Positions 1-64,000 of a DNA stretch of 64,000 nucleotides are shown here, piece by piece. Origin of the DNA: an uncultured Lachnospiraceae bacterium (GTDB lineage Bacteria > Bacillota > Clostridia > Lachnospirales > Lachnospiraceae); assembly GCA_949132985.1 (NCBI GenBank), contig CASCGD010000002.1, positions 18,269-82,268 on the forward strand, written 5' to 3'. The first letter of the stretch is position 1. Each line of letters begins with the position of its first letter. Below the pieces are notes generated by a model. It saw only the letters and a program-made list of their open reading frames with translations. It searched no databases and had not been told where the DNA came from. A program made the position numbers and the translations under genes.

Positions 1-610
1 AAATTTTGTGACCGCTGGCGGAGAGCATGTCAATGTTCATCTCATCCACATTCAGCGGGATATGCGTGAAGGCCTGCACCGCATCCGTATGGAAAAAGAC
101 ACCGTGTTTCCTTGCCAGCTCACCGATCTCCTTCAATGGCTGAATCGTGCCGATTTCATTATTTGCAGCCATAACCGAGATGAGAACCGTGTCCGGACGG
201 ATCGCCTGCTCCAGCTCATCCATACGAATCATACCATTCTCGTCCACGCCCACGTAAGTAACCTCATAGCCCTGCTTCTCCAGATATTCGCACGTATGCA
301 GGATGGCATGATGCTCGATGGCGGAAGTGATGATATGCTTTCCCTTGTTCACATAGGCCTCCGCTGTTGCCTTTAACGCCCAATTGTCCGACTCGCTGCC
401 GCCGCCGGTAAAATAGATCTCCTCCGGCTTTGCCCCGATCATCCCGGCAATCGCAGCGCGCGCCTCCTCCACCGCATCCCGGCCTTTTCCTGCAAAGGAA
501 TAGATGCTGGAAGGATTTCCATAGTATTCGCAAAAATAAGGCGTCATCGCCGTCAGCACCTCCGGTGCGACACGGGTGGTAGCTGCGTTGTCTAAATAAA
601 TATATTTCAT
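1..610 (-). CDS. nifS: Cysteine desulfurase (NifS/IscS family), C-terminus beyond window
   Basis: Reverse-strand translation [35 protein letters not shown]...[11 protein letters not shown]...[10 protein letters not shown]...[17 protein letters not shown]; start codon at 608-610; PLP aminotransferase class V motifs. Confidence 0.93.
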
Positions 611-1090
611 GATCTGTTACCTCTTTTCAATGATGTTATATCCACGACCCATAACATCCGCCGTGCATATTGCGCCAGCCGCTGGCGATAGATATACCCG
701 CTAACCAAATGATTTGCCAGAATATTTCCGTTATTTCAGGGAGTATCACAAATCGTCCGGCAAATAAGTATGCCCGTGAGTATCACAAATTTCCTTACGC
801 GGCTTTACGCATCCTGCTACATCGAACGGCAGGTCAGTCTGCCATTCCGTATAACATCGCTGCCCGGGTCAACAGCCCGGTTTCGCATAGATACGAATAT
901 TATACCGCTTTTCCGCTTAATGTCAAGTTATGCACCGCTAACTTCACAACCTGACTTCACGGCAAACGCCGACAGCAGATTGCCAGAAGCGTTACCACGG
1001 CGTTGCTGTGTGTTCTGCGGTTTTTTATTTCTTGTATGCCATCCCTTTTTGTGCTATGATTAAGAAAAATATTTTGATTCCGAACGAAAT

Positions 1091-1333
1091 ATGAAAGCTG
1101 CAAAAGGAGACAAAACGCTGCGGTGCCGCAGTGCCGAGCCGTCTTCGGGAGAATACCTAAGCGGCTTCTGCAAAACCGACCGGCTGCTCCCCGTCATCAC
1201 ACTGACAATCTTCTGGGGCGCTGATAAATGCAAAGAGGTCGGGCTTCCATTCAGGGAGATACTCCCCCGCATCGCCCGTAAATTTGATTTTCTTCTGCAC
1301 GAATCCGAAGCGCTGGTCAAAAAATACTGGTGA
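1091..1333 (+). pseudogene. Probable remnant of an Rpn/YhgA-like (PD-(D/E)XK, transposase_31 type) protein
   Basis: Translation contains SGEYLSGFCKTDRLLPVITLTIFWGADK, resembling the conserved Rpn/YhgA core (RLLPVITLVIYFGADEWDGP); flanking parts missing. Confidence 0.45.
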
Positions 1334-1349
1334 TACAGGCACACAAATG

Positions 1350-1358
1350 TGGTATAAT
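1350..1358 (+). promoter_or_regulatory. Extended -10 promoter (TGG-TATAAT) upstream of S1-domain gene
   Basis: TGGTATAAT about 40 bp upstream of the ATG at 1399; -35 is weak. Confidence 0.45.
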
Positions 1359-1398
1359 ATGACCACTTGGCGAATATTTAAACAAAGGAGAGATAATT

Positions 1399-2313
1399 AT
1401 GTCAGAAACAATGAAAGATTACGAAGCAGAAATCAACGCTTCCTTCCGCAAGATCGATGCAGGCGATATCGTGACCGGAACCGTAATCGCTGTGACCGAG
1501 GAAGATGTCACGGTGGATCTTCGCTACTACGCGCCCGGCATTATCAAGGCGGCGGATTACTCCGACGACCCTGACTGCATCCTGAAAGAGGCCGTACAAA
1601 TCGGCGAGACCATCGAGGCAACCGTGGTGCGCACCGACGACGGCCATGGAAACATCCTCTTGTCAAAGAAAGAGGCAAACCATGTGCTGGCATGGGACGT
1701 GTTGAAAGGATATCTCGAGGATGAAAGCGTTCATCAGGTCCGTGTAAAGGGCATCGTTCCCAGCGGAGTGGTTGCCTGGCTTGAGGGCATCCGCGGCTTT
1801 ATTCCCGCAAGCCAGTTAAGTCTCGATTATGTGGAAGATTGCAACCCGTGGCTCGGCAAGGATCTCTCCGTTCAGGTCATCACCGTTGACAAGGATAAAG
1901 AGAAGCTGGTGCTCTCCGCAAAAACCGTATTGCGCAGGCAGCAGGAGGAGGCGCGCAACCATCGGATTTCTATGCTTGTTCCCGGCTCTGTTGTGGAGGG
2001 AACCGTGGAAAGCCTTATGCCCTACGGCGCATTCGTAAACCTCGGCGACGGGTTAAGCGGCCTTGTACACATCTCACAGATCTGCCAGAAGCGCATCAAA
2101 CATCCGGGGGAGATCTTAAAAGAAGGCCAGAAAGTGAAAGCAAAGATTTTAAACACCAACGACCACAAGATCAGCCTTTCCATGAAAGCGCTCGAGGAGG
2201 AAATGGTCGATACCGAGGCACAGGAGGCCAGTGCCGCCGCTGTAGAATACAGCTCCAACGAGCAGGTAACCACAAGCCTCGGAAGCCTGCTGGCTGGAAT
2301 TAAATTGCAATAG
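1399..2313 (+). CDS. S1 RNA-binding domain protein (ribosomal protein S1-like, multiple S1 repeats)
   Basis: Repeated S1 motifs (GDIVTGTVIAVTEEDVTVDLRYYAPGII; GSVVEGTVESLMPYGAFVNLGDGLSGLVHISQI); RBS aaaggagag. Confidence 0.9.
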   Translation: MSETMKDYEAEINASFRKIDAGDIVTGTVIAVTEEDVTVDLRYYAPGIIKAADYSDDPDCILKEAVQIGETIEATVVRTDDGHGNILLSKKEANHVLAWDVLKGYLEDESVHQVRVKGIVPSGVVAWLEGIRGFIPASQLSLDYVEDCNPWLGKDLSVQVITVDKDKEKLVLSAKTVLRRQQEEARNHRISMLVPGSVVEGTVESLMPYGAFVNLGDGLSGLVHISQICQKRIKHPGEILKEGQKVKAKILNTNDHKISLSMKALEEEMVDTEAQEASAAAVEYSSNEQVTTSLGSLLAGIKLQ

Positions 2314-2426
2314 CGCACCATAATTCCCGGCATGGAAGATGTAAAAACATGATACTCACGTCCAAAATAAAACTGCCGGGACGCGCCATAATTTCAGCAC
2401 GCGAATAGCGCGGAGAAAAGACCAGG

Positions 2427-3089
2427 TTACTTCCCCCGTTTTTTCTTCGCGTTTTTTGTGCGCTTTTTCACGCTGAATCCAAATGTCCCAAGTTTTTTTC
2501 CGAGCTGAAAGTACGTCCCATGGGAATATGCAGCCAATCCTGCATCATTCAGATGGAATGACCCGTTTTCATCCAGATACCGCTCATCTGCGGTCACACT
2601 GACAATCTCTGCCAGAAACATATCGTGACTGCCCAGAGGAATGACCTGCGTTACCTTACAGGCAAGGCTTAGGGGGCTCTCTGCAATGGCCGGCGCCCGG
2701 ACGCCTTCCACCGGCACCGCAGTCAGCTTCATCTGTTCAAACTTGTCCACATCCCTGCCGGAACGCACGCCGCAATAATCGCAGGCGCGCACAAGAGGCG
2801 CGTGTACCAGATTCACCACAAACTCACCCGTATCGCTGATGATTCCGTGGGAATAGCGCTCCTTTCGTACGGAAACGGAAAGCATGGGCGGATCGGAGTT
2901 TACCGTGCCCGCCCATGCCACCGTGATAATATTCGGTTTTTCATCCGCGCGGGCAGCACTCACCATCACCGCCGGAACGGGATAGAGCATATTGCCGCCC
3001 CTCCATGTCTGTCTGCCGCCGCTTTCGCTGTGTCCTGTTGCCGTCCCGCGGAAAGTGCAAGGTTTATTTTGCGGTTTCATCTCTGTCAC
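2427..3089 (-). CDS. Flavin reductase family protein (FMN-binding split barrel)
   Basis: YPVPAVMVSAARADEKPNIITVAWAGTVNSDPPMLSVSVRKERYSHGII...FVVNLV motifs; the true start may be the internal Met before LYPVPAVM. Confidence 0.85.
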   Translation of the reverse strand: MTEMKPQNKPCTFRGTATGHSESGGRQTWRGGNMLYPVPAVMVSAARADEKPNIITVAWAGTVNSDPPMLSVSVRKERYSHGIISDTGEFVVNLVHAPLVRACDYCGVRSGRDVDKFEQMKLTAVPVEGVRAPAIAESPLSLACKVTQVIPLGSHDMFLAEIVSVTADERYLDENGSFHLNDAGLAAYSHGTYFQLGKKLGTFGFSVKKRTKNAKKKRGK

Positions 3090-4747
3090 GCCTCCTGCAG
3101 GGCACTCATCAGCCCTGGTATAAACTGTTTTTTCCGTGAGACCACGCCCCTGAGAACTACCCTTGCGTGCTCATCCTCCTCACCTCGGAAAGCCCGTGAG
3201 AGTACCCGCGCCGCGCCCTCACCGGCACATAAAATCTCGGACTGCTCCATGACGATATTCGTCAGCATCACAAATACCATGTCCAGCTTCCGCACCGCAA
3301 GCATCTCCCCTATGTACTCCTGCAGTCGGTCTCTGACCTCCTCCAGGTCCAGATCGCTCATGGAGCTGATCTGGCTGACCCCGAAGGTGCGCTTCTCGGC
3401 GGTAAATGTCTTGAAGTCCAGATAACAGATTTCCTCAATCGTCTTTTTATGGAAATTACTGCCTGCGCGGAACATATTGCTGGCAAAGGTCTCAATCTCG
3501 ATCCCTGCAAGCTCCGCCAGCTCCTCCGCTGCCTCCTTGTCCCAGGGGGTACAGGTAGGCGAACGGAACATCAGCGTATCTGAAATGATCGCCGCACACA
3601 AAAGTCCCGCGATCTTCTCGTCCACCTCGGCACCCCGCTCCTGATATATTTTCCAGACGATGGAAGCGGTGGAGCCAAGGGGCTGATTGCGGAAAAATAC
3701 CGGCGACATCGTCTCCAGGCTTCCAAGTCTGTGATGGTCGATGATCTCCAGAATATCAGCTCCCGCAATGCCGTCCACCGCCTGGGTCCGCTCGTTATGA
3801 TCTACGAGAATGACCTGTTTCTTCTGCATATTCAGCAAATTTCTGCGGGACATCATGCCCACGTAATCCCCGTTCTCGTCAAGTATCGGAAAATCCCGAT
3901 GCCGCTCCTTGGACATGACCTCACGGATATCCTCCACATAGTCCTCCAGCTCAAAGGTCACCAGATTCTTCTTTGTCATAATGGATTTGATCGGCATACT
4001 CTGGTTTATGAGGCGCGCCGCAGTAAATGTATCGTAGGGTGTCGAGATCAGCACACAATCCCTGCGCTTTGCCATCTTTAGTATCTCTGTGGAAACCTGT
4101 GCGCCCCCACAGATAATCATACAGCTCACGTCCAGCTCCAGCAGCAGCCGCTGCATCTCCTCCCGGTCGGCAAGTATCGCCAGATCATCCCGTTCCAGAT
4201 ATTCGTCGATGCGGTCTTTATTACCCGCCGCCACCCCAACCTTGCCGCGACTGAAAATACCGTGCTCGTTTCCGGTCAAAAGCGTCCCGTTCAGCGTCTC
4301 GATGATGTTGCGGTAGCTGGTGCGCGCCTTGGAAAGCTTGCTCTCCTGATTGAACACCTCCATGTAGGACATGGCAATATCGTTGTTGCCGATGAGTCCG
4401 ATGAGCTTGCGCTCCTCATCCACAATCGGAAGGGTCACGACCCGCTCCGTCTGCATCAGCTCCCACGCTTTTTTCAGCGTAATGCTCTCACGCACACCGG
4501 CAGTGCGGCGGAAGGTGATATCCTTCACCTGCGCGCCCACATCGCTTACAAGCTCCGGCTCCTCCACGCCAAAATAATCCAGCACGAAAGCGGTCTCACC
4601 GCTCACCGCCCCGGCACGCTTTGCCACAAAATGCTCTCCCTCTGTCTGATTTTTCAAAGCTGCATATGCAATCGCCGAACAGATCGAATCCGTGTCCGGA
4701 TTTTTATGACCGATCACCCACACGCTTCCCGATGTATAATGCCCCAT
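3086..4747 (-). CDS. Putative manganese-dependent inorganic pyrophosphatase with CBS and DRTGG domains (DHH/DHHA2)
   Basis: GHKNPDTDSICSAIAYA, DHHRLGS, ISDTLMFRSPT motifs plus internal CBS pairs. Confidence 0.9.
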   Translation of the reverse strand: MGHYTSGSVWVIGHKNPDTDSICSAIAYAALKNQTEGEHFVAKRAGAVSGETAFVLDYFGVEEPELVSDVGAQVKDITFRRTAGVRESITLKKAWELMQTERVVTLPIVDEERKLIGLIGNNDIAMSYMEVFNQESKLSKARTSYRNIIETLNGTLLTGNEHGIFSRGKVGVAAGNKDRIDEYLERDDLAILADREEMQRLLLELDVSCMIICGGAQVSTEILKMAKRRDCVLISTPYDTFTAARLINQSMPIKSIMTKKNLVTFELEDYVEDIREVMSKERHRDFPILDENGDYVGMMSRRNLLNMQKKQVILVDHNERTQAVDGIAGADILEIIDHHRLGSLETMSPVFFRNQPLGSTASIVWKIYQERGAEVDEKIAGLLCAAIISDTLMFRSPTCTPWDKEAAEELAELAGIEIETFASNMFRAGSNFHKKTIEEICYLDFKTFTAEKRTFGVSQISSMSDLDLEEVRDRLQEYIGEMLAVRKLDMVFVMLTNIVMEQSEILCAGEGAARVLSRAFRGEEDEHARVVLRGVVSRKKQFIPGLMSALQEA

Positions 4748-4873
4748 AAAACACCCCTTTTTCAGCCGTTTCCGGCATTGTATTATATGTTCTTTTATAA
4801 AAACAGGGCTGTGTCCATGATCATCATCGCCACTACCCTGTTTTCACACAACAAAATCTGTTTTTTTCTTTAA

Positions 4874-5965
4874 CTATATGAACATCAGCCATGCAAGTAT
4901 ACCGGCCGCCCCCAGAAAGCTGAGAACCGAAAATACAAACGTCGCCGCCAAAAGCTTCCCCTGGGACGCCATGCGCTCCTGCAAGTTATCCATCTGCTCC
5001 TGAATATGCTGACGAGTCTTTTCATCCGCGTCGGAAAGCATTTTGCTCTGCTCATTCATCGATGCCTGAATATTGCGGTAGCACTTCACATCCTCGGCAT
5101 GTATCTTTTCCGCAATATCCGATTTCAATGTGGTGATCTGGCTGCTCATCTCCGTGGACAGCTCATTAATCTGCTCCAACTGTTCCAACTGCTCCAGCTG
5201 CTCCTTCAAGCCCTCCAGGCTGCGGGTATTCTGGTCAATCACATTCTGCGCCGCAGATACAACTGCCTGCCTCGTACTCTCGGTGGACAAGCCGATCTCA
5301 TGCGTCAGATTCTGAGACAGCCCGGAGACTTCCCGGCTCATCGCGTCGGAGAGTCCGGATACCTCACGGTTCATCACATCGGAAAGCCCGGATACCTCAC
5401 GGTTCATCGCATCGGAGAGTCCGGATACCTCGCGGCTCACCGCATCAGACAGTCCGCTCATCTCCTGCCGGACATCCTCAGACATGGCATTAATCCGCTC
5501 CGATACACTGCCCATGATCTTATCCGCCTCATTTTGACGCAGCTCAATCAGATCATCCAGCTCGGATGCCTGTGCTTCCTTCTCCCCCAGATCATTTTCC
5601 AGTTTCTCCGCCGCACTCTGCCGCGTTGCCATCATCTGCTGCAGCTGTCTGGCCTTCTCCCGAAACTCGTCAATCTGCTTGAGCAGGAAATCCTCTTTTT
5701 CCAGATCAATCAAATCTGCCACATCCAGCCCGATCCGTTCATTGATCTGTTCGATCTCTTCCGTTTCCGCCATGGATTCGGAAAGCGATATTGCTTCCTC
5801 CGGTGCCAATGACACCGCCTGCGGCGCTTTGTGCACTGCCGCATCAGCGGGCGCCGCCACACGTTTTTCCTCCGGTTTGTCTCCTGTGGACACAGGCCTC
5901 TGGGGCCGTTCTCTTTTGTCTGTTTTACTCTGTGGCCTGCGAAACCACTCTTCTATCTGAAGCAT
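4874..5965 (-). CDS. Coiled-coil protein with undecapeptide repeats and C-terminal transmembrane anchor
   Basis: Repeated SREVSGLSDAMN units; C-terminal hydrophobic helix LLAATFVFSVLSFLGAAGILAWLMFI. Confidence 0.7.
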   Translation of the reverse strand: MLQIEEWFRRPQSKTDKRERPQRPVSTGDKPEEKRVAAPADAAVHKAPQAVSLAPEEAISLSESMAETEEIEQINERIGLDVADLIDLEKEDFLLKQIDEFREKARQLQQMMATRQSAAEKLENDLGEKEAQASELDDLIELRQNEADKIMGSVSERINAMSEDVRQEMSGLSDAVSREVSGLSDAMNREVSGLSDVMNREVSGLSDAMSREVSGLSQNLTHEIGLSTESTRQAVVSAAQNVIDQNTRSLEGLKEQLEQLEQLEQINELSTEMSSQITTLKSDIAEKIHAEDVKCYRNIQASMNEQSKMLSDADEKTRQHIQEQMDNLQERMASQGKLLAATFVFSVLSFLGAAGILAWLMFI

Positions 5966-6262
5966 ATCCTTTCCCTCCCGGTAAAAGCCTCAACATCTCT
6001 ACATGCCCTCATACCGAACCTCCCATCCGCCACACAACAGGGATGTAAATACAGCATGATACCTTCACTATTTTACCATCAAATGCCGGATTTGTAAATG
6101 ACGCATTTTCCTGTTTTTCGAGCGCATTTCCATACCGGCAGCGGCTCCGACATGCCGCCTGACAGCCGCCGGAAAATATGCTATACTTTTTTTAATAACT
6201 TTCACATTCACCGTAGTTTTTACCGGTCAAAGCGTAGTTATAAAGTAAAGGGGAAGGAAGGT

Positions 6263-6279
6263 AAAATGCGAAGCATTTT
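6263..6279 (+). other. Hairpin AAAATGC-GAA-GCATTTT embedding the start codon of a 27-aa leader ORF (6266-6349)
   Basis: Perfect 7-bp inverted repeat; ggggaaggaagg SD just upstream; ORF MRSIFLHDFRQRPAGKENGCCNSEAAD*. Confidence 0.5.
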
Positions 6280-6386
6280 TTTGCATGACTTCCGACAACG
6301 TCCCGCGGGCAAAGAAAACGGATGCTGTAACAGCGAAGCTGCAGACTAAACTCTTACCGGGCGCTACCTTGAAGGAGGTGATACAC

Positions 6387-6947
6387 TTGACCGATGATGA
6401 AAAAATCATAGCGCTGTTTTTCGAGCGCTCCGAGCAGGCGATCCGGGAACTGGATCTTGCATACGGAAAGCTCTGCCATCAGCTCGCCAACAACATCGTA
6501 AACAACCGTCAGGACGCAGAGGAATGCGTCAACGACGCGTATCTGGGCGCGTGGAACACGATTCCGCCGGCAAGGCCAAACCCGCTGCGGGCGTACATCT
6601 GCAAAATCGTCCGTAACATCTCCTTAAAGCTCTACCACAAAAAAAGAGCCGCCAAACGGGGCAGTATTTATGAGACTGCCATAGATGAACTCGAGGACTG
6701 TATATCCGCCCCGGATACGGTGGAATCGGAGATAGAGGCACGGGAGCTGGCGAACATTATTGAAGACTTTCTGGACACCTTAAACGAGGAAAACCATACC
6801 ATTTTTATACGAAGATACTGGTTCTTTGACAGCTATGCCGTGATCGCACAGCGTGTGGGCATTTCCGAAAAAAATGTATCAGTCCGTCTCACCCGCATGC
6901 GCCGTAAGCTGAAAACATATTTATCTGAAAGGGAGGTTGTCATATGA
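6387..6947 (+). CDS. RNA polymerase sigma-70 family (ECF-like) sigma factor
   Basis: Region 2/region 4 like sequence (NRQDAEECVNDAYLGAWNTIPP; IFIRRYWFFDSYAVIAQRVGISEKNVSVRLTRMRRKLKTYL); TTG start at 6387 preceded by GAAGGAGGTG. Confidence 0.88.
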   Translation: MTDDEKIIALFFERSEQAIRELDLAYGKLCHQLANNIVNNRQDAEECVNDAYLGAWNTIPPARPNPLRAYICKIVRNISLKLYHKKRAAKRGSIYETAIDELEDCISAPDTVESEIEARELANIIEDFLDTLNEENHTIFIRRYWFFDSYAVIAQRVGISEKNVSVRLTRMRRKLKTYLSEREVVI

Positions 6948-7603
6948 GTACAAAAATATTTTCCGAGGCGATAGGTCTCATTTCCCTCACCCATGTAGAG
7001 CGGGCGCTCACATACCGGCCCGGACGCAGACAACGACTGACCAGGTGGGCAGCTATGGCGGCCTGCATGGTTCTCATCGCCGCTGCAGGATTCACATTTG
7101 CGCAAAAAAGCATCACGCTTCGGCCCGGAAATTCAAAGGACGACGGAAGCATCACGCCCCCGCACGGAGATCCGGATAACGGGGAAAACATCACGCCCGG
7201 GTCCGAAGGCTCAGACAGCGAGGGTACACTTGAAACCACGGATTTAGACATTTACTATGTAACAAAAGACAATAAAATAAAGAGCCGGAGCATGGAAACA
7301 GCCTGCGCGCCAAACGATATTTTCGGGAAGTGGGCGGATCTCAACAACATCCCGGATGTCAGTCTGGTGGACAGTGTATACGACAGCGACGGAGAAGAGG
7401 AAACGCCAAAGCCCGGAAGCGGCACGAAGGAGGAACCGGTCACATATCACATCGGCACTCATTTCACCTTCACACTCACGCTCTCCTGCGAATTTTCCCG
7501 GTATACGGAGGGCAGACGGGGCAAGCTTCTAGTGAAATCGCTGGAAAAAACCTTTGCGGGCTACCTTGATTTTGACGAGTTTATTCTGGTTGTGGAAGAT
7601 TAA
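6944..7603 (+). CDS. Putative membrane-anchored anti-sigma factor/partner of the adjacent sigma factor
   Basis: 4-bp overlap with the sigma gene; single TM helix (WAAMAACMVLIAAAGFTFA) after a short cytoplasmic N-terminus. Confidence 0.6.
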   Translation: MSTKIFSEAIGLISLTHVERALTYRPGRRQRLTRWAAMAACMVLIAAAGFTFAQKSITLRPGNSKDDGSITPPHGDPDNGENITPGSEGSDSEGTLETTDLDIYYVTKDNKIKSRSMETACAPNDIFGKWADLNNIPDVSLVDSVYDSDGEEETPKPGSGTKEEPVTYHIGTHFTFTLTLSCEFSRYTEGRRGKLLVKSLEKTFAGYLDFDEFILVVED

Positions 7604-7659
7604 TTTGTCTTCTTACAAATAACGGCAAACGGCGGCCGGGCATCCTTATGGTCCGGCCG

Positions 7660-8288
7660 TCAGGAATCTGCCGTATCCTCCATCTCGTCAATCGCTGCCC
7701 GCTCGATATGCATGGCGAGATAACCGATCTCTACCTCATCAAGCCTGCATTTCAAGCTTCTTCCGATCTCGTCACACACGGCGCCAGCCACCCGGAAGGC
7801 TTTGGGAAATTTGATCTCCATGTAGTCGTTCATATTCCGTTTCAGCTGCTCGCCGCTCATGGCCCGGCCACCATATAGCGTACATGGTTCATGAGCCGGT
7901 TATAAGCCAGCGACATTACATCCATCCTTTTATGCGTCTAGTGCTCCACGAGGGAGACGCACTCCCTCACCGCCTGCGCGATCTGCATCGCCTGCGGTCG
8001 GCAAGCTGTAATACCTCGAAGCCTGCTCCGTTCAGCTTTAACCGTATCGATACCCACATGAATCAGAAGGCTTACACCAAAATCTGTCACGAAGCCGATG
8101 GCATGCTTTGTATCAAACACAAACCCGATCTCTCCATCCTCAGGCGCGCGCACAATCGGATCCACGAGCGTTACCGCCGCTCCATCTCCCATCATACGCC
8201 CGGCAAACGCTTCATCCGGGGCTGTTCCAAGGTCCGCCGCCAGACCCCGAACGGGGCAGGGGTTCGTCAAATGATTTGAAAACACCAC
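7660..8288 (-). pseudogene. Decayed PTS EIIA(Glc)-type domain joined to BglG/LicT-type PRD antiterminator remnant
   Basis: GRMMGDGAAVTLVDPIVRAPEDGEIGFVFDTKHAIGFVTDFGVSLLIHVGIDTVK (EIIA) followed by stop-interrupted and frameshifted PRD sequence (MSLAYNRLMNHVRYMVAG / SGEQLKRNMNDYMEIKFPKAFRVAGAVCDEIGRSLKCRLDEVEIGYLAMHIERA). Confidence 0.85.
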
Positions 8289-8348
8289 GCGTGTTATTAC
8301 ATTCCGGACAGATCGGCGCGTACACCTGTGCGGTAAAGAAAAACGCCG

Positions 8349-9071
8349 TCAGAGCACCTTCGACAAGAACTCCTGCGTCCGCTCATTCTGAGGATTACCG
8401 AAAATCTGCTCCGGTGTCCCCTGCTCACGTATGCGCCCCTCATCCATAAAGAGCACACGGGTCGCAACCTCTCTGGCAAAGCCCATCTCGTGAGTCACCA
8501 CCGCCATCGTCATGCCGTCCCGTGCCAGATCTTTCATGACGCCAAGCACCTCGCCCACCATCTCCGGGTCGAGCGCACTCGTCGGCTCGTCAAAAAGCAT
8601 CATCTTCGGCTTCAGCATGAGCGAGCGCACAATCGCAATACGCTGCTTCTGACCGCCCGAGAGCTGTCCCGGATAGGTGTCCGCCTTCTCCGAAAGGTTC
8701 ACGAGATTCAGAAGACGCAGCGCCTCTTCATTCGCCTGCTCCCTGCCCATAAGCTTCAGCTCAATCGGCGCAAGCGTCAGATTTTCCATGATCGTCAGAT
8801 GCGGAAACAGGTTGAAATGCTGGAACACCATCCCCATCTGCTGACGGATCTCATTGATATTCACGCCCTTTTCCGTGATATCCGTGCCGTCAAAAATGAC
8901 CTGTCCTTTTGTAGGCTGCTCCAGCAGGTTCATACAGCGCAGAAACGTGGATTTGCCCGAGCCGGAAGGACCGATGATGACGACCTTCTCCCCCGGCGCA
9001 ATGTGCTCGTTGATATCGATGAGCACCTCGTGCTCACCAAAGCTCTTACAAAGATTTTTAACGGTTATCAC
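8349..9071 (-). CDS. glnQ: Polar amino acid ABC transporter ATP-binding protein
   Basis: Walker [18 protein letters not shown] signature, [13 protein letters not shown]; GlnQ-like throughout. Confidence 0.93.
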
Positions 9072-9786
9072 TTTCCCGAAGCCTCCTTTCCAGCCTGCCC
9101 ATCAGCCATGTAAAGAACATGACGATCACAAGGTAAATCGCCGCCACCGCAAGCAGCGGGGGAAGCGCGTCGAATGTGTTGCCGCGGATAATGTCGCCGC
9201 CGCGGGTCAGATCGTTCAGTCCGATGTAACCGCAGATGGACGTCTCCTTTAAGAGCGTAATCATCTCGTTGACGAGCGCAGGCAGGACATTTTTGACCGC
9301 CTGCGGCAAAATAATCTTCTGCATCGTCTTCCCGTAGCCGAGTCCCAGCGAGCGCCCCGCCTCCATCTGTCCCTTGTCGATGGACATGATGCCGGAGCGG
9401 AAAATCTCGGCAACGTACGCCCCGGAATTGATACCAAAGGTAAGCACCGCAACCAGCACCTTGTTTGTGCTGCTGGCAAGAAACACAAAGAACATCAGCA
9501 AAAGCTGTACCATCGCGGGCGTTCCGCGGATAACCGTCAGATAAACGCGGCAGAAAAAATTCAGTACGCTTAATACAAAGCCGCCGGCACCCTGACGCCC
9601 TTTTTCGCCGGTCTGATCGTGAGCGGTACGAATCACGGCGACAACGACACCGATCACCAGTCCCAGAACGAGTGCCAGCAGCGTTACAATCGCCGTTACC
9701 CTTAAACCCTTTAAGATGTAGAGATAGCGCTGCTTCTCAATAAAATCAAAAATCAGCCGTTCTTTTAATTCACCTAAAAACCCCAT
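9058..9786 (-). CDS. Amino acid ABC transporter permease (HisM/GlnP family)
   Basis: [61 protein letters not shown] motifs. Confidence 0.93.
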
Positions 9787-9940
9787 AAATCACCTTTCTA
9801 ATCGAATCAGAATCAACATAACATATTGCAGAAATATCAGTTACCCTCCAAAGGCCTCCTGTAATCCGGCTTTGCCCTCCCCACGGAGCGCATGCTGCTT
9901 TCGCAGCCGGTTTCCATACGCGCCCTGTACATAATGTCAA

Positions 9941-9966
9941 GAAGGAAGCGGAAAGCCGCTTCCTTC
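9941..9966. other. Perfect 11-bp stem/4-nt loop hairpin between SBP and permease genes
   Basis: GAAGGAAGCGG-aaag-CCGCTTCCTTC. Confidence 0.6.
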
Positions 9967-10148
9967 TGCAACAGGTTTTTGGTATAACTCGATTTAGATA
10001 CCTTTCACCTTTGGTGAGGATGCTTTTTTCGAGAGCGCAAAGGAAAAAGCGAAGGCGTAGCGATGCCTCGTTTAGCATATTTCCTTTGTGCTGTCGGGAA
10101 AGCAGACCAGCAAAATGTAAGGTTATTAAAATCGTGTTATACGAGTGT

Positions 10149-11006
10149 TTAATCTGCGGTAATATATTTGTCCATGATCTCCTGGAGCGTTCCGTCGTCT
10201 TTCAGCTCCTTGATCGCAGCGTTGATCTTTTCCAGAAGCGCATCGTTTTCTTTGTTGAGGCATGCTGCATAGTCCTCTACCGCATACTCCGTATCGAGAA
10301 TCTTTAAGCCCTCATTGTTCGCTACAAAATTCTTCGCAGGCTCGTTGTCGATAAGAACCGCGTCAACCTTTCCCTGTGTGAGCGCCATCACCGCATCCGC
10401 GCCCTTGTTGTACTGCTCAACCGCATCCTCGCCAAAGTCCTCGCATGCGAAGATATCACCGGTGGTCATGAGCTGTACGCCGATCTTCTTGCCCTCGAGA
10501 TCCTCAAGGCTCTTGATATCGGAATCCTCCTTTACAATGACAACCTGGATTCCGGTCGCATATGTATCGCTGAAATTCACCGATTCCTGACGGTCGGGAC
10601 GAACGGTCATACCTGCCAGGCCGATGTCCGCTTTTCCGCTCTGGACCGCAAGGATGATCGCCTCAAACTCCATATCCTCAATTTTCAGCTCCAGCCCCAG
10701 CTTGTCCGCAATCGCCTTTGCGATATCCGCATCAATACCTACGATCTCGTCGCCCTCATAGTATTCATAAGGCGGAAAATACGCATTGGTGGCCATCGTG
10801 AGCACGCCGTCGTTTACGGTTAAACCTGCCGCACTGTCTCCGTCAGCCGCATCGCCCTCGTCGGCAGCGTCACTCTCGCTGTCTGCGTCGCCCTCGTCAG
10901 CCACACCGCTTTCGTCAGCCGCATCATTTGAGCCTGTGCCGCATCCGCACAGCATGCTTGCCGCCATCGCTGTTACAAGTAACATTGACAATATTTTCTT
11001 TTTCAT
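10149..11006 (-). CDS. Amino acid ABC transporter substrate-binding lipoprotein
   Basis: Lipobox-like LLVTAMAASMLCGCG; ANAYFPPYEYYEGDEIVGIDADIAKAIADKLGLEL typical of SBP_bac_3. Confidence 0.93.
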   Translation of the reverse strand: MKKKILSMLLVTAMAASMLCGCGTGSNDAADESGVADEGDADSESDAADEGDAADGDSAAGLTVNDGVLTMATNAYFPPYEYYEGDEIVGIDADIAKAIADKLGLELKIEDMEFEAIILAVQSGKADIGLAGMTVRPDRQESVNFSDTYATGIQVVIVKEDSDIKSLEDLEGKKIGVQLMTTGDIFACEDFGEDAVEQYNKGADAVMALTQGKVDAVLIDNEPAKNFVANNEGLKILDTEYAVEDYAACLNKENDALLEKINAAIKELKDDGTLQEIMDKYITAD

Positions 11007-11065
11007 ACTTTCTTTTTCTCCTCCCTTTCGCCGCAGGACTGCGGCACACTTTTATTTCCCAAGGT

Positions 11066-11094
11066 ATTATACAGTAGGTTTACGCAAAATGCAA
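11066..11094 (-). promoter_or_regulatory. Sigma-A type promoter for the amino acid ABC SBP gene (TTGCAT-17-TATAAT)
   Basis: Reverse strand TTGCATtttgcgtaaacctactgTATAAT, exact 17-bp spacer. Confidence 0.65.
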
Positions 11095-11190
11095 TGACAG
11101 AAATGAATATTTATTTGACAAAATGCATAAAAATACTCCTTCCCGGCAAAAATCACATATCCTGACGATTGCCGAAAAGGAGCGATTGTA

Positions 11191-11982
11191 CTATTTTCTA
11201 TTGAAATTCAGCAGCTTTTCCAGGCAGCTTCTCCCCTCCAATGCCTCTGCATAAAAATTCCTGTACTGCGTTGCCTCAATCGTCAGAATGCCCTTGTAGC
11301 CGGAAGCGCCAAGCGCGCTGAGATAAGGCATATAATCATACCCGTCATGTGTCCTGGGGAAAAAACGCTGCTCTCCCTCCGGATAATCGATATGCGCATG
11401 GAGAATATCATCTTTGTACCGCAAAATTTCTCCAAAGGATTCCCCGCTTTTTACCATATGCCTCAAGTCACACATGATTTTGCAGTTTTTACGCCCGGTC
11501 CGCAAAGCAAGATCTTTCGCCTCGTCCAGCGTATTCAGATAGTTTGAATATGCCGGTCCAAGCGGCTCAATCACGAGCGTCATTCCGTAATCGCTGAAAA
11601 TATCACAGATCTGCCCCACAAAGCCTTCCAGCTTTTCTTCACAAGCCCTGCGGTTTTGACATCCCCCGAGAATGCTTCTGCTCTTGCCGGCTCCAAAAGG
11701 TATCAGCCTTGTCCCCAGCTCAACAGCCCGTTCGCATCCGCGCCGTATATGCAAAAGCCACCGGAGCGCGTCAAAGCATTCCTCATATATTCGGATATCC
11801 GGAGGCAAAAGCCCGGAAAGCACCTCGAACGTAAGGCTGCTTTTTTGTGCGAGGAGATAAAAGCGCCTCCACGCCTCTTCCGATAATGCCACAAGCTCAC
11901 AGAAATCCAGCTCTATTGCGTCAAAGCCTGCCCGTTCGACCGCCTCCATATGTGAAATTTTCCCAAAACATCCCAACTTCAT
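11191..11982 (-). CDS. Sugar phosphate isomerase/epimerase family (xylose isomerase-like TIM barrel)
   Basis: GFDAIELDF, LVIEPLGPAYSNYLNT, HAHIDYPE, YKGILTIEA motifs. Confidence 0.85.
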   Translation of the reverse strand: MKLGCFGKISHMEAVERAGFDAIELDFCELVALSEEAWRRFYLLAQKSSLTFEVLSGLLPPDIRIYEECFDALRWLLHIRRGCERAVELGTRLIPFGAGKSRSILGGCQNRRACEEKLEGFVGQICDIFSDYGMTLVIEPLGPAYSNYLNTLDEAKDLALRTGRKNCKIMCDLRHMVKSGESFGEILRYKDDILHAHIDYPEGEQRFFPRTHDGYDYMPYLSALGASGYKGILTIEATQYRNFYAEALEGRSCLEKLLNFNRK

Positions 11983-12866
11983 AATCTCTTCTCCAGGATT
12001 TTCCGCAGATAGTCCGCACCCGCCTTCATTCCTACAGATGCCTCAGGTATATCCATGGGATGCCATCTGCGTTCATATTCCAGTGATAAATAACCGTCAT
12101 ATCCCAGCTCGCGCAAGAGACCGATGATCTTAGGCCACGGAACAATGCCCTCGCCTACAATCTTCGTGATCACCGCCCGCTCATCCTCCTCGACATGCGT
12201 CACAGAACCCGCCTGAAACTTCATACCCGGAGCTTTAAATGCAAAGTCCTTCACATGTACATACTGTATTTTGTCGCCCTGAATCCGAATACACTCCTCG
12301 CACTCTTCCCCCGACAAGAAGCTGATATTTGCCTGATCGTATAAAATACCCACATTGGCACGCCCGATCTCCTTCACAATATCGTACGTAATTTCCGGTC
12401 CGGTCGTCATGGTATTAAAATGATTCTCCAAAACAAGGGAAACACCAGCCTCCCCCGCCTCGTCCGCAAGCAGCCGCATACTGTCCACGAGAATTTTTCG
12501 CTTTTGTTCAAATCCTTCGTCTCCTGCGAGAAACGTGCCGCCATAGATTCGAATATAGTGTGCATCCAAAAGCCCCGCCAGCTTTATGCACTGTCTGCAT
12601 TCATCGATGGCTTTCCCGCGCTTTTTTTCATCCGGCTGATTATAGTCACTCGCATAGGAGACAATACAGGAAACCTCCATGCCGAGCGCATCAAGCTTTT
12701 TCTTTAGCTGCACAAGCTCCGCCTCTGCAGCATCGCTGTGAATCGCACATTTATAGTCATCCTGATAAATAATCTCAATGGCATCCATCCCCGATTCCGC
12801 AAACAGTTTGGCCGCTTCCAACACCGTAAGCTCCGGGGTTCCCATTGTATGTCCTGCAATTTTCAT
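11979..12866 (-). CDS. Sugar phosphate isomerase/epimerase family (second TIM barrel paralogue)
   Basis: GMDAIEIIYQDD, VSLVLENHFNTMTTGP, VGILYDQANISF, YVHVKDF, GYDGYLSLEYERRWHP. Confidence 0.87.
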   Translation of the reverse strand: MKIAGHTMGTPELTVLEAAKLFAESGMDAIEIIYQDDYKCAIHSDAAEAELVQLKKKLDALGMEVSCIVSYASDYNQPDEKKRGKAIDECRQCIKLAGLLDAHYIRIYGGTFLAGDEGFEQKRKILVDSMRLLADEAGEAGVSLVLENHFNTMTTGPEITYDIVKEIGRANVGILYDQANISFLSGEECEECIRIQGDKIQYVHVKDFAFKAPGMKFQAGSVTHVEEDERAVITKIVGEGIVPWPKIIGLLRELGYDGYLSLEYERRWHPMDIPEASVGMKAGADYLRKILEKRL

Positions 12867-12870
12867 CTTT

Positions 12871-13815
12871 TTACTCCAATCCCGGCAGGCCCGCCTTCAC
12901 TAAAATCTCATGCATCAGCTCATGCGTCTTATATGCGTCCCTTCCGTTTGTAATCGGCTGTCTATGTTCCCGCACACACTTGATAAAATGATGGACCTCC
13001 TGCGTAAATCCCATTTTGTCCTCCACTCTCGCCCATCCCAGCGCAAGCGGCGTCATAACCGTCTTTACCTCCGTATTCTCATCGACATCCGTAAAGCTGT
13101 CCGGTGCGTTTACAAATGCGGAATGATAGCCCCCGTAACAGTCAACCTTTTCCACCCATTGCCCGGCTCTTCTCGATGCAGTCAGAATTCCTATACTCCC
13201 GCTGTCAAATACAATCTGCGCAGTCACCAGATCTTCATATTCCGGATCAGAAAACAGGCTATGGGCCTCTGTCGAAACGGCCTCCCCACAGAAATAGCGC
13301 ATCAGGTCAACCATATGAATCGCATTTTCCAATGTAGCCCTGTATTCCGATCCATTTCGGTTTTTCTGCGCAATCACTACGTCCGGCGGTGCATTTTTAT
13401 ATAACTCCTTCACCTTTGCATAGACAGGTGCATATCTTCTGTTAAAACCAACCATCAGAATTCGATCGTACTGTTCCGCCGTATCTGCCATCTCCTTACT
13501 TTCCTGCAGGGTAAGCGCCAGCGGCTTTTCGCAGAACACGTCCAGTCCCCTTTTAAGGAGCGGGATCACATATTCGTAATGTGCCGTCTTCGGTGTCAGC
13601 ACAAACGCGCAGTCCATCTCGGTTTCCATAAACTCCTCAAAGGTCCGGCACCCTTTCCTGATTTTATACTTCGCCATAGCCGCATCTACCGTCTCCTGGG
13701 AACGGCTGCAGGCAGCTACGATCTCTATATCCTTCATCTCCGCAAGCACCGGAAGCTCTGCGATATGCGCAATATGTCCCAGACCGATGACCCCCACCCT
13801 TATGATCTTACTCAT
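12871..13815 (-). CDS. Gfo/Idh/MocA family oxidoreductase
   Basis: RVGVIGLGHIAHIAELPVL Rossmann motif; CEKPLALTLQESKEM. Confidence 0.9.
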   Translation of the reverse strand: MSKIIRVGVIGLGHIAHIAELPVLAEMKDIEIVAACSRSQETVDAAMAKYKIRKGCRTFEEFMETEMDCAFVLTPKTAHYEYVIPLLKRGLDVFCEKPLALTLQESKEMADTAEQYDRILMVGFNRRYAPVYAKVKELYKNAPPDVVIAQKNRNGSEYRATLENAIHMVDLMRYFCGEAVSTEAHSLFSDPEYEDLVTAQIVFDSGSIGILTASRRAGQWVEKVDCYGGYHSAFVNAPDSFTDVDENTEVKTVMTPLALGWARVEDKMGFTQEVHHFIKCVREHRQPITNGRDAYKTHELMHEILVKAGLPGLE

Positions 13816-13833
13816 CCTGCAATCTCCTTTCTG

Positions 13834-14757
13834 TCATGAAGCCTTATAGCCCTCTTTATCAAACTGCTTTTTCATCTCCCCAATAACGGAGAGCACCTCC
13901 TCCCTCTCCCTTTCACCGACACTGTAAAAGGGAATCCTGCACACATCAGACCCGATAATCCCTTTTGCCTTCAGATAATGCTTAATCATCGGGATTTCCT
14001 GGTATTTTGAAAGCCGCTCCGCGTTTTTTTGAATCTGGTATTGGAGCCTTAAAGCCGCCTTGTCGTTTCCCGTCCGGGCAAACTCCCAAAGGCTGGTAAA
14101 AATCTCCGGAAAGATTGCAGCCGGCCCTGTGACCGTCCCCACCGCACCGCTTTTATACGCCGGGTAAATCAGCCTGTCACATCCGATCAGCGTATCCAGG
14201 CCCCCGTCCCTTGTCCTGACATATTCACAAATTCTGGCAATATCCGGATAACTGAATTTTACACCGCACAGGTTTTTATATTTCCGGCCCAGCCTTTTCA
14301 CAATCTCGGCACTCACATCATTGTTCGTATTGGTGGGTATATTATAAATGTAGATCGGGAAATCTCCCGCCGCTTCTAAAACCTCCGAATAATATTCGAT
14401 CAACGCCTCATCCGACTGGTGAAAGAAAAACGGCGATAGAACGCCCGCCGCATCCGCCCCCGCATCCTTCGCATGCCTGACAAGCTCAAGCGTATTCTCC
14501 AGCGTCTGGGTTCCGCACTGTACCACCACAGAAATCTTATGGTTGATTTCTTCTACCATCACCTCCGCTATTTTTTTTCGCTCCTCGACGGACAGAGCAA
14601 TTCCCTCCCCATTCGTTCCCAGGGGATAAACCGCCTGGATGCCGCTGTCCGCCAGATACCTGGCCAATTTCCTTACCCCTTTATAATCAACCTTCCTACT
14701 CTCATCAAAAGGTGTTATATTCGCACATACAATACCCTGTAAAGCAGCCATTTGCAT
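13834..14757 (-). CDS. Dihydrodipicolinate synthase/N-acetylneuraminate lyase family protein
   Basis: ANITPFDES, YPLGTNGEGIALSVEERK, YIYNIPTNTNNDVS, GVKFSYPD. Confidence 0.9.
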   Translation of the reverse strand: MQMAALQGIVCANITPFDESRKVDYKGVRKLARYLADSGIQAVYPLGTNGEGIALSVEERKKIAEVMVEEINHKISVVVQCGTQTLENTLELVRHAKDAGADAAGVLSPFFFHQSDEALIEYYSEVLEAAGDFPIYIYNIPTNTNNDVSAEIVKRLGRKYKNLCGVKFSYPDIARICEYVRTRDGGLDTLIGCDRLIYPAYKSGAVGTVTGPAAIFPEIFTSLWEFARTGNDKAALRLQYQIQKNAERLSKYQEIPMIKHYLKAKGIIGSDVCRIPFYSVGEREREEVLSVIGEMKKQFDKEGYKAS

Positions 14758-14766
14758 CCTCCTCTT

Positions 14767-15921
14767 TCATCTCACCCTCATCGTTATCGCGCGATTGCAT
14801 ACCTGCGCGCACAGGCCGCACCCGTCGCACTTTTCCTGACGAATGACAGGTTTCTCACTCCCGCCGTCTATTGCATCGTAAATGCATACCGGATAGCATT
14901 TTTTACAGCCCACACATTTCTCATAGTCAACATCCGCGTAATACCGTTTGCTTCGGTCCGCCTTTTCAAGCGGCAGCACCTTTTTTGCCGCCACACCAAC
15001 GATGTCCTCCAGCGCTGCCACTCCCTGCCGTTCCATGTACGCCTCAAGCTGCTCCAAAATAGCCCGGATGCTGTCATATCCTTTCAAATATACCAGTGTT
15101 GCGATCTGGACATTGCCTGCCCCTGCCAGAAGATAACGGACCACATCCTCATAGTTCGTCACGCCTCCCGTGGCGCTGATGGGGCAGCTTATATGCGGAT
15201 AGCACGCGGCGATCCAGCGCATTACGGACTGCATGACCCACGGCCCTCCGTGCCCGCAAAATCCCTTATGCATGACAGGCTCCATCGTCTCGATATCGAT
15301 CTGCAGTCCCGAGGAGCGGTTAAACATCGTAAGCCAGTCTGCGCCGTCCCTCTCAAGATCCATCGCACACACAATCGGATTTGACATCTGCTGCGTCATC
15401 TTAAGTCCCACCGGAATGCCCACCGCTTTCCTGACTTCCCGAAGCGCGTTTCCCGCAACCGGATAAAATTCCACCGCTTCCCGCACAAATGCCCCTACCG
15501 GACAGGACGGAACAACTTCGATGCCATCCGCCCCTGCTTCTTCGCATTTTCCTGCATACCAGGCCCATGTATCCTCACCGGCGCAATTCAGGCTTGCTAT
15601 CACCGGAATATCCAACAGATCCTTGGCTCTCTTAATCTCGCTGCAATAGTCCTCTATGTCCCCCTCAAAAGCCTGCTCATAGGTCATAAACGTCGTTGAC
15701 TGATAACCCGGCACACCACTTCTGATGACCGACATCCTCGGAAACGGATTGTACCTGTTTACCATTTCTTCCTGAATTGATTTCAAAATAACCGCGCTAA
15801 AGCCGGCGTCCTGTGCCCGCTTACAGTGCAGGGCATCCTTCGTAGTCCCGGCAGATGCCGCGATTAAAGGATTCTTCAGCTCCATCCCCATAAAATGGGT
15901 AACCAGTTTATCCATATACAC
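14767..15921 (-). CDS. PreA-like dihydroorotate dehydrogenase-fold FMN protein with C-terminal 2x[4Fe-4S] ferredoxin domain
   Basis: KNPLIAASAGTTKDALHCKRAQDAGFSAVILKSI; C-terminal CVGCKKCYPVC and CDGCGLCAQVC clusters. Confidence 0.85.
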   Translation of the reverse strand: MYMDKLVTHFMGMELKNPLIAASAGTTKDALHCKRAQDAGFSAVILKSIQEEMVNRYNPFPRMSVIRSGVPGYQSTTFMTYEQAFEGDIEDYCSEIKRAKDLLDIPVIASLNCAGEDTWAWYAGKCEEAGADGIEVVPSCPVGAFVREAVEFYPVAGNALREVRKAVGIPVGLKMTQQMSNPIVCAMDLERDGADWLTMFNRSSGLQIDIETMEPVMHKGFCGHGGPWVMQSVMRWIAACYPHISCPISATGGVTNYEDVVRYLLAGAGNVQIATLVYLKGYDSIRAILEQLEAYMERQGVAALEDIVGVAAKKVLPLEKADRSKRYYADVDYEKCVGCKKCYPVCIYDAIDGGSEKPVIRQEKCDGCGLCAQVCNRAITMRVR

Positions 15922-15927
15922 CCTCCG

Positions 15928-16695
15928 CTAATCCTCATTCAAAATTCCCATTTCCGTAAAAATTTCCGTAATCCGTTTTCTTAAGGCCAGAAACTCCCCC
16001 GATTCCTTCACCGCCATATTCCTTGGCCTTGGCAGATCAACCGGCACGATCTCCTTCACACGTCCGGGCCTCGGCGTAAGAATCACAACCTTATCCGCCA
16101 AAAGAATCGCTTCATCTATGTCATGGGTAACAAAAAGAATTGTATTTTTCTTCTGCATCCACATTTTTTCCAAATCCACCCTCATCTGTTCCCTTGTGAG
16201 CGCATCCAACGCCCCATAGGGCTCATCCATCATAAGCAGCTGCGGCTCATGTACAAGAGCCCTGCAGATAGACACTCTCTGCTGCATTCCTCCTGACAGC
16301 TCCCAGGGATATTTATTTTCAAAGCCCTCCAGCCCCACCTGCCGGATCAGCTCCATCGCCTTTACTTTTGTAATATTTTTATCCAGATTCCGGAACTCGC
16401 CCTGAATCATGATATTGTTGAGTACCGTTCTCCACTCTAACAACAGATGATCCTGAAATACAAAGCCAACCTCCTTTACCGGCTTTGTAATCTCTTTTCC
16501 ATCCAGAAGCACTTTCCCGGAGGTTGGCTGCGTCAGTCCGGTTCCGATAAAGAGGAATGTGCTTTTCCCGCATCCCGAGGGGCCAAGCACGGTGACAAAT
16601 TCCCCGTCATTGATATCAAAATTCACATCAATCAAGGCTTCCGTATACCCGGTGAGTGTCTTATATTTCATTCCGATATGTTCAAATCTCAGCAT
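15928..16695 (-). CDS. ABC transporter ATP-binding protein (nitrate/sulfonate/taurine type)
   Basis: GPSGCGKSTFL, LSGGMQQRVSICRALVHEPQLLMMDEPYGALDALTREQMR. Confidence 0.93.
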   Translation of the reverse strand: MLRFEHIGMKYKTLTGYTEALIDVNFDINDGEFVTVLGPSGCGKSTFLFIGTGLTQPTSGKVLLDGKEITKPVKEVGFVFQDHLLLEWRTVLNNIMIQGEFRNLDKNITKVKAMELIRQVGLEGFENKYPWELSGGMQQRVSICRALVHEPQLLMMDEPYGALDALTREQMRVDLEKMWMQKKNTILFVTHDIDEAILLADKVVILTPRPGRVKEIVPVDLPRPRNMAVKESGEFLALRKRITEIFTEMGILNED

Positions 16696-16758
16696 ATATC
16701 ACAACTCGCTTTCTTCAAGAAGGGCCTGCCCGTAAAAGCAGGCCCGCTTTCAATCAGA

Positions 16759-17877
16759 TTATTTTGCAGGCAGTTCAGACGGAAGGCAATCGTAGGTGTA
16801 GATGTCTTCCGGCTGTATACTCTCATCCACTCCCAGGTAATGAACCAGCATATCCCGGCAGCTTTTCCAGTCATCTTCCGACACATCGCCCAAGGTCTGT
16901 GAATCCTTCGCAAATAAGCTCTCCAGCGCGACTCCAAGACTTCCCTCCGCGTTTGACCGGTCCAGGGTCGGATAGCTTTCCATAAAAATGTCAATTGCTT
17001 CCCCGGAGTCTGCCCGGCACTCATCCCACGCTTTCATGGAGGCCGCAATAAATTTCTCGATTACATCCGAATGCTCTGCGATCATCTTGTCGCTCGCCAC
17101 AATCGACAGGCCCACCGTCGCAGCGCCAAAATCCGAGTAACGCATAACATTTACTTCATGCCCCATATTCTGCAGGGTGATTGCCTGGTCATCCGCACCC
17201 GCCAGAATCACATCCACATCACCGTTCACCAGAGACGTAACCTTTGCGCCGGCATCCATCGTGACATAATTGAGGGTGTCATCATCAATATCATTTGCCG
17301 CTTCGAGGGCCGCAAACAAATTCGAGGGCGCATCTCCTGTCGTAATGCCGATTTTCTTTCCCTCCAGGTCCTTAGGCTCCTCAATGCCCGAATCCTTCAT
17401 GCTGATCGCCGCAAAACCATTGACTGCATAGATCGGGCATACGATCTTAAGCGGAATTTCATTTGCAACCGCTGAGGCCACAGAGGCTGAATCCACCAAT
17501 CCCAGCTCATCGTCCCCTGTTCCCACAAGCTTGGCTGTTGTCCCGGAGCCTGTACCCTCGCCAATCGTCACATCCAGGCCGGCCTCCCTGTAATAGCCCT
17601 TTTCCAGAGCATAGTAAAAGGGCGCATGCAGGCCTGCAGCCGTATAGTTCAGCCGAAAACTTATGGGAACCAGCTCCTTTGCTTCGCTTTCCTCCCCGCT
17701 CTCTGCTCCCGCATCAGCTTTTACTTCCGGTTCTTCTCCCTTTTCATCTTCTCCTGCCTCGCTTTGTGCTCCCGTGTCCGTCTTTTCTGCCGTATCCTCC
17801 TTCCCGGAGCCCGCGCACCCTATCAAAGACATCATCATCACAGTTACAAGTGCTGCCGCCAAAACCTTTCTCTTCAT
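16759..17877 (-). CDS. ABC transporter substrate-binding lipoprotein (NMT1/THI5/SsuA-like)
   Basis: SLIGCAGSG lipobox; FRLNYTAAGLHAPFYYALEKGYYREAGLDVTIGEGTGSGTTAKLVGTGDDELGLVD. Confidence 0.92.
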   Translation of the reverse strand: MKRKVLAAALVTVMMMSLIGCAGSGKEDTAEKTDTGAQSEAGEDEKGEEPEVKADAGAESGEESEAKELVPISFRLNYTAAGLHAPFYYALEKGYYREAGLDVTIGEGTGSGTTAKLVGTGDDELGLVDSASVASAVANEIPLKIVCPIYAVNGFAAISMKDSGIEEPKDLEGKKIGITTGDAPSNLFAALEAANDIDDDTLNYVTMDAGAKVTSLVNGDVDVILAGADDQAITLQNMGHEVNVMRYSDFGAATVGLSIVASDKMIAEHSDVIEKFIAASMKAWDECRADSGEAIDIFMESYPTLDRSNAEGSLGVALESLFAKDSQTLGDVSEDDWKSCRDMLVHYLGVDESIQPEDIYTYDCLPSELPAK

Positions 17878-17948
17878 ATCCTGTTTCCTCCTTCATTGTT
17901 TTTATTAAACTGCCCGGTAAGGGCAGCAAGAAACCTGCCGCATCTCCC

Positions 17949-18791
17949 TTATCTTGCTTTTTTATCCGTCACCCGCTGGCTTACATGCCATGGAATCAGT
18001 TTCCGCTCTGCCAGCTCCACAATCTCGAAAAATACCATTCCCATCAAACACAGTACAATCAAAATTGCAAAAAGCAGTTTCGTATTGATATCTCCGTTCG
18101 CCCGCAAAAGCAAATACCCCAGCCCGCTGTCAGATCCGAGAAATTCCGCAACCACGGCTCCCACCGTCGCCATGGAAATCGAGGTTTTAAGCCCCGAAAA
18201 GATACTCGGCAGCGCGTTTGGCAGTTTTATTTTCCAGTAAAATTTCCATTCAGATTCACTCATCGTCCTTGCCATATAATAAAGCCTGCCATTTAATGAT
18301 TTCAGCCCGGCAACCGTATCCATGAGCAGCGGGAAAAACGACAGCAGAAAGACCATCAGGATCTTTGGCATAGAACCAAACCCGAACCACACAACGAACA
18401 ACGGCCCGATCGCGACCTTCGGAATCAGCTGCAAAAATACCATAAATGGATATAACGTTTTCTCAAATACCCTGGAATAGGAAATCAGCGTAGCAATCGG
18501 TATACTGATAATAACTGTCGCCCCAAATCCAACACCAATTTCGTACAAAGTTGTCAACATATTTGATTTAATTGCGCTCCAATATTGTACAATTGCCAAA
18601 ACCGACTCGCTCGGCGATGGGAGAATATAACTTGGAATTTCAAAAAACCTTACCAGAATTTCCCAGAAAACGATTACTCCACCGACGCTAAAAATGCTCG
18701 GCATGGATTCCTTTAAACTGTTCAGAAATTTCAGCCATCTGATCTGCCGGGATTTTTGTCCGCCATCCGCCCGTGCCTTTTCATTTTTCAT
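17949..18791 (-). CDS. ABC transporter permease (SsuC/TauC type)
   Basis: Multi-TM; LNSLKESMPSIFSVGGVIVFWEILVRFFEIPSYILPSPSE, LPNALPSIFSGLKTSISMATVGAVVAEFLGSDSGLGYLL. Confidence 0.92.
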   Translation of the reverse strand: MKNEKARADGGQKSRQIRWLKFLNSLKESMPSIFSVGGVIVFWEILVRFFEIPSYILPSPSESVLAIVQYWSAIKSNMLTTLYEIGVGFGATVIISIPIATLISYSRVFEKTLYPFMVFLQLIPKVAIGPLFVVWFGFGSMPKILMVFLLSFFPLLMDTVAGLKSLNGRLYYMARTMSESEWKFYWKIKLPNALPSIFSGLKTSISMATVGAVVAEFLGSDSGLGYLLLRANGDINTKLLFAILIVLCLMGMVFFEIVELAERKLIPWHVSQRVTDKKAR

Positions 18792-19803
18792 AATGATCCT
18801 CCTTCGAATAAACAGATTTTACCGAATTTCCTTCTATCACCGCACTTTTTAAAACGCGCAGCCTGGGCCTCATTTCCCTGTCCTTTAAACGCGACAGCAT
18901 CATCTCTCCGATGCAGTTTCCGATCTCCTCCTGCATTTCCTTGGCATGCGTGATCTGAGGCTCGATCAGGCCCTGAAAATCAAGCGTGCCAAAGCCAATG
19001 AGCGAAACATCCTCCGAAATACGGATTTTCATTTCCTTCGCCTTATTCAAAATGCCCTGCGTAATGGTCGCACTTCCGCTCACAACGGCAGTCGGCGGAT
19101 GATCCCTTTTCATCAGAAGCTCAAATGCCTCCTGTCCGAATTGCTTTGAAAAGGTACCATACATAATGTTCCCGTTTATCGCCATTTTATCATGGTCAAA
19201 AAACGCGCGCATGTAACCGTTATATCGGTCAAAGTTCGTGCTGAGCTTCTTCTCGCCGCTGATCATGGCAATATTCGTGTGACCCCTCTCGATCAGATAA
19301 ACGACCGCATCGTACATGGATTTTTCCTTATCCACATAAACCGTGTCATATACGTGATTTAAAGTACTCCGGTCAAACGCCACCACTGCGCAGTCCACGC
19401 GCTCAAGCAGCTCCTCTATGTTCGTGGATACCGGGCTGATAATCAAACCGTCCACGCATTTTGATGTCATCATCTCGATACATTCTTTTTCCTTTTTCTC
19501 ATCGTTGTCTGTGCTTGCCATCAAAAGTATATAGCCCTCGGCACGGATCATTTTTTCCACGATTCTTGTCACTCCGATCACAAAGGGATCCGAAATATCC
19601 GAAGCGATCAGGCCTATGGTTTTCGTCACGCTGTTTTTCAATCCCTTTGCAAGCTGATTCGGCTTATAGCCCAGCTTCTTAATCGCCGCCCTCACCCGCA
19701 GCTTCATCTCGTCATTAATATTCGGCATACCGTTTACAACACGTGAAACCGTTGCCACGGAGACATCCGCCTCTCTTGCCACATCTTTAATCGTTACACT
19801 CAT
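18781..19803 (-). CDS. LacI family transcriptional regulator
   Basis: N-terminal HTH MSVTIKDVAREADVSVATVSRVVNGMPNINDEMKLRVRAAIKKLGYKPN. Confidence 0.95.
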   Translation of the reverse strand: MSVTIKDVAREADVSVATVSRVVNGMPNINDEMKLRVRAAIKKLGYKPNQLAKGLKNSVTKTIGLIASDISDPFVIGVTRIVEKMIRAEGYILLMASTDNDEKKEKECIEMMTSKCVDGLIISPVSTNIEELLERVDCAVVAFDRSTLNHVYDTVYVDKEKSMYDAVVYLIERGHTNIAMISGEKKLSTNFDRYNGYMRAFFDHDKMAINGNIMYGTFSKQFGQEAFELLMKRDHPPTAVVSGSATITQGILNKAKEMKIRISEDVSLIGFGTLDFQGLIEPQITHAKEMQEEIGNCIGEMMLSRLKDREMRPRLRVLKSAVIEGNSVKSVYSKEDHYEK

Positions 19804-19816
19804 AATCCCTCTTTCA

Positions 19817-19828
19817 GAAAACGTTTTC
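19817..19828. promoter_or_regulatory. LacI-type operator palindrome GAAAACGTTTTC upstream of the lacI-led operon
   Basis: Perfect 12-bp palindrome 14 bp upstream of the LacI start; a related GATAAAACGTTATC lies at 19961-19974. Confidence 0.6.
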
Positions 19829-20039
19829 TCAATGATTAAAAAAATATGTACTGAAATGACTATACCATCTCAGCACATACTTGTCAATAATAATGTGTTT
19901 CACATTCTCTTTTTGTGCAATATGCACATTTCTCCTCACAGTATTTTGTGATCTATTTCCGATAAAACGTTATCTGTATCCGTCACCCTCGCATTTGCCG
20001 CCGCTTTGGCCCAATCCCCCGCAGCGCAAATCCTCCCTT

Positions 20040-21116
20040 TCACTCATTTCCATTCATCGTCGCCAGCTTTTTCGCCTGATCCGCCGCGATACAAGCGTCG
20101 ATGATCTCCTGGATATCCCCGTTCATGATCTTGTCCAGCTTGTAGAGCGTCAGATTGATGCGGTGGTCTGTCACACGCCCCTGCGGGAAATTGTAGGTGC
20201 GGATCTTCTCGGAGCGGTCTCCGGTTCCGATCTGGCTGCGGCGCTCCGCGGCCTCCGCGTCCTGCTGCTTTTGCAGCTCCAGGTCATAGAGTTTCGCGCG
20301 CAGAAGCGCAAATGCCTTTTCCTTATTCTGAAGCTGCGACTTCTCGGTCTGGCTGTAGATGACGATGCCGGTGGGATAATGGGTGAGACGCACCGCCGAG
20401 TCCGTGGTATTGACGCACTGGCCGCCGTTTCCGGAGGCACGCATCACGTCGATACGGATATCCTTCTCATCGATCTGGATGTCCACATCTTCCGCCTCAG
20501 GCATGACCGCCACGGAACAGGTGGATGTCTGGATACGCCCCTGAGACTCAGTCTCAGGCACACGCTGTACCCGATGTACACCGGATTCATATTTTAATAC
20601 GGAATAAGCGCCTGCACCCGTCACCATAAAATTCACCGACTTCATGCCGCCTATGCCCGTCTCGTCCGCCTCCAGCGTCTCCACCTTCCAGCGGCGCCCC
20701 TCCGCATAGTGCACGTACATGCGATAGATCTCCGCCGCAAACAAAGCGGCCTCCTCGCCGCCTGCACCCGCCCGGATCTCCACGATCACGTTCTTGTCGT
20801 CGTTGGGATCCTTCGGGAGAAGCAAAATCTTAAGCTCTCCTTCCAGGCGCGCCACACCCTCTTTCGCCTCGGAAAGCTCCTCCTTGGCAAGCTCCTTCAT
20901 CTCCTCGTCACTCTCCTCGTCCAGAATCGCCAGAGAGTCCTCAATGGCCTGCCTGTATTTTTTATATTCGCGAAAAGCCTCCACAATGGGAGTTAGATCG
21001 CTCTGCTCCTTCATCAGCCTGCGGAAGCGGTTCGAGTCATTCGCCACATCCGGCTCGGAGAGCTCGCTCATGATCTCCTCGTAGCGAACCAGTAAATCCT
21101 CTAATTTATCAAACAT
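20040..21116 (-). CDS. prfA: Peptide chain release factor 1
   Basis: [43 protein letters not shown] (GGQ motif); followed by prmC-type synteny. Confidence 0.96.
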
Positions 21117-21149
21117 GTCTTTCTCTCCTCATATATATGCTTACACGTA

Positions 21150-21336
21150 AAATGCTCCGTAGCAGATGCACGCATTTCGTCCTCGCGGCAGTCGCCAAAT
21201 ATCCGTGCGAGCACGGCTACTTGGCTCGTTGCCCGCGGGAATGAAATGCTCCGTAGCAGATGCACGCATTTCATCCTCGCGGCAGTCGCCAAATATCCGT
21301 GCGAGCACGGCTACTTGGCTCGTTGCCCGCGGGAAT
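21150..21336. repeat. Two tandem ~94-bp direct repeats in the prfA 5' leader
   Basis: aaatgctccgtagcagatgcacgcatttc(g/a)tcctcgcggcagtcgccaaatatccgtgcgagcacggctacttggctcgttgcccgcggga repeated with period 94. Confidence 0.95.
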
Positions 21337-21356
21337 CAACGGCCGCCCTGTTCGGA

Positions 21357-22199
21357 CTACGGCTCCTCCGGCTTCAGTCGGCCCCGCACCACCCGGTCAA
21401 GCCCTGCCAGATCCTTTACCACGGAAAGCTCTGCAAAGCCCTGCTCCTCCATGATGCGCTCTACATCCTCTGCCTGGTCGCAGCCGATCTCAAAAAAGAG
21501 CAGTCCGCCCTCTTTTAAATAATCCGGTGCCAGCGCCGCAATTTTCCGGTAGAAATCCAGGCCGTCCTCACCGCCGTCCAGCGCCTGCAGCGGCTCAAAG
21601 AGCTGCACCTCCGGCATCAGCGCAGGTATCTGCCCCTGAGGGATATAAGGCGGGTTTGACACGATCACGTCAAAACATCCGCTCACATTGTCAAACAGAT
21701 TTCCCCGCACCCATTCAGCCTCCAGCCCGTGAAGCTTTGCATTTTCCTTGGCGACGAGAACCGCCTGCTTGCTCACATCGCTGCCCGTACCGCGCACCGC
21801 AGGCGCATTTTTCAGAATACTGAGCAAAATGCAGCCGCTTCCGGTACACAGGTCCAGCACCTCCATATCCGGCTCCAGCTCCTTTAAAACCTCCTCCACC
21901 AACACCTCGGTATCCTGCCGGGGGATGAGCACATTGGAATTGACCTTGAATTTCATGCCCATAAACTCCTGCTCGCCTGTAATGTACTGAAGCGGTATGT
22001 GCTCGGCGCGCTTTTCCAGCACGCGGTCGTACTCGGTAAGTATCTCCGGCTCCACCTCAACATTCATATGTGTAAAGTAAAAGCTTCGATCAATTTTTGC
22101 AACCATCTCCAGGAGAAGCCACGCATCGATCCTCGCATCCGCCACACCGGCGGACTCCAAAAGCCTTTCACCCCTTTGCTCTGCCTGCTTAAATGTCAT
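21357..22199 (-). CDS. prmC: Peptide chain release factor N5-glutamine methyltransferase
   Basis: DLCTGSGCILLSIL, VSNPPYIP motif, adjacent to prfA. Confidence 0.94.
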   Translation of the reverse strand: MTFKQAEQRGERLLESAGVADARIDAWLLLEMVAKIDRSFYFTHMNVEVEPEILTEYDRVLEKRAEHIPLQYITGEQEFMGMKFKVNSNVLIPRQDTEVLVEEVLKELEPDMEVLDLCTGSGCILLSILKNAPAVRGTGSDVSKQAVLVAKENAKLHGLEAEWVRGNLFDNVSGCFDVIVSNPPYIPQGQIPALMPEVQLFEPLQALDGGEDGLDFYRKIAALAPDYLKEGGLLFFEIGCDQAEDVERIMEEQGFAELSVVKDLAGLDRVVRGRLKPEEP

Positions 22200-23191
22200 C
22201 TGCCAGCCTCCTGTTCGGTGGTCTTCTCCCGCAGATTTTTCACATAGCCCTTCCAGTCAAACACTGCCTCCACGGAAGCGATGCCCACCTCGATCATATC
22301 CTCGTCCGGCTCCCTGGTGGTCAGCTTCTGCAGCATCATACCGGGCTTGCTCAACAAGTCGACGGCCTTTCCCTCTCTGCGCCCCGCCAGACGGATCAGC
22401 TCAAAGGAAATGCCCGCGATCACAGGAATGAGCAGAATGCGCAGCCCCAGACGCAGAAGCGGCGAATCCACCCGCACAAAGAAAAACAAAACCACGCTGA
22501 CGATGATGACAAAAAACAGAAAGCTTGTCCCGCAGCGTTTATGCAGACGCGAGCTTTTCCTTACGTTTTCCACCGTCAGATCCAGTCCGTGCTCAATGCA
22601 GTTGATGCATTTGTGCTCCGCACCGTGATACATATAAACCCGCTGTATGTCTTTCATCATGGAAATTCCAATGACATAGGCAAAAAAGATCGCTATACGA
22701 AGCAGTCCTTCTGCCAGAGCAACCCCGCCCTCCGAAAAGCCCCACCGCCTGAAAAGCGTTGAGAGCCAGTACGGGAGCACCATGAAAATCGCCACCGCAA
22801 GAACGATGGAGAGCGCAACGGTACCTCCCATCAGCATATCCTCTTTTTTACTGCCGCCTGATTCACGGTCGGTGACAGAGGGCCTGCGCCGCGTTTCCTG
22901 TCCTTCCTCCGCCGCATTGCCATCCGCGTCCCTCGTCTCCTCTTCCTCCTCAAAAAAGGAGGCGGAAAAGGTAAGACTGCTCATACCCAGTATAAGCGAA
23001 TCCACAAAACTCACCACGCCCCGCAGCAGCGGAATCTTCTTTACCGAAGGACTCTTTAAGATGCCTTTATATTCTTTTTTCTCAACGATGATCTCACCGT
23101 CGCTCTTGCGAACTGCTACCGCGTAGATGTCCTCATTCTTCATCATGACACCCTCCATGACAGCCTGTCCGCCGATTCCTGAATATCCCAT
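22196..23191 (-). CDS. DUF1385 family membrane protein (YqhQ-like)
   Basis: MGYSGIGGQAVMEGVMMKNEDIYAVAVRKSDG; YHGAEHKCINCIEHGLDLTVENVRKSSRLHKRCGTSFLF. Confidence 0.92.
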   Translation of the reverse strand: MGYSGIGGQAVMEGVMMKNEDIYAVAVRKSDGEIIVEKKEYKGILKSPSVKKIPLLRGVVSFVDSLILGMSSLTFSASFFEEEEETRDADGNAAEEGQETRRRPSVTDRESGGSKKEDMLMGGTVALSIVLAVAIFMVLPYWLSTLFRRWGFSEGGVALAEGLLRIAIFFAYVIGISMMKDIQRVYMYHGAEHKCINCIEHGLDLTVENVRKSSRLHKRCGTSFLFFVIIVSVVLFFFVRVDSPLLRLGLRILLIPVIAGISFELIRLAGRREGKAVDLLSKPGMMLQKLTTREPDEDMIEVGIASVEAVFDWKGYVKNLREKTTEQEAGR

Positions 23192-23387
23192 TATTTTCCC
23201 TTTTGACCGTTCAAAGCACAGCCCGTAAATCCTGCGGATTCCAGGACTGCGGCGTATCCGCCCGGAAACTTTCAAAAATACCGTCATTCTTACAAGAACG
23301 ATGCCTGCATTTTGCAGATTTCCCGGCTCAAAGCGGTTACAAAAAAAGGCTGAAGTTCCGGCAACTTCAACCTTTGTTTCCATGTTC

Positions 23388-23597
23388 TTATTTCATGCCA
23401 TATTTCTTGTTGAACTGCTCAATACGTCCGCGTGCCTGGCTGGCCTTCTGCTGTCCGGTGTAGAACGGATGGCACTTCGAACAAATCTCAACATGGAGTT
23501 CCTTCTTTGTTGAACCTGTGACAAATGTGTTACCGCAGTTGCAGGTAACGGTTGCCTCATAGTATTCAGGCTGAATCTCTGTCTGCATTTTTTTCAC
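23388..23597 (-). CDS. rpmE: 50S ribosomal protein L31
   Basis: [51 protein letters not shown]. Confidence 0.96.
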
Positions 23598-23756
23598 CTC
23601 ACCTACTCATTTATTATCTATAGTAACTATTCAGTATCCGTATAGTTACGGGTGATACCCCGCCGGTCTCTTAAGCGCGGCACCGCCTGCCATGTCTCAC
23701 AACAGCTTCTTCATTGTAGCATAACGGTTTTCGTTTGACAAGAAGTTTTTCAAACT

Positions 23757-25403
23757 TTATAAAAACTTTCTTTTCCGCACCTGCTGTACGTAATCATAAT
23801 TGTTGCGTGTGTGGGCAAACATGTTCAGAATATTCTCCACCGCATCGTCGGTCTTCATGCCGTTGATGGCGCGGCGCATGATGTGCACCGCCTCCCGCTC
23901 CTCATCATTTAGAAGAAGATCCTCCCGTCTGGTGCTGGATTTTACGATATCGAGAGCCGGGAACACACGCTTTTCCGAGAGCTTGCGGTCCAGCACAAGC
24001 TCCATGTTTCCGGTTCCCTTGAACTCCTCGTAGACCACGTCGTCCATCTTGCTGCCGGTATCCACCAGCGCAGTCGCCAGAATGGTAAGGCTTCCTCCCT
24101 CTCGCATGTTGCGGGCCGCGCCGAAAAAGCGCTTGGGCATGTACAACGCCGCCGGGTCAAGTCCGCCGGAGAGCGTGCGCCCGCTGGGCGGAACCGTCAG
24201 GTTATAGGCTCTTGCAAGACGGGTGATGCTGTCTAAAAGGATCATGACATCCTTTCCGTGCTCCACCAGACGCTTTGCACGCTCCACCACCATCTCGGAG
24301 ACACGCTTGTGACGCTCCGGCTGCTCGTCAAAGGTGGAGTAGATCACCTCCACATTATGCCCCTCGATGGCCTCCTTGATGTCCGTCACCTCCTCGGGGC
24401 GCTCGTCAATGAGCAGGATGATCAGGTGCATTTCCGGATTGTTCTGCTTGATCGAACGCGCCACTTCCTTTAAAAGCGTGGTCTTTCCGGCCTTTGGCGG
24501 CGAGACGATCATGCCGCGCTGTCCCTTTCCGATGGGCGATACAAGATCGACAATTCTCATGGCAAGGCCGCTGCGGTTTGTCTCCAGGTGCAGCCGTTCA
24601 TTCGGGAAAATCGGCGTCAGATCCTCAAAATTTTTCCTTCGGGCCGCCACCGAGGGGGGATAGCCGTTGATCGTCGTGATGTAGAGAAGCGCGGAAAATT
24701 TCTCGCTCTGGGTTTTGACCCTCGTGTTGCCGCAGACGATATCCCCTGTTTTCAGGCGGAAACGGCGAATCTGGGACGGTGACACGTAAACGTCGTTTTC
24801 GCCGGGCAGGTAATTTTCACAGCGGATAAACCCGTAGCCGTCCGGCATGACCTCCAGAATACCGTCCGCCGTCACGCCACTGTCCAGACTGGAATTCACC
24901 TGATCGGACTGATCAAAATCCTCTTCCTCCGCAGCCGCATTTGCCCGCGCCGCCTGTGCGCGGGTGTCCCTGCTCTCCCGGTGCATCATGCGCTGCGGAC
25001 GTTCGGTGCGTTCCGTACGCTCGATGCGCTCCGGGCGTTCACCCCGCTCGCTGCGTTCTGTCGGCTCCGCGCGTTCACCGTGCTCGGAGCGTTCCATCCG
25101 TTCCGCACGTTCACCGCGCTCGGGTCGTTCCATGCGCTCTACCCGATTCATCCGGCGCGCACGTTCGGTGCGCTCGCTCCCCGGCGTACGCCCCGGCTCC
25201 TGCGTCTTTTCCTGAGCCGGCTCCGCCTTTACCGCCTCCTCCTGCTGCCTCTTGATCTGCTCCAGGCGTCGGTCCTCGGCAATCATCGCATCTACAACCT
25301 CCGCTTTTTTGAGCGCGGACATGTTCCGCAGCCCCCTGGCCTTTGCCAAATCCTTGAGCGCGGCAACGCTTAAAGATTCATACTTCTCTCGCATATCTGC
25401 CAT
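23757..25403 (-). CDS. rho: Transcription termination factor Rho
   Basis: [55 protein letters not shown]-rich insert in the N-terminal region. Confidence 0.96.
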
Positions 25404-25728
25404 ACTTTATACTCTCCTTCATAAAACTCAATAATAAAATTAAAATTAGATTCTATGTAGCAACTCTATCAGTTTATAATTGGGAAAACGATGATTTGTA
25501 CGAAAAATCCTGATACCCCTCAGGGTAATTGTAATATGCTTATTTGTCCATTTTACCCGGACGCTAAATGCTGCGCTTCACTTTCATCCGCCCGGAGACT
25601 GGATATTTTTATATTCTATCACATCTTTCCGGGAATAGGAAGCCTGTTTTTTTGAAATATCAGAGTGAAATATTTTTGTCCGGTGTCCTTTTGTAATTCC
25701 GCGGGTACAGAACCGCCGCAAAAAAAAC

Positions 25729-25773
25729 AAACCGCCCTTCCCGCAGAAATTTTCCGCGGGAAGGGCGGTTTTT
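25729..25773. terminator. Strong GC hairpin terminator downstream of the GH32-like gene
   Basis: AAACCGCCCTTCCCGC...GCGGGAAGGGCGGTTTTT; flanked by A- and T-tracts, can act in both directions. Confidence 0.85.
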
Positions 25774-25799
25774 ATTGACTAAGAAATGCATTTCGCGTT

Positions 25800-27275
25800 T
25801 CACTTTGTGAGTGCGATATCATAAAATTCCACCCGGGCATCCTGAGCGATCACGCCCAGCTCATACTCCGGCTTCGCATAGATGCGGTAGGTGAAGGCCA
25901 CCTGGTCACCGATAAACGCCTCCACCATATCATGATCCACCACGATCTTGACGTCAATTGGCGTTCCCTCCTCTATGGGGAAGGTCTTCTCGCAGACCCT
26001 CACCCCGTCCGGCCCCGGCACCGTCGCATCCGGCACCGCCTGGCAGGACTGCTCCCAGAACGGGTCCACGCCCATCGGAAGGCTAAGCAAAGATGCACGC
26101 TGCATCGCCACGTCAAATTCCAGAAGCAGGCAGCCGCTGGCTTCTTTGTCTGATTTCAGAAGGATTCCGAAGTGGTCAAAAATTTCCCGCGGCATGATCT
26201 TGCAGCGGAACAAAAAGCGCTCCTCCTGATGGTCCAGAAAGCCGTAGGTGCAGGTACCCACCGAGTCAAGCTCGATGCTCCTTCCGCCAAAGCGCGATGC
26301 CTTTCCCAGCACCGGCACGTAATCCCAGTCCACCGGCTCACAAAATTCTTTTACATATTCCTCCGGCAGACGCACATCCAGCTCTCCGTCCGCTGTCGCC
26401 ACCACCTCATGGGGGATGCAGAATGTCCCGCCCCAGTACCACTCTCCGGTATCGCAGGATTCTGCCCGATCGTGTGCCCATCCGAAATAAAACCGCCGCC
26501 CTTTATCATCCTTCATGGACTTCGCCGCGTAAAACCGTCTGCCACCGATGCCGTCCTTTTTCGGCTTGCGCCACGGCCCGAAGGGAGATTTGGACACCCG
26601 GTAAATCGTATTTACAAACTCCGAAAACCGTGAGTAGGACAGATACCAGTTATCGCCCTCCTTGTACATTTCCGGGCATTCCGGGCAGTTTGTATGCCCC
26701 GGCGCGTAGACCGGTCCGTAATATTCCCAGCTCCCCAGATCCTTCGAGCGGTATAAGACCACGCACCCTCTCCGCGTAACCGGCATATCCAGCTTTCTGG
26801 CCGAAATCAGAATCCAGTAGCACGCGTCCTCTTCATTATAAAATACATACGGATCTCTCCAGTCCAGCGACTCATAAAGCTCCGTCATCGGAAGAATCAC
26901 CGGATTTGCCGGGTCCTTCGTCCACGTAATCCCATCATCGCTGGTAGCATGGCAGATGGTCTGCTGATATTTCGCCGGCAGGCAGTAGCCAGTATAAAAA
27001 ATATGATACCGCCCCTCTCCGTAGATCACAGAGCCGGTCCACACGCCGGAGGCATCCGGCTCCTCCCCCTCTCCGGGATAAAGCGCCGTAGGCAGCTCCG
27101 TCCAATGCACCAGATCCTCCGATACGCAATGGCTCCATGTAGTCCGGAGCCTTGCCGGATACACCGTCGTCCCAGGCGGCGACGTCAATGAAAAAATATG
27201 ATACTTCCCGTCATGATAAAATGGAATCGCGTCTCCGGTAGAGTCCGCATAAGACATTTTTCGAAAGATATCCAT
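25800..27275 (-). CDS. Divergent GH32 (beta-fructosidase/levanase-like, clan J) glycosidase
   Basis: GDAIPFYHDGKYHIF in place of WMNDPNG, WRDPYVF, CPECPEMY, C-terminal beta-sandwich-like VDHDMVEAFIGD. Confidence 0.72.
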   Translation of the reverse strand: MDIFRKMSYADSTGDAIPFYHDGKYHIFSLTSPPGTTVYPARLRTTWSHCVSEDLVHWTELPTALYPGEGEEPDASGVWTGSVIYGEGRYHIFYTGYCLPAKYQQTICHATSDDGITWTKDPANPVILPMTELYESLDWRDPYVFYNEEDACYWILISARKLDMPVTRRGCVVLYRSKDLGSWEYYGPVYAPGHTNCPECPEMYKEGDNWYLSYSRFSEFVNTIYRVSKSPFGPWRKPKKDGIGGRRFYAAKSMKDDKGRRFYFGWAHDRAESCDTGEWYWGGTFCIPHEVVATADGELDVRLPEEYVKEFCEPVDWDYVPVLGKASRFGGRSIELDSVGTCTYGFLDHQEERFLFRCKIMPREIFDHFGILLKSDKEASGCLLLEFDVAMQRASLLSLPMGVDPFWEQSCQAVPDATVPGPDGVRVCEKTFPIEEGTPIDVKIVVDHDMVEAFIGDQVAFTYRIYAKPEYELGVIAQDARVEFYDIALTK

Positions 27276-27416
27276 ACTCTTTTTTACTCCTTCACTTTCT
27301 ATTCATTCTAAATTCATACTCGCAATCACTTAAATTTACCGATTTGCAGACTCACGAGCGCTTAAATGCTATATAGCAACGGTAAAATTTGTCGCTCGTG
27401 AGTATAAATTCCAATT

Positions 27417-28412
27417 TCAGCGCTTCTTTTTCAGCAGCGCGAGTCTGTCTTTCTGGCTGTCCAGCAAGACCGCGCATGCGATGATCAGTCCCTTCACAAT
27501 TGACTGCCAGTAAGAGCTGACGCCGATCAGGTTCAGTCCGTTGGAAATCACACCGATAACCATCGCTCCGATGACCGTTCCGCTGATTCGGCCCTTTCCT
27601 CCCGACATGGAGGTTCCGCCGAGCACGCACGCCGCAATCGCATCCAGCTCATAACCGTCTCCCACAGAGGGCTGCCCGGAATACATGCGCGAGCAGAGCA
27701 CCAGCCCCGCAAAGGCAGACAGGAGGCCGCAGAGCGTAAATACAATGATCTCGATCTTTTTGATGGGCACGCCCGAGAGCCTTGCCGCCTCCCGGTTTCC
27801 GCCGATCGCGTACACATAGGTGCCGAATTTTGTCCGGCCCAGCACAAAGCTGATCAAAAGAATCAAAATGACCATATACACCACCGGAAGCGGAATCACA
27901 TTAAACAGATATCCCATACCGATCGCCGCGAAAAAATCATCGTTGATTCTGGTGGACTGTCCCCCTGTATACACATAGGCGATTCCGTTACAGATGTTCA
28001 TCATGGCCATTGTAATAATGAAGGCAGGCACCCGGAAGGTGGATACGATAAATCCGTCGATGAAGCCCGCCAGAACGCCGAGCACCAGGCCGCCCACAAT
28101 CGCCACGCCCATGGGCATGCCCTGATTTACGATAAATCCAACGGTCAGCGTGCCGCTCATGGCCACAATCGCGCCCACGGACAGATCGATGTGTCCCAGA
28201 ATGATGATCAGCGTCATGCCCAGGGCTATGTAGGTGTTGATGGAAATCTGACGCAGAACAGAGATGATATTGCTCGCCGTCAGAAATTTATCCGTGGAAA
28301 ACGTCACAACCGCACATATGATGACAAGCACGCCTAAGATGCCTATATTATTTTTGAACACCGCCACAAACGGATTGGCCGTGCCCACTGCTTTACTGTT
28401 TTTCTGATTCAT
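27417..28412 (-). CDS. Ribose-type sugar ABC transporter permease (RbsC family)
   Basis: LGMTLIIILGHIDLSVGAIVAMSG, GGNREAARLSGVPIKKIEIIVF. Confidence 0.93.
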   Translation of the reverse strand: MNQKNSKAVGTANPFVAVFKNNIGILGVLVIICAVVTFSTDKFLTASNIISVLRQISINTYIALGMTLIIILGHIDLSVGAIVAMSGTLTVGFIVNQGMPMGVAIVGGLVLGVLAGFIDGFIVSTFRVPAFIITMAMMNICNGIAYVYTGGQSTRINDDFFAAIGMGYLFNVIPLPVVYMVILILLISFVLGRTKFGTYVYAIGGNREAARLSGVPIKKIEIIVFTLCGLLSAFAGLVLCSRMYSGQPSVGDGYELDAIAACVLGGTSMSGGKGRISGTVIGAMVIGVISNGLNLIGVSSYWQSIVKGLIIACAVLLDSQKDRLALLKKKR

Positions 28413-29908
28413 GCTTCCACTCCTCCTGCCGCATATTTCATAATCTCCTCCTGGCTTAGCTCATCCTTTGAGAGAAATCCCGTCAGCCTGCCCTCACGGA
28501 CCACGCAGACGTTATCGCACATATTGATAATTTCCGGAAGCTCGCTGGATACCATGATAATTGCAATTCCTTCCTTCGCAAGCTCATTGATGACTGAATA
28601 AAGCTCAAACTTTGCATTTACGTCCACACCTCTGGTCGGCTCATCTAAAATCAGCACGTCCGGCTTCGTCGCCAGCCATTTCCCTAAAACCACCTTCTGC
28701 TGGTTTCCTCCGGAAAGGCTTCCCGCCTCTATTTCCGAGGACGCCGCCTTTATGCGCAGCTTTTCAAAATATGAATCGATCACCGTTTTTTTCTTCTTCT
28801 CGCTGATCGCGATTCCGTTCATATAAAACCGAAGCGACGCCAGTGTCAGGTTAAATGCCACGCTGTTTCCAAGCACAAGCCCCTGCTTCTTCCGGTCCTC
28901 CGGAACGAGGGCAATGCCTGCTTTGATCGCCTGCATCGGATTTTCAAACGATACCTTTTTCCCGTTTAAAACCACCTCGCCGGACTGGTACGGCCTTGCC
29001 CCGAAAATACTTTCCATGATCTCGCTGCGGCCTGCGCCCACGAGTCCCGCAAAGCCGAGGATTTCACCCTTGCGCACACAAAAGCTGATATGCTCAAATG
29101 TCCCTTCACACGTGAGGTCCTTCACCTCCATCGCGGTTTCTGCCTCCGAGAGATCCTTGAAATCCCTCGCGTAAAAGCTCTCTAAGTCACGGCCCACCAT
29201 CATGGCAACCAGCTCGTTCGCATTCGTCTCGGACGTTTTGCGTGTACCTACATATGCGCCGTCACGGATCACCGTAACACGGTCCGAAATGCAAAACAGC
29301 TCCTCCATCCGGTGCGAAATATAGATGATGCTGACCTTCTTCTCCTTTAACCGGGCAATGATCTCAAACAGCTGCTCCACCTCCTCGTTTGAAAGCGAGG
29401 AAGTCGGCTCATCCATCACGATGATCCTGCCGTCAAAGGACACCGCTTTTACGATCTCCACCATCTGCTGCTGCGCAATGGTCAGATCCTCCACCATGGC
29501 ATCCGCCCGGATGTTCACACCGAGAGAAGCGATCATTTCTGTCGCCCTCCGGTTTGTCTCCGCCATATCCACCGTCCCGTGCTTTATGATCTCCCTTCCG
29601 AGAAAAAGATTCTGCGCCACGGTCAGATACGGGACAAGAACGATTTCCTGATGGATGATACCGATCCCGTTTCCCCTCGCCTCCGTGACGTTTCGCACCT
29701 TTACTTCTCTGCCTTCTATGCGGATCGTTCCGCAGTCAGGCTGATAAATACCTCCCAACACTTTAATCAGCGTGGACTTCCCGGCGCCGTTTTCTCCCAA
29801 CAGCGCATGGACCTCCCCCAATTCCAGTGAAAAATCAATTCCGTCCAGGGCATAAAAGCCGGAGAAGCTCTTTTTGATTCCTGTCATTTCCAGAACTGTC
29901 TGTCCCAT
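28409..29908 (-). CDS. Sugar ABC transporter ATP-binding protein (RbsA family, two ABC domains)
   Basis: GENGAGKSTLIKVLGG, second domain LSGGNQQKVVLGKWLATKPDVLILDEPTRGVDVNAK. Confidence 0.95.
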   Translation of the reverse strand: MGQTVLEMTGIKKSFSGFYALDGIDFSLELGEVHALLGENGAGKSTLIKVLGGIYQPDCGTIRIEGREVKVRNVTEARGNGIGIIHQEIVLVPYLTVAQNLFLGREIIKHGTVDMAETNRRATEMIASLGVNIRADAMVEDLTIAQQQMVEIVKAVSFDGRIIVMDEPTSSLSNEEVEQLFEIIARLKEKKVSIIYISHRMEELFCISDRVTVIRDGAYVGTRKTSETNANELVAMMVGRDLESFYARDFKDLSEAETAMEVKDLTCEGTFEHISFCVRKGEILGFAGLVGAGRSEIMESIFGARPYQSGEVVLNGKKVSFENPMQAIKAGIALVPEDRKKQGLVLGNSVAFNLTLASLRFYMNGIAISEKKKKTVIDSYFEKLRIKAASSEIEAGSLSGGNQQKVVLGKWLATKPDVLILDEPTRGVDVNAKFELYSVINELAKEGIAIIMVSSELPEIINMCDNVCVVREGRLTGFLSKDELSQEEIMKYAAGGVEA

Positions 29909-29966
29909 ATCCGTCCTCCAATCAGCAAATGCGGCGGTAAATTACCACCGCATTGCCACCTTGTTT

Positions 29967-31037
29967 TTACTGCCAGTCATTGATGGTTTCTTCTGCCTCA
30001 TCCGCAAGTACCAGATGAGAATCCAGATACACCTTCTTTTCTCCATCTAAAGCCTCTTGGCCATTTAAAAATTTCACAGCCGCATTGTATGCATATTCCG
30101 CAATCTGCAGAGGAACCTGTGCCGCAACCGCCGAGAACTCTCCGTCAAGCAGCGCCTGCTTTCCGTCCGGGGAAGCATCGATACTGTACACGCCGATCTC
30201 ACCTGTCTTGTTTGCCGCCTTGACTGCTGCCGCAGCGCCCAATGCGGACGGGTCGTTGATGCAGAAAAATGCCTGCAGATCCGGATTCGCAATGATGATA
30301 TCCTCCGCCAGTCCGAGGGAAGCATCTAAAGCCGCTTCGCCGTCCTGCTGTGCAACGATCTCAAATTTGTCTTTATTGTCTCCAAGTCCTTCCATGAAGC
30401 CGTTGACACGATCCACGCAGCTCTCGTTGGACGGGAAATCCAAAACCGCAATCTGTGCGCCATCCGGATAATCCTTTGCCATCTGCTCACCCACAAGCTG
30501 TCCGGCCATGTATGCGTTGGTTCCTACGAACTGTGTCACAAAGCTCTCAATATCCTCCTCGATGACCGCCGTATCCACGTTAAAAATCGGAATGCCCGCT
30601 TCCTTGATCTCTGCAAGTCCGGCAGTAATTCCCGCGGAATCAACCGGGATAATGAAAACCGCATCATATCCGCTGTTTGCCACGTCTGAGAGCTGACTTA
30701 ACTGGGTGTTCAGATCGTAGTCCGGGTCCAGACAGGTATAGGAAATACCGTTTGCCTCACACAGCTCACTGAATTTGGAATCCATAGAGCTCTGGAACGT
30801 ATTGTTCAGCGTGTTCGTGCAGAATGCAAAAGACAGATCGGAAGCAGCCGCGTCGCCTTCACCTTCCTCTTCACCTGCTTCCTCTTTCGGCTCCTCCTGT
30901 GCATCATCCGTCTTTTTGTCATCCGTCGCTTCCGTCTCCGGAGTCTCTGCGCCTGTGTCGCTGCTGTCAGATCCGCATCCAACCAGCATTCCTGCCGTCA
31001 TACAAAAACAAATTGCTAATGCCAATAACTTTTTCAT
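29967..31037 (-). CDS. Sugar ABC transporter substrate-binding lipoprotein (Peripla_BP_4)
   Basis: MKKLLALAICFCMTAGMLVGCGSDSS lipobox; FAFCTNTLNNTFQSSMDSKFSELCEANGISY. Confidence 0.93.
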   Translation of the reverse strand: MKKLLALAICFCMTAGMLVGCGSDSSDTGAETPETEATDDKKTDDAQEEPKEEAGEEEGEGDAAASDLSFAFCTNTLNNTFQSSMDSKFSELCEANGISYTCLDPDYDLNTQLSQLSDVANSGYDAVFIIPVDSAGITAGLAEIKEAGIPIFNVDTAVIEEDIESFVTQFVGTNAYMAGQLVGEQMAKDYPDGAQIAVLDFPSNESCVDRVNGFMEGLGDNKDKFEIVAQQDGEAALDASLGLAEDIIIANPDLQAFFCINDPSALGAAAAVKAANKTGEIGVYSIDASPDGKQALLDGEFSAVAAQVPLQIAEYAYNAAVKFLNGQEALDGEKKVYLDSHLVLADEAEETINDWQ

Positions 31038-31442
31038 GATGTACCTCCACATATTATTTAATTAACAAATCAGTAACGGATGTCTGCGGCAAATAAACCG
31101 GCTTTTACGTAAATTTACAAATTCTGCCAGCGCATCTGTTTCTTTGTTACGTAAATATTAATATTTCTTTCCGATTTTGTCAATATGGCAGACTGAATTT
31201 CCAGTTTTTCATCATTTTTCACAATCTTTTCTTCCGGTTTTTTATCAAATTAACAGCTTATTTCCACATTTTACGTAAAAAAATATTCGCTTGCAGTGCG
31301 GTCAGATGTTTTTCGCACCACACAGCCGCGGGAAATTCCGGTATAAATATAAAAAGGAATGCGCTCTGCGCATTCTTCGCGCCCGAGCGGTGCCGTTCAC
31401 GGCTAATTTCACCTCCGCGAGGTGCGCATCCTGCCCGGAGGG

Positions 31443-31491
31443 CTTTTTGTGATATAGGAAATCCGAAGGAATTTCCTATATCACAAAAAAA
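31443..31491. terminator. Long perfect hairpin downstream of the dual-domain LacI gene
   Basis: CTTTTTGTGATATAGGAAAT-tccgaagg-ATTTCCTATATCACAAAAAAAG. Confidence 0.7.
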
Positions 31492-31534
31492 GAATCCTGT
31501 TTCCAGGATTCTTCATCGCGTCTCATAAATCTGT

Positions 31535-33556
31535 TCAACGTATACCCAATTTATCCGGCGTTCCGTATAAATTCCCGGGCATGGATTCATGAAAAATCTC
31601 CTTCCATGCACGCCGAAGCTCCTTGGCCTCCACGATATACGGCTGGACGCCCACATATTTTGGAACCGCATCGCCCACCAGCGACTTTGCCGCCACCAGC
31701 GCCGCCGCCTGTCCCTGCTCATAGGGGCGCTGGGTGCTCATGCCCTTCACGATTCCCGCCTCCATATAACCGGCAATCTCATGGTCCAGATCCGTCGTAA
31801 AAACCGCGATATCCTCCCGCCCCAGCGCTTTTAACGCCTGGATGGCCAGCAGTGCCGGACGGTCCCAGCTCACATAGAGCGCCTGTATTTCGGGGTGCGA
31901 AAGAATCATATCCCGGCACACCTGACCGGCGTTCTCGATCTGGCCGAAACCGCGGCTGGTCACGATCTCCACATTGGGATAATTGTCCTTCAAAATTTTT
32001 TCCGCTGCCATATCCCTTGCCCGGGTTCCGTAAAAGGTCGCCCCGTGAATGATAAAGCCCACCTCCCCCTTTTCACATCCCTGAAAATATTCACCGATCA
32101 TGCGCCCCGCATTCGTCCCGTTCTCCCACTCGTTCACGGACACGCAGGCCACGTAGCTGTTCTTTCCGATATTTTCCGGGACGTTGCTGATAAATACGAG
32201 CTTTGACACCTTTGAGAGCTCCTGAAACTTTTCCGCCGTCTTCGCGTCGTCTGTCGGGACCGCGATCACCGCATCCGGCTTCTGGAGCAGAATGCCTTCC
32301 AGCTGAGCGTTTTGCAGCGCAGAGTCAAAATGCGCGTCCGTCACCGAAATGACGTCGATTCCATAGCGCTCCAGCTCGTCCCGGATACCCTTTTCGTGCA
32401 GCTCCGCCCAGGCAGTCCCCGTGTAGTGAAAGGAGATCGCCACACGGTAATGTCCGTTGCGCAGGCGCTTTCTTTCCTCCCGGCTAAGCACAATCCAGTC
32501 AGGCGGAACCGCCGTGTCTCCAAACGGGCCGTTATCCAGCATCTTCACCGACTTTCGTATGTTCAGACGGATCTCCGCATAGCCGTTTGCTGTCACAACT
32601 CTGCCTGTCTGCATCTTCTCGAACAGCATTCTTGCCGCCCGCACACTTAAGTCCTCCACATCCCGCTCCAGCGTCGTGAGCGGCGGATCCATCAGCTCCA
32701 TCCATTTTTCATCGCCGAATCCCACCACGGACAGATCATCCGGGCAGCGGACTCCCATGTTTCGCATCGCCTTCAAAAGGTGCAGCGTCAGACGGTTCCC
32801 GCCGGCGATCACTGCCGTGGGCATCACTCTTTTTAATGCCCTCTGAATGCATTGCTGGCATCCGTCCTCCTCCATGCTCAGATCCACATCCACGATGCTG
32901 GCGTCATTTTCATTGATATTGATTTTTTTCAGCGCCTCCAGATACCCTCTGGTACGCTCCTCCTTTGTGGTGCTCTCTGATTTTTCCCGGAGAAAAAGCA
33001 GGTTCTTATGCCCGCACTCCAGCAGATAAGACGTTCCTTTATAAAGCGCTGTCCGGTCCTCAAATACTACCGAGTCGATCCCTTTCCCCAAAATATTTCT
33101 TTCCATACACACGAAAGGCATCCCCGACGCGATCAGATTTTTATAATTTTCCGCCACATCGCTCACCGGAACATAGAGTATCCCGGCAACAGTCTTATCG
33201 ATCAGAAAGCTGTCCAGCAGCTGCTTTTCCTCCTGCAGATTATCTTCCGTAGTCGCGACTACAAACTGATAGCCATACTGATTGATTCTCCGTTTCAGCA
33301 CGGCAATGATATCGCAGAACAATGCACTGGCAAGATTTGGAAAGACGCCGACAACCGTAGAATTCCTTCCAATCTTCAGCTTTTTCTCTTTCCTGGCCAC
33401 CTTCTCACTGTAGCCGGTTTCCTCGATAATGTCCCTGACCTTTTTCTCCAGCTCCGGACTCACATACCTGGTTCGGTTGATGACATGGGAAACCGTGGCA
33501 ATCGACACGCCCGCCCGTTTCGCAATGTCTTTGATCGTTACTTTTTCCTTTCCCAT
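31535..33556 (-). CDS. LacI family regulator with two periplasmic-binding-protein-like domains
   Basis: HTH VTIKDIAKRAGVSIATVSHVINRTRYVSPELEKKVRDIIEETGY; first LacI PBP domain then a second PBP_4-like domain (HYRVAISFHYTGTAWAELHEKGIRDELERYGIDVISVTDAHFDSALQNAQLE...). Confidence 0.9.
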   Translation of the reverse strand: MGKEKVTIKDIAKRAGVSIATVSHVINRTRYVSPELEKKVRDIIEETGYSEKVARKEKKLKIGRNSTVVGVFPNLASALFCDIIAVLKRRINQYGYQFVVATTEDNLQEEKQLLDSFLIDKTVAGILYVPVSDVAENYKNLIASGMPFVCMERNILGKGIDSVVFEDRTALYKGTSYLLECGHKNLLFLREKSESTTKEERTRGYLEALKKININENDASIVDVDLSMEEDGCQQCIQRALKRVMPTAVIAGGNRLTLHLLKAMRNMGVRCPDDLSVVGFGDEKWMELMDPPLTTLERDVEDLSVRAARMLFEKMQTGRVVTANGYAEIRLNIRKSVKMLDNGPFGDTAVPPDWIVLSREERKRLRNGHYRVAISFHYTGTAWAELHEKGIRDELERYGIDVISVTDAHFDSALQNAQLEGILLQKPDAVIAVPTDDAKTAEKFQELSKVSKLVFISNVPENIGKNSYVACVSVNEWENGTNAGRMIGEYFQGCEKGEVGFIIHGATFYGTRARDMAAEKILKDNYPNVEIVTSRGFGQIENAGQVCRDMILSHPEIQALYVSWDRPALLAIQALKALGREDIAVFTTDLDHEIAGYMEAGIVKGMSTQRPYEQGQAAALVAAKSLVGDAVPKYVGVQPYIVEAKELRRAWKEIFHESMPGNLYGTPDKLGIR

Positions 33557-33572
33557 TCCGACATACTCTCTT

Positions 33573-33580
33573 TTACGTAA
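33573..33580. promoter_or_regulatory. TTACGTAA palindrome (putative operator) upstream of dual-domain LacI gene
   Basis: Same 8-mer at 31105-31112, 31147-31154 and 31271-31278 upstream of the SBP gene. Confidence 0.55.
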
Positions 33581-33657
33581 ATTTTAATAATACGTTATCA
33601 TATTTTTCGTAAAAAAGCAATCAGATCGGTCATTGCAAAAAAAAGCGCTCAAAACCC

Positions 33658-33804
33658 CTAATCATCCTCTAATCCATCCTGTGCATCCTTTAAAAGCTCG
33701 TCTATGATTCTTTTAACTTCTTCTTTATTTCCTTCCGAATCCGCTTTTTTAAGAGCTTTTAGCTGTCTTATAAGCTGCCGTAAATAACTTTTGAATACTG
33801 ACAT
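33658..33804 (-). CDS. 48-aa small protein, function unknown
   Basis: MSVFKSYLRQLIRQLKALKKADSEGNKEEVKRIIDELLKDAQDGLEDD*, preceded by a GGAGG SD (aaaggaacggaggtttttcat-ATG). Confidence 0.65.
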   Translation of the reverse strand: MSVFKSYLRQLIRQLKALKKADSEGNKEEVKRIIDELLKDAQDGLEDD

Positions 33805-33932
33805 ATGAAAAACCTCCGTTCCTTTCTTTTTGATATCTTCATTATACCTGATTTCACGGCATTTTCAACACCTGCTATACTTTAAACCCCACAAGAACTG
33901 CAGCCGCGCAATCCGCACCATCCGCAAAGCGA

Positions 33933-34934
33933 TTACAGCTGCATCTGCATCACCCCAAACGCCTCCAGTGCCGCGTGATGGCAGCTGTTCAGGTCGATGC
34001 TCTCCCCCAGCCTCCGGTTCATACGCTCCAGCAGGCCGCCGTCCTTCCCCGTCAGATCGTCGTATAAATATCTGCAGATTTTGTGTATATTCTCCCTGTA
34101 CTTTGCGAAAAACGGCGAGATCTGGGAGATAATGTCCTGCTCCGCGGAGGAATCATAGATGCGCATGGTGGGCAGATAAAAGGACTGGTAATTTTGCTTC
34201 CACTGTCTGACGAGCCGTTCGTTTTTCAGGTTTTCCTCAATGTTGTTTCTCAGCTTATCCACATAGGCACGGCAGCCCGCGTCGTCCAGGGAGACCACAA
34301 ATGAAAGGTGCAGCCCCCGCCCCCGGTAAAAGACCTCGATCTCCCTCGGGCCTAAGGAGTTCAAATACCGCAGAAGCGTCCCGTAATCCTCGTTGCTGCT
34401 CTCGGAGACGAGCCGGTTTATTTTTGACCACAAAAATTCCTGATAATCGCTGGTGATATCATCCGGGATAAAAGGACTCCAGAGATAGCGGTTCAATATC
34501 GTCAAATCCCCGCTGCCGCAAAACTCTTCCTCGTCGATGGCCGCCGGAATCCGGGCTTTATGCATCGTCTCGTACAGGGAGTCGAGGCTGATCTGAAGCG
34601 GAAGCTTGTCCAGAACGTAACTGATGCTGTCAATGATTTTCTCCAGATGCTCCTTCTGTTTCTTCATGGCGGACACATAGTTGCTCAGATAATAGGCGGC
34701 GGTAGCCGGCTCCTTCATAACGGAGCGGATCATGGAAATCGGGAAGCCTGCATTGCGAAACTCGGCAATCAGCATCAGCCTCCGCACATCCTCCTCCCGG
34801 AACTCGTAGTATCCGTTTGCCTCGTTCACCGGCGGGGCTAAAAGCTCCTCCTTCATATAAAAATAGATGGTCCGCTTTTTTATTCCTGTTTTTTTGCTGA
34901 CTTCATGAATCTTCATAGTAGAAGTATACACCAT
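33933..34934 (-). CDS. MerR family transcriptional regulator
   Basis: MKIHEVSKKTGIKKRTIYFYMKEELLAPPVNEANGYYEFREEDVRRLMLIAEFRNAGFPI. Confidence 0.9.
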   Translation of the reverse strand: MVYTSTMKIHEVSKKTGIKKRTIYFYMKEELLAPPVNEANGYYEFREEDVRRLMLIAEFRNAGFPISMIRSVMKEPATAAYYLSNYVSAMKKQKEHLEKIIDSISYVLDKLPLQISLDSLYETMHKARIPAAIDEEEFCGSGDLTILNRYLWSPFIPDDITSDYQEFLWSKINRLVSESSNEDYGTLLRYLNSLGPREIEVFYRGRGLHLSFVVSLDDAGCRAYVDKLRNNIEENLKNERLVRQWKQNYQSFYLPTMRIYDSSAEQDIISQISPFFAKYRENIHKICRYLYDDLTGKDGGLLERMNRRLGESIDLNSCHHAALEAFGVMQMQL

Positions 34935-35027
34935 ACTGTAAGGTTTTAAAAGTAAAAAAGTGAATAATGTTCGAATATTCTCGCATATTGTCAGTTTATT
35001 CTCATAATAATGTCAATTTTCCGCTTA

Positions 35028-35058
35028 TTGACACTACACCAGATGTAGATGGTATACT
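35028..35058 (+). promoter_or_regulatory. MerR-type promoter with 19-bp spacer and central dyad
   Basis: TTGACA-ctacaccagatgtagatgg(19 nt)-TATACT; dyad CTACA-ccaga-TGTAG between -35 and -10. Confidence 0.85.
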
Positions 35059-35170
35059 GGTAGCAGCAGGAAAAAACAGGCAGCCGTCAGGCATTGTGCG
35101 GCATGCCTTCTGGCAGCATGCCCGCGAGCGAAAGCGAACGGGCGGCACATGAAAAAGGGAGGGTTCTTTT

Positions 35171-38100
35171 ATGTACGAAAAAATGTTTGAGCCAATTAAA
35201 ATCCGTGGTCTGGAAATGAAAAACCGGGTCGTCTATTCCGCAGCGGGCACAAAATTTTCCGGGAAACAGGGAAGCTTTGTGACGGACAAGCTGATCGATT
35301 ATCACGTAGCCAGGGTAAAGGGCGGCAGCGGACTGAACATCGTTGAGGTATCCAGTGTACATACGCCCAGCGCGCCGCGGAATTTCCTGTCCATCTCCGA
35401 GGACATGTATGTGCCGGGCTTAAAAAAGCTGGTGGACGCTATCCATGAAGCGGGCGGCAAAGCAGCCATCCAGCTCTGGCAGGGCGGCATGGCGGTGGGC
35501 AGCGACCGCACGGCGCAGATTCTGGTGTCAAGCGACACACCCGTCAGCGCCGAGATGACGCTTCCGGCGATCACCCTTGATCAGATGAAGGAGGTCGTGG
35601 ACTGCTTCGGAAAGGCCGCAAAACGGGCAAGCGACTGCGGCTTTGACGCCGTGGAGTTCCACTGCGCGCACAATTATCTCCCTCACTCCTTCTTAAGCGG
35701 CGGCATGAACCGCAGAACGGACGAGTACGGCGGGAGCCTTGAGAACCGGGCGAAGTTCCCGCTGGAATGCATCCGGGCGATCCGCGCGAATCTGCGGGAG
35801 GACATGCCGCTGTTCATGCGCATCGACGCTCAGGATGATTACCTCGAAAACGGCATGACCATCGACGACACCATCACCTTCTGCAACTGGGCGAAGGAGG
35901 CGGGTGTGGACGTGCTCGATGTCTCCAGAGGAAACTTCATCTCCGCAGCGATCAAATATGAGGTTCCCTCCATCGATACACCCCAGGGCTTCAACATCGA
36001 CAATGCCGCAAAAATCCGCCAGGGCACAGGCATGCTCACCATCGGCGTGGGCCGCATCAACACCCCCGACATCGCGGAAAAGGCTCTGGCGGAGGACAAG
36101 GTGGACATGGTGGTCATGTGCAGGGCACAGTACGTTGACCCCGAGTTCTTAAACAAGGTAAAGGACGGCCGTCTGGATGAGATCACCTACTGTATCGGCT
36201 GTGACCAGGGCTGCTACGACGGCTTTGAAAATATGGACGTGCCCCATGTCACCTGTCTGTTAAACCCCGCCATCGGAAGGGAAAAGGAGTGCGCGCTCAT
36301 TCCGGCCAAAAAGTCTGAGACGGTTCTGATCGCCGGAGGCGGCATCGCAGGTCTGAAAGCTGCAATCACTTTAAAGCAGCGGGGACACAATCCTGTGATA
36401 ATGGAAGCAAAGGACACCCTCGGCGGCCAGTTCGTGCTGGCCGGAAAGGCGCCGCGCAAGAAGGAAATGGAGGACGCGGTTGTTCTGATGGCAAAGCAGG
36501 CGAAGAAGCTTGGCGTGGACATCCGTCTGAACACAAAGGTTACCGCAGAAACAATTCAGCAGATGAAGCCGCACACCTTCATAAACGCCATCGGCGCGGC
36601 TCCCCTTATTCCCGACATTCCGGGAACGGATCTGGCGTGCGTCGTCAACTCCCATGAAGTGCTCGCGGGCACAAAGGAGCTTACCGGAAACATTGTCGTC
36701 ATCGGCGGCGGCCTGGTGGGCACGGAGACGGCAGAATTTGCGGCTGCAAGGGGATGTAAGGTAACGATTCTCGAAATGCTCCCGCAAATCGCATCGGATC
36801 TTGGCTCCGTCCGCAAAACCTGCGTGCTGGAAAATGTCTACGCGGCAGGCATTACCCCGGTATGCGAGGCAACGGTTAAGGAGATACAGCCGGGAAAGGT
36901 CATCGCCGAAAAGGGCGGAGAAACCCTCACCTTTGACTGTGATTTCGCAGTGCTTGCCATCGGCTCGAAGGCGCGTTGCGGAAAAGAGCTGGAGGCGGCC
37001 TGCCGCGAAAACGGCGTCGCATACTTTTGCGTCGGCGATGCCTGCGGCGCAAGACGCGCGCTGGTCGCGGTCCGCGAGGCCTTCGACGTGGCGCTCACCT
37101 TTGACCGCGAGGACGTGCGAAGAGATGCCTTAAAGCCGAAAAAACGAGTATTTCTGACCGGAGCATCCGGCACTATGGGACAGGAGACGTTAACGCAGCT
37201 TCTGAACCGTTCCTCCCGCTTCAACGTGCGCGCCATCGTACGCGATTCCGAGAAGAACCGCGCGCTGATGAAAAAATTTGCCTGCCCGGCTCTTGAAATC
37301 GTCTGGGGCGACATGGCGGATTACGACACGATTTTGAGATGCGTCACCGGCTCCGACTATGTGCTCCACATCGGCGCGATGGTCTCCCCCATGGCGGACG
37401 ATTTTCCGAAAGAGACACTCTACACCAATATCGGCTCTACACTGAACATCATCAAGGCCATCAAGGAGCAGGAGGACCCGGACAAGGTGCACTTCGCCTA
37501 TGTAGGAACCGTGGCCATGACCGGACACCGGGCGGACCCGATTCAGTTCGGGCGTGTCGGCGACCCCATCTGCCCGTCGATCTTTGACTACTATGCGCTC
37601 AGCAAGGTATTCTCGGAGATGGCGCTGTTTGACAGCGGCTTAAAGTACTGGGTCAGCATCCGTCAGACCGGACAGCACCCCAGCAACCAGGCCGCGGCCA
37701 GTCTGCCGATTATCACGCACCAGCCGCCCAACAACGTGCTCGAGTGGGCGACCTCCATCGAATCCGGCATCTGCATGGCTAATCTGTGCGAGGACTGGGT
37801 ACCGAAAAGCTTTTGGAGAAAAGCGTACAATTTAAGCAGCGGCGAGGGCTACCGCCTGACGACGTGGGAGCTGATGGATATCAATCTGGGCGCATTCGGT
37901 ATCGGATTAAAGGATATTCAGGATCCGAAGCATATGGCAAAATACAACTTCCACGGCCAATATTATACAGATTCCAAAGCTCTGGACGATATACTCCACT
38001 TCCGCTGCATTCCGGCTGAGCAGTACTGGGAAGGTGTGCGCGAGGAGATGCGCAGAATGAAGAGAAATCCGATGATCGCCGCCATGTTCCCCACGGCTGA

Positions 38101-38641
38101 GCAGATGTTTGAAAACAACAAGCAGATCGGGCACAAACGCATGGGTACTTACTGGATGCTCGAGAACAACGAGGAGGACTGGATAAAAGCATTCTACGGC
38201 TCAAAGGAGCAGGCCGAATCCATCCCTGACTGGGATGCATATGAGCTGTACCACCCGAGTGAGGAAGAGACATTCCTGAATCACGGATACGACGAGTCAA
38301 AGGCTCTGGACGAGCTGACGCTGGAGGATTTGCAGGGCATCGCAAAATTCAGAGGCGGCGAATGTCTGGCGACGGACATCCCGGATATCTACACGCCCAT
38401 CCGCTGGAAGAGTGCAGAAGGCTACGAGTTTGACATGAGCGTCAACGCTGTTGTGCAAGGTGGACACTGGGCACCGGAATGCTTAAAGGAGGCGTGGACC
38501 TACGGCTCGCAGGCAAAGTACAACCCGTTCCTCGGGCAGGTTTGGTGGCCGATTCATCCCGAGACGGATGACTATTCCATCAAAATGGCGTACAGCGCCT
38601 ATGATATCTGCAACGAATTAAAGGAGAAGCTCGGGCTGTAA
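35171..38641 (+). CDS. Three-module fusion: OYE-family NADH:flavin oxidoreductase + FAD/NAD(P) oxidoreductase + NAD-dependent epimerase/SDR with C-terminal extension
   Basis: OYE barrel (VEFHCAHNYLPHSFLSGGMNRRTDEYGGSLENR), FeS motif CIGCDQGC..CLLNP, Rossmann VLIAGGGIAGLKAAITL and IVVIGGGLVGTETAEFA, then VFLTGASGTMGQETLTQLL with YYALSK. Confidence 0.9.
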   Translation: MYEKMFEPIKIRGLEMKNRVVYSAAGTKFSGKQGSFVTDKLIDYHVARVKGGSGLNIVEVSSVHTPSAPRNFLSISEDMYVPGLKKLVDAIHEAGGKAAIQLWQGGMAVGSDRTAQILVSSDTPVSAEMTLPAITLDQMKEVVDCFGKAAKRASDCGFDAVEFHCAHNYLPHSFLSGGMNRRTDEYGGSLENRAKFPLECIRAIRANLREDMPLFMRIDAQDDYLENGMTIDDTITFCNWAKEAGVDVLDVSRGNFISAAIKYEVPSIDTPQGFNIDNAAKIRQGTGMLTIGVGRINTPDIAEKALAEDKVDMVVMCRAQYVDPEFLNKVKDGRLDEITYCIGCDQGCYDGFENMDVPHVTCLLNPAIGREKECALIPAKKSETVLIAGGGIAGLKAAITLKQRGHNPVIMEAKDTLGGQFVLAGKAPRKKEMEDAVVLMAKQAKKLGVDIRLNTKVTAETIQQMKPHTFINAIGAAPLIPDIPGTDLACVVNSHEVLAGTKELTGNIVVIGGGLVGTETAEFAAARGCKVTILEMLPQIASDLGSVRKTCVLENVYAAGITPVCEATVKEIQPGKVIAEKGGETLTFDCDFAVLAIGSKARCGKELEAACRENGVAYFCVGDACGARRALVAVREAFDVALTFDREDVRRDALKPKKRVFLTGASGTMGQETLTQLLNRSSRFNVRAIVRDSEKNRALMKKFACPALEIVWGDMADYDTILRCVTGSDYVLHIGAMVSPMADDFPKETLYTNIGSTLNIIKAIKEQEDPDKVHFAYVGTVAMTGHRADPIQFGRVGDPICPSIFDYYALSKVFSEMALFDSGLKYWVSIRQTGQHPSNQAAASLPIITHQPPNNVLEWATSIESGICMANLCEDWVPKSFWRKAYNLSSGEGYRLTTWELMDINLGAFGIGLKDIQDPKHMAKYNFHGQYYTDSKALDDILHFRCIPAEQYWEGVREEMRRMKRNPMIAAMFPTAEQMFENNKQIGHKRMGTYWMLENNEEDWIKAFYGSKEQAESIPDWDAYELYHPSEEETFLNHGYDESKALDELTLEDLQGIAKFRGGECLATDIPDIYTPIRWKSAEGYEFDMSVNAVVQGGHWAPECLKEAWTYGSQAKYNPFLGQVWWPIHPETDDYSIKMAYSAYDICNELKEKLGL

Positions 38642-38747
38642 TCAAACACCCCGCGGCAAGCAACCGGGTATCAATCCTGCAGCGTTGCAGAGCGGCGGGG
38701 TATTTGACCCTCGCCGCAGTCGGCCTTTGTTTACTTTTCTCAGGTCA

Positions 38748-38875
38748 GGAATGCGCATTTTCTGCGCATTCCGTGAGAACATGATTCAGGTGTGCGGGGC
38801 GATTTTTGCGAAGCAAAATTTGCATATCGCCCCGCATCGTTACTATGAGCGGCTCTTAGGCCGCGAATCGTAACG
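38748..38875. repeat. Cluster of hairpins downstream of the fusion enzyme gene
   Basis: GGAATGCGCA-ttttc-TGCGCATTCC; TGCGGGGCGAT..(TTTTGC-GAA-GCAAAA)..ATCGCCCCGCA; CGTTAC...GTAACG. Confidence 0.75.
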
Positions 38876-39164
38876 GTCTTTGGTTAAATGTAAATCGGAT
38901 TCACCTTTTTTCCCTTGATTTCAAAAAAAACAAGTGCTATGGTATTGTTACGGCTGAGATGGACATTTGCATTCCGTGGAAATATATTACTGCAGCGGTT
39001 CAATATCAATGTTTTTACTTGTATAAATTTCTATCTGCTACGTTGTCATCAATCGCTGTGGCACTCGCTGCAGCTCAATCTTTTGCCTTGCAGAATAAAA
39101 ATTGATTCTGCGTAAAATTCATTGATATTTAACCGCCATAGTAATACATACAACACAAAGGCAG

Positions 39165-39264
39165 AAACACCCTGCGGGTATACCTGTTTGCCAAAAAGCA
39201 GGCTATTAAGGAGGAAACACCCTGCGGGTATACCTGTTTGCCAAAAAGCAGGCTATTAAGGAGG
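39165..39264 (+). repeat. Two perfect tandem 50-bp repeats, each ending in a Shine-Dalgarno, immediately upstream of malic enzyme
   Basis: aaacaccctgcgggtatacctgtttgccaaaaagcaggctattaaggagg repeated twice, ATG at 39270. Confidence 0.98.
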
Positions 39265-39269
39265 AAAAT

Positions 39270-40420
<1,151 letters not shown>

Positions 40421-40424
<4 letters not shown>

Positions 40425-41440
40425 GCGGGCAGGCAGGCCGCAGGGAGCAGGCACAAGACGCATTTCCCCTGCCAAAGCATCCGCCCTCAGGCGGGATCGG
40501 CAGGCAGGCACCGCGCTGGGGCGAAAAGCCCTACCACAGCCTGGATTTCCACCTAAAGCAGCACTTCGGGGAAAAAGTGTACCGACTCTCCCTAAACGGC
40601 GGCTTCTCCTGCCCGAACCGGGACGGCACACGCGGCACATCCGGCTGTCTCTTTTGCAGTGCAGGAGGCTCCGGCGACTTTGCGGCGGATCAGGGGCTTC
40701 CCATCCCTGCACAGCTTGTGCAGGCGCGGGAAAAAATTGCCGCCAAGACAAACGCCCGCCTCTTTATCGCCTACTTTCAGGCGTACACGAACACCTACGC
40801 AAATACCGGCTATCTGCGCCGTGTTTTTTCCGAGGCGCTTGCACCGCCCGATATCGCCGCGCTCTCCATTGCGACCCGGGCGGACTGCCTTGGCGACGAA
40901 GTGCTCGACCTGCTTAGCGCGCTGCGGGAAACCTTTCACAAGCCTATATGGGTGGAGCTGGGCGTTCAGAGCACCTTCGATGAGACCTTAAGCCGCATGG
41001 CCTGCGGCTTTTCCTATGCCGACTGCCGGCGGGCGATTATGCATTTGCATAACAGAGAAATTCCCGTTGTCGCACATCTGATTCTCGGACTGCCCGGTGA
41101 GACAAAGGAAATGATGCTCACATCACTCTCACGCGTCTGCCGGTTACCCGTCAACGGGTTAAAGCTGCAGCTGCTCCACGTGCTGGCAGGCACAGGACTG
41201 GCCAGAGAATATGAAAAATCTCCCTTCCCGGTGTTCAAAATGGAGGATTACTGCCAGTTTATCGTTTCCTGCATCGAACGTATTCCGCCTCAAATCGTAC
41301 TGCACCGCATCACCGGAGACGGGCCAAAGAGCCTGCTCATGGCACCTGCATGGAGCGGCGATAAAAAACGCGTGTTAAACCGCATCCATCAGATTTTTTC
41401 TGAGCGCAGCACCTGGCAGGGACGGCTGGCCGAAGACTGA
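40421..41440 (+). CDS. TIGR01212-type radical SAM protein (YhcC-like)
   Basis: NGGFSCPNRDGTRGTSGCLFC radical SAM-type cysteines; YFQAYTNTYA; VELGVQSTFDETL; GTG start overlaps the upstream stop. Confidence 0.9.
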
Positions 41441-41514
41441 GAAACCAAAGACTGCCCGCCTCACCGGAGGCTGCGGCATTTGAACCACTGTTAAAACGGA
41501 ACACGAGGTGAATC

Positions 41515-42030
41515 ATGACTGAACCGATCACGATCTATAAGCTGATGATCCTGGCGCTGCTACAGCGCTCGGACGCGCCCCTCTCCGGGACACAGCTCTC
41601 AGACTTTTTTTTAGAAAAGGAATACACAAACTATTTTACCGTACAGGAAGCCCTGCACGAGCTGGACGAAAGCGCCTTCATCAAAAAAGAGCCGACTCAC
41701 AGCAACACCCACTACTCTGTCACACCCGCAGGCAAGGAAACACTCTCCTTCTTTTCAGATAAGCTCTCTGCGGGAATTTACCAGGACATTGAGGAGTACC
41801 TTATCACAAACCGTCTGGCAATTCAGGAGACCGCCTCTCTTCTGGCCAATTACTATAAGGCCCCCGGCGAGCGCTATGCCGTCCGCTGCCAGCTGAAAGA
41901 GCGCGGCCATTCCCGCATCGACCTGACAGTCACCGTCCAGGATCGGGAGATTGCACAGGCCATCTGCGAAAACTGGAAAAAGCAGAGCACGGACGTCTAT
42001 GAATATCTGATGGATTTGCTTGTCAAATGA
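41515..42030 (+). CDS. DUF4364 family protein (winged-helix-like)
   Basis: MTEPITIYKLMILALLQRSDAPLSGTQLSDFFLEKEYTNYFTVQEALHEL. Confidence 0.8.
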   Translation: MTEPITIYKLMILALLQRSDAPLSGTQLSDFFLEKEYTNYFTVQEALHELDESAFIKKEPTHSNTHYSVTPAGKETLSFFSDKLSAGIYQDIEEYLITNRLAIQETASLLANYYKAPGERYAVRCQLKERGHSRIDLTVTVQDREIAQAICENWKKQSTDVYEYLMDLLVK

Positions 42031-42034
42031 AAAA

Positions 42035-42133
42035 GGGGCTGCCGCACGAAGCAAAGCATATACAAGATATCGTATAAAAGAATGGTTGAATCGAACGATA
42101 TCTTGTATCATGTTTCTTAGTGCGGCAGCTCCC
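42035..42133. terminator. Nested inverted repeats between convergent genes (bidirectional terminator candidate)
   Basis: Outer ggggctgccgcac / gtgcggcagctccc; inner atacaagatatcgt / acgatatcttgtat. Confidence 0.75.
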
Positions 42134-42168
42134 GTAGCTTGAGACAATCCGTTTAAAAATCAAACGGA

Positions 42169-42780
42169 TTACAAGGCTTTTGGCCGTCCCACCTTCCCCC
42201 GAATGCGCTGCAGCGCGTTATCGATGGACTTCGGCGTTTTCCCCAGCTCCTGTGCAATCTGCCGATAGTCCATCCCCTGCAGATACAGATCGCACACCTG
42301 CTTTTCCATCGGGCTTAAAACTGCTGCCAGACGGGAGGAAAAATCCTCATAATTTTCCTGCCGGATCAAAAGGCGCTCAGGATTCTGCTCTCCGTCCGCC
42401 ACCAGCGTATCCCCCACTGTCAGGCCGTTTTCCTCCCCCGTCTCCTCCGAAAAGGAAATATACGAATTTAACGGCACATGCTTGAGACGCTGCGACGCCT
42501 CGATGGCATGATACATCTGACGCCGGATACACAGCCTTGCAAACGTGTAAAAGGACGACTCCTTTTCCGACGAAAAGTCACGGATTGCCTTGAACAGCCC
42601 GATCATTCCCTCCTGAATGAGGTCCTCCTTTTCCGCCCCGATCAGATAGAGGGCATTCGCCTCCCGCGTGACCAGATGCTTATATTTATTACACAGATAA
42701 TCCGTTATACTGTCGTTGCCGCCGGAGAGCTGCGCCAAAAGCTCCTCGTCGCCAACCCCCTCATAGCTATTCTCTTTCAT
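42169..42780 (-). CDS. sigH: RNA polymerase sporulation sigma factor SigH-like
   Basis: LVTREANALYLIGAEKEDLIQEGMIGLFKAIRDFSSEKESSFYTFARLCIRRQMYHAIEASQR; synteny with rlmB/mrnC/cysS. Confidence 0.88.
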   Translation of the reverse strand: MKENSYEGVGDEELLAQLSGGNDSITDYLCNKYKHLVTREANALYLIGAEKEDLIQEGMIGLFKAIRDFSSEKESSFYTFARLCIRRQMYHAIEASQRLKHVPLNSYISFSEETGEENGLTVGDTLVADGEQNPERLLIRQENYEDFSSRLAAVLSPMEKQVCDLYLQGMDYRQIAQELGKTPKSIDNALQRIRGKVGRPKAL

Positions 42781-43541
42781 TGATGATCTCCCAGCCGCTG
42801 CCGCACGATCTCATAGGAGAGCACGCCGCAGGCAACCGACGCGTTTAAAGAATCGATATCGCCCTTCATCGGAATCGCCGCTGTCATATCACAGCGCTCC
42901 CGCACCAGCTTGCCGACACCCTCTCCCTCGCTGCCGATCACAACACCGATTGGACCCGTCAGATTCAGGTCGTACATCGGCGTACCTCCCATGTCCGCGC
43001 AGACAAACCACATGCCCTCTTTTTTCAACTCCTCAATCGTTGCGGAAAGGTTCGTCACCTTTGCCACCGGTGTGTAGTTGATGGCTCCGGCGGAAGCCTT
43101 TGCGACGACTGCCGTAAGTCCTGCCGCACGCCGCTTCGGAATAACAACCCCGTGGGCACCTGCCAGATTGGCCGTTCGGATGATGGCACCCAGATTATGA
43201 GGATCCTCGATGCCGTCCAGCAGGATCAAAAAGGGCGCTTCCCCCTTCTGTCTCGCGCGCGCCAGAAGATCCTCCACCTGTGCATAGGCATAGACAGCGG
43301 TCCGGGCAATCACGCCCTGATGCCTTCCGGTTTCCGAGAGCTGGTCCAGGCGCTCCTTCGTCACAAAATCCAGGATCGTATCGTGCTTTCTCGCCTCGCG
43401 GATAATGGTGCGCACCGGCCCGTCCTGACAGCCGTCCAGAACATAGAGCTTGTCCACCGTCTTTCCCGAGCGCAACGCCTCCAAAACGGCGTTGCGCCCC
43501 TCGATCTTTGTCTCCGCTGTCTCGAATTTCATTTCTCCCAT
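42777..43541 (-). CDS. rlmB: 23S rRNA (guanosine-2'-O)-methyltransferase RlmB (SpoU family)
   Basis: EGRNAVLEALRSGKTVDKLYV; LDGIEDPHNLGAIIRTANLAGAHGVVIPKR; IGSEGEGV. Confidence 0.94.
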   Translation of the reverse strand: MGEMKFETAETKIEGRNAVLEALRSGKTVDKLYVLDGCQDGPVRTIIREARKHDTILDFVTKERLDQLSETGRHQGVIARTAVYAYAQVEDLLARARQKGEAPFLILLDGIEDPHNLGAIIRTANLAGAHGVVIPKRRAAGLTAVVAKASAGAINYTPVAKVTNLSATIEELKKEGMWFVCADMGGTPMYDLNLTGPIGVVIGSEGEGVGKLVRERCDMTAAIPMKGDIDSLNASVACGVLSYEIVRQRLGDHQ

Positions 43542-43586
43542 GTCTCTTCTGCTCCTCTTATCACAAACATCCGGCCATAAAACCTA

Positions 43587-43708
43587 TTTCCCCGCAGCCG
43601 GGCATCTCCCACACTCTGTTTCACGGTTTTCCCGCAACCGGATAAATCCCGCGCGCTGTTTCACGTTTTTTCCTGCAGCCGGATAAATCCGGTGTGCATT
43701 TTCACGGT
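43587..43708. repeat. Three imperfect ~40-41-bp tandem repeats in the mrnC-rlmB intercistronic region
   Basis: cccgcagccgggcatctcccacactctgtttcacggt / cccgcaaccggataaatcccgcgcgctgtttcacgtt / cctgcagccggataaatccggtgtgcattttcacggt. Confidence 0.8.
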
Positions 43709-44244
43709 TCCTGTTCCGGTGCCTCTTCATAAGTCTGCCGCTTCAGACACTGCCGTTTTTTTGCGGAAGGAAAACGCCCGCGCCGGTTGTGCGCCTCCGC
43801 AAACCGCTCCTCCTTTGGCGTATACGAATCCAGTGCCAGTTTCACAAGTTCCATCATGCGCGCCGTCTGGTCCGTCAGATAGAGGTAACCCATGAGCGCC
43901 TCAAACCCGGTAGCCCTGCGGTAATCGCCAACCGAAGCATTTTTTGCCATCGTCGGAGACTTCGCATTGCGCCCGCGCCGATAAACGCGCTCCTCCTCCC
44001 CGCTTAAGTTCGGCAAAAGAATGTCCATCATCTCCGACTGCGCCTCCGCTTTGACGAGCTGGCTCGTCTGGCGGTGCAAAAGCCTGGCCTTCGTGTTCAT
44101 CCGTGCCGTCATGACCGAGCGCACAATCAGCTCGTAAATACCGTCGCCGATGTAGGCCAGCGTCAGCGGATTCACCGTGCGGATATCAGCCTCCTGCGTG
44201 ATTCCGAATTGTTTCTTAATGTATGCATTTAAGCCCGTTTCCAT
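43702..44244 (-). CDS. mrnC: Mini-ribonuclease III
   Basis: [46 protein letters not shown]; downstream of cysS. Confidence 0.93.
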
Positions 44245-45644
44245 TTTACGCCTTCTCTGGTATCCTCCAGAATAATTCCACGGCTCTTTAACTCATCGCG
44301 AATCTCGTCCGCCCGGGCAAAATTTTTCGCTTTCTTCGCCGCAGTGCGCTCCGAGATCATAGCCTCGATCCAGCTTTCCGTCTCCGTGTCGATTTCCTCT
44401 TCCTGCTCCAGAATAATGCCCAGCACCCCACAGAGCGTCTGCAGCCGTTCATAGAGCTTCTCGAGATACTCCTTGCTGTTCGCCGCGCTGGCATTCGTGT
44501 TGACAAATTTTACCAGCTCAAACACGGCGGATACCGCATCTGCGGTATTTGCATCGTCGTCCATCGCCGCCTCAAATTTTTCCACATAAGCAGCGCTCTC
44601 CTCCCAGGAAGCTTTCTCCCCGTCAGTCATCGTCTGCGCGGAGGCTACCTCCATCTGTCGGCGCAGCGTATCCCCGGCGGTTTTGATGCGCGTGAGACCG
44701 TTTTTCGCCGCCTCCATCAGATCTGCCGAGAAATTCAGCGGACTCCGGTAATGCGCACTCAGCATAAAGAAACGAAGCACCTGCAGGTCATACTTTTCTG
44801 CGATATCCCGCACCGTGAAAAAGTTGCCAAGCGACTTTGACATTTTCTGATTGTTGATATTTAAAAATCCGTTGTGCATCCAGTATTTTGCGAAAGGAAC
44901 GCCGTTGGCCGCCTCCGACTGGGCAATCTCGTTCTCGTGATGAGGAAAGATCAAATCCTCGCCTCCCGCATGAATGTCTATCTCATCACCCAGATAGCGC
45001 TTTGACATGACCGAGCACTCGATGTGCCAGCCGGGCCTGCCTTCGCACCAGGGGGACTCCCAGTAAATCTCCCCCTCCTTTTTCGGCTTCCAGAGCACGA
45101 AATCCAGCGGATCCTCCTTCAGCTCGCCCGTCACCCGGATGTCCCGGTGCCCCGCCTGCAGATCGTCCAGATTTTTGTGGGAGAGCTTTCCGTACTCCGC
45201 AAATTTGCGCGTGCGGTAATATACCGTGCCGTCTGCCGCCGCGTAGGCATAGCCTTTCTCGATCAGCGTGGAAATCATATCGATCATGCCCGAAATCTCA
45301 TTCGTCGCCAGCGGATGGCTCGTCGCAGGCTTAACGTTCATGCCCTCCATATCCTTTTTGCACTCCTCGATATAGCGCTTTGAGATCACGGAAGCGTCCA
45401 CGCCCTCCTCGTTCGCCTTCTTAATAATCTTGTCGTCCACGTCGGTGAAATTAGAGACAAAATTCACCTTGTAGCCTTTGTACTCCAGATAACGCCGGAA
45501 GGTGTCAAAGACGATCATCGGACGCGCATTGCCAATGTGAATCAGATTGTACACGGTGGGGCCGCAGACGTACATACTCACCTTCCCCTCCTCCAAAGGC
45601 ACAAATTCCTCCTTTTGCCTTGTCATTGTATTGAAAATTTTCAT
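44229..45644 (-). CDS. cysS: Cysteinyl-tRNA synthetase
   Basis: [53 protein letters not shown]. Confidence 0.97.
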
Positions 45645-45777
45645 TGCTCTCTCCTCCTGATCTGCAATTCTTCTTAATTCTGATAACCCGCTCCTTTAAC
45701 GGTTGCGAATCCGAACATCCGATCGTCCGGAATATCCTTTCGTTCCCCCGATATGGAAGCACTGCCGCCACCGCAGC

Positions 45778-46314
45778 TCATTTTCGGGAACATCCCCCGC
45801 ACCCGCCGCAGCCGCTGCCCGCCACCGGTGCGCTGGCCTCATAGAGTCCCGTCAGCGTGCACACCGCCTGTGCCGCGATGCCCTCTTCCCTTCCGGTAAA
45901 GCCAAGTCTCTCCTCAGTGGTCGCCTTCACGCCCACCTGCCCGAGGGAAATCTGAAGAGTATCCGCTATATTTTCTCTCATCTTCTGAATGTGGGGCGAA
46001 AGCTTCGGCTTCTGGGCAATGACGGTGGCATCGATATTGTTAACGACATAGCCCTCATTCAGCAAAAGCTCCTGCACACGAGCTAAAAGCTGCAGGCTGT
46101 CCGCGCCCTCGTAAGCCGGGTCCGTATCCGGAAAATGCTGCCCGATATCCCCCAGCGCCGCCGCACCCAGCAGCGCGTCCATAATGGCGTGCACCAGCAC
46201 ATCCGCATCCGAATGCCCCAAAAGCCCAAGGCTGTGAGAAATCTCCACCCCGCCTATAATAAGCTTTCTGCCCTCTGTCAATCTATGAACATCATATCCG
46301 GTTCCTACACGCAT
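45778..46314 (-). CDS. ispF: 2-C-methyl-D-erythritol 2,4-cyclodiphosphate synthase
   Basis: [65 protein letters not shown]. Confidence 0.96.
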
Positions 46315-46334
46315 GTTATCCCTCCATATTATGC

Positions 46335-47444
46335 TTATTCTCCCGCAGAGCCAGATCCTGCGGCAGCTTTTTCTTTCTCCAGGTCACGGTAATGCGCCAG
46401 CACCATCATGGCAATCCGAAAGGTCATGGCATCGTCAAACCGGCGAATGTCCAGTCCGATCAGCTTTTCCAGCCGCTCCAGCCGGTAAACAAGCGTATTC
46501 CGATGTAAATAGAGTTGACGCGCCGTCTCGGAAATATTCAGGCTGTTTTCGAAAAACCGGCGGATCGTCAGCTTCATCTCTTCATCGATTTTCTGATCCG
46601 GCAGCTCCTTTCCAAAAATCTCCTGCAAAAACAGCTCGCACAGCTCCCAGGGAAGCTCGTAGATGAGCCGCGCAATGCCAAGCCTTGCGTAGGCCGCCAC
46701 CTCCCGCGGCTCCTGAAACAGACCCGCAATGCGAAGCGCCAGCGCCGCCTCGCTTCTCGCGTCAATAAGCTCCGGGAGCGTCTCTTTCGGCGTGCTGTAA
46801 CCCACACGAACCTTAAACATCAGCTCGGAGAGCATCGTGTCCACCGCCGAGAGCGCATCGTTTTTCGCCCGCTCCGCCGTCACGCCCTTCTCGTACGCCT
46901 TCACAAGCGCCAGATGCGTCTCGTCCTGCAAAAACAGCACATCCTGCTTTCCGTCTGCAAAAATACTGCCGAGCATCCGCAGCGTATTCGTATCCGCCAG
47001 CGGCTGCGACAATTCAAAAAGGTATACCACACGCGGCGCATCCTTCAGCTTCACCCGTCCAGCCAGCTTATACAGCTCCCCCGCAGGAATCTCCCCAGCA
47101 AGAAGCGCTGCCACGAAAGCATTTTTATCGATATCCTTTTTGACCGTGCTAAAAAAAAGCTGCAGCTCATTTGCCGCCATACGCCCGGGCACAAGCAAAG
47201 ATGCCTCTGCCCCCTCCGCCGCCAAAAGCAGGATATCCCCGCCCACACGGACCGGAAACACCGTAAAGCCATCCAGCCGCTGCTCAAGCGCCGGCTGCTC
47301 AAAGGCCCGCAAAAGCTGCTCCTTTGCCACCGCTCCCTCTTTTGCTGTACCCGCCACATACTCTCCGGGCGGCTCGAAGAGCGCAAAACGTACCCCTGAA
47401 ATCTCCGTCAGCTCCTCTAAAATCCGCCGTAATTTTTTATGCAT
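46335..47444 (-). CDS. PucR/CdaR-type helix-turn-helix regulator
   Basis: C-terminal [57 protein letters not shown]; start [17 protein letters not shown] with a GGAGG SD. Confidence 0.85.
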
Positions 47445-47586
47445 ATTTCCTCCATATTGCCTGCCTTCTGGCATTCAGGTATACCCGCAGGGTATTTCCT
47501 CCATATTGCCCGCCTTCTGGCATTCAGGTATACCCGCAGGGTATTTCCTCCGTTTTGCCCGCCTTCTGGCATTCAGGTATACCCGC
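47445..47586 (-). repeat. Three near-perfect 49-bp tandem repeats filling the aroF-like/PucR intergenic space, each with an SD
   Basis: Plus-strand unit tatttcctccatattgcc(t/c)gccttctggcattcaggtatacccgcaggg, period 49 (starts 47444, 47493, 47542). Confidence 0.97.
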
Positions 47587-48621
47587 CTACACGCACATCT
47601 CCGCAATCGTATCGATCAGGCGTCTCGTATCCTCCCATCCAAGGCACGGGTCCGTGATGGATTTGCCATAAATCATATGCTCGCCGATGGGCTGGCAGCC
47701 CTCCTCCAGATAGCTTTCGATCATAAGGCCCTTCACCATCCTGCGCATATCTTTGTTGTGCTGCCGGTTGTGCAGGATTTCCTTTGCAATGCGTATCTGC
47801 TCCCTGTACTGCTTGTTGGAGTTCGAGTGATTCGTGTCCACAATCACCGCCGGGTTCTCAAAGGAATCCGGGCGGTAATCCCGTATGAGCTGCATCATGT
47901 CCTCATAGTGATAGTTGGGATGGCACTCGCCCCTGCTGTTCACAAAACCGCGGAGAATACAGTGTGCCAGCGGATTACCGCTGGTGCTTACATTGTAGCC
48001 GCGATAGATAAATGAAGTGGGATTCTGCGCCGCCCGAACGGCATTGAGCATGACGGACATGTCGCCGCTGGTGGGGTTTTTCATGCCCACAGGGATATCC
48101 ATGCCGCTGGCAGTGAGCCGGTGCTGCTGGTTTTCCACCGAACGCGCGCCAATGGCCTCGTAAGACAAAATATCATCCAGATAACTTCTGTTCTCCGGGT
48201 AAAGCATCTCATCCGCCGCCGTCAGGCCGCTCTCGCCCATGGCACGAATGTGCATTTTTCGGATGGAGACAATCCCACGGTAGAGATCCGGCGCCCGGGT
48301 CGGATCCGGCTGGTGCAGCATCCCCTTGTAGCCCGCACCGGTAGTGCGTGGCTTGTTCGTGTAAATGCGCGGAATCAAAATCAGCCGGTCCCCTACCGCC
48401 TCACTGACCTTCGCCAGCCGGCTCACATACTCGCAGACCGAGTCCTCATTGTCCGCGGAGCACGGGCCGATAATCACAAGAAACTTATCGGACGCTCCGG
48501 TAAACACCTCTCTGATCTGCGCATCCCTCGCCCGCTTCATCTCCGCCAGATCGGGCGCGATCGGATATTCCATCTTTAAAATTTCCGGCTCCGGCAGCCG
48601 GTTATGAATCGTCATCGACAT
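47587..48621 (-). CDS. aroF: 3-deoxy-7-phosphoheptulonate synthase (AroF/G/H class I)
   Basis: FLVIIGPCSADNEDSVCEYVSRLAKV; PRIYTNKPRTTGAGYKGMLHQPDP; GMKNPTSGDMSVMLNAVRAAQ; start may be 48633. Confidence 0.94.
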   Translation of the reverse strand: MSMTIHNRLPEPEILKMEYPIAPDLAEMKRARDAQIREVFTGASDKFLVIIGPCSADNEDSVCEYVSRLAKVSEAVGDRLILIPRIYTNKPRTTGAGYKGMLHQPDPTRAPDLYRGIVSIRKMHIRAMGESGLTAADEMLYPENRSYLDDILSYEAIGARSVENQQHRLTASGMDIPVGMKNPTSGDMSVMLNAVRAAQNPTSFIYRGYNVSTSGNPLAHCILRGFVNSRGECHPNYHYEDMMQLIRDYRPDSFENPAVIVDTNHSNSNKQYREQIRIAKEILHNRQHNKDMRRMVKGLMIESYLEEGCQPIGEHMIYGKSITDPCLGWEDTRRLIDTIAEMCV

Positions 48622-48626
48622 TTGTA

Positions 48627-49277
48627 TTAACACCTCATCTTGTCATTTTCCTCTTCTTCCAGAAGCTCCTCCGCCGACATGTACTTGCGGAATACCTGCT
48701 CCAGCACACGGTTGATGAGCACCATCGCAATCGCCGGCACAAACCACGTAAACGGCATCAAAAACCAGCACACATAGATGGCCGCAGCCAGAATCAGCAG
48801 CACAACCAGCGACCGTGGGAGATTGGCAATCGCCATGATCGCGGCATTTTTCAGCGTCGCCTTACAGCCATTCTCAAACCGCGCAAGATAGGCGAACACG
48901 TACATAAACCAAACCAGCGCCATCGCCGCAAGCGCGATAAAAAAATACGCCAGCATGCCGACAAAGGTTCCTGTTTTTAAATATGCCATACAAATCCTGA
49001 TATCGAAAGAAAATACCAAAAATATGACAAAAAACAACAGCCACAGCTTCGTCGCCTGCTTAAAGTTGCTGCGAAACGACGACCAGTATTCCTTCCAGAT
49101 TCCGCTTTTCTGATTGCGGATCACCTTGTGAGTGGTATAGTAAAAAGCCGTCGTTGCGGCCCCCACCGTAAAAAGCGGAATACAGCTGATCAGCCACATC
49201 AAATTCAAAAGAACCGCGTCCACCGCGGTGCTCAAGGCAGACCAGAGCTTATTATTCGGATTGAAAAATCCCGTCAT
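48627..49277 (-). CDS. DUF624 (YesL-like) membrane protein
   Basis: MTGFFNPNNKLWSALSTAVDAVLLNLMWLISCIPLFTVGAATTAFYYTTHKVIR. Confidence 0.88.
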   Translation of the reverse strand: MTGFFNPNNKLWSALSTAVDAVLLNLMWLISCIPLFTVGAATTAFYYTTHKVIRNQKSGIWKEYWSSFRSNFKQATKLWLLFFVIFLVFSFDIRICMAYLKTGTFVGMLAYFFIALAAMALVWFMYVFAYLARFENGCKATLKNAAIMAIANLPRSLVVLLILAAAIYVCWFLMPFTWFVPAIAMVLINRVLEQVFRKYMSAEELLEEEENDKMRC

Positions 49278-49456
49278 GAAAATACCCCCTTCGCACTGCA
49301 AATAGCTGCACATAATTCTAATAAGTATAGCACGGAGGAGGTGAAAGTGTCAAACAATAGAAAGAATGAGAATCGATGGGAAAAGAGCGTCCCACGCGCC
49401 GTGAATAGCAACGAGCAGCCATTTCTGACTGCCCGCAAAATTCAAACGCTACGCCT

Positions 49457-49720
49457 CCAGCGCTTTCTCGATGCGCTCATTATCCCTTTTCAGATATTCC
49501 GAAGCCTTTTCAGATGCTCCGTTGTTCATTGCCTCAATGACCAGATCATTTAAAAATCTGTCTATTCTGAGGCCGTCCTTATACTGCATATCAATCGGCA
49601 TATCATCGCACCCTTCCGCTATCTTGTCACCATAACCTTTGATATTGATATAACAGCCCTCGTAAAGTCAAAATCATAATCCGTATGATTCCAAGTAACA
49701 ATAACGGATGCCCGGCTTAA
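49457..49720 (-). pseudogene. Possible decayed small ORF downstream of marR
   Basis: Reverse strand reads MLKPGIRYCYLESYGL*F*LYEGCYINIKGYGDKIAEGCDDMPIDMQYKDGLRIDRFLNDLVIEAMNNGASEKASEYLKRDNERIEKALEA*; two stops interrupt an otherwise protein-like frame. Confidence 0.35.
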
Positions 49721-50181
49721 GCATTTCTTTCCCCCAGATTCTGTCTGTAAATATGTTTAAAGTAATCATTCAGATGATTCAGCACCCGAAGTAAAATTCC
49801 AAGCTCCTCCTCCGTCAGGGTTTCCTTCGCCTTGTCGATCATATTCTCATGAAATTTTTTGTGATGCTCGAAGGCGGCCTTTCCGCGCTCTGTGAGGGTC
49901 AGATAGACGACCCGCTTATCCTGATCGCTTCGGGTGCGCATGACATATCCATGCTCCACCAGCCCGTCCACCGCACGGGTAAGGGTTCCGGTGGTCACGG
50001 ACATGAGCCGAGCAACCTGCGAGCTGCGCTTTGCCTCGCCAAGCCCGATCGCCTCTACAATGTGCATGTCGTTATTGGTCATATCAGAAAATTCATCGTT
50101 GATGAGATATTTCCCCTCAATGTCCATCAGGTCCTGAAACAGATGGACCAGCACTTCATTTAACATCTCGTCCGTATTCAT
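49717..50181 (-). CDS. MarR family regulator (FabT-like candidate by context)
   Basis: MARLMSVTTGTLTRAVDGLVEHGYVMRTRSDQDKRVVYLTLTERG; adjacent to fabH. Confidence 0.9.
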   Translation of the reverse strand: MNTDEMLNEVLVHLFQDLMDIEGKYLINDEFSDMTNNDMHIVEAIGLGEAKRSSQVARLMSVTTGTLTRAVDGLVEHGYVMRTRSDQDKRVVYLTLTERGKAAFEHHKKFHENMIDKAKETLTEEELGILLRVLNHLNDYFKHIYRQNLGERNA

Positions 50182-50194
50182 ACCTACCGCTCCT

Positions 50195-51283
50195 TTACCA
50201 TTGAATCACCGCCGCCGCCCAGGTCAGCCCCGCGCCAAATCCTGCCAGGACAATCCGCTGATTCTTATGTATTTTACCATCCTTGTTCAACGAATCCAGA
50301 AGGATCGGCACACTTGCCGCGGAAATATTTCCGCACTCCTGCAGATTTACCGGGAATTTCTCCAGGGGCTGCTTCAAACGCTTTGCCACAGACGCAATGA
50401 TACGAAGGTTCGCCTGATGCAGAACAAAATGATCGATATCGGAAAGCGTAAGTCCCGCCTTATCCACCGCCTCCATGATCACCTTCGGCACAGTACTCAC
50501 CGCAAATTTGTAGACCTCTTGGCCGTTCATCGTCACATAACTCATATTCTCCGGGGACAGTTCAGCCTGCATCTTCGGCTTTGCGCTGCAATGTTCCTTC
50601 TTTGCCCCGGCATCAGACACAAAAAGGCTGTCCGTCCGGTCGGCCAAAGCCGCGTCCCCACCTGCACTCTCCCGCAAAAGAAACGGATGCTTTAGGGTCC
50701 TCCCGCCGCAGGCGAGCACATCGCCGCTGGTACCGTCGGAATACTGCACAAAGGATTTCAGCCCCGCGCCGCTTTCATCCGGCAGCTCCCGCAATACGGC
50801 AGCTCCCGCACCGTCTCCGAAGAGCACGCAGGTGCCGCGGTCCCTCCAGTCCACCATTTTTGAGAGCGTCTCGGCACCGATAATGAGCGCATTTTTGTAG
50901 ACGCCGCCGTTTAAGTAGGCCGCCGCCGTATTCATTGAAAAAAGAAATCCCGAGCAGGCCGCATGCAGATCAAAGGCAACCGCTTTTTGGGCGCCCAGCG
51001 CCGCCTGAACCTCGCAGGAGAGCGTCGGCAGCACATGATCCGGCGACAGCGTCGCCGCGATAATCAAATCCAGCTCCCAAGCCTCCATGCCGGCCTGCGC
51101 AAGCGCCTGCCTTGCCGCCTCCACGGACATGCCCGTCGTCGTCTCCTCCACCGCCAGATGGCGTGCGCCGATGCCGGTGCGGCTTTTAATCCACTCATCC
51201 GAGGTGTCCATTATGTTACTCAAATCATCATTTGTAACCCTCAGCGCAGGAAGCGCGCTTCCGGTTCCGCATATCTTTACCAT
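50195..51283 (-). CDS. fabH: 3-oxoacyl-ACP synthase III
   Basis: TSDEWIKSRTGIGARH, FDLHAACSGFLFSM, HQANLRIIASVAKRL, NLQECGNISAASVPILLD. Confidence 0.95.
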   Translation of the reverse strand: MVKICGTGSALPALRVTNDDLSNIMDTSDEWIKSRTGIGARHLAVEETTTGMSVEAARQALAQAGMEAWELDLIIAATLSPDHVLPTLSCEVQAALGAQKAVAFDLHAACSGFLFSMNTAAAYLNGGVYKNALIIGAETLSKMVDWRDRGTCVLFGDGAGAAVLRELPDESGAGLKSFVQYSDGTSGDVLACGGRTLKHPFLLRESAGGDAALADRTDSLFVSDAGAKKEHCSAKPKMQAELSPENMSYVTMNGQEVYKFAVSTVPKVIMEAVDKAGLTLSDIDHFVLHQANLRIIASVAKRLKQPLEKFPVNLQECGNISAASVPILLDSLNKDGKIHKNQRIVLAGFGAGLTWAAAVIQW

Positions 51284-51410
51284 TCCAGTCTCCTTACATA
51301 TTACCTTCGGGCGCTGTTTTTACCACGCTGCCCGCAAAGACGTCCTTACCCACACCGCGGCCCCACAGCACAGACAGCTCCTGCAGGTTCCCTTAGGACG
51401 ACTCCAAAAA

Positions 51411-53120
51411 TCAGAACTTCCGAAACCGCTTGTAGCGTCTCTCTGAAAGCTCCTCCCCGGTCTGATCCCTGCACTCCTTCAGGAAACGTTTCAGCTGCTC
51501 TTTCATGGCTCCTGCAATGGAGCCGAGAGCGGGGGCATCCGCGCCGCCGAATTCCGGTATAATGCCGTCGATCACCTCCAGGCGCAAAAGATCCTGCGCC
51601 GTAATCTGCATGACGCCTGCCGCCTCCTTCGCCCGCTTTCCGTCCTTCCACAAAATCGACGCAAAACCCTCCGGCGAGAGGATGGAGTAGACTGCATGCT
51701 CCAGCATCCAGACCTCGTTGCTCACCGCCAGCGCCAGTGCCCCGCCGCTGCCGCCCTCACCGATCATAAACGTAAAGATTGGCACGCGCAGAGCGCTCAT
51801 CTCAAACAGATTCCGGGCAATGGCCTCCCCCTGCCCGTTCTCTTCCGCTTCCATACCGGGATAAGCGCCTGAGGTGTTGACAAATGTGATCACCGGGCGT
51901 CCGAATTTCTCGGCCTGCTTCATAAGGCGGACCGCCTTGCGGTATCCTTCCGGTGAGGGCATGCCGTAATTGCGCGACGCGCACTCTGCAATGGAGCTTC
52001 CCTTCTGAATACCGATCACCGTTACCGGCTGGCCGTCCAGCCAGGCCAGGCCCCCGATGATCGCCGGATCGTCCTTAAAATACCGATCGCCGTGCATCTC
52101 CATGAAATGATCAAAAAGTGCCTCTATATAATCCTTTGTCTGCAGCCGCTCCATCTGCCTGGCCTCACGCACCTTTTCCCAGGCGCTTTTTGCCTTTTCC
52201 TTGCTGGCGCGCTCCCGCATCAGCTCTGTGGGCTCGTAGCTGTCATTCTCCCGCATCGGGTCAAAATTTGCAAACCCCTCACTGCTGTGCATTTTCAGGA
52301 ACTGGTAGAGCGTCAGCTTCAGATCTTTCCGCTCCACAATGCGATCCACAAAGCCGTGGGCCAGCTGGAATTCCGCCCGCTGGAATCCCTCGGGCAGACG
52401 CTCGCCGATGGTCTGCTCGATGACCCTCGGGCCTGCAAATCCAATCAAAGCTCCCGGCTCCGCCAGAATGATATCGCCGAGCATCGCAAAGCTGGCGGTC
52501 ATACCGCCGGTGGTGGGATCTGTGAGCACGGAAATGTAGAGCAGTCCCGCCTCGCTGTGCTTTTTCAGCGCCGCGGAGGTTTTCGCCATCTGCATCAGGG
52601 AGATGATGCCCTCCTGCATCCTCGCACCTCCAGAGCAACAGAACAAAATAACCGGAAGCCGCTCTGCAGTGGCCCGCTCCACCGCAGTGGCGATTTTCTC
52701 ACCCACCACATGACCCATGCTTCCCATCATGAAGCGGGAATCGCACACGCCGATCACCGCATCCAAGCCGTAGATCTTTCCCTTTCCAACGGTCACGCCC
52801 TCGGCCAGACCGGTCTTCTCCCTTGTCACGCTTACCTTTTCCTCATAATCCGGAAAGTCCAGGGGATTGACCGGCGCATCTTTGTCCAGGTCGGTGCACC
52901 AGGGCGTAAACGTGTCGTCATCTGCAACCATCCGAATACGGTTGTTCGTGCGCACGCGGAAATAGTAGCCGCATTTTTCGCAGATATATTTTTTCTCGAT
53001 GACCCGTGCTTTGCTTACCTTCCCGCCGCAGTTTTTACAGACGATTGTCTCATCCTCCGGCATCTCCATGGGAATAAATTTACTCTTCTGCTTTCTTTTC
53101 AATAATGCTGACATGTTCAC
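51411..53120 (-). CDS. accDA: Acetyl-CoA carboxylase carboxyltransferase, beta-alpha fusion (AccD-AccA)
   Basis: AccD zinc ribbon [28 protein letters not shown] then AccA module ([41 protein letters not shown]) in one frame. Confidence 0.93.
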
Positions 53121-53153
53121 TCACACTTTCTAAACTGTTTTCAATTTTGGCTC

Positions 53154-53582
53154 TTACCCGATGGCAAAGGTCAACCGGGCCTGACACACCAGTTTCCCCT
53201 CCACATACGCCTCCGCTCTGCCCACGCCGATAGGTCCCTTGATCTTGACGATCTCTGTCTCAAGCGTCAAAACATCCCCCGGAAGCACCTTCTGCTTAAA
53301 TTTCGCACCGTCAATTCCCGCAAAATACGCGGTCTTCCCTTTATTTTCCTCTCTGGATAAAATGGCCACCGCGCCGGTCTGCGCCAGCGCCTCCACAATC
53401 AGCACCCCCGGCATCACCGGCTCCCCCGGAAAATGTCCCGCAAAATACGGCTCTGCGGCGCTCACACATTTTTTTGCAACTGCCCGGATGCCCGGCTCCA
53501 GCTCCTCCACCGTATCAATCAAAAGCATCGGCTGCCTGTGGGGAATGATCTCCATGATTTCCTTGTTTGTCAAAAGCGCCAT
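53154..53582 (-). CDS. fabZ: 3-hydroxyacyl-ACP dehydratase FabZ
   Basis: [47 protein letters not shown]. Confidence 0.96.
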
Positions 53583-53585
53583 TTC

Positions 53586-54818
53586 CTACTCCTCCCATTT
53601 TCTAAACAGCAGACTTGCGTTGTGCCCGCCAAAACCCAGGGAATTGCTCAATGCATATGTGATGCTTTCCGTGTAAGGCTCCCGGCAGTAGTTCAAATCC
53701 AGCTCCTCGTCCGGTGTCTCGTAGCCCACCGTCGCGTGAATATAACCCTCCTGAAGCTCCTTGACACAAGCGATGGCCTCCACCGCACCCGCCGCGCCCA
53801 GAAGATGGCCGATCATGGATTTGGTAGAATTGATTTTCATCTCGTATGCGTGATCGCCAAACACCTTCTTGATCGCCCTGGTCTCAAACAGATCGTTGTG
53901 GTGTGTTGCCGTGCCGTGGGCGTTGATATAGGTCACATCCCCCGGCTTAACTCCCGCATCCCCAAGCGCATTTTCCATCGCCCGGGCCGCGCCTGCCCCG
54001 TCCTCCGCCGGGGAGGTAATATGATATGCGTCGGATGTACAGCCGTAACCCGCAAGCTCCGCATAAATGTGCGCGCCGCGCGCCTGTGCATGGGAAAGCT
54101 CCTCCAAAACGAGCACGCCCGCGCCCTCTCCCATGACAAAGCCGCTGCGGTTTTTGTCGAAGGGCAGGGAACAGCGCTTCGGGTCATCTGAGTCGGAAAG
54201 CGCGGTCAGCGCCGTAAAGCCCGCAACCCCCACAGGTGTGATGCTGCTCTCGGTGCCGCCTGCGAGCATCACGTCCGCATCGCCGTACTGGATCGCGCGC
54301 ATCGCCTCACCGATACTGTTTGTTCCGGTGGCGCACGCCGTGACCACGTTGATGCTCTTTCCCTTTAAGCCGAACTGGATGGCCACATTGCCCGCCGCCA
54401 TGTTGGAGATCATGAGCGGCACAAACAGCGGATTGATTTTTCCCGGTCCTCTTTCCAGAAGCTTCCGATGCTCCCGCTCCATCGCCTGCAGGCTGCCGAT
54501 ACCGCTGCCGATAGCGGTTCCCACCATGTAGGGATCTTCCTTTTCCACATCAAGTCCGCTGTCCGCAAGAGCCTCCTTGGACGCCGCCACCGCATACTGG
54601 GAAAACAGCTCCATGCGCTTGGCCGCCTTGAAATCCATATAATTTTTTCCCACAAAGTCCTTGACCTGTGCGGCAATGCGGCACTTGAATCCCTCTGTGT
54701 CAAAACAGCTGATCGGCGCAAACCCGATCTCCTTATTTTTAACCGCCTCCCAAAAGCCATCCACACTCAATCCGATCGGGGTAATCGCCCCCATACCGGT
54801 CACTACAACTCGTCTCAT
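53586..54818 (-). CDS. fabF: 3-oxoacyl-ACP synthase II
   Basis: MRRVVVTGMGAITPIGLSVDGFW; NVVTACATGTNSIGEA; NAHGTATHHND; start refined to 54818. Confidence 0.96.
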   Translation of the reverse strand: MRRVVVTGMGAITPIGLSVDGFWEAVKNKEIGFAPISCFDTEGFKCRIAAQVKDFVGKNYMDFKAAKRMELFSQYAVAASKEALADSGLDVEKEDPYMVGTAIGSGIGSLQAMEREHRKLLERGPGKINPLFVPLMISNMAAGNVAIQFGLKGKSINVVTACATGTNSIGEAMRAIQYGDADVMLAGGTESSITPVGVAGFTALTALSDSDDPKRCSLPFDKNRSGFVMGEGAGVLVLEELSHAQARGAHIYAELAGYGCTSDAYHITSPAEDGAGAARAMENALGDAGVKPGDVTYINAHGTATHHNDLFETRAIKKVFGDHAYEMKINSTKSMIGHLLGAAGAVEAIACVKELQEGYIHATVGYETPDEELDLNYCREPYTESITYALSNSLGFGGHNASLLFRKWEE

Positions 54819-54970
54819 ACTTTCTACCCTTACCTCTCTTACCTGACCTCTCCTGTCATAATCATAGTAGACACCATAACCATTCTTACCTTGCCCGGAA
54901 ACAACAACCACAGCCATCCTCAATAATAAATCCTTAAAGCCGTTTTCTATCATACCGGCTGAAATGCCCA

Positions 54971-55113
54971 GCCGTCGGAAGTCAGGTTGTTTCTGAATAA
55001 AGACCGTCATAAAAACGCCGGTGCTTAGCGAGGTCTTTTTAAGCTTAGCATCCGCTACGTTTTTATCTGAGCGAAAGCGTGTCTTTATCAGAAACATCCT
55101 GGCTTCTGACGGC
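54971..55113. repeat. Long imperfect inverted repeat between fabG and fabF
   Basis: Left gccgtcggaagtcaggttgtttctgaataaagac...ataaaaacgccggtgcttagc; right ...gcttagcatccgctacgtttttat...gtctttatcagaaacatcctggcttctgacggc. Confidence 0.85.
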
Positions 55114-55131
55114 GTGCCTATGCTGCACGGA

Positions 55132-55878
55132 TTAACACCCGATACTCATACCGCCGTCCACCGCGATCACCTGCCCCGTCACAAAGCGCGCCGCATCCGA
55201 AGCCAGAAACGCCACCACATCCGCGACCTCCTCCGGCTCGCCGACCCGCCCGAAGGGAATCATGCCTGTCATCGCCTCTTTTGCCTGATCGGTCATGGAC
55301 GCGATCATCTCCGTCGCCACGAATCCCGGTGCCACCGCGTTCACCGTGATCTGACGGGAGGCAAGCTCTCTCGCGACACTCCTTGTCAGGCCGATAACCC
55401 CCGCCTTGCTGGCCGCGTAGTTCGTCTGCCCAGCATTTCCAAGCAGCCCCGACACGGAGGAAATATTGATGATGCGCCCGCCCTTTTGCTTTAAAAACTG
55501 TCTGGACGCATGGCGGATCGTGTTGAAGGCGCCCTTTAAGTTCGTCGCCAGCACCGCGTCAAAATCCTCCTCGCTCATCCGCATAAGCAGGCCGTCCCGG
55601 GTAATGCCGGCATTGTTCACGAGAATGTCCAGATGCCCGTAAGTCTTTACGATCTGTGTGAGCAACGCCCCGCACGCCTCAAAATCACTGACGTCGCATC
55701 CCAGCACCGCGCCATCGCCGCCTGCCGCCTGAATCTCTGAGAGCACCGCCTTTGCGCGCTCCTTGGAACCGTTATAATTTACGATGACAAAAGCACCCTT
55801 TGCGGCAAGCTTTTTTGCAACCGCCGCACCGATGCCCCGGGAAGCCCCTGTCACAAGCGCAATCTTATTCGCCAACAT
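55132..55878 (-). CDS. fabG: 3-oxoacyl-ACP reductase
   Basis: MLANKIALVTGASRGIGAAVAKKLAAKGA; VNNAGITRDGLLMRM; YAASKAGVIGLTRSVARELA; start refined to 55878. Confidence 0.96.
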   Translation of the reverse strand: MLANKIALVTGASRGIGAAVAKKLAAKGAFVIVNYNGSKERAKAVLSEIQAAGGDGAVLGCDVSDFEACGALLTQIVKTYGHLDILVNNAGITRDGLLMRMSEEDFDAVLATNLKGAFNTIRHASRQFLKQKGGRIINISSVSGLLGNAGQTNYAASKAGVIGLTRSVARELASRQITVNAVAPGFVATEMIASMTDQAKEAMTGMIPFGRVGEPEEVADVVAFLASDAARFVTGQVIAVDGGMSIGC

Positions 55879-56779
55879 ATGCCTTGAAATCCTCCAGTTT
55901 ATCGATATTCGCACACTTGATTCCGCGGTCGATCTTGCGCAGGAAACCGGAGAGTGTCCTGCCCGGCCCGATCTCCACGAACTCGTCCGCTCCGTCTGCA
56001 ATGAGCCGCTCCACGGTCTGCTGCCAGCACACCGGATGACATACCTGCAGCGCCAGCAGTGACCGGATCTTCTCCGGCTCCGTCACGTAATCCGCAGTCA
56101 CGTTGGAGAGATAATCGATCTTCGGCTCTGAAATTTTTACTTTTCCCAGCGCCACGGTAAGCCTCTGGCCCGCATCCTGCAAAAGCGGCGAGTGGAACGG
56201 CCCGCTGACCTTCAGCGGAAGCACGCGCTTTGCCCCGGCCTCCTTGCAGCCCGCCGACGCACGGTCAACAGCCCGCGCCTCACCGGTAATAACGATCTGT
56301 CCGGGACAGTTGTAATTTGCCACATACACCTGCCCATAGCCCATCTGGCACACCTCCTCGACCGTCTGTGCGTCAAGACCCAGCACTGCCGCCATTGCGC
56401 CTCCGGTGGGCACTGCATTCTGCATGTATTTTCCGCGCTTCCTGATCAGGGCGAAGGCGTCCTGCTGTTCCATGACCTCCGCCGCAAGGATCGCGCCGTA
56501 CTCCCCAAGGCTTAAACCCGCCGCCGCATCCGCGGTGACACCTGCCTCCTGCAAAACCGCAAGGATCGCCGCCTCCACGGTCAGCATCCCGATCTGCGTG
56601 TACTCGGTTTTGCCGATCTTATCCTCCTCCTCAAAGCAGAGCTTCGCCACATCCAGCTTCGCCGCCTCGCTGGCCAGCTCAAAGACCTCCTTTGCCACCG
56701 GGAAGGACTCGTAAAAATCCTTTCCCATTCCAATGTACTGTGACCCCTGTCCGGGGAACATGAATACTCTTTTACCCAT
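55865..56779 (-). CDS. fabD: Malonyl-CoA-ACP transacylase
   Basis: MGKRVFMFPGQGSQYIGMGKDF; AGLSLGEYGAILAA; start refined to 56779. Confidence 0.96.
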   Translation of the reverse strand: MGKRVFMFPGQGSQYIGMGKDFYESFPVAKEVFELASEAAKLDVAKLCFEEEDKIGKTEYTQIGMLTVEAAILAVLQEAGVTADAAAGLSLGEYGAILAAEVMEQQDAFALIRKRGKYMQNAVPTGGAMAAVLGLDAQTVEEVCQMGYGQVYVANYNCPGQIVITGEARAVDRASAGCKEAGAKRVLPLKVSGPFHSPLLQDAGQRLTVALGKVKISEPKIDYLSNVTADYVTEPEKIRSLLALQVCHPVCWQQTVERLIADGADEFVEIGPGRTLSGFLRKIDRGIKCANIDKLEDFKAYVGE

Positions 56780-56887
56780 AAGATACTCCTGTTCTGCAAC
56801 AGATTCGTTACCATAACAGTTCTGCCAAAGGCTCACTGTTACCGGATACCCGCACTGTTACCCTCTTCGAAACCCTCCCTGCTGCCG

Positions 56888-57817
56888 TCACCTTGCGGAC
56901 GAAAACAGCTGCTTTGCTCCCGACACAATCTCCTCGATAATTTCGGCGCAGGTTTTTTCCTCTTTTACAAGTCCGGCGATCTGGCCCGCCATTACGCTTC
57001 CATATACCACGTCGCCCTCCACCACTGCCTTGCGCAGTGCGCCAAGGGTCAGCCGCTCCAGCTCATCCAGCCCCGCACCCTCCTTTTCCATGCGCAGATA
57101 CTCCCGCGTCATTTTGTTGCGGAGCACACGGATGGGATGCCCGTTGGCAAGTCCCGTCACCTCGGAATCTATGTCCTTTGCGCGTATGATCTTTTCCTTA
57201 TATTTTTCATGTACGATACATTCCTTCGATGCCACAAAGCGCGTGCCGATCTGCACGCCGCTGGCGCCCAGCATCAGCGCCGCCGCAAATCCTCTCGCAT
57301 CCGCGATACCGCCTGCCGCGATGACCGGAATGTGAACCATATCCACAACCTGAGGCACCAGCGTCATGGTTGTCGCCGCCCCGATATGTCCGCCGGACTC
57401 GGTTCCCTCGGCAATCACCGCATCCGCACCGGCCTTTTCCATCATCCGCGCCAGCGCGACGCTCGCCACCACCGGTATCACCTTTGCGCCGGCTTCCTTC
57501 CAGCGCGCCATGTACCTTCCGGGGTTGCCCGCTCCGGTGGTAATCACGGGAATCTGTTCTTCCGCCAAAAGCTCGGCGATCTCGTCCGCCTGCGGATTCA
57601 TGAGCATCAGATTTACACCGAAGGGACGGTCCGTATGCGCCTTCATCTGCCGGATCTGTTCCGCGACCCAGTCTGTATCCGCGCCGCCTACTCCGATGAT
57701 GCCGAGTCCTCCGGCATTGGATACGGCACTTGAGAGCTCCCAGGTCGCCACCCAGGCCATACCGCCCTGGATGACGGGATAGCGGATGCCCAGCAATTCG
57801 TTTATCAGCCCTGTCAT
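56888..57817 (-). CDS. fabK: Enoyl-ACP reductase II (FabK, FMN-dependent)
   Basis: MTGLINELLGIRYPVIQGGMAWVATWELSSAVSNAGGLGIIG; EGTESGGHIG. Confidence 0.95.
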   Translation of the reverse strand: MTGLINELLGIRYPVIQGGMAWVATWELSSAVSNAGGLGIIGVGGADTDWVAEQIRQMKAHTDRPFGVNLMLMNPQADEIAELLAEEQIPVITTGAGNPGRYMARWKEAGAKVIPVVASVALARMMEKAGADAVIAEGTESGGHIGAATTMTLVPQVVDMVHIPVIAAGGIADARGFAAALMLGASGVQIGTRFVASKECIVHEKYKEKIIRAKDIDSEVTGLANGHPIRVLRNKMTREYLRMEKEGAGLDELERLTLGALRKAVVEGDVVYGSVMAGQIAGLVKEEKTCAEIIEEIVSGAKQLFSSAR

Positions 57818-57818
57818 C

Positions 57819-58052
57819 TTAATCTTCCACACCTTTATTCTTTAAGTAATCCATCACGTCTCCAACCGTATGCAGCTGCTCCAGATCATCGGAGGGAATC
57901 TCTACTCCGAACTCCTCCTCCATCGCCATGATCATTTCAAATAAATCCAGAGAATCCGCATTCAAATCGTCCTTGAAATTTGACTCGGCAGACACGTCTC
58001 CTGCCTCGATTCCCAACTGCTCCGCAATAATTACCTGTAATTTCTCTAACAT
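57819..58052 (-). CDS. acpP: Acyl carrier protein
   Basis: NFKDDLNADSLDLFEMIMAMEEEFGVEIPSDD. Confidence 0.97.
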   Translation of the reverse strand: MLEKLQVIIAEQLGIEAGDVSAESNFKDDLNADSLDLFEMIMAMEEEFGVEIPSDDLEQLHTVGDVMDYLKNKGVED

Positions 58053-58088
58053 GATTTTTTCCTCACTTTCCTTATTTTCTGTTTATAG

Positions 58089-58133
58089 TTTGATCGTCAA
58101 GTATTTTGATTATCAAATCATTTGATTGCCAAA
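58089..58133. promoter_or_regulatory. Three FabT-like operator boxes with exact 16-bp spacing upstream of acpP
   Basis: TTTGATCGTCAAG (58089), TTTGATTATCAAA (58105), TTTGATTGCCAAA (58121). Confidence 0.8.
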
Positions 58134-58142
58134 CTATCGCAT

Positions 58143-58171
58143 AGTATAGTGCTGGTGGAAGGATTTGTCAA
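58143..58171 (-). promoter_or_regulatory. Consensus sigma-A promoter of the acpP/fab operon
   Basis: Reverse strand TTGACA-aatccttccaccagcac(17)-TATACT. Confidence 0.9.
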
Positions 58172-58265
58172 CAGATTTTTTATAAATTTTCATAGATGGA
58201 AATCAGAAAATAACCTGTAAAGTTCTGCGATACCGGCCGGTGGATATTCCTGAGTATGTTATTGA

Positions 58266-58583
58266 CTAAGAATGAGAATTAGGATGAGAATAGAAATCGC
58301 CATGACGGGAACATTTCACAAGCATCAGAAAGGTGTTAAGCCCCTCGTACCCCTCATAAGCCACCATTCCATAACAGTCTCCACCGCTTCCGGGAATACT
58401 TAAAAATACCATCTCCTCCGCCTCTTTGTCACGTGTTCCGATCAGATCCATGTCCCCGAATTTCTCCCATGGCTTCTTTTCCTTAATATGTGTCGCAGCT
58501 TCATACAAAGCTCCCCATTGCTCCGATGTCGCCTCTTTTCTCATCCTGTTCTCCGTTCCGCCGCCTTTGCATGCAGCCTTCAT
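58266..58583 (-). CDS. Hypothetical protein, possibly truncated
   Basis: 105-aa ORF (SEQWGALYEAATHIKEKKPWEKFGDMDLIGTRDKEAEEMVFLSIPGSGGDCYGMVAYEGYEGLNTFLML), with protein-like periodicity but ending abruptly. Confidence 0.5.
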   Translation of the reverse strand: MKAACKGGGTENRMRKEATSEQWGALYEAATHIKEKKPWEKFGDMDLIGTRDKEAEEMVFLSIPGSGGDCYGMVAYEGYEGLNTFLMLVKCSRHGDFYSHPNSHS

Positions 58584-58756
58584 GCCTTTTGATTTCTATT
58601 GCATACCTGCCGACGCTCCTATGCAATGCTGCTTTTCTTTTTCAGCTGCTTCATCGAATATTTTTCCGCTGCAACGACACCGGACGGGAAAGCTTTTCCC
58701 TGCGCTCCCTGCGGGACGCATATGGTGTCAGCAGCTTGTATGAAGAGCTGCGCCGT

Positions 58757-59641
58757 TCATCCGGAAGAGCTAAAAGTGCAATCTTCCAGCAGCCGCTCAA
58801 TGGCGTACGCTACGCCCGCCTCCTGATTCGACTTTGTCACGTACTTTGCCATCTCCTTTACCTCGGGCATGGCGTTCTCCATCGCAACCGTCGCCCCGAA
58901 ATCCATCGAGAGCATGGAAGCGTCGTTCGTGCTGTCGCCAAATACCATCACCTCGTCCATCCCATAACCGAGGGATTCGATGTAAGCCTTTAAAACCGGC
59001 CCTTTCTGCGCCCGGACATCGGTAATCTCCAGATTCGTCTCAAAGGAAGCCGCCACCGCAATCCTCCTGTCTTTGGAGAGCACCGCGCTTAATCGCTTCA
59101 GCATCACAACATCGCAGGAGAAGAGAAAAATTTTGTAGACGACAGGGTTCGCGTTTTTTAACTCCTCAAAGCTCGCACTCGCCCTTGTATTCTGACTCAT
59201 GCGCAAAAACAGCGGATCCGCCCGGATCTCCTCCTCCGACATATCTACATGAAAATTCTGCGCCTGCAAAATGAGGCTTCGTTCCACCTCCTGTGGCGTT
59301 CCGATCCGGTAATCATAAGTATCCGTGGAGAAAACAACGGATACCGGCCATTTCTCAAGCTCTCCGCAAATTTCCTCACAAACCCCCATATCCATCGTGA
59401 CCCTGCTTACAAGCCTCCGCCGTTCATCCCGCACCTCCGCGCCGCTTGCAAGAACAAAATCACAGGTAATATCAAAGCCCTCGAGCTGTTCCATTGTCTG
59501 TGTAAAGTTTCGTCCTGTTACAACGATAAAACGAATTCCCCTCTCCTGTGCGCTCCTGATGGCCTCCACCGTCCGCTGATCCAGCGCATGCCCGTCATTT
59601 AACAGCGTACCGTCCAGATCACTCGCAATCACCTTTATCAT
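58757..59641 (-). CDS. Cof-type HAD-IIB family hydrolase
   Basis: MIKVIASDLDGTLLNDGHALDQRTVEAIRSAQERGIRFIVVTGR; VMVFGDSTNDASML. Confidence 0.94.
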   Translation of the reverse strand: MIKVIASDLDGTLLNDGHALDQRTVEAIRSAQERGIRFIVVTGRNFTQTMEQLEGFDITCDFVLASGAEVRDERRRLVSRVTMDMGVCEEICGELEKWPVSVVFSTDTYDYRIGTPQEVERSLILQAQNFHVDMSEEEIRADPLFLRMSQNTRASASFEELKNANPVVYKIFLFSCDVVMLKRLSAVLSKDRRIAVAASFETNLEITDVRAQKGPVLKAYIESLGYGMDEVMVFGDSTNDASMLSMDFGATVAMENAMPEVKEMAKYVTKSNQEAGVAYAIERLLEDCTFSSSG

Positions 59642-59712
59642 CTTTTCCTCCTTGTGTGATGGCGCCCGCGAAAGAGGCTGCCGCAATCTGCGGCAACCTC
59701 TTTCCGTCTCCT

Positions 59713-61346
<1,634 letters not shown>

Positions 61347-61429
61347 TATGAAGCCGCGCGTACTTCGATTGGCGCAGAAAGTGAACCAGCCGCCGGGAAT
61401 TGCCGGTTTGCCGGCGGCGCGGCACGTAT

Positions 61430-62686
61430 TTACCTCTTTCTCGCCACGATCAGCGCATCCTCCTCAAAGGGATGCATCCCGACCACGGTCTTTCCCTCTT
61501 TGATCTCCACATCCACGTAAGCCGCGAAGCGCTCCGCCAGGCCCAGTGCCCGGATATCCCAGCCGCTTAAATCCGAAGCCAGCCGCACCTTCGTATTCGA
61601 CGGCACATACACCAGAAGCAGATGTTCCCCGGCCTGCCCCACACGGATATCCCCTGTGCCGTTTTCGAGAAGCTCCTGCTTTGGTACAAGCGCATATGCG
61701 TTCAGCTCTTCCAAAAGCATTTTCAGATACCCGTAATCCCATGCGCCCGGAAACGCCATGGCCTCCTCCCAGGACTTTGGCATGTCAAAGCCCTCGCCCA
61801 GCAGCGTGTGGAAGCCCTTCTTCACCTTGTGCCAGCTGTAGATACCCGCCGCGCCGTAGGTAATGCCAGCGCAGGCGCCGGACAAAACGCTCACCCAGGC
61901 CGCGCGGCGCACATCCCGGCGCGCCCAGCGCCCGTACATATTCCCCGAATAGCCCATCTGCTCATAGCAGGGCTCGGAGTTGATGAGCGGCTTCCCGGGA
62001 TATTTCTCCTGCATCGTCTCGCTGAGCGCATAGGGCATGGAGAGATCCTTCGCATTGTGTCCGCTCTGGTAAAAGCACAAATCCAGCATTGTGTACAGCT
62101 CTTTTGGGATCTCCGAATAGCGTCCCTTGATGTGGGTCGTAAACAGGCAGTCTGGTGCAAACTCCCTTAAAATTTGCCCCACGTGCACATAATAGCGTGT
62201 CGTCTCCTCCTCCGGAAAATCCGTATCGCCGCTGATGATATAGAGCGGCTCCAGATCGGTGAACGTCTCATGCACCTTTCTCACGTAATTTTCCAGACAG
62301 TCAAACGGTAAAATCCCGCCCGGAAACATCTTGGATGCCCAGGTACCAGGCACATAGTTGCTCCACAAAACAACAAGCGCCAACTCAAAGCCCTCCCGCT
62401 TCGCCGTCTCGCACATGTTTCTCGCATGGGCAAAATAAGCGTCGTTCAGGCGGTGCGGATCGTTTTCCACAAACGGCTTATAATCCAGATCTGTCACGGA
62501 CGCGTCCCACTGGGGAAGAATGTTGATCTGGATCGTGTTAAAACCCTGCGCCTTCCGCTTGTACAGATAAAAATCCCACTCCTCGTCGGTGATGTTCGTA
62601 AACGCCGACCAGCATGTGTCCGCCAGATAAAAGAACGGCGCTCCATCCTTTAAAATATTTTTTTTATTGTCCGAAATCTGCAGCAT
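61430..62686 (-). CDS. DUF4038-like (apiosidase/GH140-like) glycoside hydrolase
   Basis: MLQISDNKKNILKDGAPFFYLADTCWSAFTNITDEEWDFYLYKRKAQGFNTIQINILPQWD; start refined to 62686. Confidence 0.8.
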   Translation of the reverse strand: MLQISDNKKNILKDGAPFFYLADTCWSAFTNITDEEWDFYLYKRKAQGFNTIQINILPQWDASVTDLDYKPFVENDPHRLNDAYFAHARNMCETAKREGFELALVVLWSNYVPGTWASKMFPGGILPFDCLENYVRKVHETFTDLEPLYIISGDTDFPEEETTRYYVHVGQILREFAPDCLFTTHIKGRYSEIPKELYTMLDLCFYQSGHNAKDLSMPYALSETMQEKYPGKPLINSEPCYEQMGYSGNMYGRWARRDVRRAAWVSVLSGACAGITYGAAGIYSWHKVKKGFHTLLGEGFDMPKSWEEAMAFPGAWDYGYLKMLLEELNAYALVPKQELLENGTGDIRVGQAGEHLLLVYVPSNTKVRLASDLSGWDIRALGLAERFAAYVDVEIKEGKTVVGMHPFEEDALIVARKR

Positions 62687-64000
62687 TGCTTTCCTCCTCT
62701 TTGTCATGTTTTTGACATTCCGGTGTCCCCAAAGGGTGCTTCCTCCTGATAACCAGACACCAGTCGTTTTGATCCGGCTTCGCCGGAAGCTTCCACGTAT
62801 CGCCAAAAACCTCAAACTCCTGCGCATCCTTCCCATATTCACCGCTTCGGGGATTAAACCACCGCATCACATAGGTGCCCGCACAAAAACCGTGAAGCTC
62901 GCCGCTTTTTCGCGTAGACGCAGGGTAATAGAGCACGAAACGCCCACGGTCCTTTGTCACCGTGACAAGCGGCAGCTTTTTCCCAAACGGGTCTCCGAGA
63001 TCATCCGATCCGGTACGGTACGGATACAGCTCCCAAAACCTCTGCTCCTCATAAAACGTCCGAAAATATCCCATCTGCGTCCCGCCGGGGCCATCGATGG
63101 CCTGCGCCCAGGTCACGTCAAACCGGTTAAACAGGGACATGGCATTTTCCTGCCCCTTTTCCCAGACGACATCCCAGATTCCCTGAGCGCCGTAGGTATA
63201 GCCGCAGCCGCCCGCCTGTATCGTCAGATACGCCACGCGGCGCAGCATCGCATCCGTACAAAGCCGCGTGCCGTTTTCCTCCAGCGTCGAGCAGTACTCG
63301 TAAAATGCCTCGCCCTCCACAAAGGGTTTATCTCCGTGTTCTCTCAAAAATACTCTGTAGTCGTCCGCACTCACCACAAAGTCGCCGTGCCCCGCCTGAT
63401 TCAAGGTGAAATCCAGCCATTCCTCGTCCTGATAGTAGGACGCAAACGGCCGCTCGTTCGTATAATGGGCAGTCATCAGATGATGGTAGCCGTCCAGCCC
63501 GCGCATGTATAAGGCAACCTTTCGCCACTCATCCACGTAGAAGAGCCGACGCGCCTTATCGTAACCGCCCACCTCCCCCGCCAGCGTCCACACCACAGGC
63601 AACGCACCGTAGCGGGCGATGATGTAGCGCGCCAGGTTCTGGTATGTCTCCACATGATTCTCAATGGACATAAACCAGGCAAGCCCTATCGCATTGACAA
63701 TACCAAAATCCGCCAGATACTGCATCCTGCGGTCAAGCTCCCTCTGATAAAACTCCACGTTGGGAAGCCCCGGACTTTTCCAGTAATAAGCGTCGCCGCC
63801 CATCAGCGCATCGCTCCGCAGATTCGTCTGATAGACAGTATACCCCTGCTCCCGTCTCCGGTCAATCATCCCCCTGAACATGCTCTCCATTCCCGGGTGG
63901 TTCGACTCGTCCCAGCGCTCCCGGTAAGAAAACTCCCAGTGCGTGTCCCCGAGCCAGAAAAACGGCGTTCCGTCCGCATAAGTAAAATAGCGTTTGTCCG
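62664..64000 (-). CDS. Second DUF4038-like glycoside hydrolase, N-terminus beyond window
   Basis: Open to the window edge: FTYADGTPFFWLGDTHWEFSYRERWDESNHPGMESMFRGMIDRRREQGYTVYQTNL. Confidence 0.8.
   Translation of the reverse strand, partial: DKRYFTYADGTPFFWLGDTHWEFSYRERWDESNHPGMESMFRGMIDRRREQGYTVYQTNLRSDALMGGDAYYWKSPGLPNVEFYQRELDRRMQYLADFGIVNAIGLAWFMSIENHVETYQNLARYIIARYGALPVVWTLAGEVGGYDKARRLFYVDEWRKVALYMRGLDGYHHLMTAHYTNERPFASYYQDEEWLDFTLNQAGHGDFVVSADDYRVFLREHGDKPFVEGEAFYEYCSTLEENGTRLCTDAMLRRVAYLTIQAGGCGYTYGAQGIWDVVWEKGQENAMSLFNRFDVTWAQAIDGPGGTQMGYFRTFYEEQRFWELYPYRTGSDDLGDPFGKKLPLVTVTKDRGRFVLYYPASTRKSGELHGFCAGTYVMRWFNPRSGEYGKDAQEFEVFGDTWKLPAKPDQNDWCLVIRRKHPLGTPECQKHDKEEESNAADFGQ

Follow-up and report, generated by a model that had tools for sequence, protein, structure and literature searches.

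The short tandem repeats that lie between a DAHP synthase gene and a PucR-type regulator gene in an uncultured Lachnospiraceae bacterium belong to a dispersed family of units positioned in sense directly before start codons. They are probably copies of a Lachnospiraceae leader RNA that acts in cis, amplifies in tandem and takes over translation initiation. Sense-only position, covarying hairpins, patchiness, one clean empty site and copy-number change at orthologous sites are observed; a regulatory effect and an enzyme responsible for dispersal have not been shown. The whole stretch of DNA analysed, 64,000 nt in length, is referred to as the window.

The original prediction described three 49 bp repeats occupying an entire intergenic space. 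The array does fill the whole 142 bp, running from the TAG stop codon through the units and AAT to the ATG (47444), and its members are homologous tandem copies, but only two are full length, the first lacking about six bases at its 5′ end. The features of this locus are as follows.

47587–48633, minus strand: upstream gene for a class I (AroF-like) DAHP synthase, ending at the array start (Pfam PF00793)
47546–47588, minus strand: first unit, 5′-truncated (GCGGGTATACC...GGAGGA; sequence; covariance model 34.8 bits)
47497–47545, minus strand: second unit, full 49 bp (sequence; covariance model 69.9 bits)
47448–47496, minus strand: third unit, full 49 bp (sequence; covariance model 72.0 bits)
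47495–47481, then a UACCU linker, then 47473–47458, minus strand: hairpins 1 and 2 of the third unit (structure analyses)
47449–47453, minus strand: GGAGG Shine–Dalgarno (SD) sequence, 3′ end of the last unit (sequence)
46338–47444, minus strand: PucR-type regulator gene, read from the array (Pfam HTH_30, PF13556)

The truncated unit abuts or overlaps the stop codon of the DAHP synthase gene (TAG, 47589–47587), and the ATG of the PucR-type gene lies 3 nt past the end of the last unit (GGAGGA, AAT, ATG). Tandem Repeats Finder (TRF) scored the array at 265, with a period of 49, 2.9 copies and 96 % matches. With up to 2 mismatches, GCGGGTATACCTG occurs 10 times in the window (0.91 expected).

Homology between these units and those in the leader of a malic enzyme gene, also predicted, is supported by both sequence and the covariance model. 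TRF placed the malic-enzyme array at 39164–39267 (50 bp, 2.1 copies, 100 % matches), and its two units are identical to each other. A third site in the window carries a single divergent unit.

39166–39215, plus strand: malic-enzyme leader unit 1, 50 bp (covariance model 58.2 bits)
39216–39265, plus strand: malic-enzyme leader unit 2, 50 bp, ending in GGAGGA and followed by AAATATG (covariance model)
39270–40424, plus strand: malic enzyme gene (Pfam PF00390/PF03949)
62692–62740, minus strand: third site, one divergent unit, preceded by CAGGAGGA and followed by AAGCA-ATG (covariance model 47.8 bits)
61433–62686, minus strand: apiosidase-like gene, downstream of the third site (Pfam)

The divergent unit lies within the upstream reading frame (62664–63890), at its 3′ end, so its arrival probably replaced the C-terminus of the upstream protein. 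Elsewhere, at L326 (in genome G372, compared with L369 in G024) and at L081, the upstream genes, xanthine-dehydrogenase-like and ROK-like as judged by eye, have final codons that seemingly are unit remnants, and the repeats appear to rewrite protein C-termini at both loci.

Two other tandem repeats were noticed in the window. A 94 bp tandem duplication at 21150–21336 on the minus strand, 98 % identical and with many inverted repeats such as GCCGTGCTCGCACGG, lies about 40 nt upstream of an ORF starting at 21116 and is possibly a third leader-repeat family. An imperfect 41 bp tandem repeat (2.3 copies) at 43616–43709 lies beside an ORF starting at 43541 on the minus strand; no SD boundary was seen at this repeat.

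Units are 45–53 nt long and consist of two hairpins, a UACCU linker between them and a purine tract at the 3′ end. The consensus begins AAYACCCUNCGGGUAUACCUGNAUG, and UACCU is invariant in an alignment of 42 units. Hairpin 1 reads A-A-Y-A-CCC-UNC-GGG-U-A-U and is followed by ACCUG-N-A with its invariant CCU; hairpin 2 occurs as UGCC..GGCA, UGUCA..UGACA, UGCCUU..AAGGCA and other variants, with about ten nucleotides between it and the purine end. The claim that each unit ends in GGAGG is correct for this species, in which AAGGAGGA forms the purine end and is used as the SD. It does not extend to other genera, where units usually end in ...GGA, the functional SD (AAGGAG) often comes just after, and the start codon is 12–18 nt past the unit. 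An internal GGAGG is thus a feature of this species and not of the whole family. The AUG in GNAUGCC was considered as the start of a leader ORF and rejected, as it is not in a constant frame with respect to the gene and is absent from some units.

In a set of 102 distinct units taken from other genomes, base pairing is standard in 92.4 % of pair cells, and both sides have changed in 8 of the 11 pairs. The covariation score of these units was reached by none of 500 shuffles, and slid controls scored far lower; an alignment weighted to the source genome agreed on most measures. Both alignments were fitted to the covariance model, which favours structure. Between the orthologous adk leaders of two Diplocloster species hairpin 2 differs by a compensatory change (CCAU/AUGG to CCGU/ACGG), which is structural support independent of the model-fitted alignments. 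Folding z-scores of single units are modest (−1.2 to −2.9). On comparative evidence the unit is a covarying two-hairpin RNA, its compensatory changes exceeding those of shuffles and slid controls.

The source genome (G000) is a draft, metagenome-type assembly of 3.17 Mb in 166 contigs, 87 % complete and with breaks in arrays. Several of its arrays lie at contig ends, so that copy numbers are uncertain. A genome-wide search had been proposed in the original prediction and was carried out here; it returned many matches beyond the PucR-type and malic-enzyme loci. A 17 bp core with up to 2 mismatches gave 45 matches, and its reversed control 1. With a covariance model derived from 18 units there were 63 matches at E≤0.1 in 36 sets, and 62 units at E≤0.001. 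At least one match (window 40758–40825) looks false, and C130 and C165 belong to a single locus as its two ends; the genome therefore holds about 60 units in roughly 33 arrays.

Position was assessed by the presence of an ATG 0–15 nt downstream of the array that opens a reading frame of at least 80 codons; starts are thus ORF-based. In the source genome 25 of 30 testable arrays pass in the sense direction; the antisense figure is 1 of 30, and random positions pass at a rate of 6.9 %. Arrays in other genomes behave likewise (sense 43/62, antisense 3/62, random 9.0 %). The expected preference for sense positions directly upstream of start codons is thus borne out, and with 62 units at E≤0.001 a dispersed, SD-bearing family, not a chance local duplication, accounts for the repeats. 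The five misses in the source genome comprise two arrays followed by a GA-cis RNA module (L161, L064), two followed by ORFs of 46 and 71 aa (L063, L164) and one followed by another, partial unit (L165). In other genera some units are separated from the start codon by tens of nucleotides (e.g. metK, L324) or have no clear ORF after them. Downstream genes include those for PTS EIIA, pyruvate kinase, phosphoglucose isomerase, malic enzyme, a carbamoyltransferase, AhpC and MatE proteins, as well as a histidine kinase, a response regulator, BlaI, PadR, two PucR-type regulators and a serine recombinase. These genes were not found to share a function or pathway, and the Pfam matches of their products span unrelated families.

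The distribution of the family is patchy in the Lachnospiraceae, and it is nearly absent elsewhere in the class. Within the genus there are 62 units in G000, 7 in G006, 1 in G002 and none in seven other genomes. Matches were found in 65 of 397 Lachnospiraceae genomes, a few with at least 15 units; per-genome counts in this survey are lower bounds, 15 candidates having been scored per genome. Across the whole class there are matches in 4 of 392 genomes, of which one is outside the Lachnospiraceae. Among the named carriers are Diplocloster agilis, D. modestus, Lacrimispora celerecrescens, Muricomes intestini and Parablautia muri. A phage origin was considered and set aside, IMG/VR having yielded no exact matches.

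One locus (L063/L305) offers a filled and an empty state. The closest relative, G006, has TTTTTCATTATGAGGA-TGCGATG, and G000 has TTTTTCATGGAGGA, two units ending in GGAGAGGA, and AAAGATG. As aligned, the empty site puts the array directly after the native SD. It is the only empty site that is clean and alignable on both sides, with GAGGA on both sides, and with one genome per species no strain-level empty sites were available. The difference is inferred to be a gain in G000 and not a loss in G006, because G006 has an intact single SD and the element is scarce in the genus. More generally, an SD-like purine tract occurs in the 8 nt before the first unit in 21 of 30 source-genome arrays, compared with 5.8 % of random positions; with flanks resembling unit remnants removed, the count is 14 of 20.

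Units within an array are 94.5 % identical and those of different arrays 80.5 %, which implies that tandem copies arise locally. The leader of a PadR gene contains three units in G000 and two in G006, and a blaI-like gene has units in both. Additionally, four metagenome-assembled genomes (MAGs) differ in whether the leader of one shared ORF contains one exact 51 bp unit. Comparisons of filled and empty sites in Diplocloster at first resembled a constant core with 15–20 bp duplications of host sequence, and the similarity between flank and tail is significant. The tails, however, correspond to 3′ halves of units found at other loci of Diplocloster. These flanks are therefore read as 5′-truncated units and the ‘empty’ sites as contracted arrays, and target-site duplication was rejected as a general rule. 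As a separate observation, the leader at L169, L172, L173 and L213 in rabbit MAGs has a 26 nt hairpin module, AACRCCCGAGNGCGTT...ATGA/TGA, between units; its GGA/TGA|AA boundaries are like those of the units, and it is a shorter module type.

In the proposed mechanism, a unit would be added directly 3′ of the existing SD of a gene, and its own 3′ end, or an SD just after it, would become the working ribosome-binding site. Unit number would then grow and shrink locally by recombination between near-identical tandem copies. The unit is inferred to be transcribed in the mRNA leader and to act there at translation initiation, setting or regulating translation; expression, ribosome-profiling and reporter data are lacking. 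Perhaps a factor reads hairpin 1 together with UACCU, with no partner identified. Spread by a process that favours SDs is likewise an inference, and no enzyme has been identified for it.

A serious rival, although a rather unlikely one, is that the units are selfish or neutral repeats tolerated at SDs since their own SD spares the downstream gene, with hairpins that serve mobility of an IS200/IS605 or REP type and not control. Patchiness within one genus, the lack of a functional theme downstream and the orthologous site without units at its SD (L063/L305) all speak for this, and the genome has one intact and one partial Y1 transposase (Y1_Tnp) gene, whose link to the units has not been shown. 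An IS200/IS605-type layout, with UACCU as a guide against AGG, was retained only within this rival. A selfish repeat with its own SD explains the position of the units, but accounts less well for the compensatory hairpin changes at shared, apparently old orthologous sites (adk). Several sites are, moreover, common to different species, which suggests function after insertion, and no full-length insertion sequence with unit ends was seen, albeit without a systematic search. Control by a DNA operator, in which the dyad ATACCC-TNC-GGGTAT or GGTATACC would be a repressor site, draws on the fact that hairpin 1 is also a dyad in DNA. It is very improbable: a dyad needs no orientation, yet the units are sense-only, and a second, independently covarying hairpin and a fixed position at the SD, not at a promoter, point to RNA.

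Two further rivals concern how the RNA would be read. Pairing of ACCU, or of the CCCU of hairpin 1, with the AGG of the SD could form a switch in which refolding opens and closes the ribosome-binding site. RNAalifold sets CCU against the SD AGG in the source-genome alignment, the minimum-energy fold of the malic-enzyme unit pairs the CCU of hairpin 1 with the SD, and UACCU does not vary across the 42-unit alignment. Such a switch nevertheless seems unlikely, as it would rest on only three base pairs without covariation to test, and in other genera CCU stays constant while the unit has different 3′ ends (AAGGA, AATGA, AAAGA). Burial of the SD by the unit is also weak, its mean computed unpaired probability being 0.52 with the unit and 0.58 with a shuffled unit sequence. 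Binding of CsrA to the repeated A-GGA motifs, with tandem copies giving bridged dimers, is scarcely tenable. Although AGGA/GGA motifs recur about every 49 nt beside the SD and CsrA genes are present in G000 and G006, none was detected in the unit carriers G372, G084, G405, G269, G123, G420 and G255, and many genomes have CsrA without the element. This lack of association largely refutes CsrA as the reader, and the best-conserved part of the unit is hairpin 1 plus UACCU, not GGA. The cis-acting leader RNA remains the favoured reading.

A second module family uses the same kind of site. The GA-cis RNA (RF02987), reportedly from the work of Weinberg and colleagues in 2017, has 143 matches in the source genome, and two tandem copies lie in the window.

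61169–61344, minus strand: two tandem GA-cis RNAs (RF02987; Rfam scan, 76.7 and 74.7 bits)

The Rfam scan of the window found GA-cis only here, and the PucR-type leader array gave no GA-cis match even at E≤10. In a sample of 30 copies the layout is AGGAGGA, module, AGGAGG, start codon; 15 lie directly before a gene start, 12 before another module and 1 antisense. L124, counted among the 12, looks by eye like a direct gene start. Like the unit, GA-cis is a structured RNA upstream of genes, often in tandem, with an SD-bounded sense position; this SD-bounded tandem position was seen here and is outside the Rfam definition. It differs in being 88 nt long, with other conserved motifs, and is unrelated to the unit in sequence and structure. 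GA-cis adjoins units at L064, L065, L090 and L161/L121, and after the same stop codon a unit stands in G000 (L165) where a GA-cis-like copy stands in G006 (L303), the latter called by reading the sequence and not by an Rfam-model score. GA-cis and the unit are read as unrelated modules that occupy sites of one kind, and GA-cis has the look of a dispersed module, not of a regulator of a single gene. Only tentatively can it be suggested, as something that may well not hold, that at least these two unrelated RNA families share a dispersal system that inserts modules at SDs in sense, with genes acquiring, stacking and swapping initiation modules. Were this so, it would constitute a mobile layer of leader-RNA control in the Lachnospiraceae.

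If the leader-RNA reading is correct, a dispersing RNA module targets ribosome-binding sites in these gut bacteria and takes over the initiation of translation at dozens of genes that are otherwise unrelated, its copy number shifting quickly between species. In this way genes with nothing in common could be placed under one post-transcriptional control. The family would also be a concrete case in which to study the spread of small RNA elements that lack an obvious transposase, and GA-cis would be recast as one of several SD-bounded modules and not an isolated cis RNA.

No Rfam family matches the unit, and no description of it was found by sequence or by description in open papers, although a prior description is not excluded. 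A MITE was ruled out because the unit ends (AAYACCC...AAGGA) are not inverted repeats and there is no general target duplication; the units are contiguous and without spacers, and thus not a CRISPR array. REP/BIME, BOX and similar dispersed elements of bacteria are small, hairpin-forming intergenic repeats in many copies, sometimes in tandem, REP being associated with a RAYT transposase and a GTAG motif and BOX having a modular A-B-C build. None of them is known to be tied to an SD in sense, as the unit is. Tandem riboswitches and ribosomal-protein leaders are likewise structured elements of the 5′ leader close to the SD, at times in tandem and each serving one pathway, whereas the genes downstream of the unit have no common pathway. 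The nearest described phenomenon found is the TAACTGA direct repeats of the Beggiatoaceae, tandem repeats lying mostly no more than several nucleotides upstream of start codons, with many sets per genome, no functional theme, a patchy taxonomy and a suggested post-transcriptional role (MacGregor 2015, PMC4679880). Position and lack of theme are like those of the unit. The TAACTGA repeats are, however, 7 nt long with no hairpin build described, and canonical ribosome-binding sites are rare in the regions that hold them (PMC4679880), whereas the unit is about 49 nt long, lacks the TAACTGA heptamer, forms two covarying hairpins and carries or abuts an SD.
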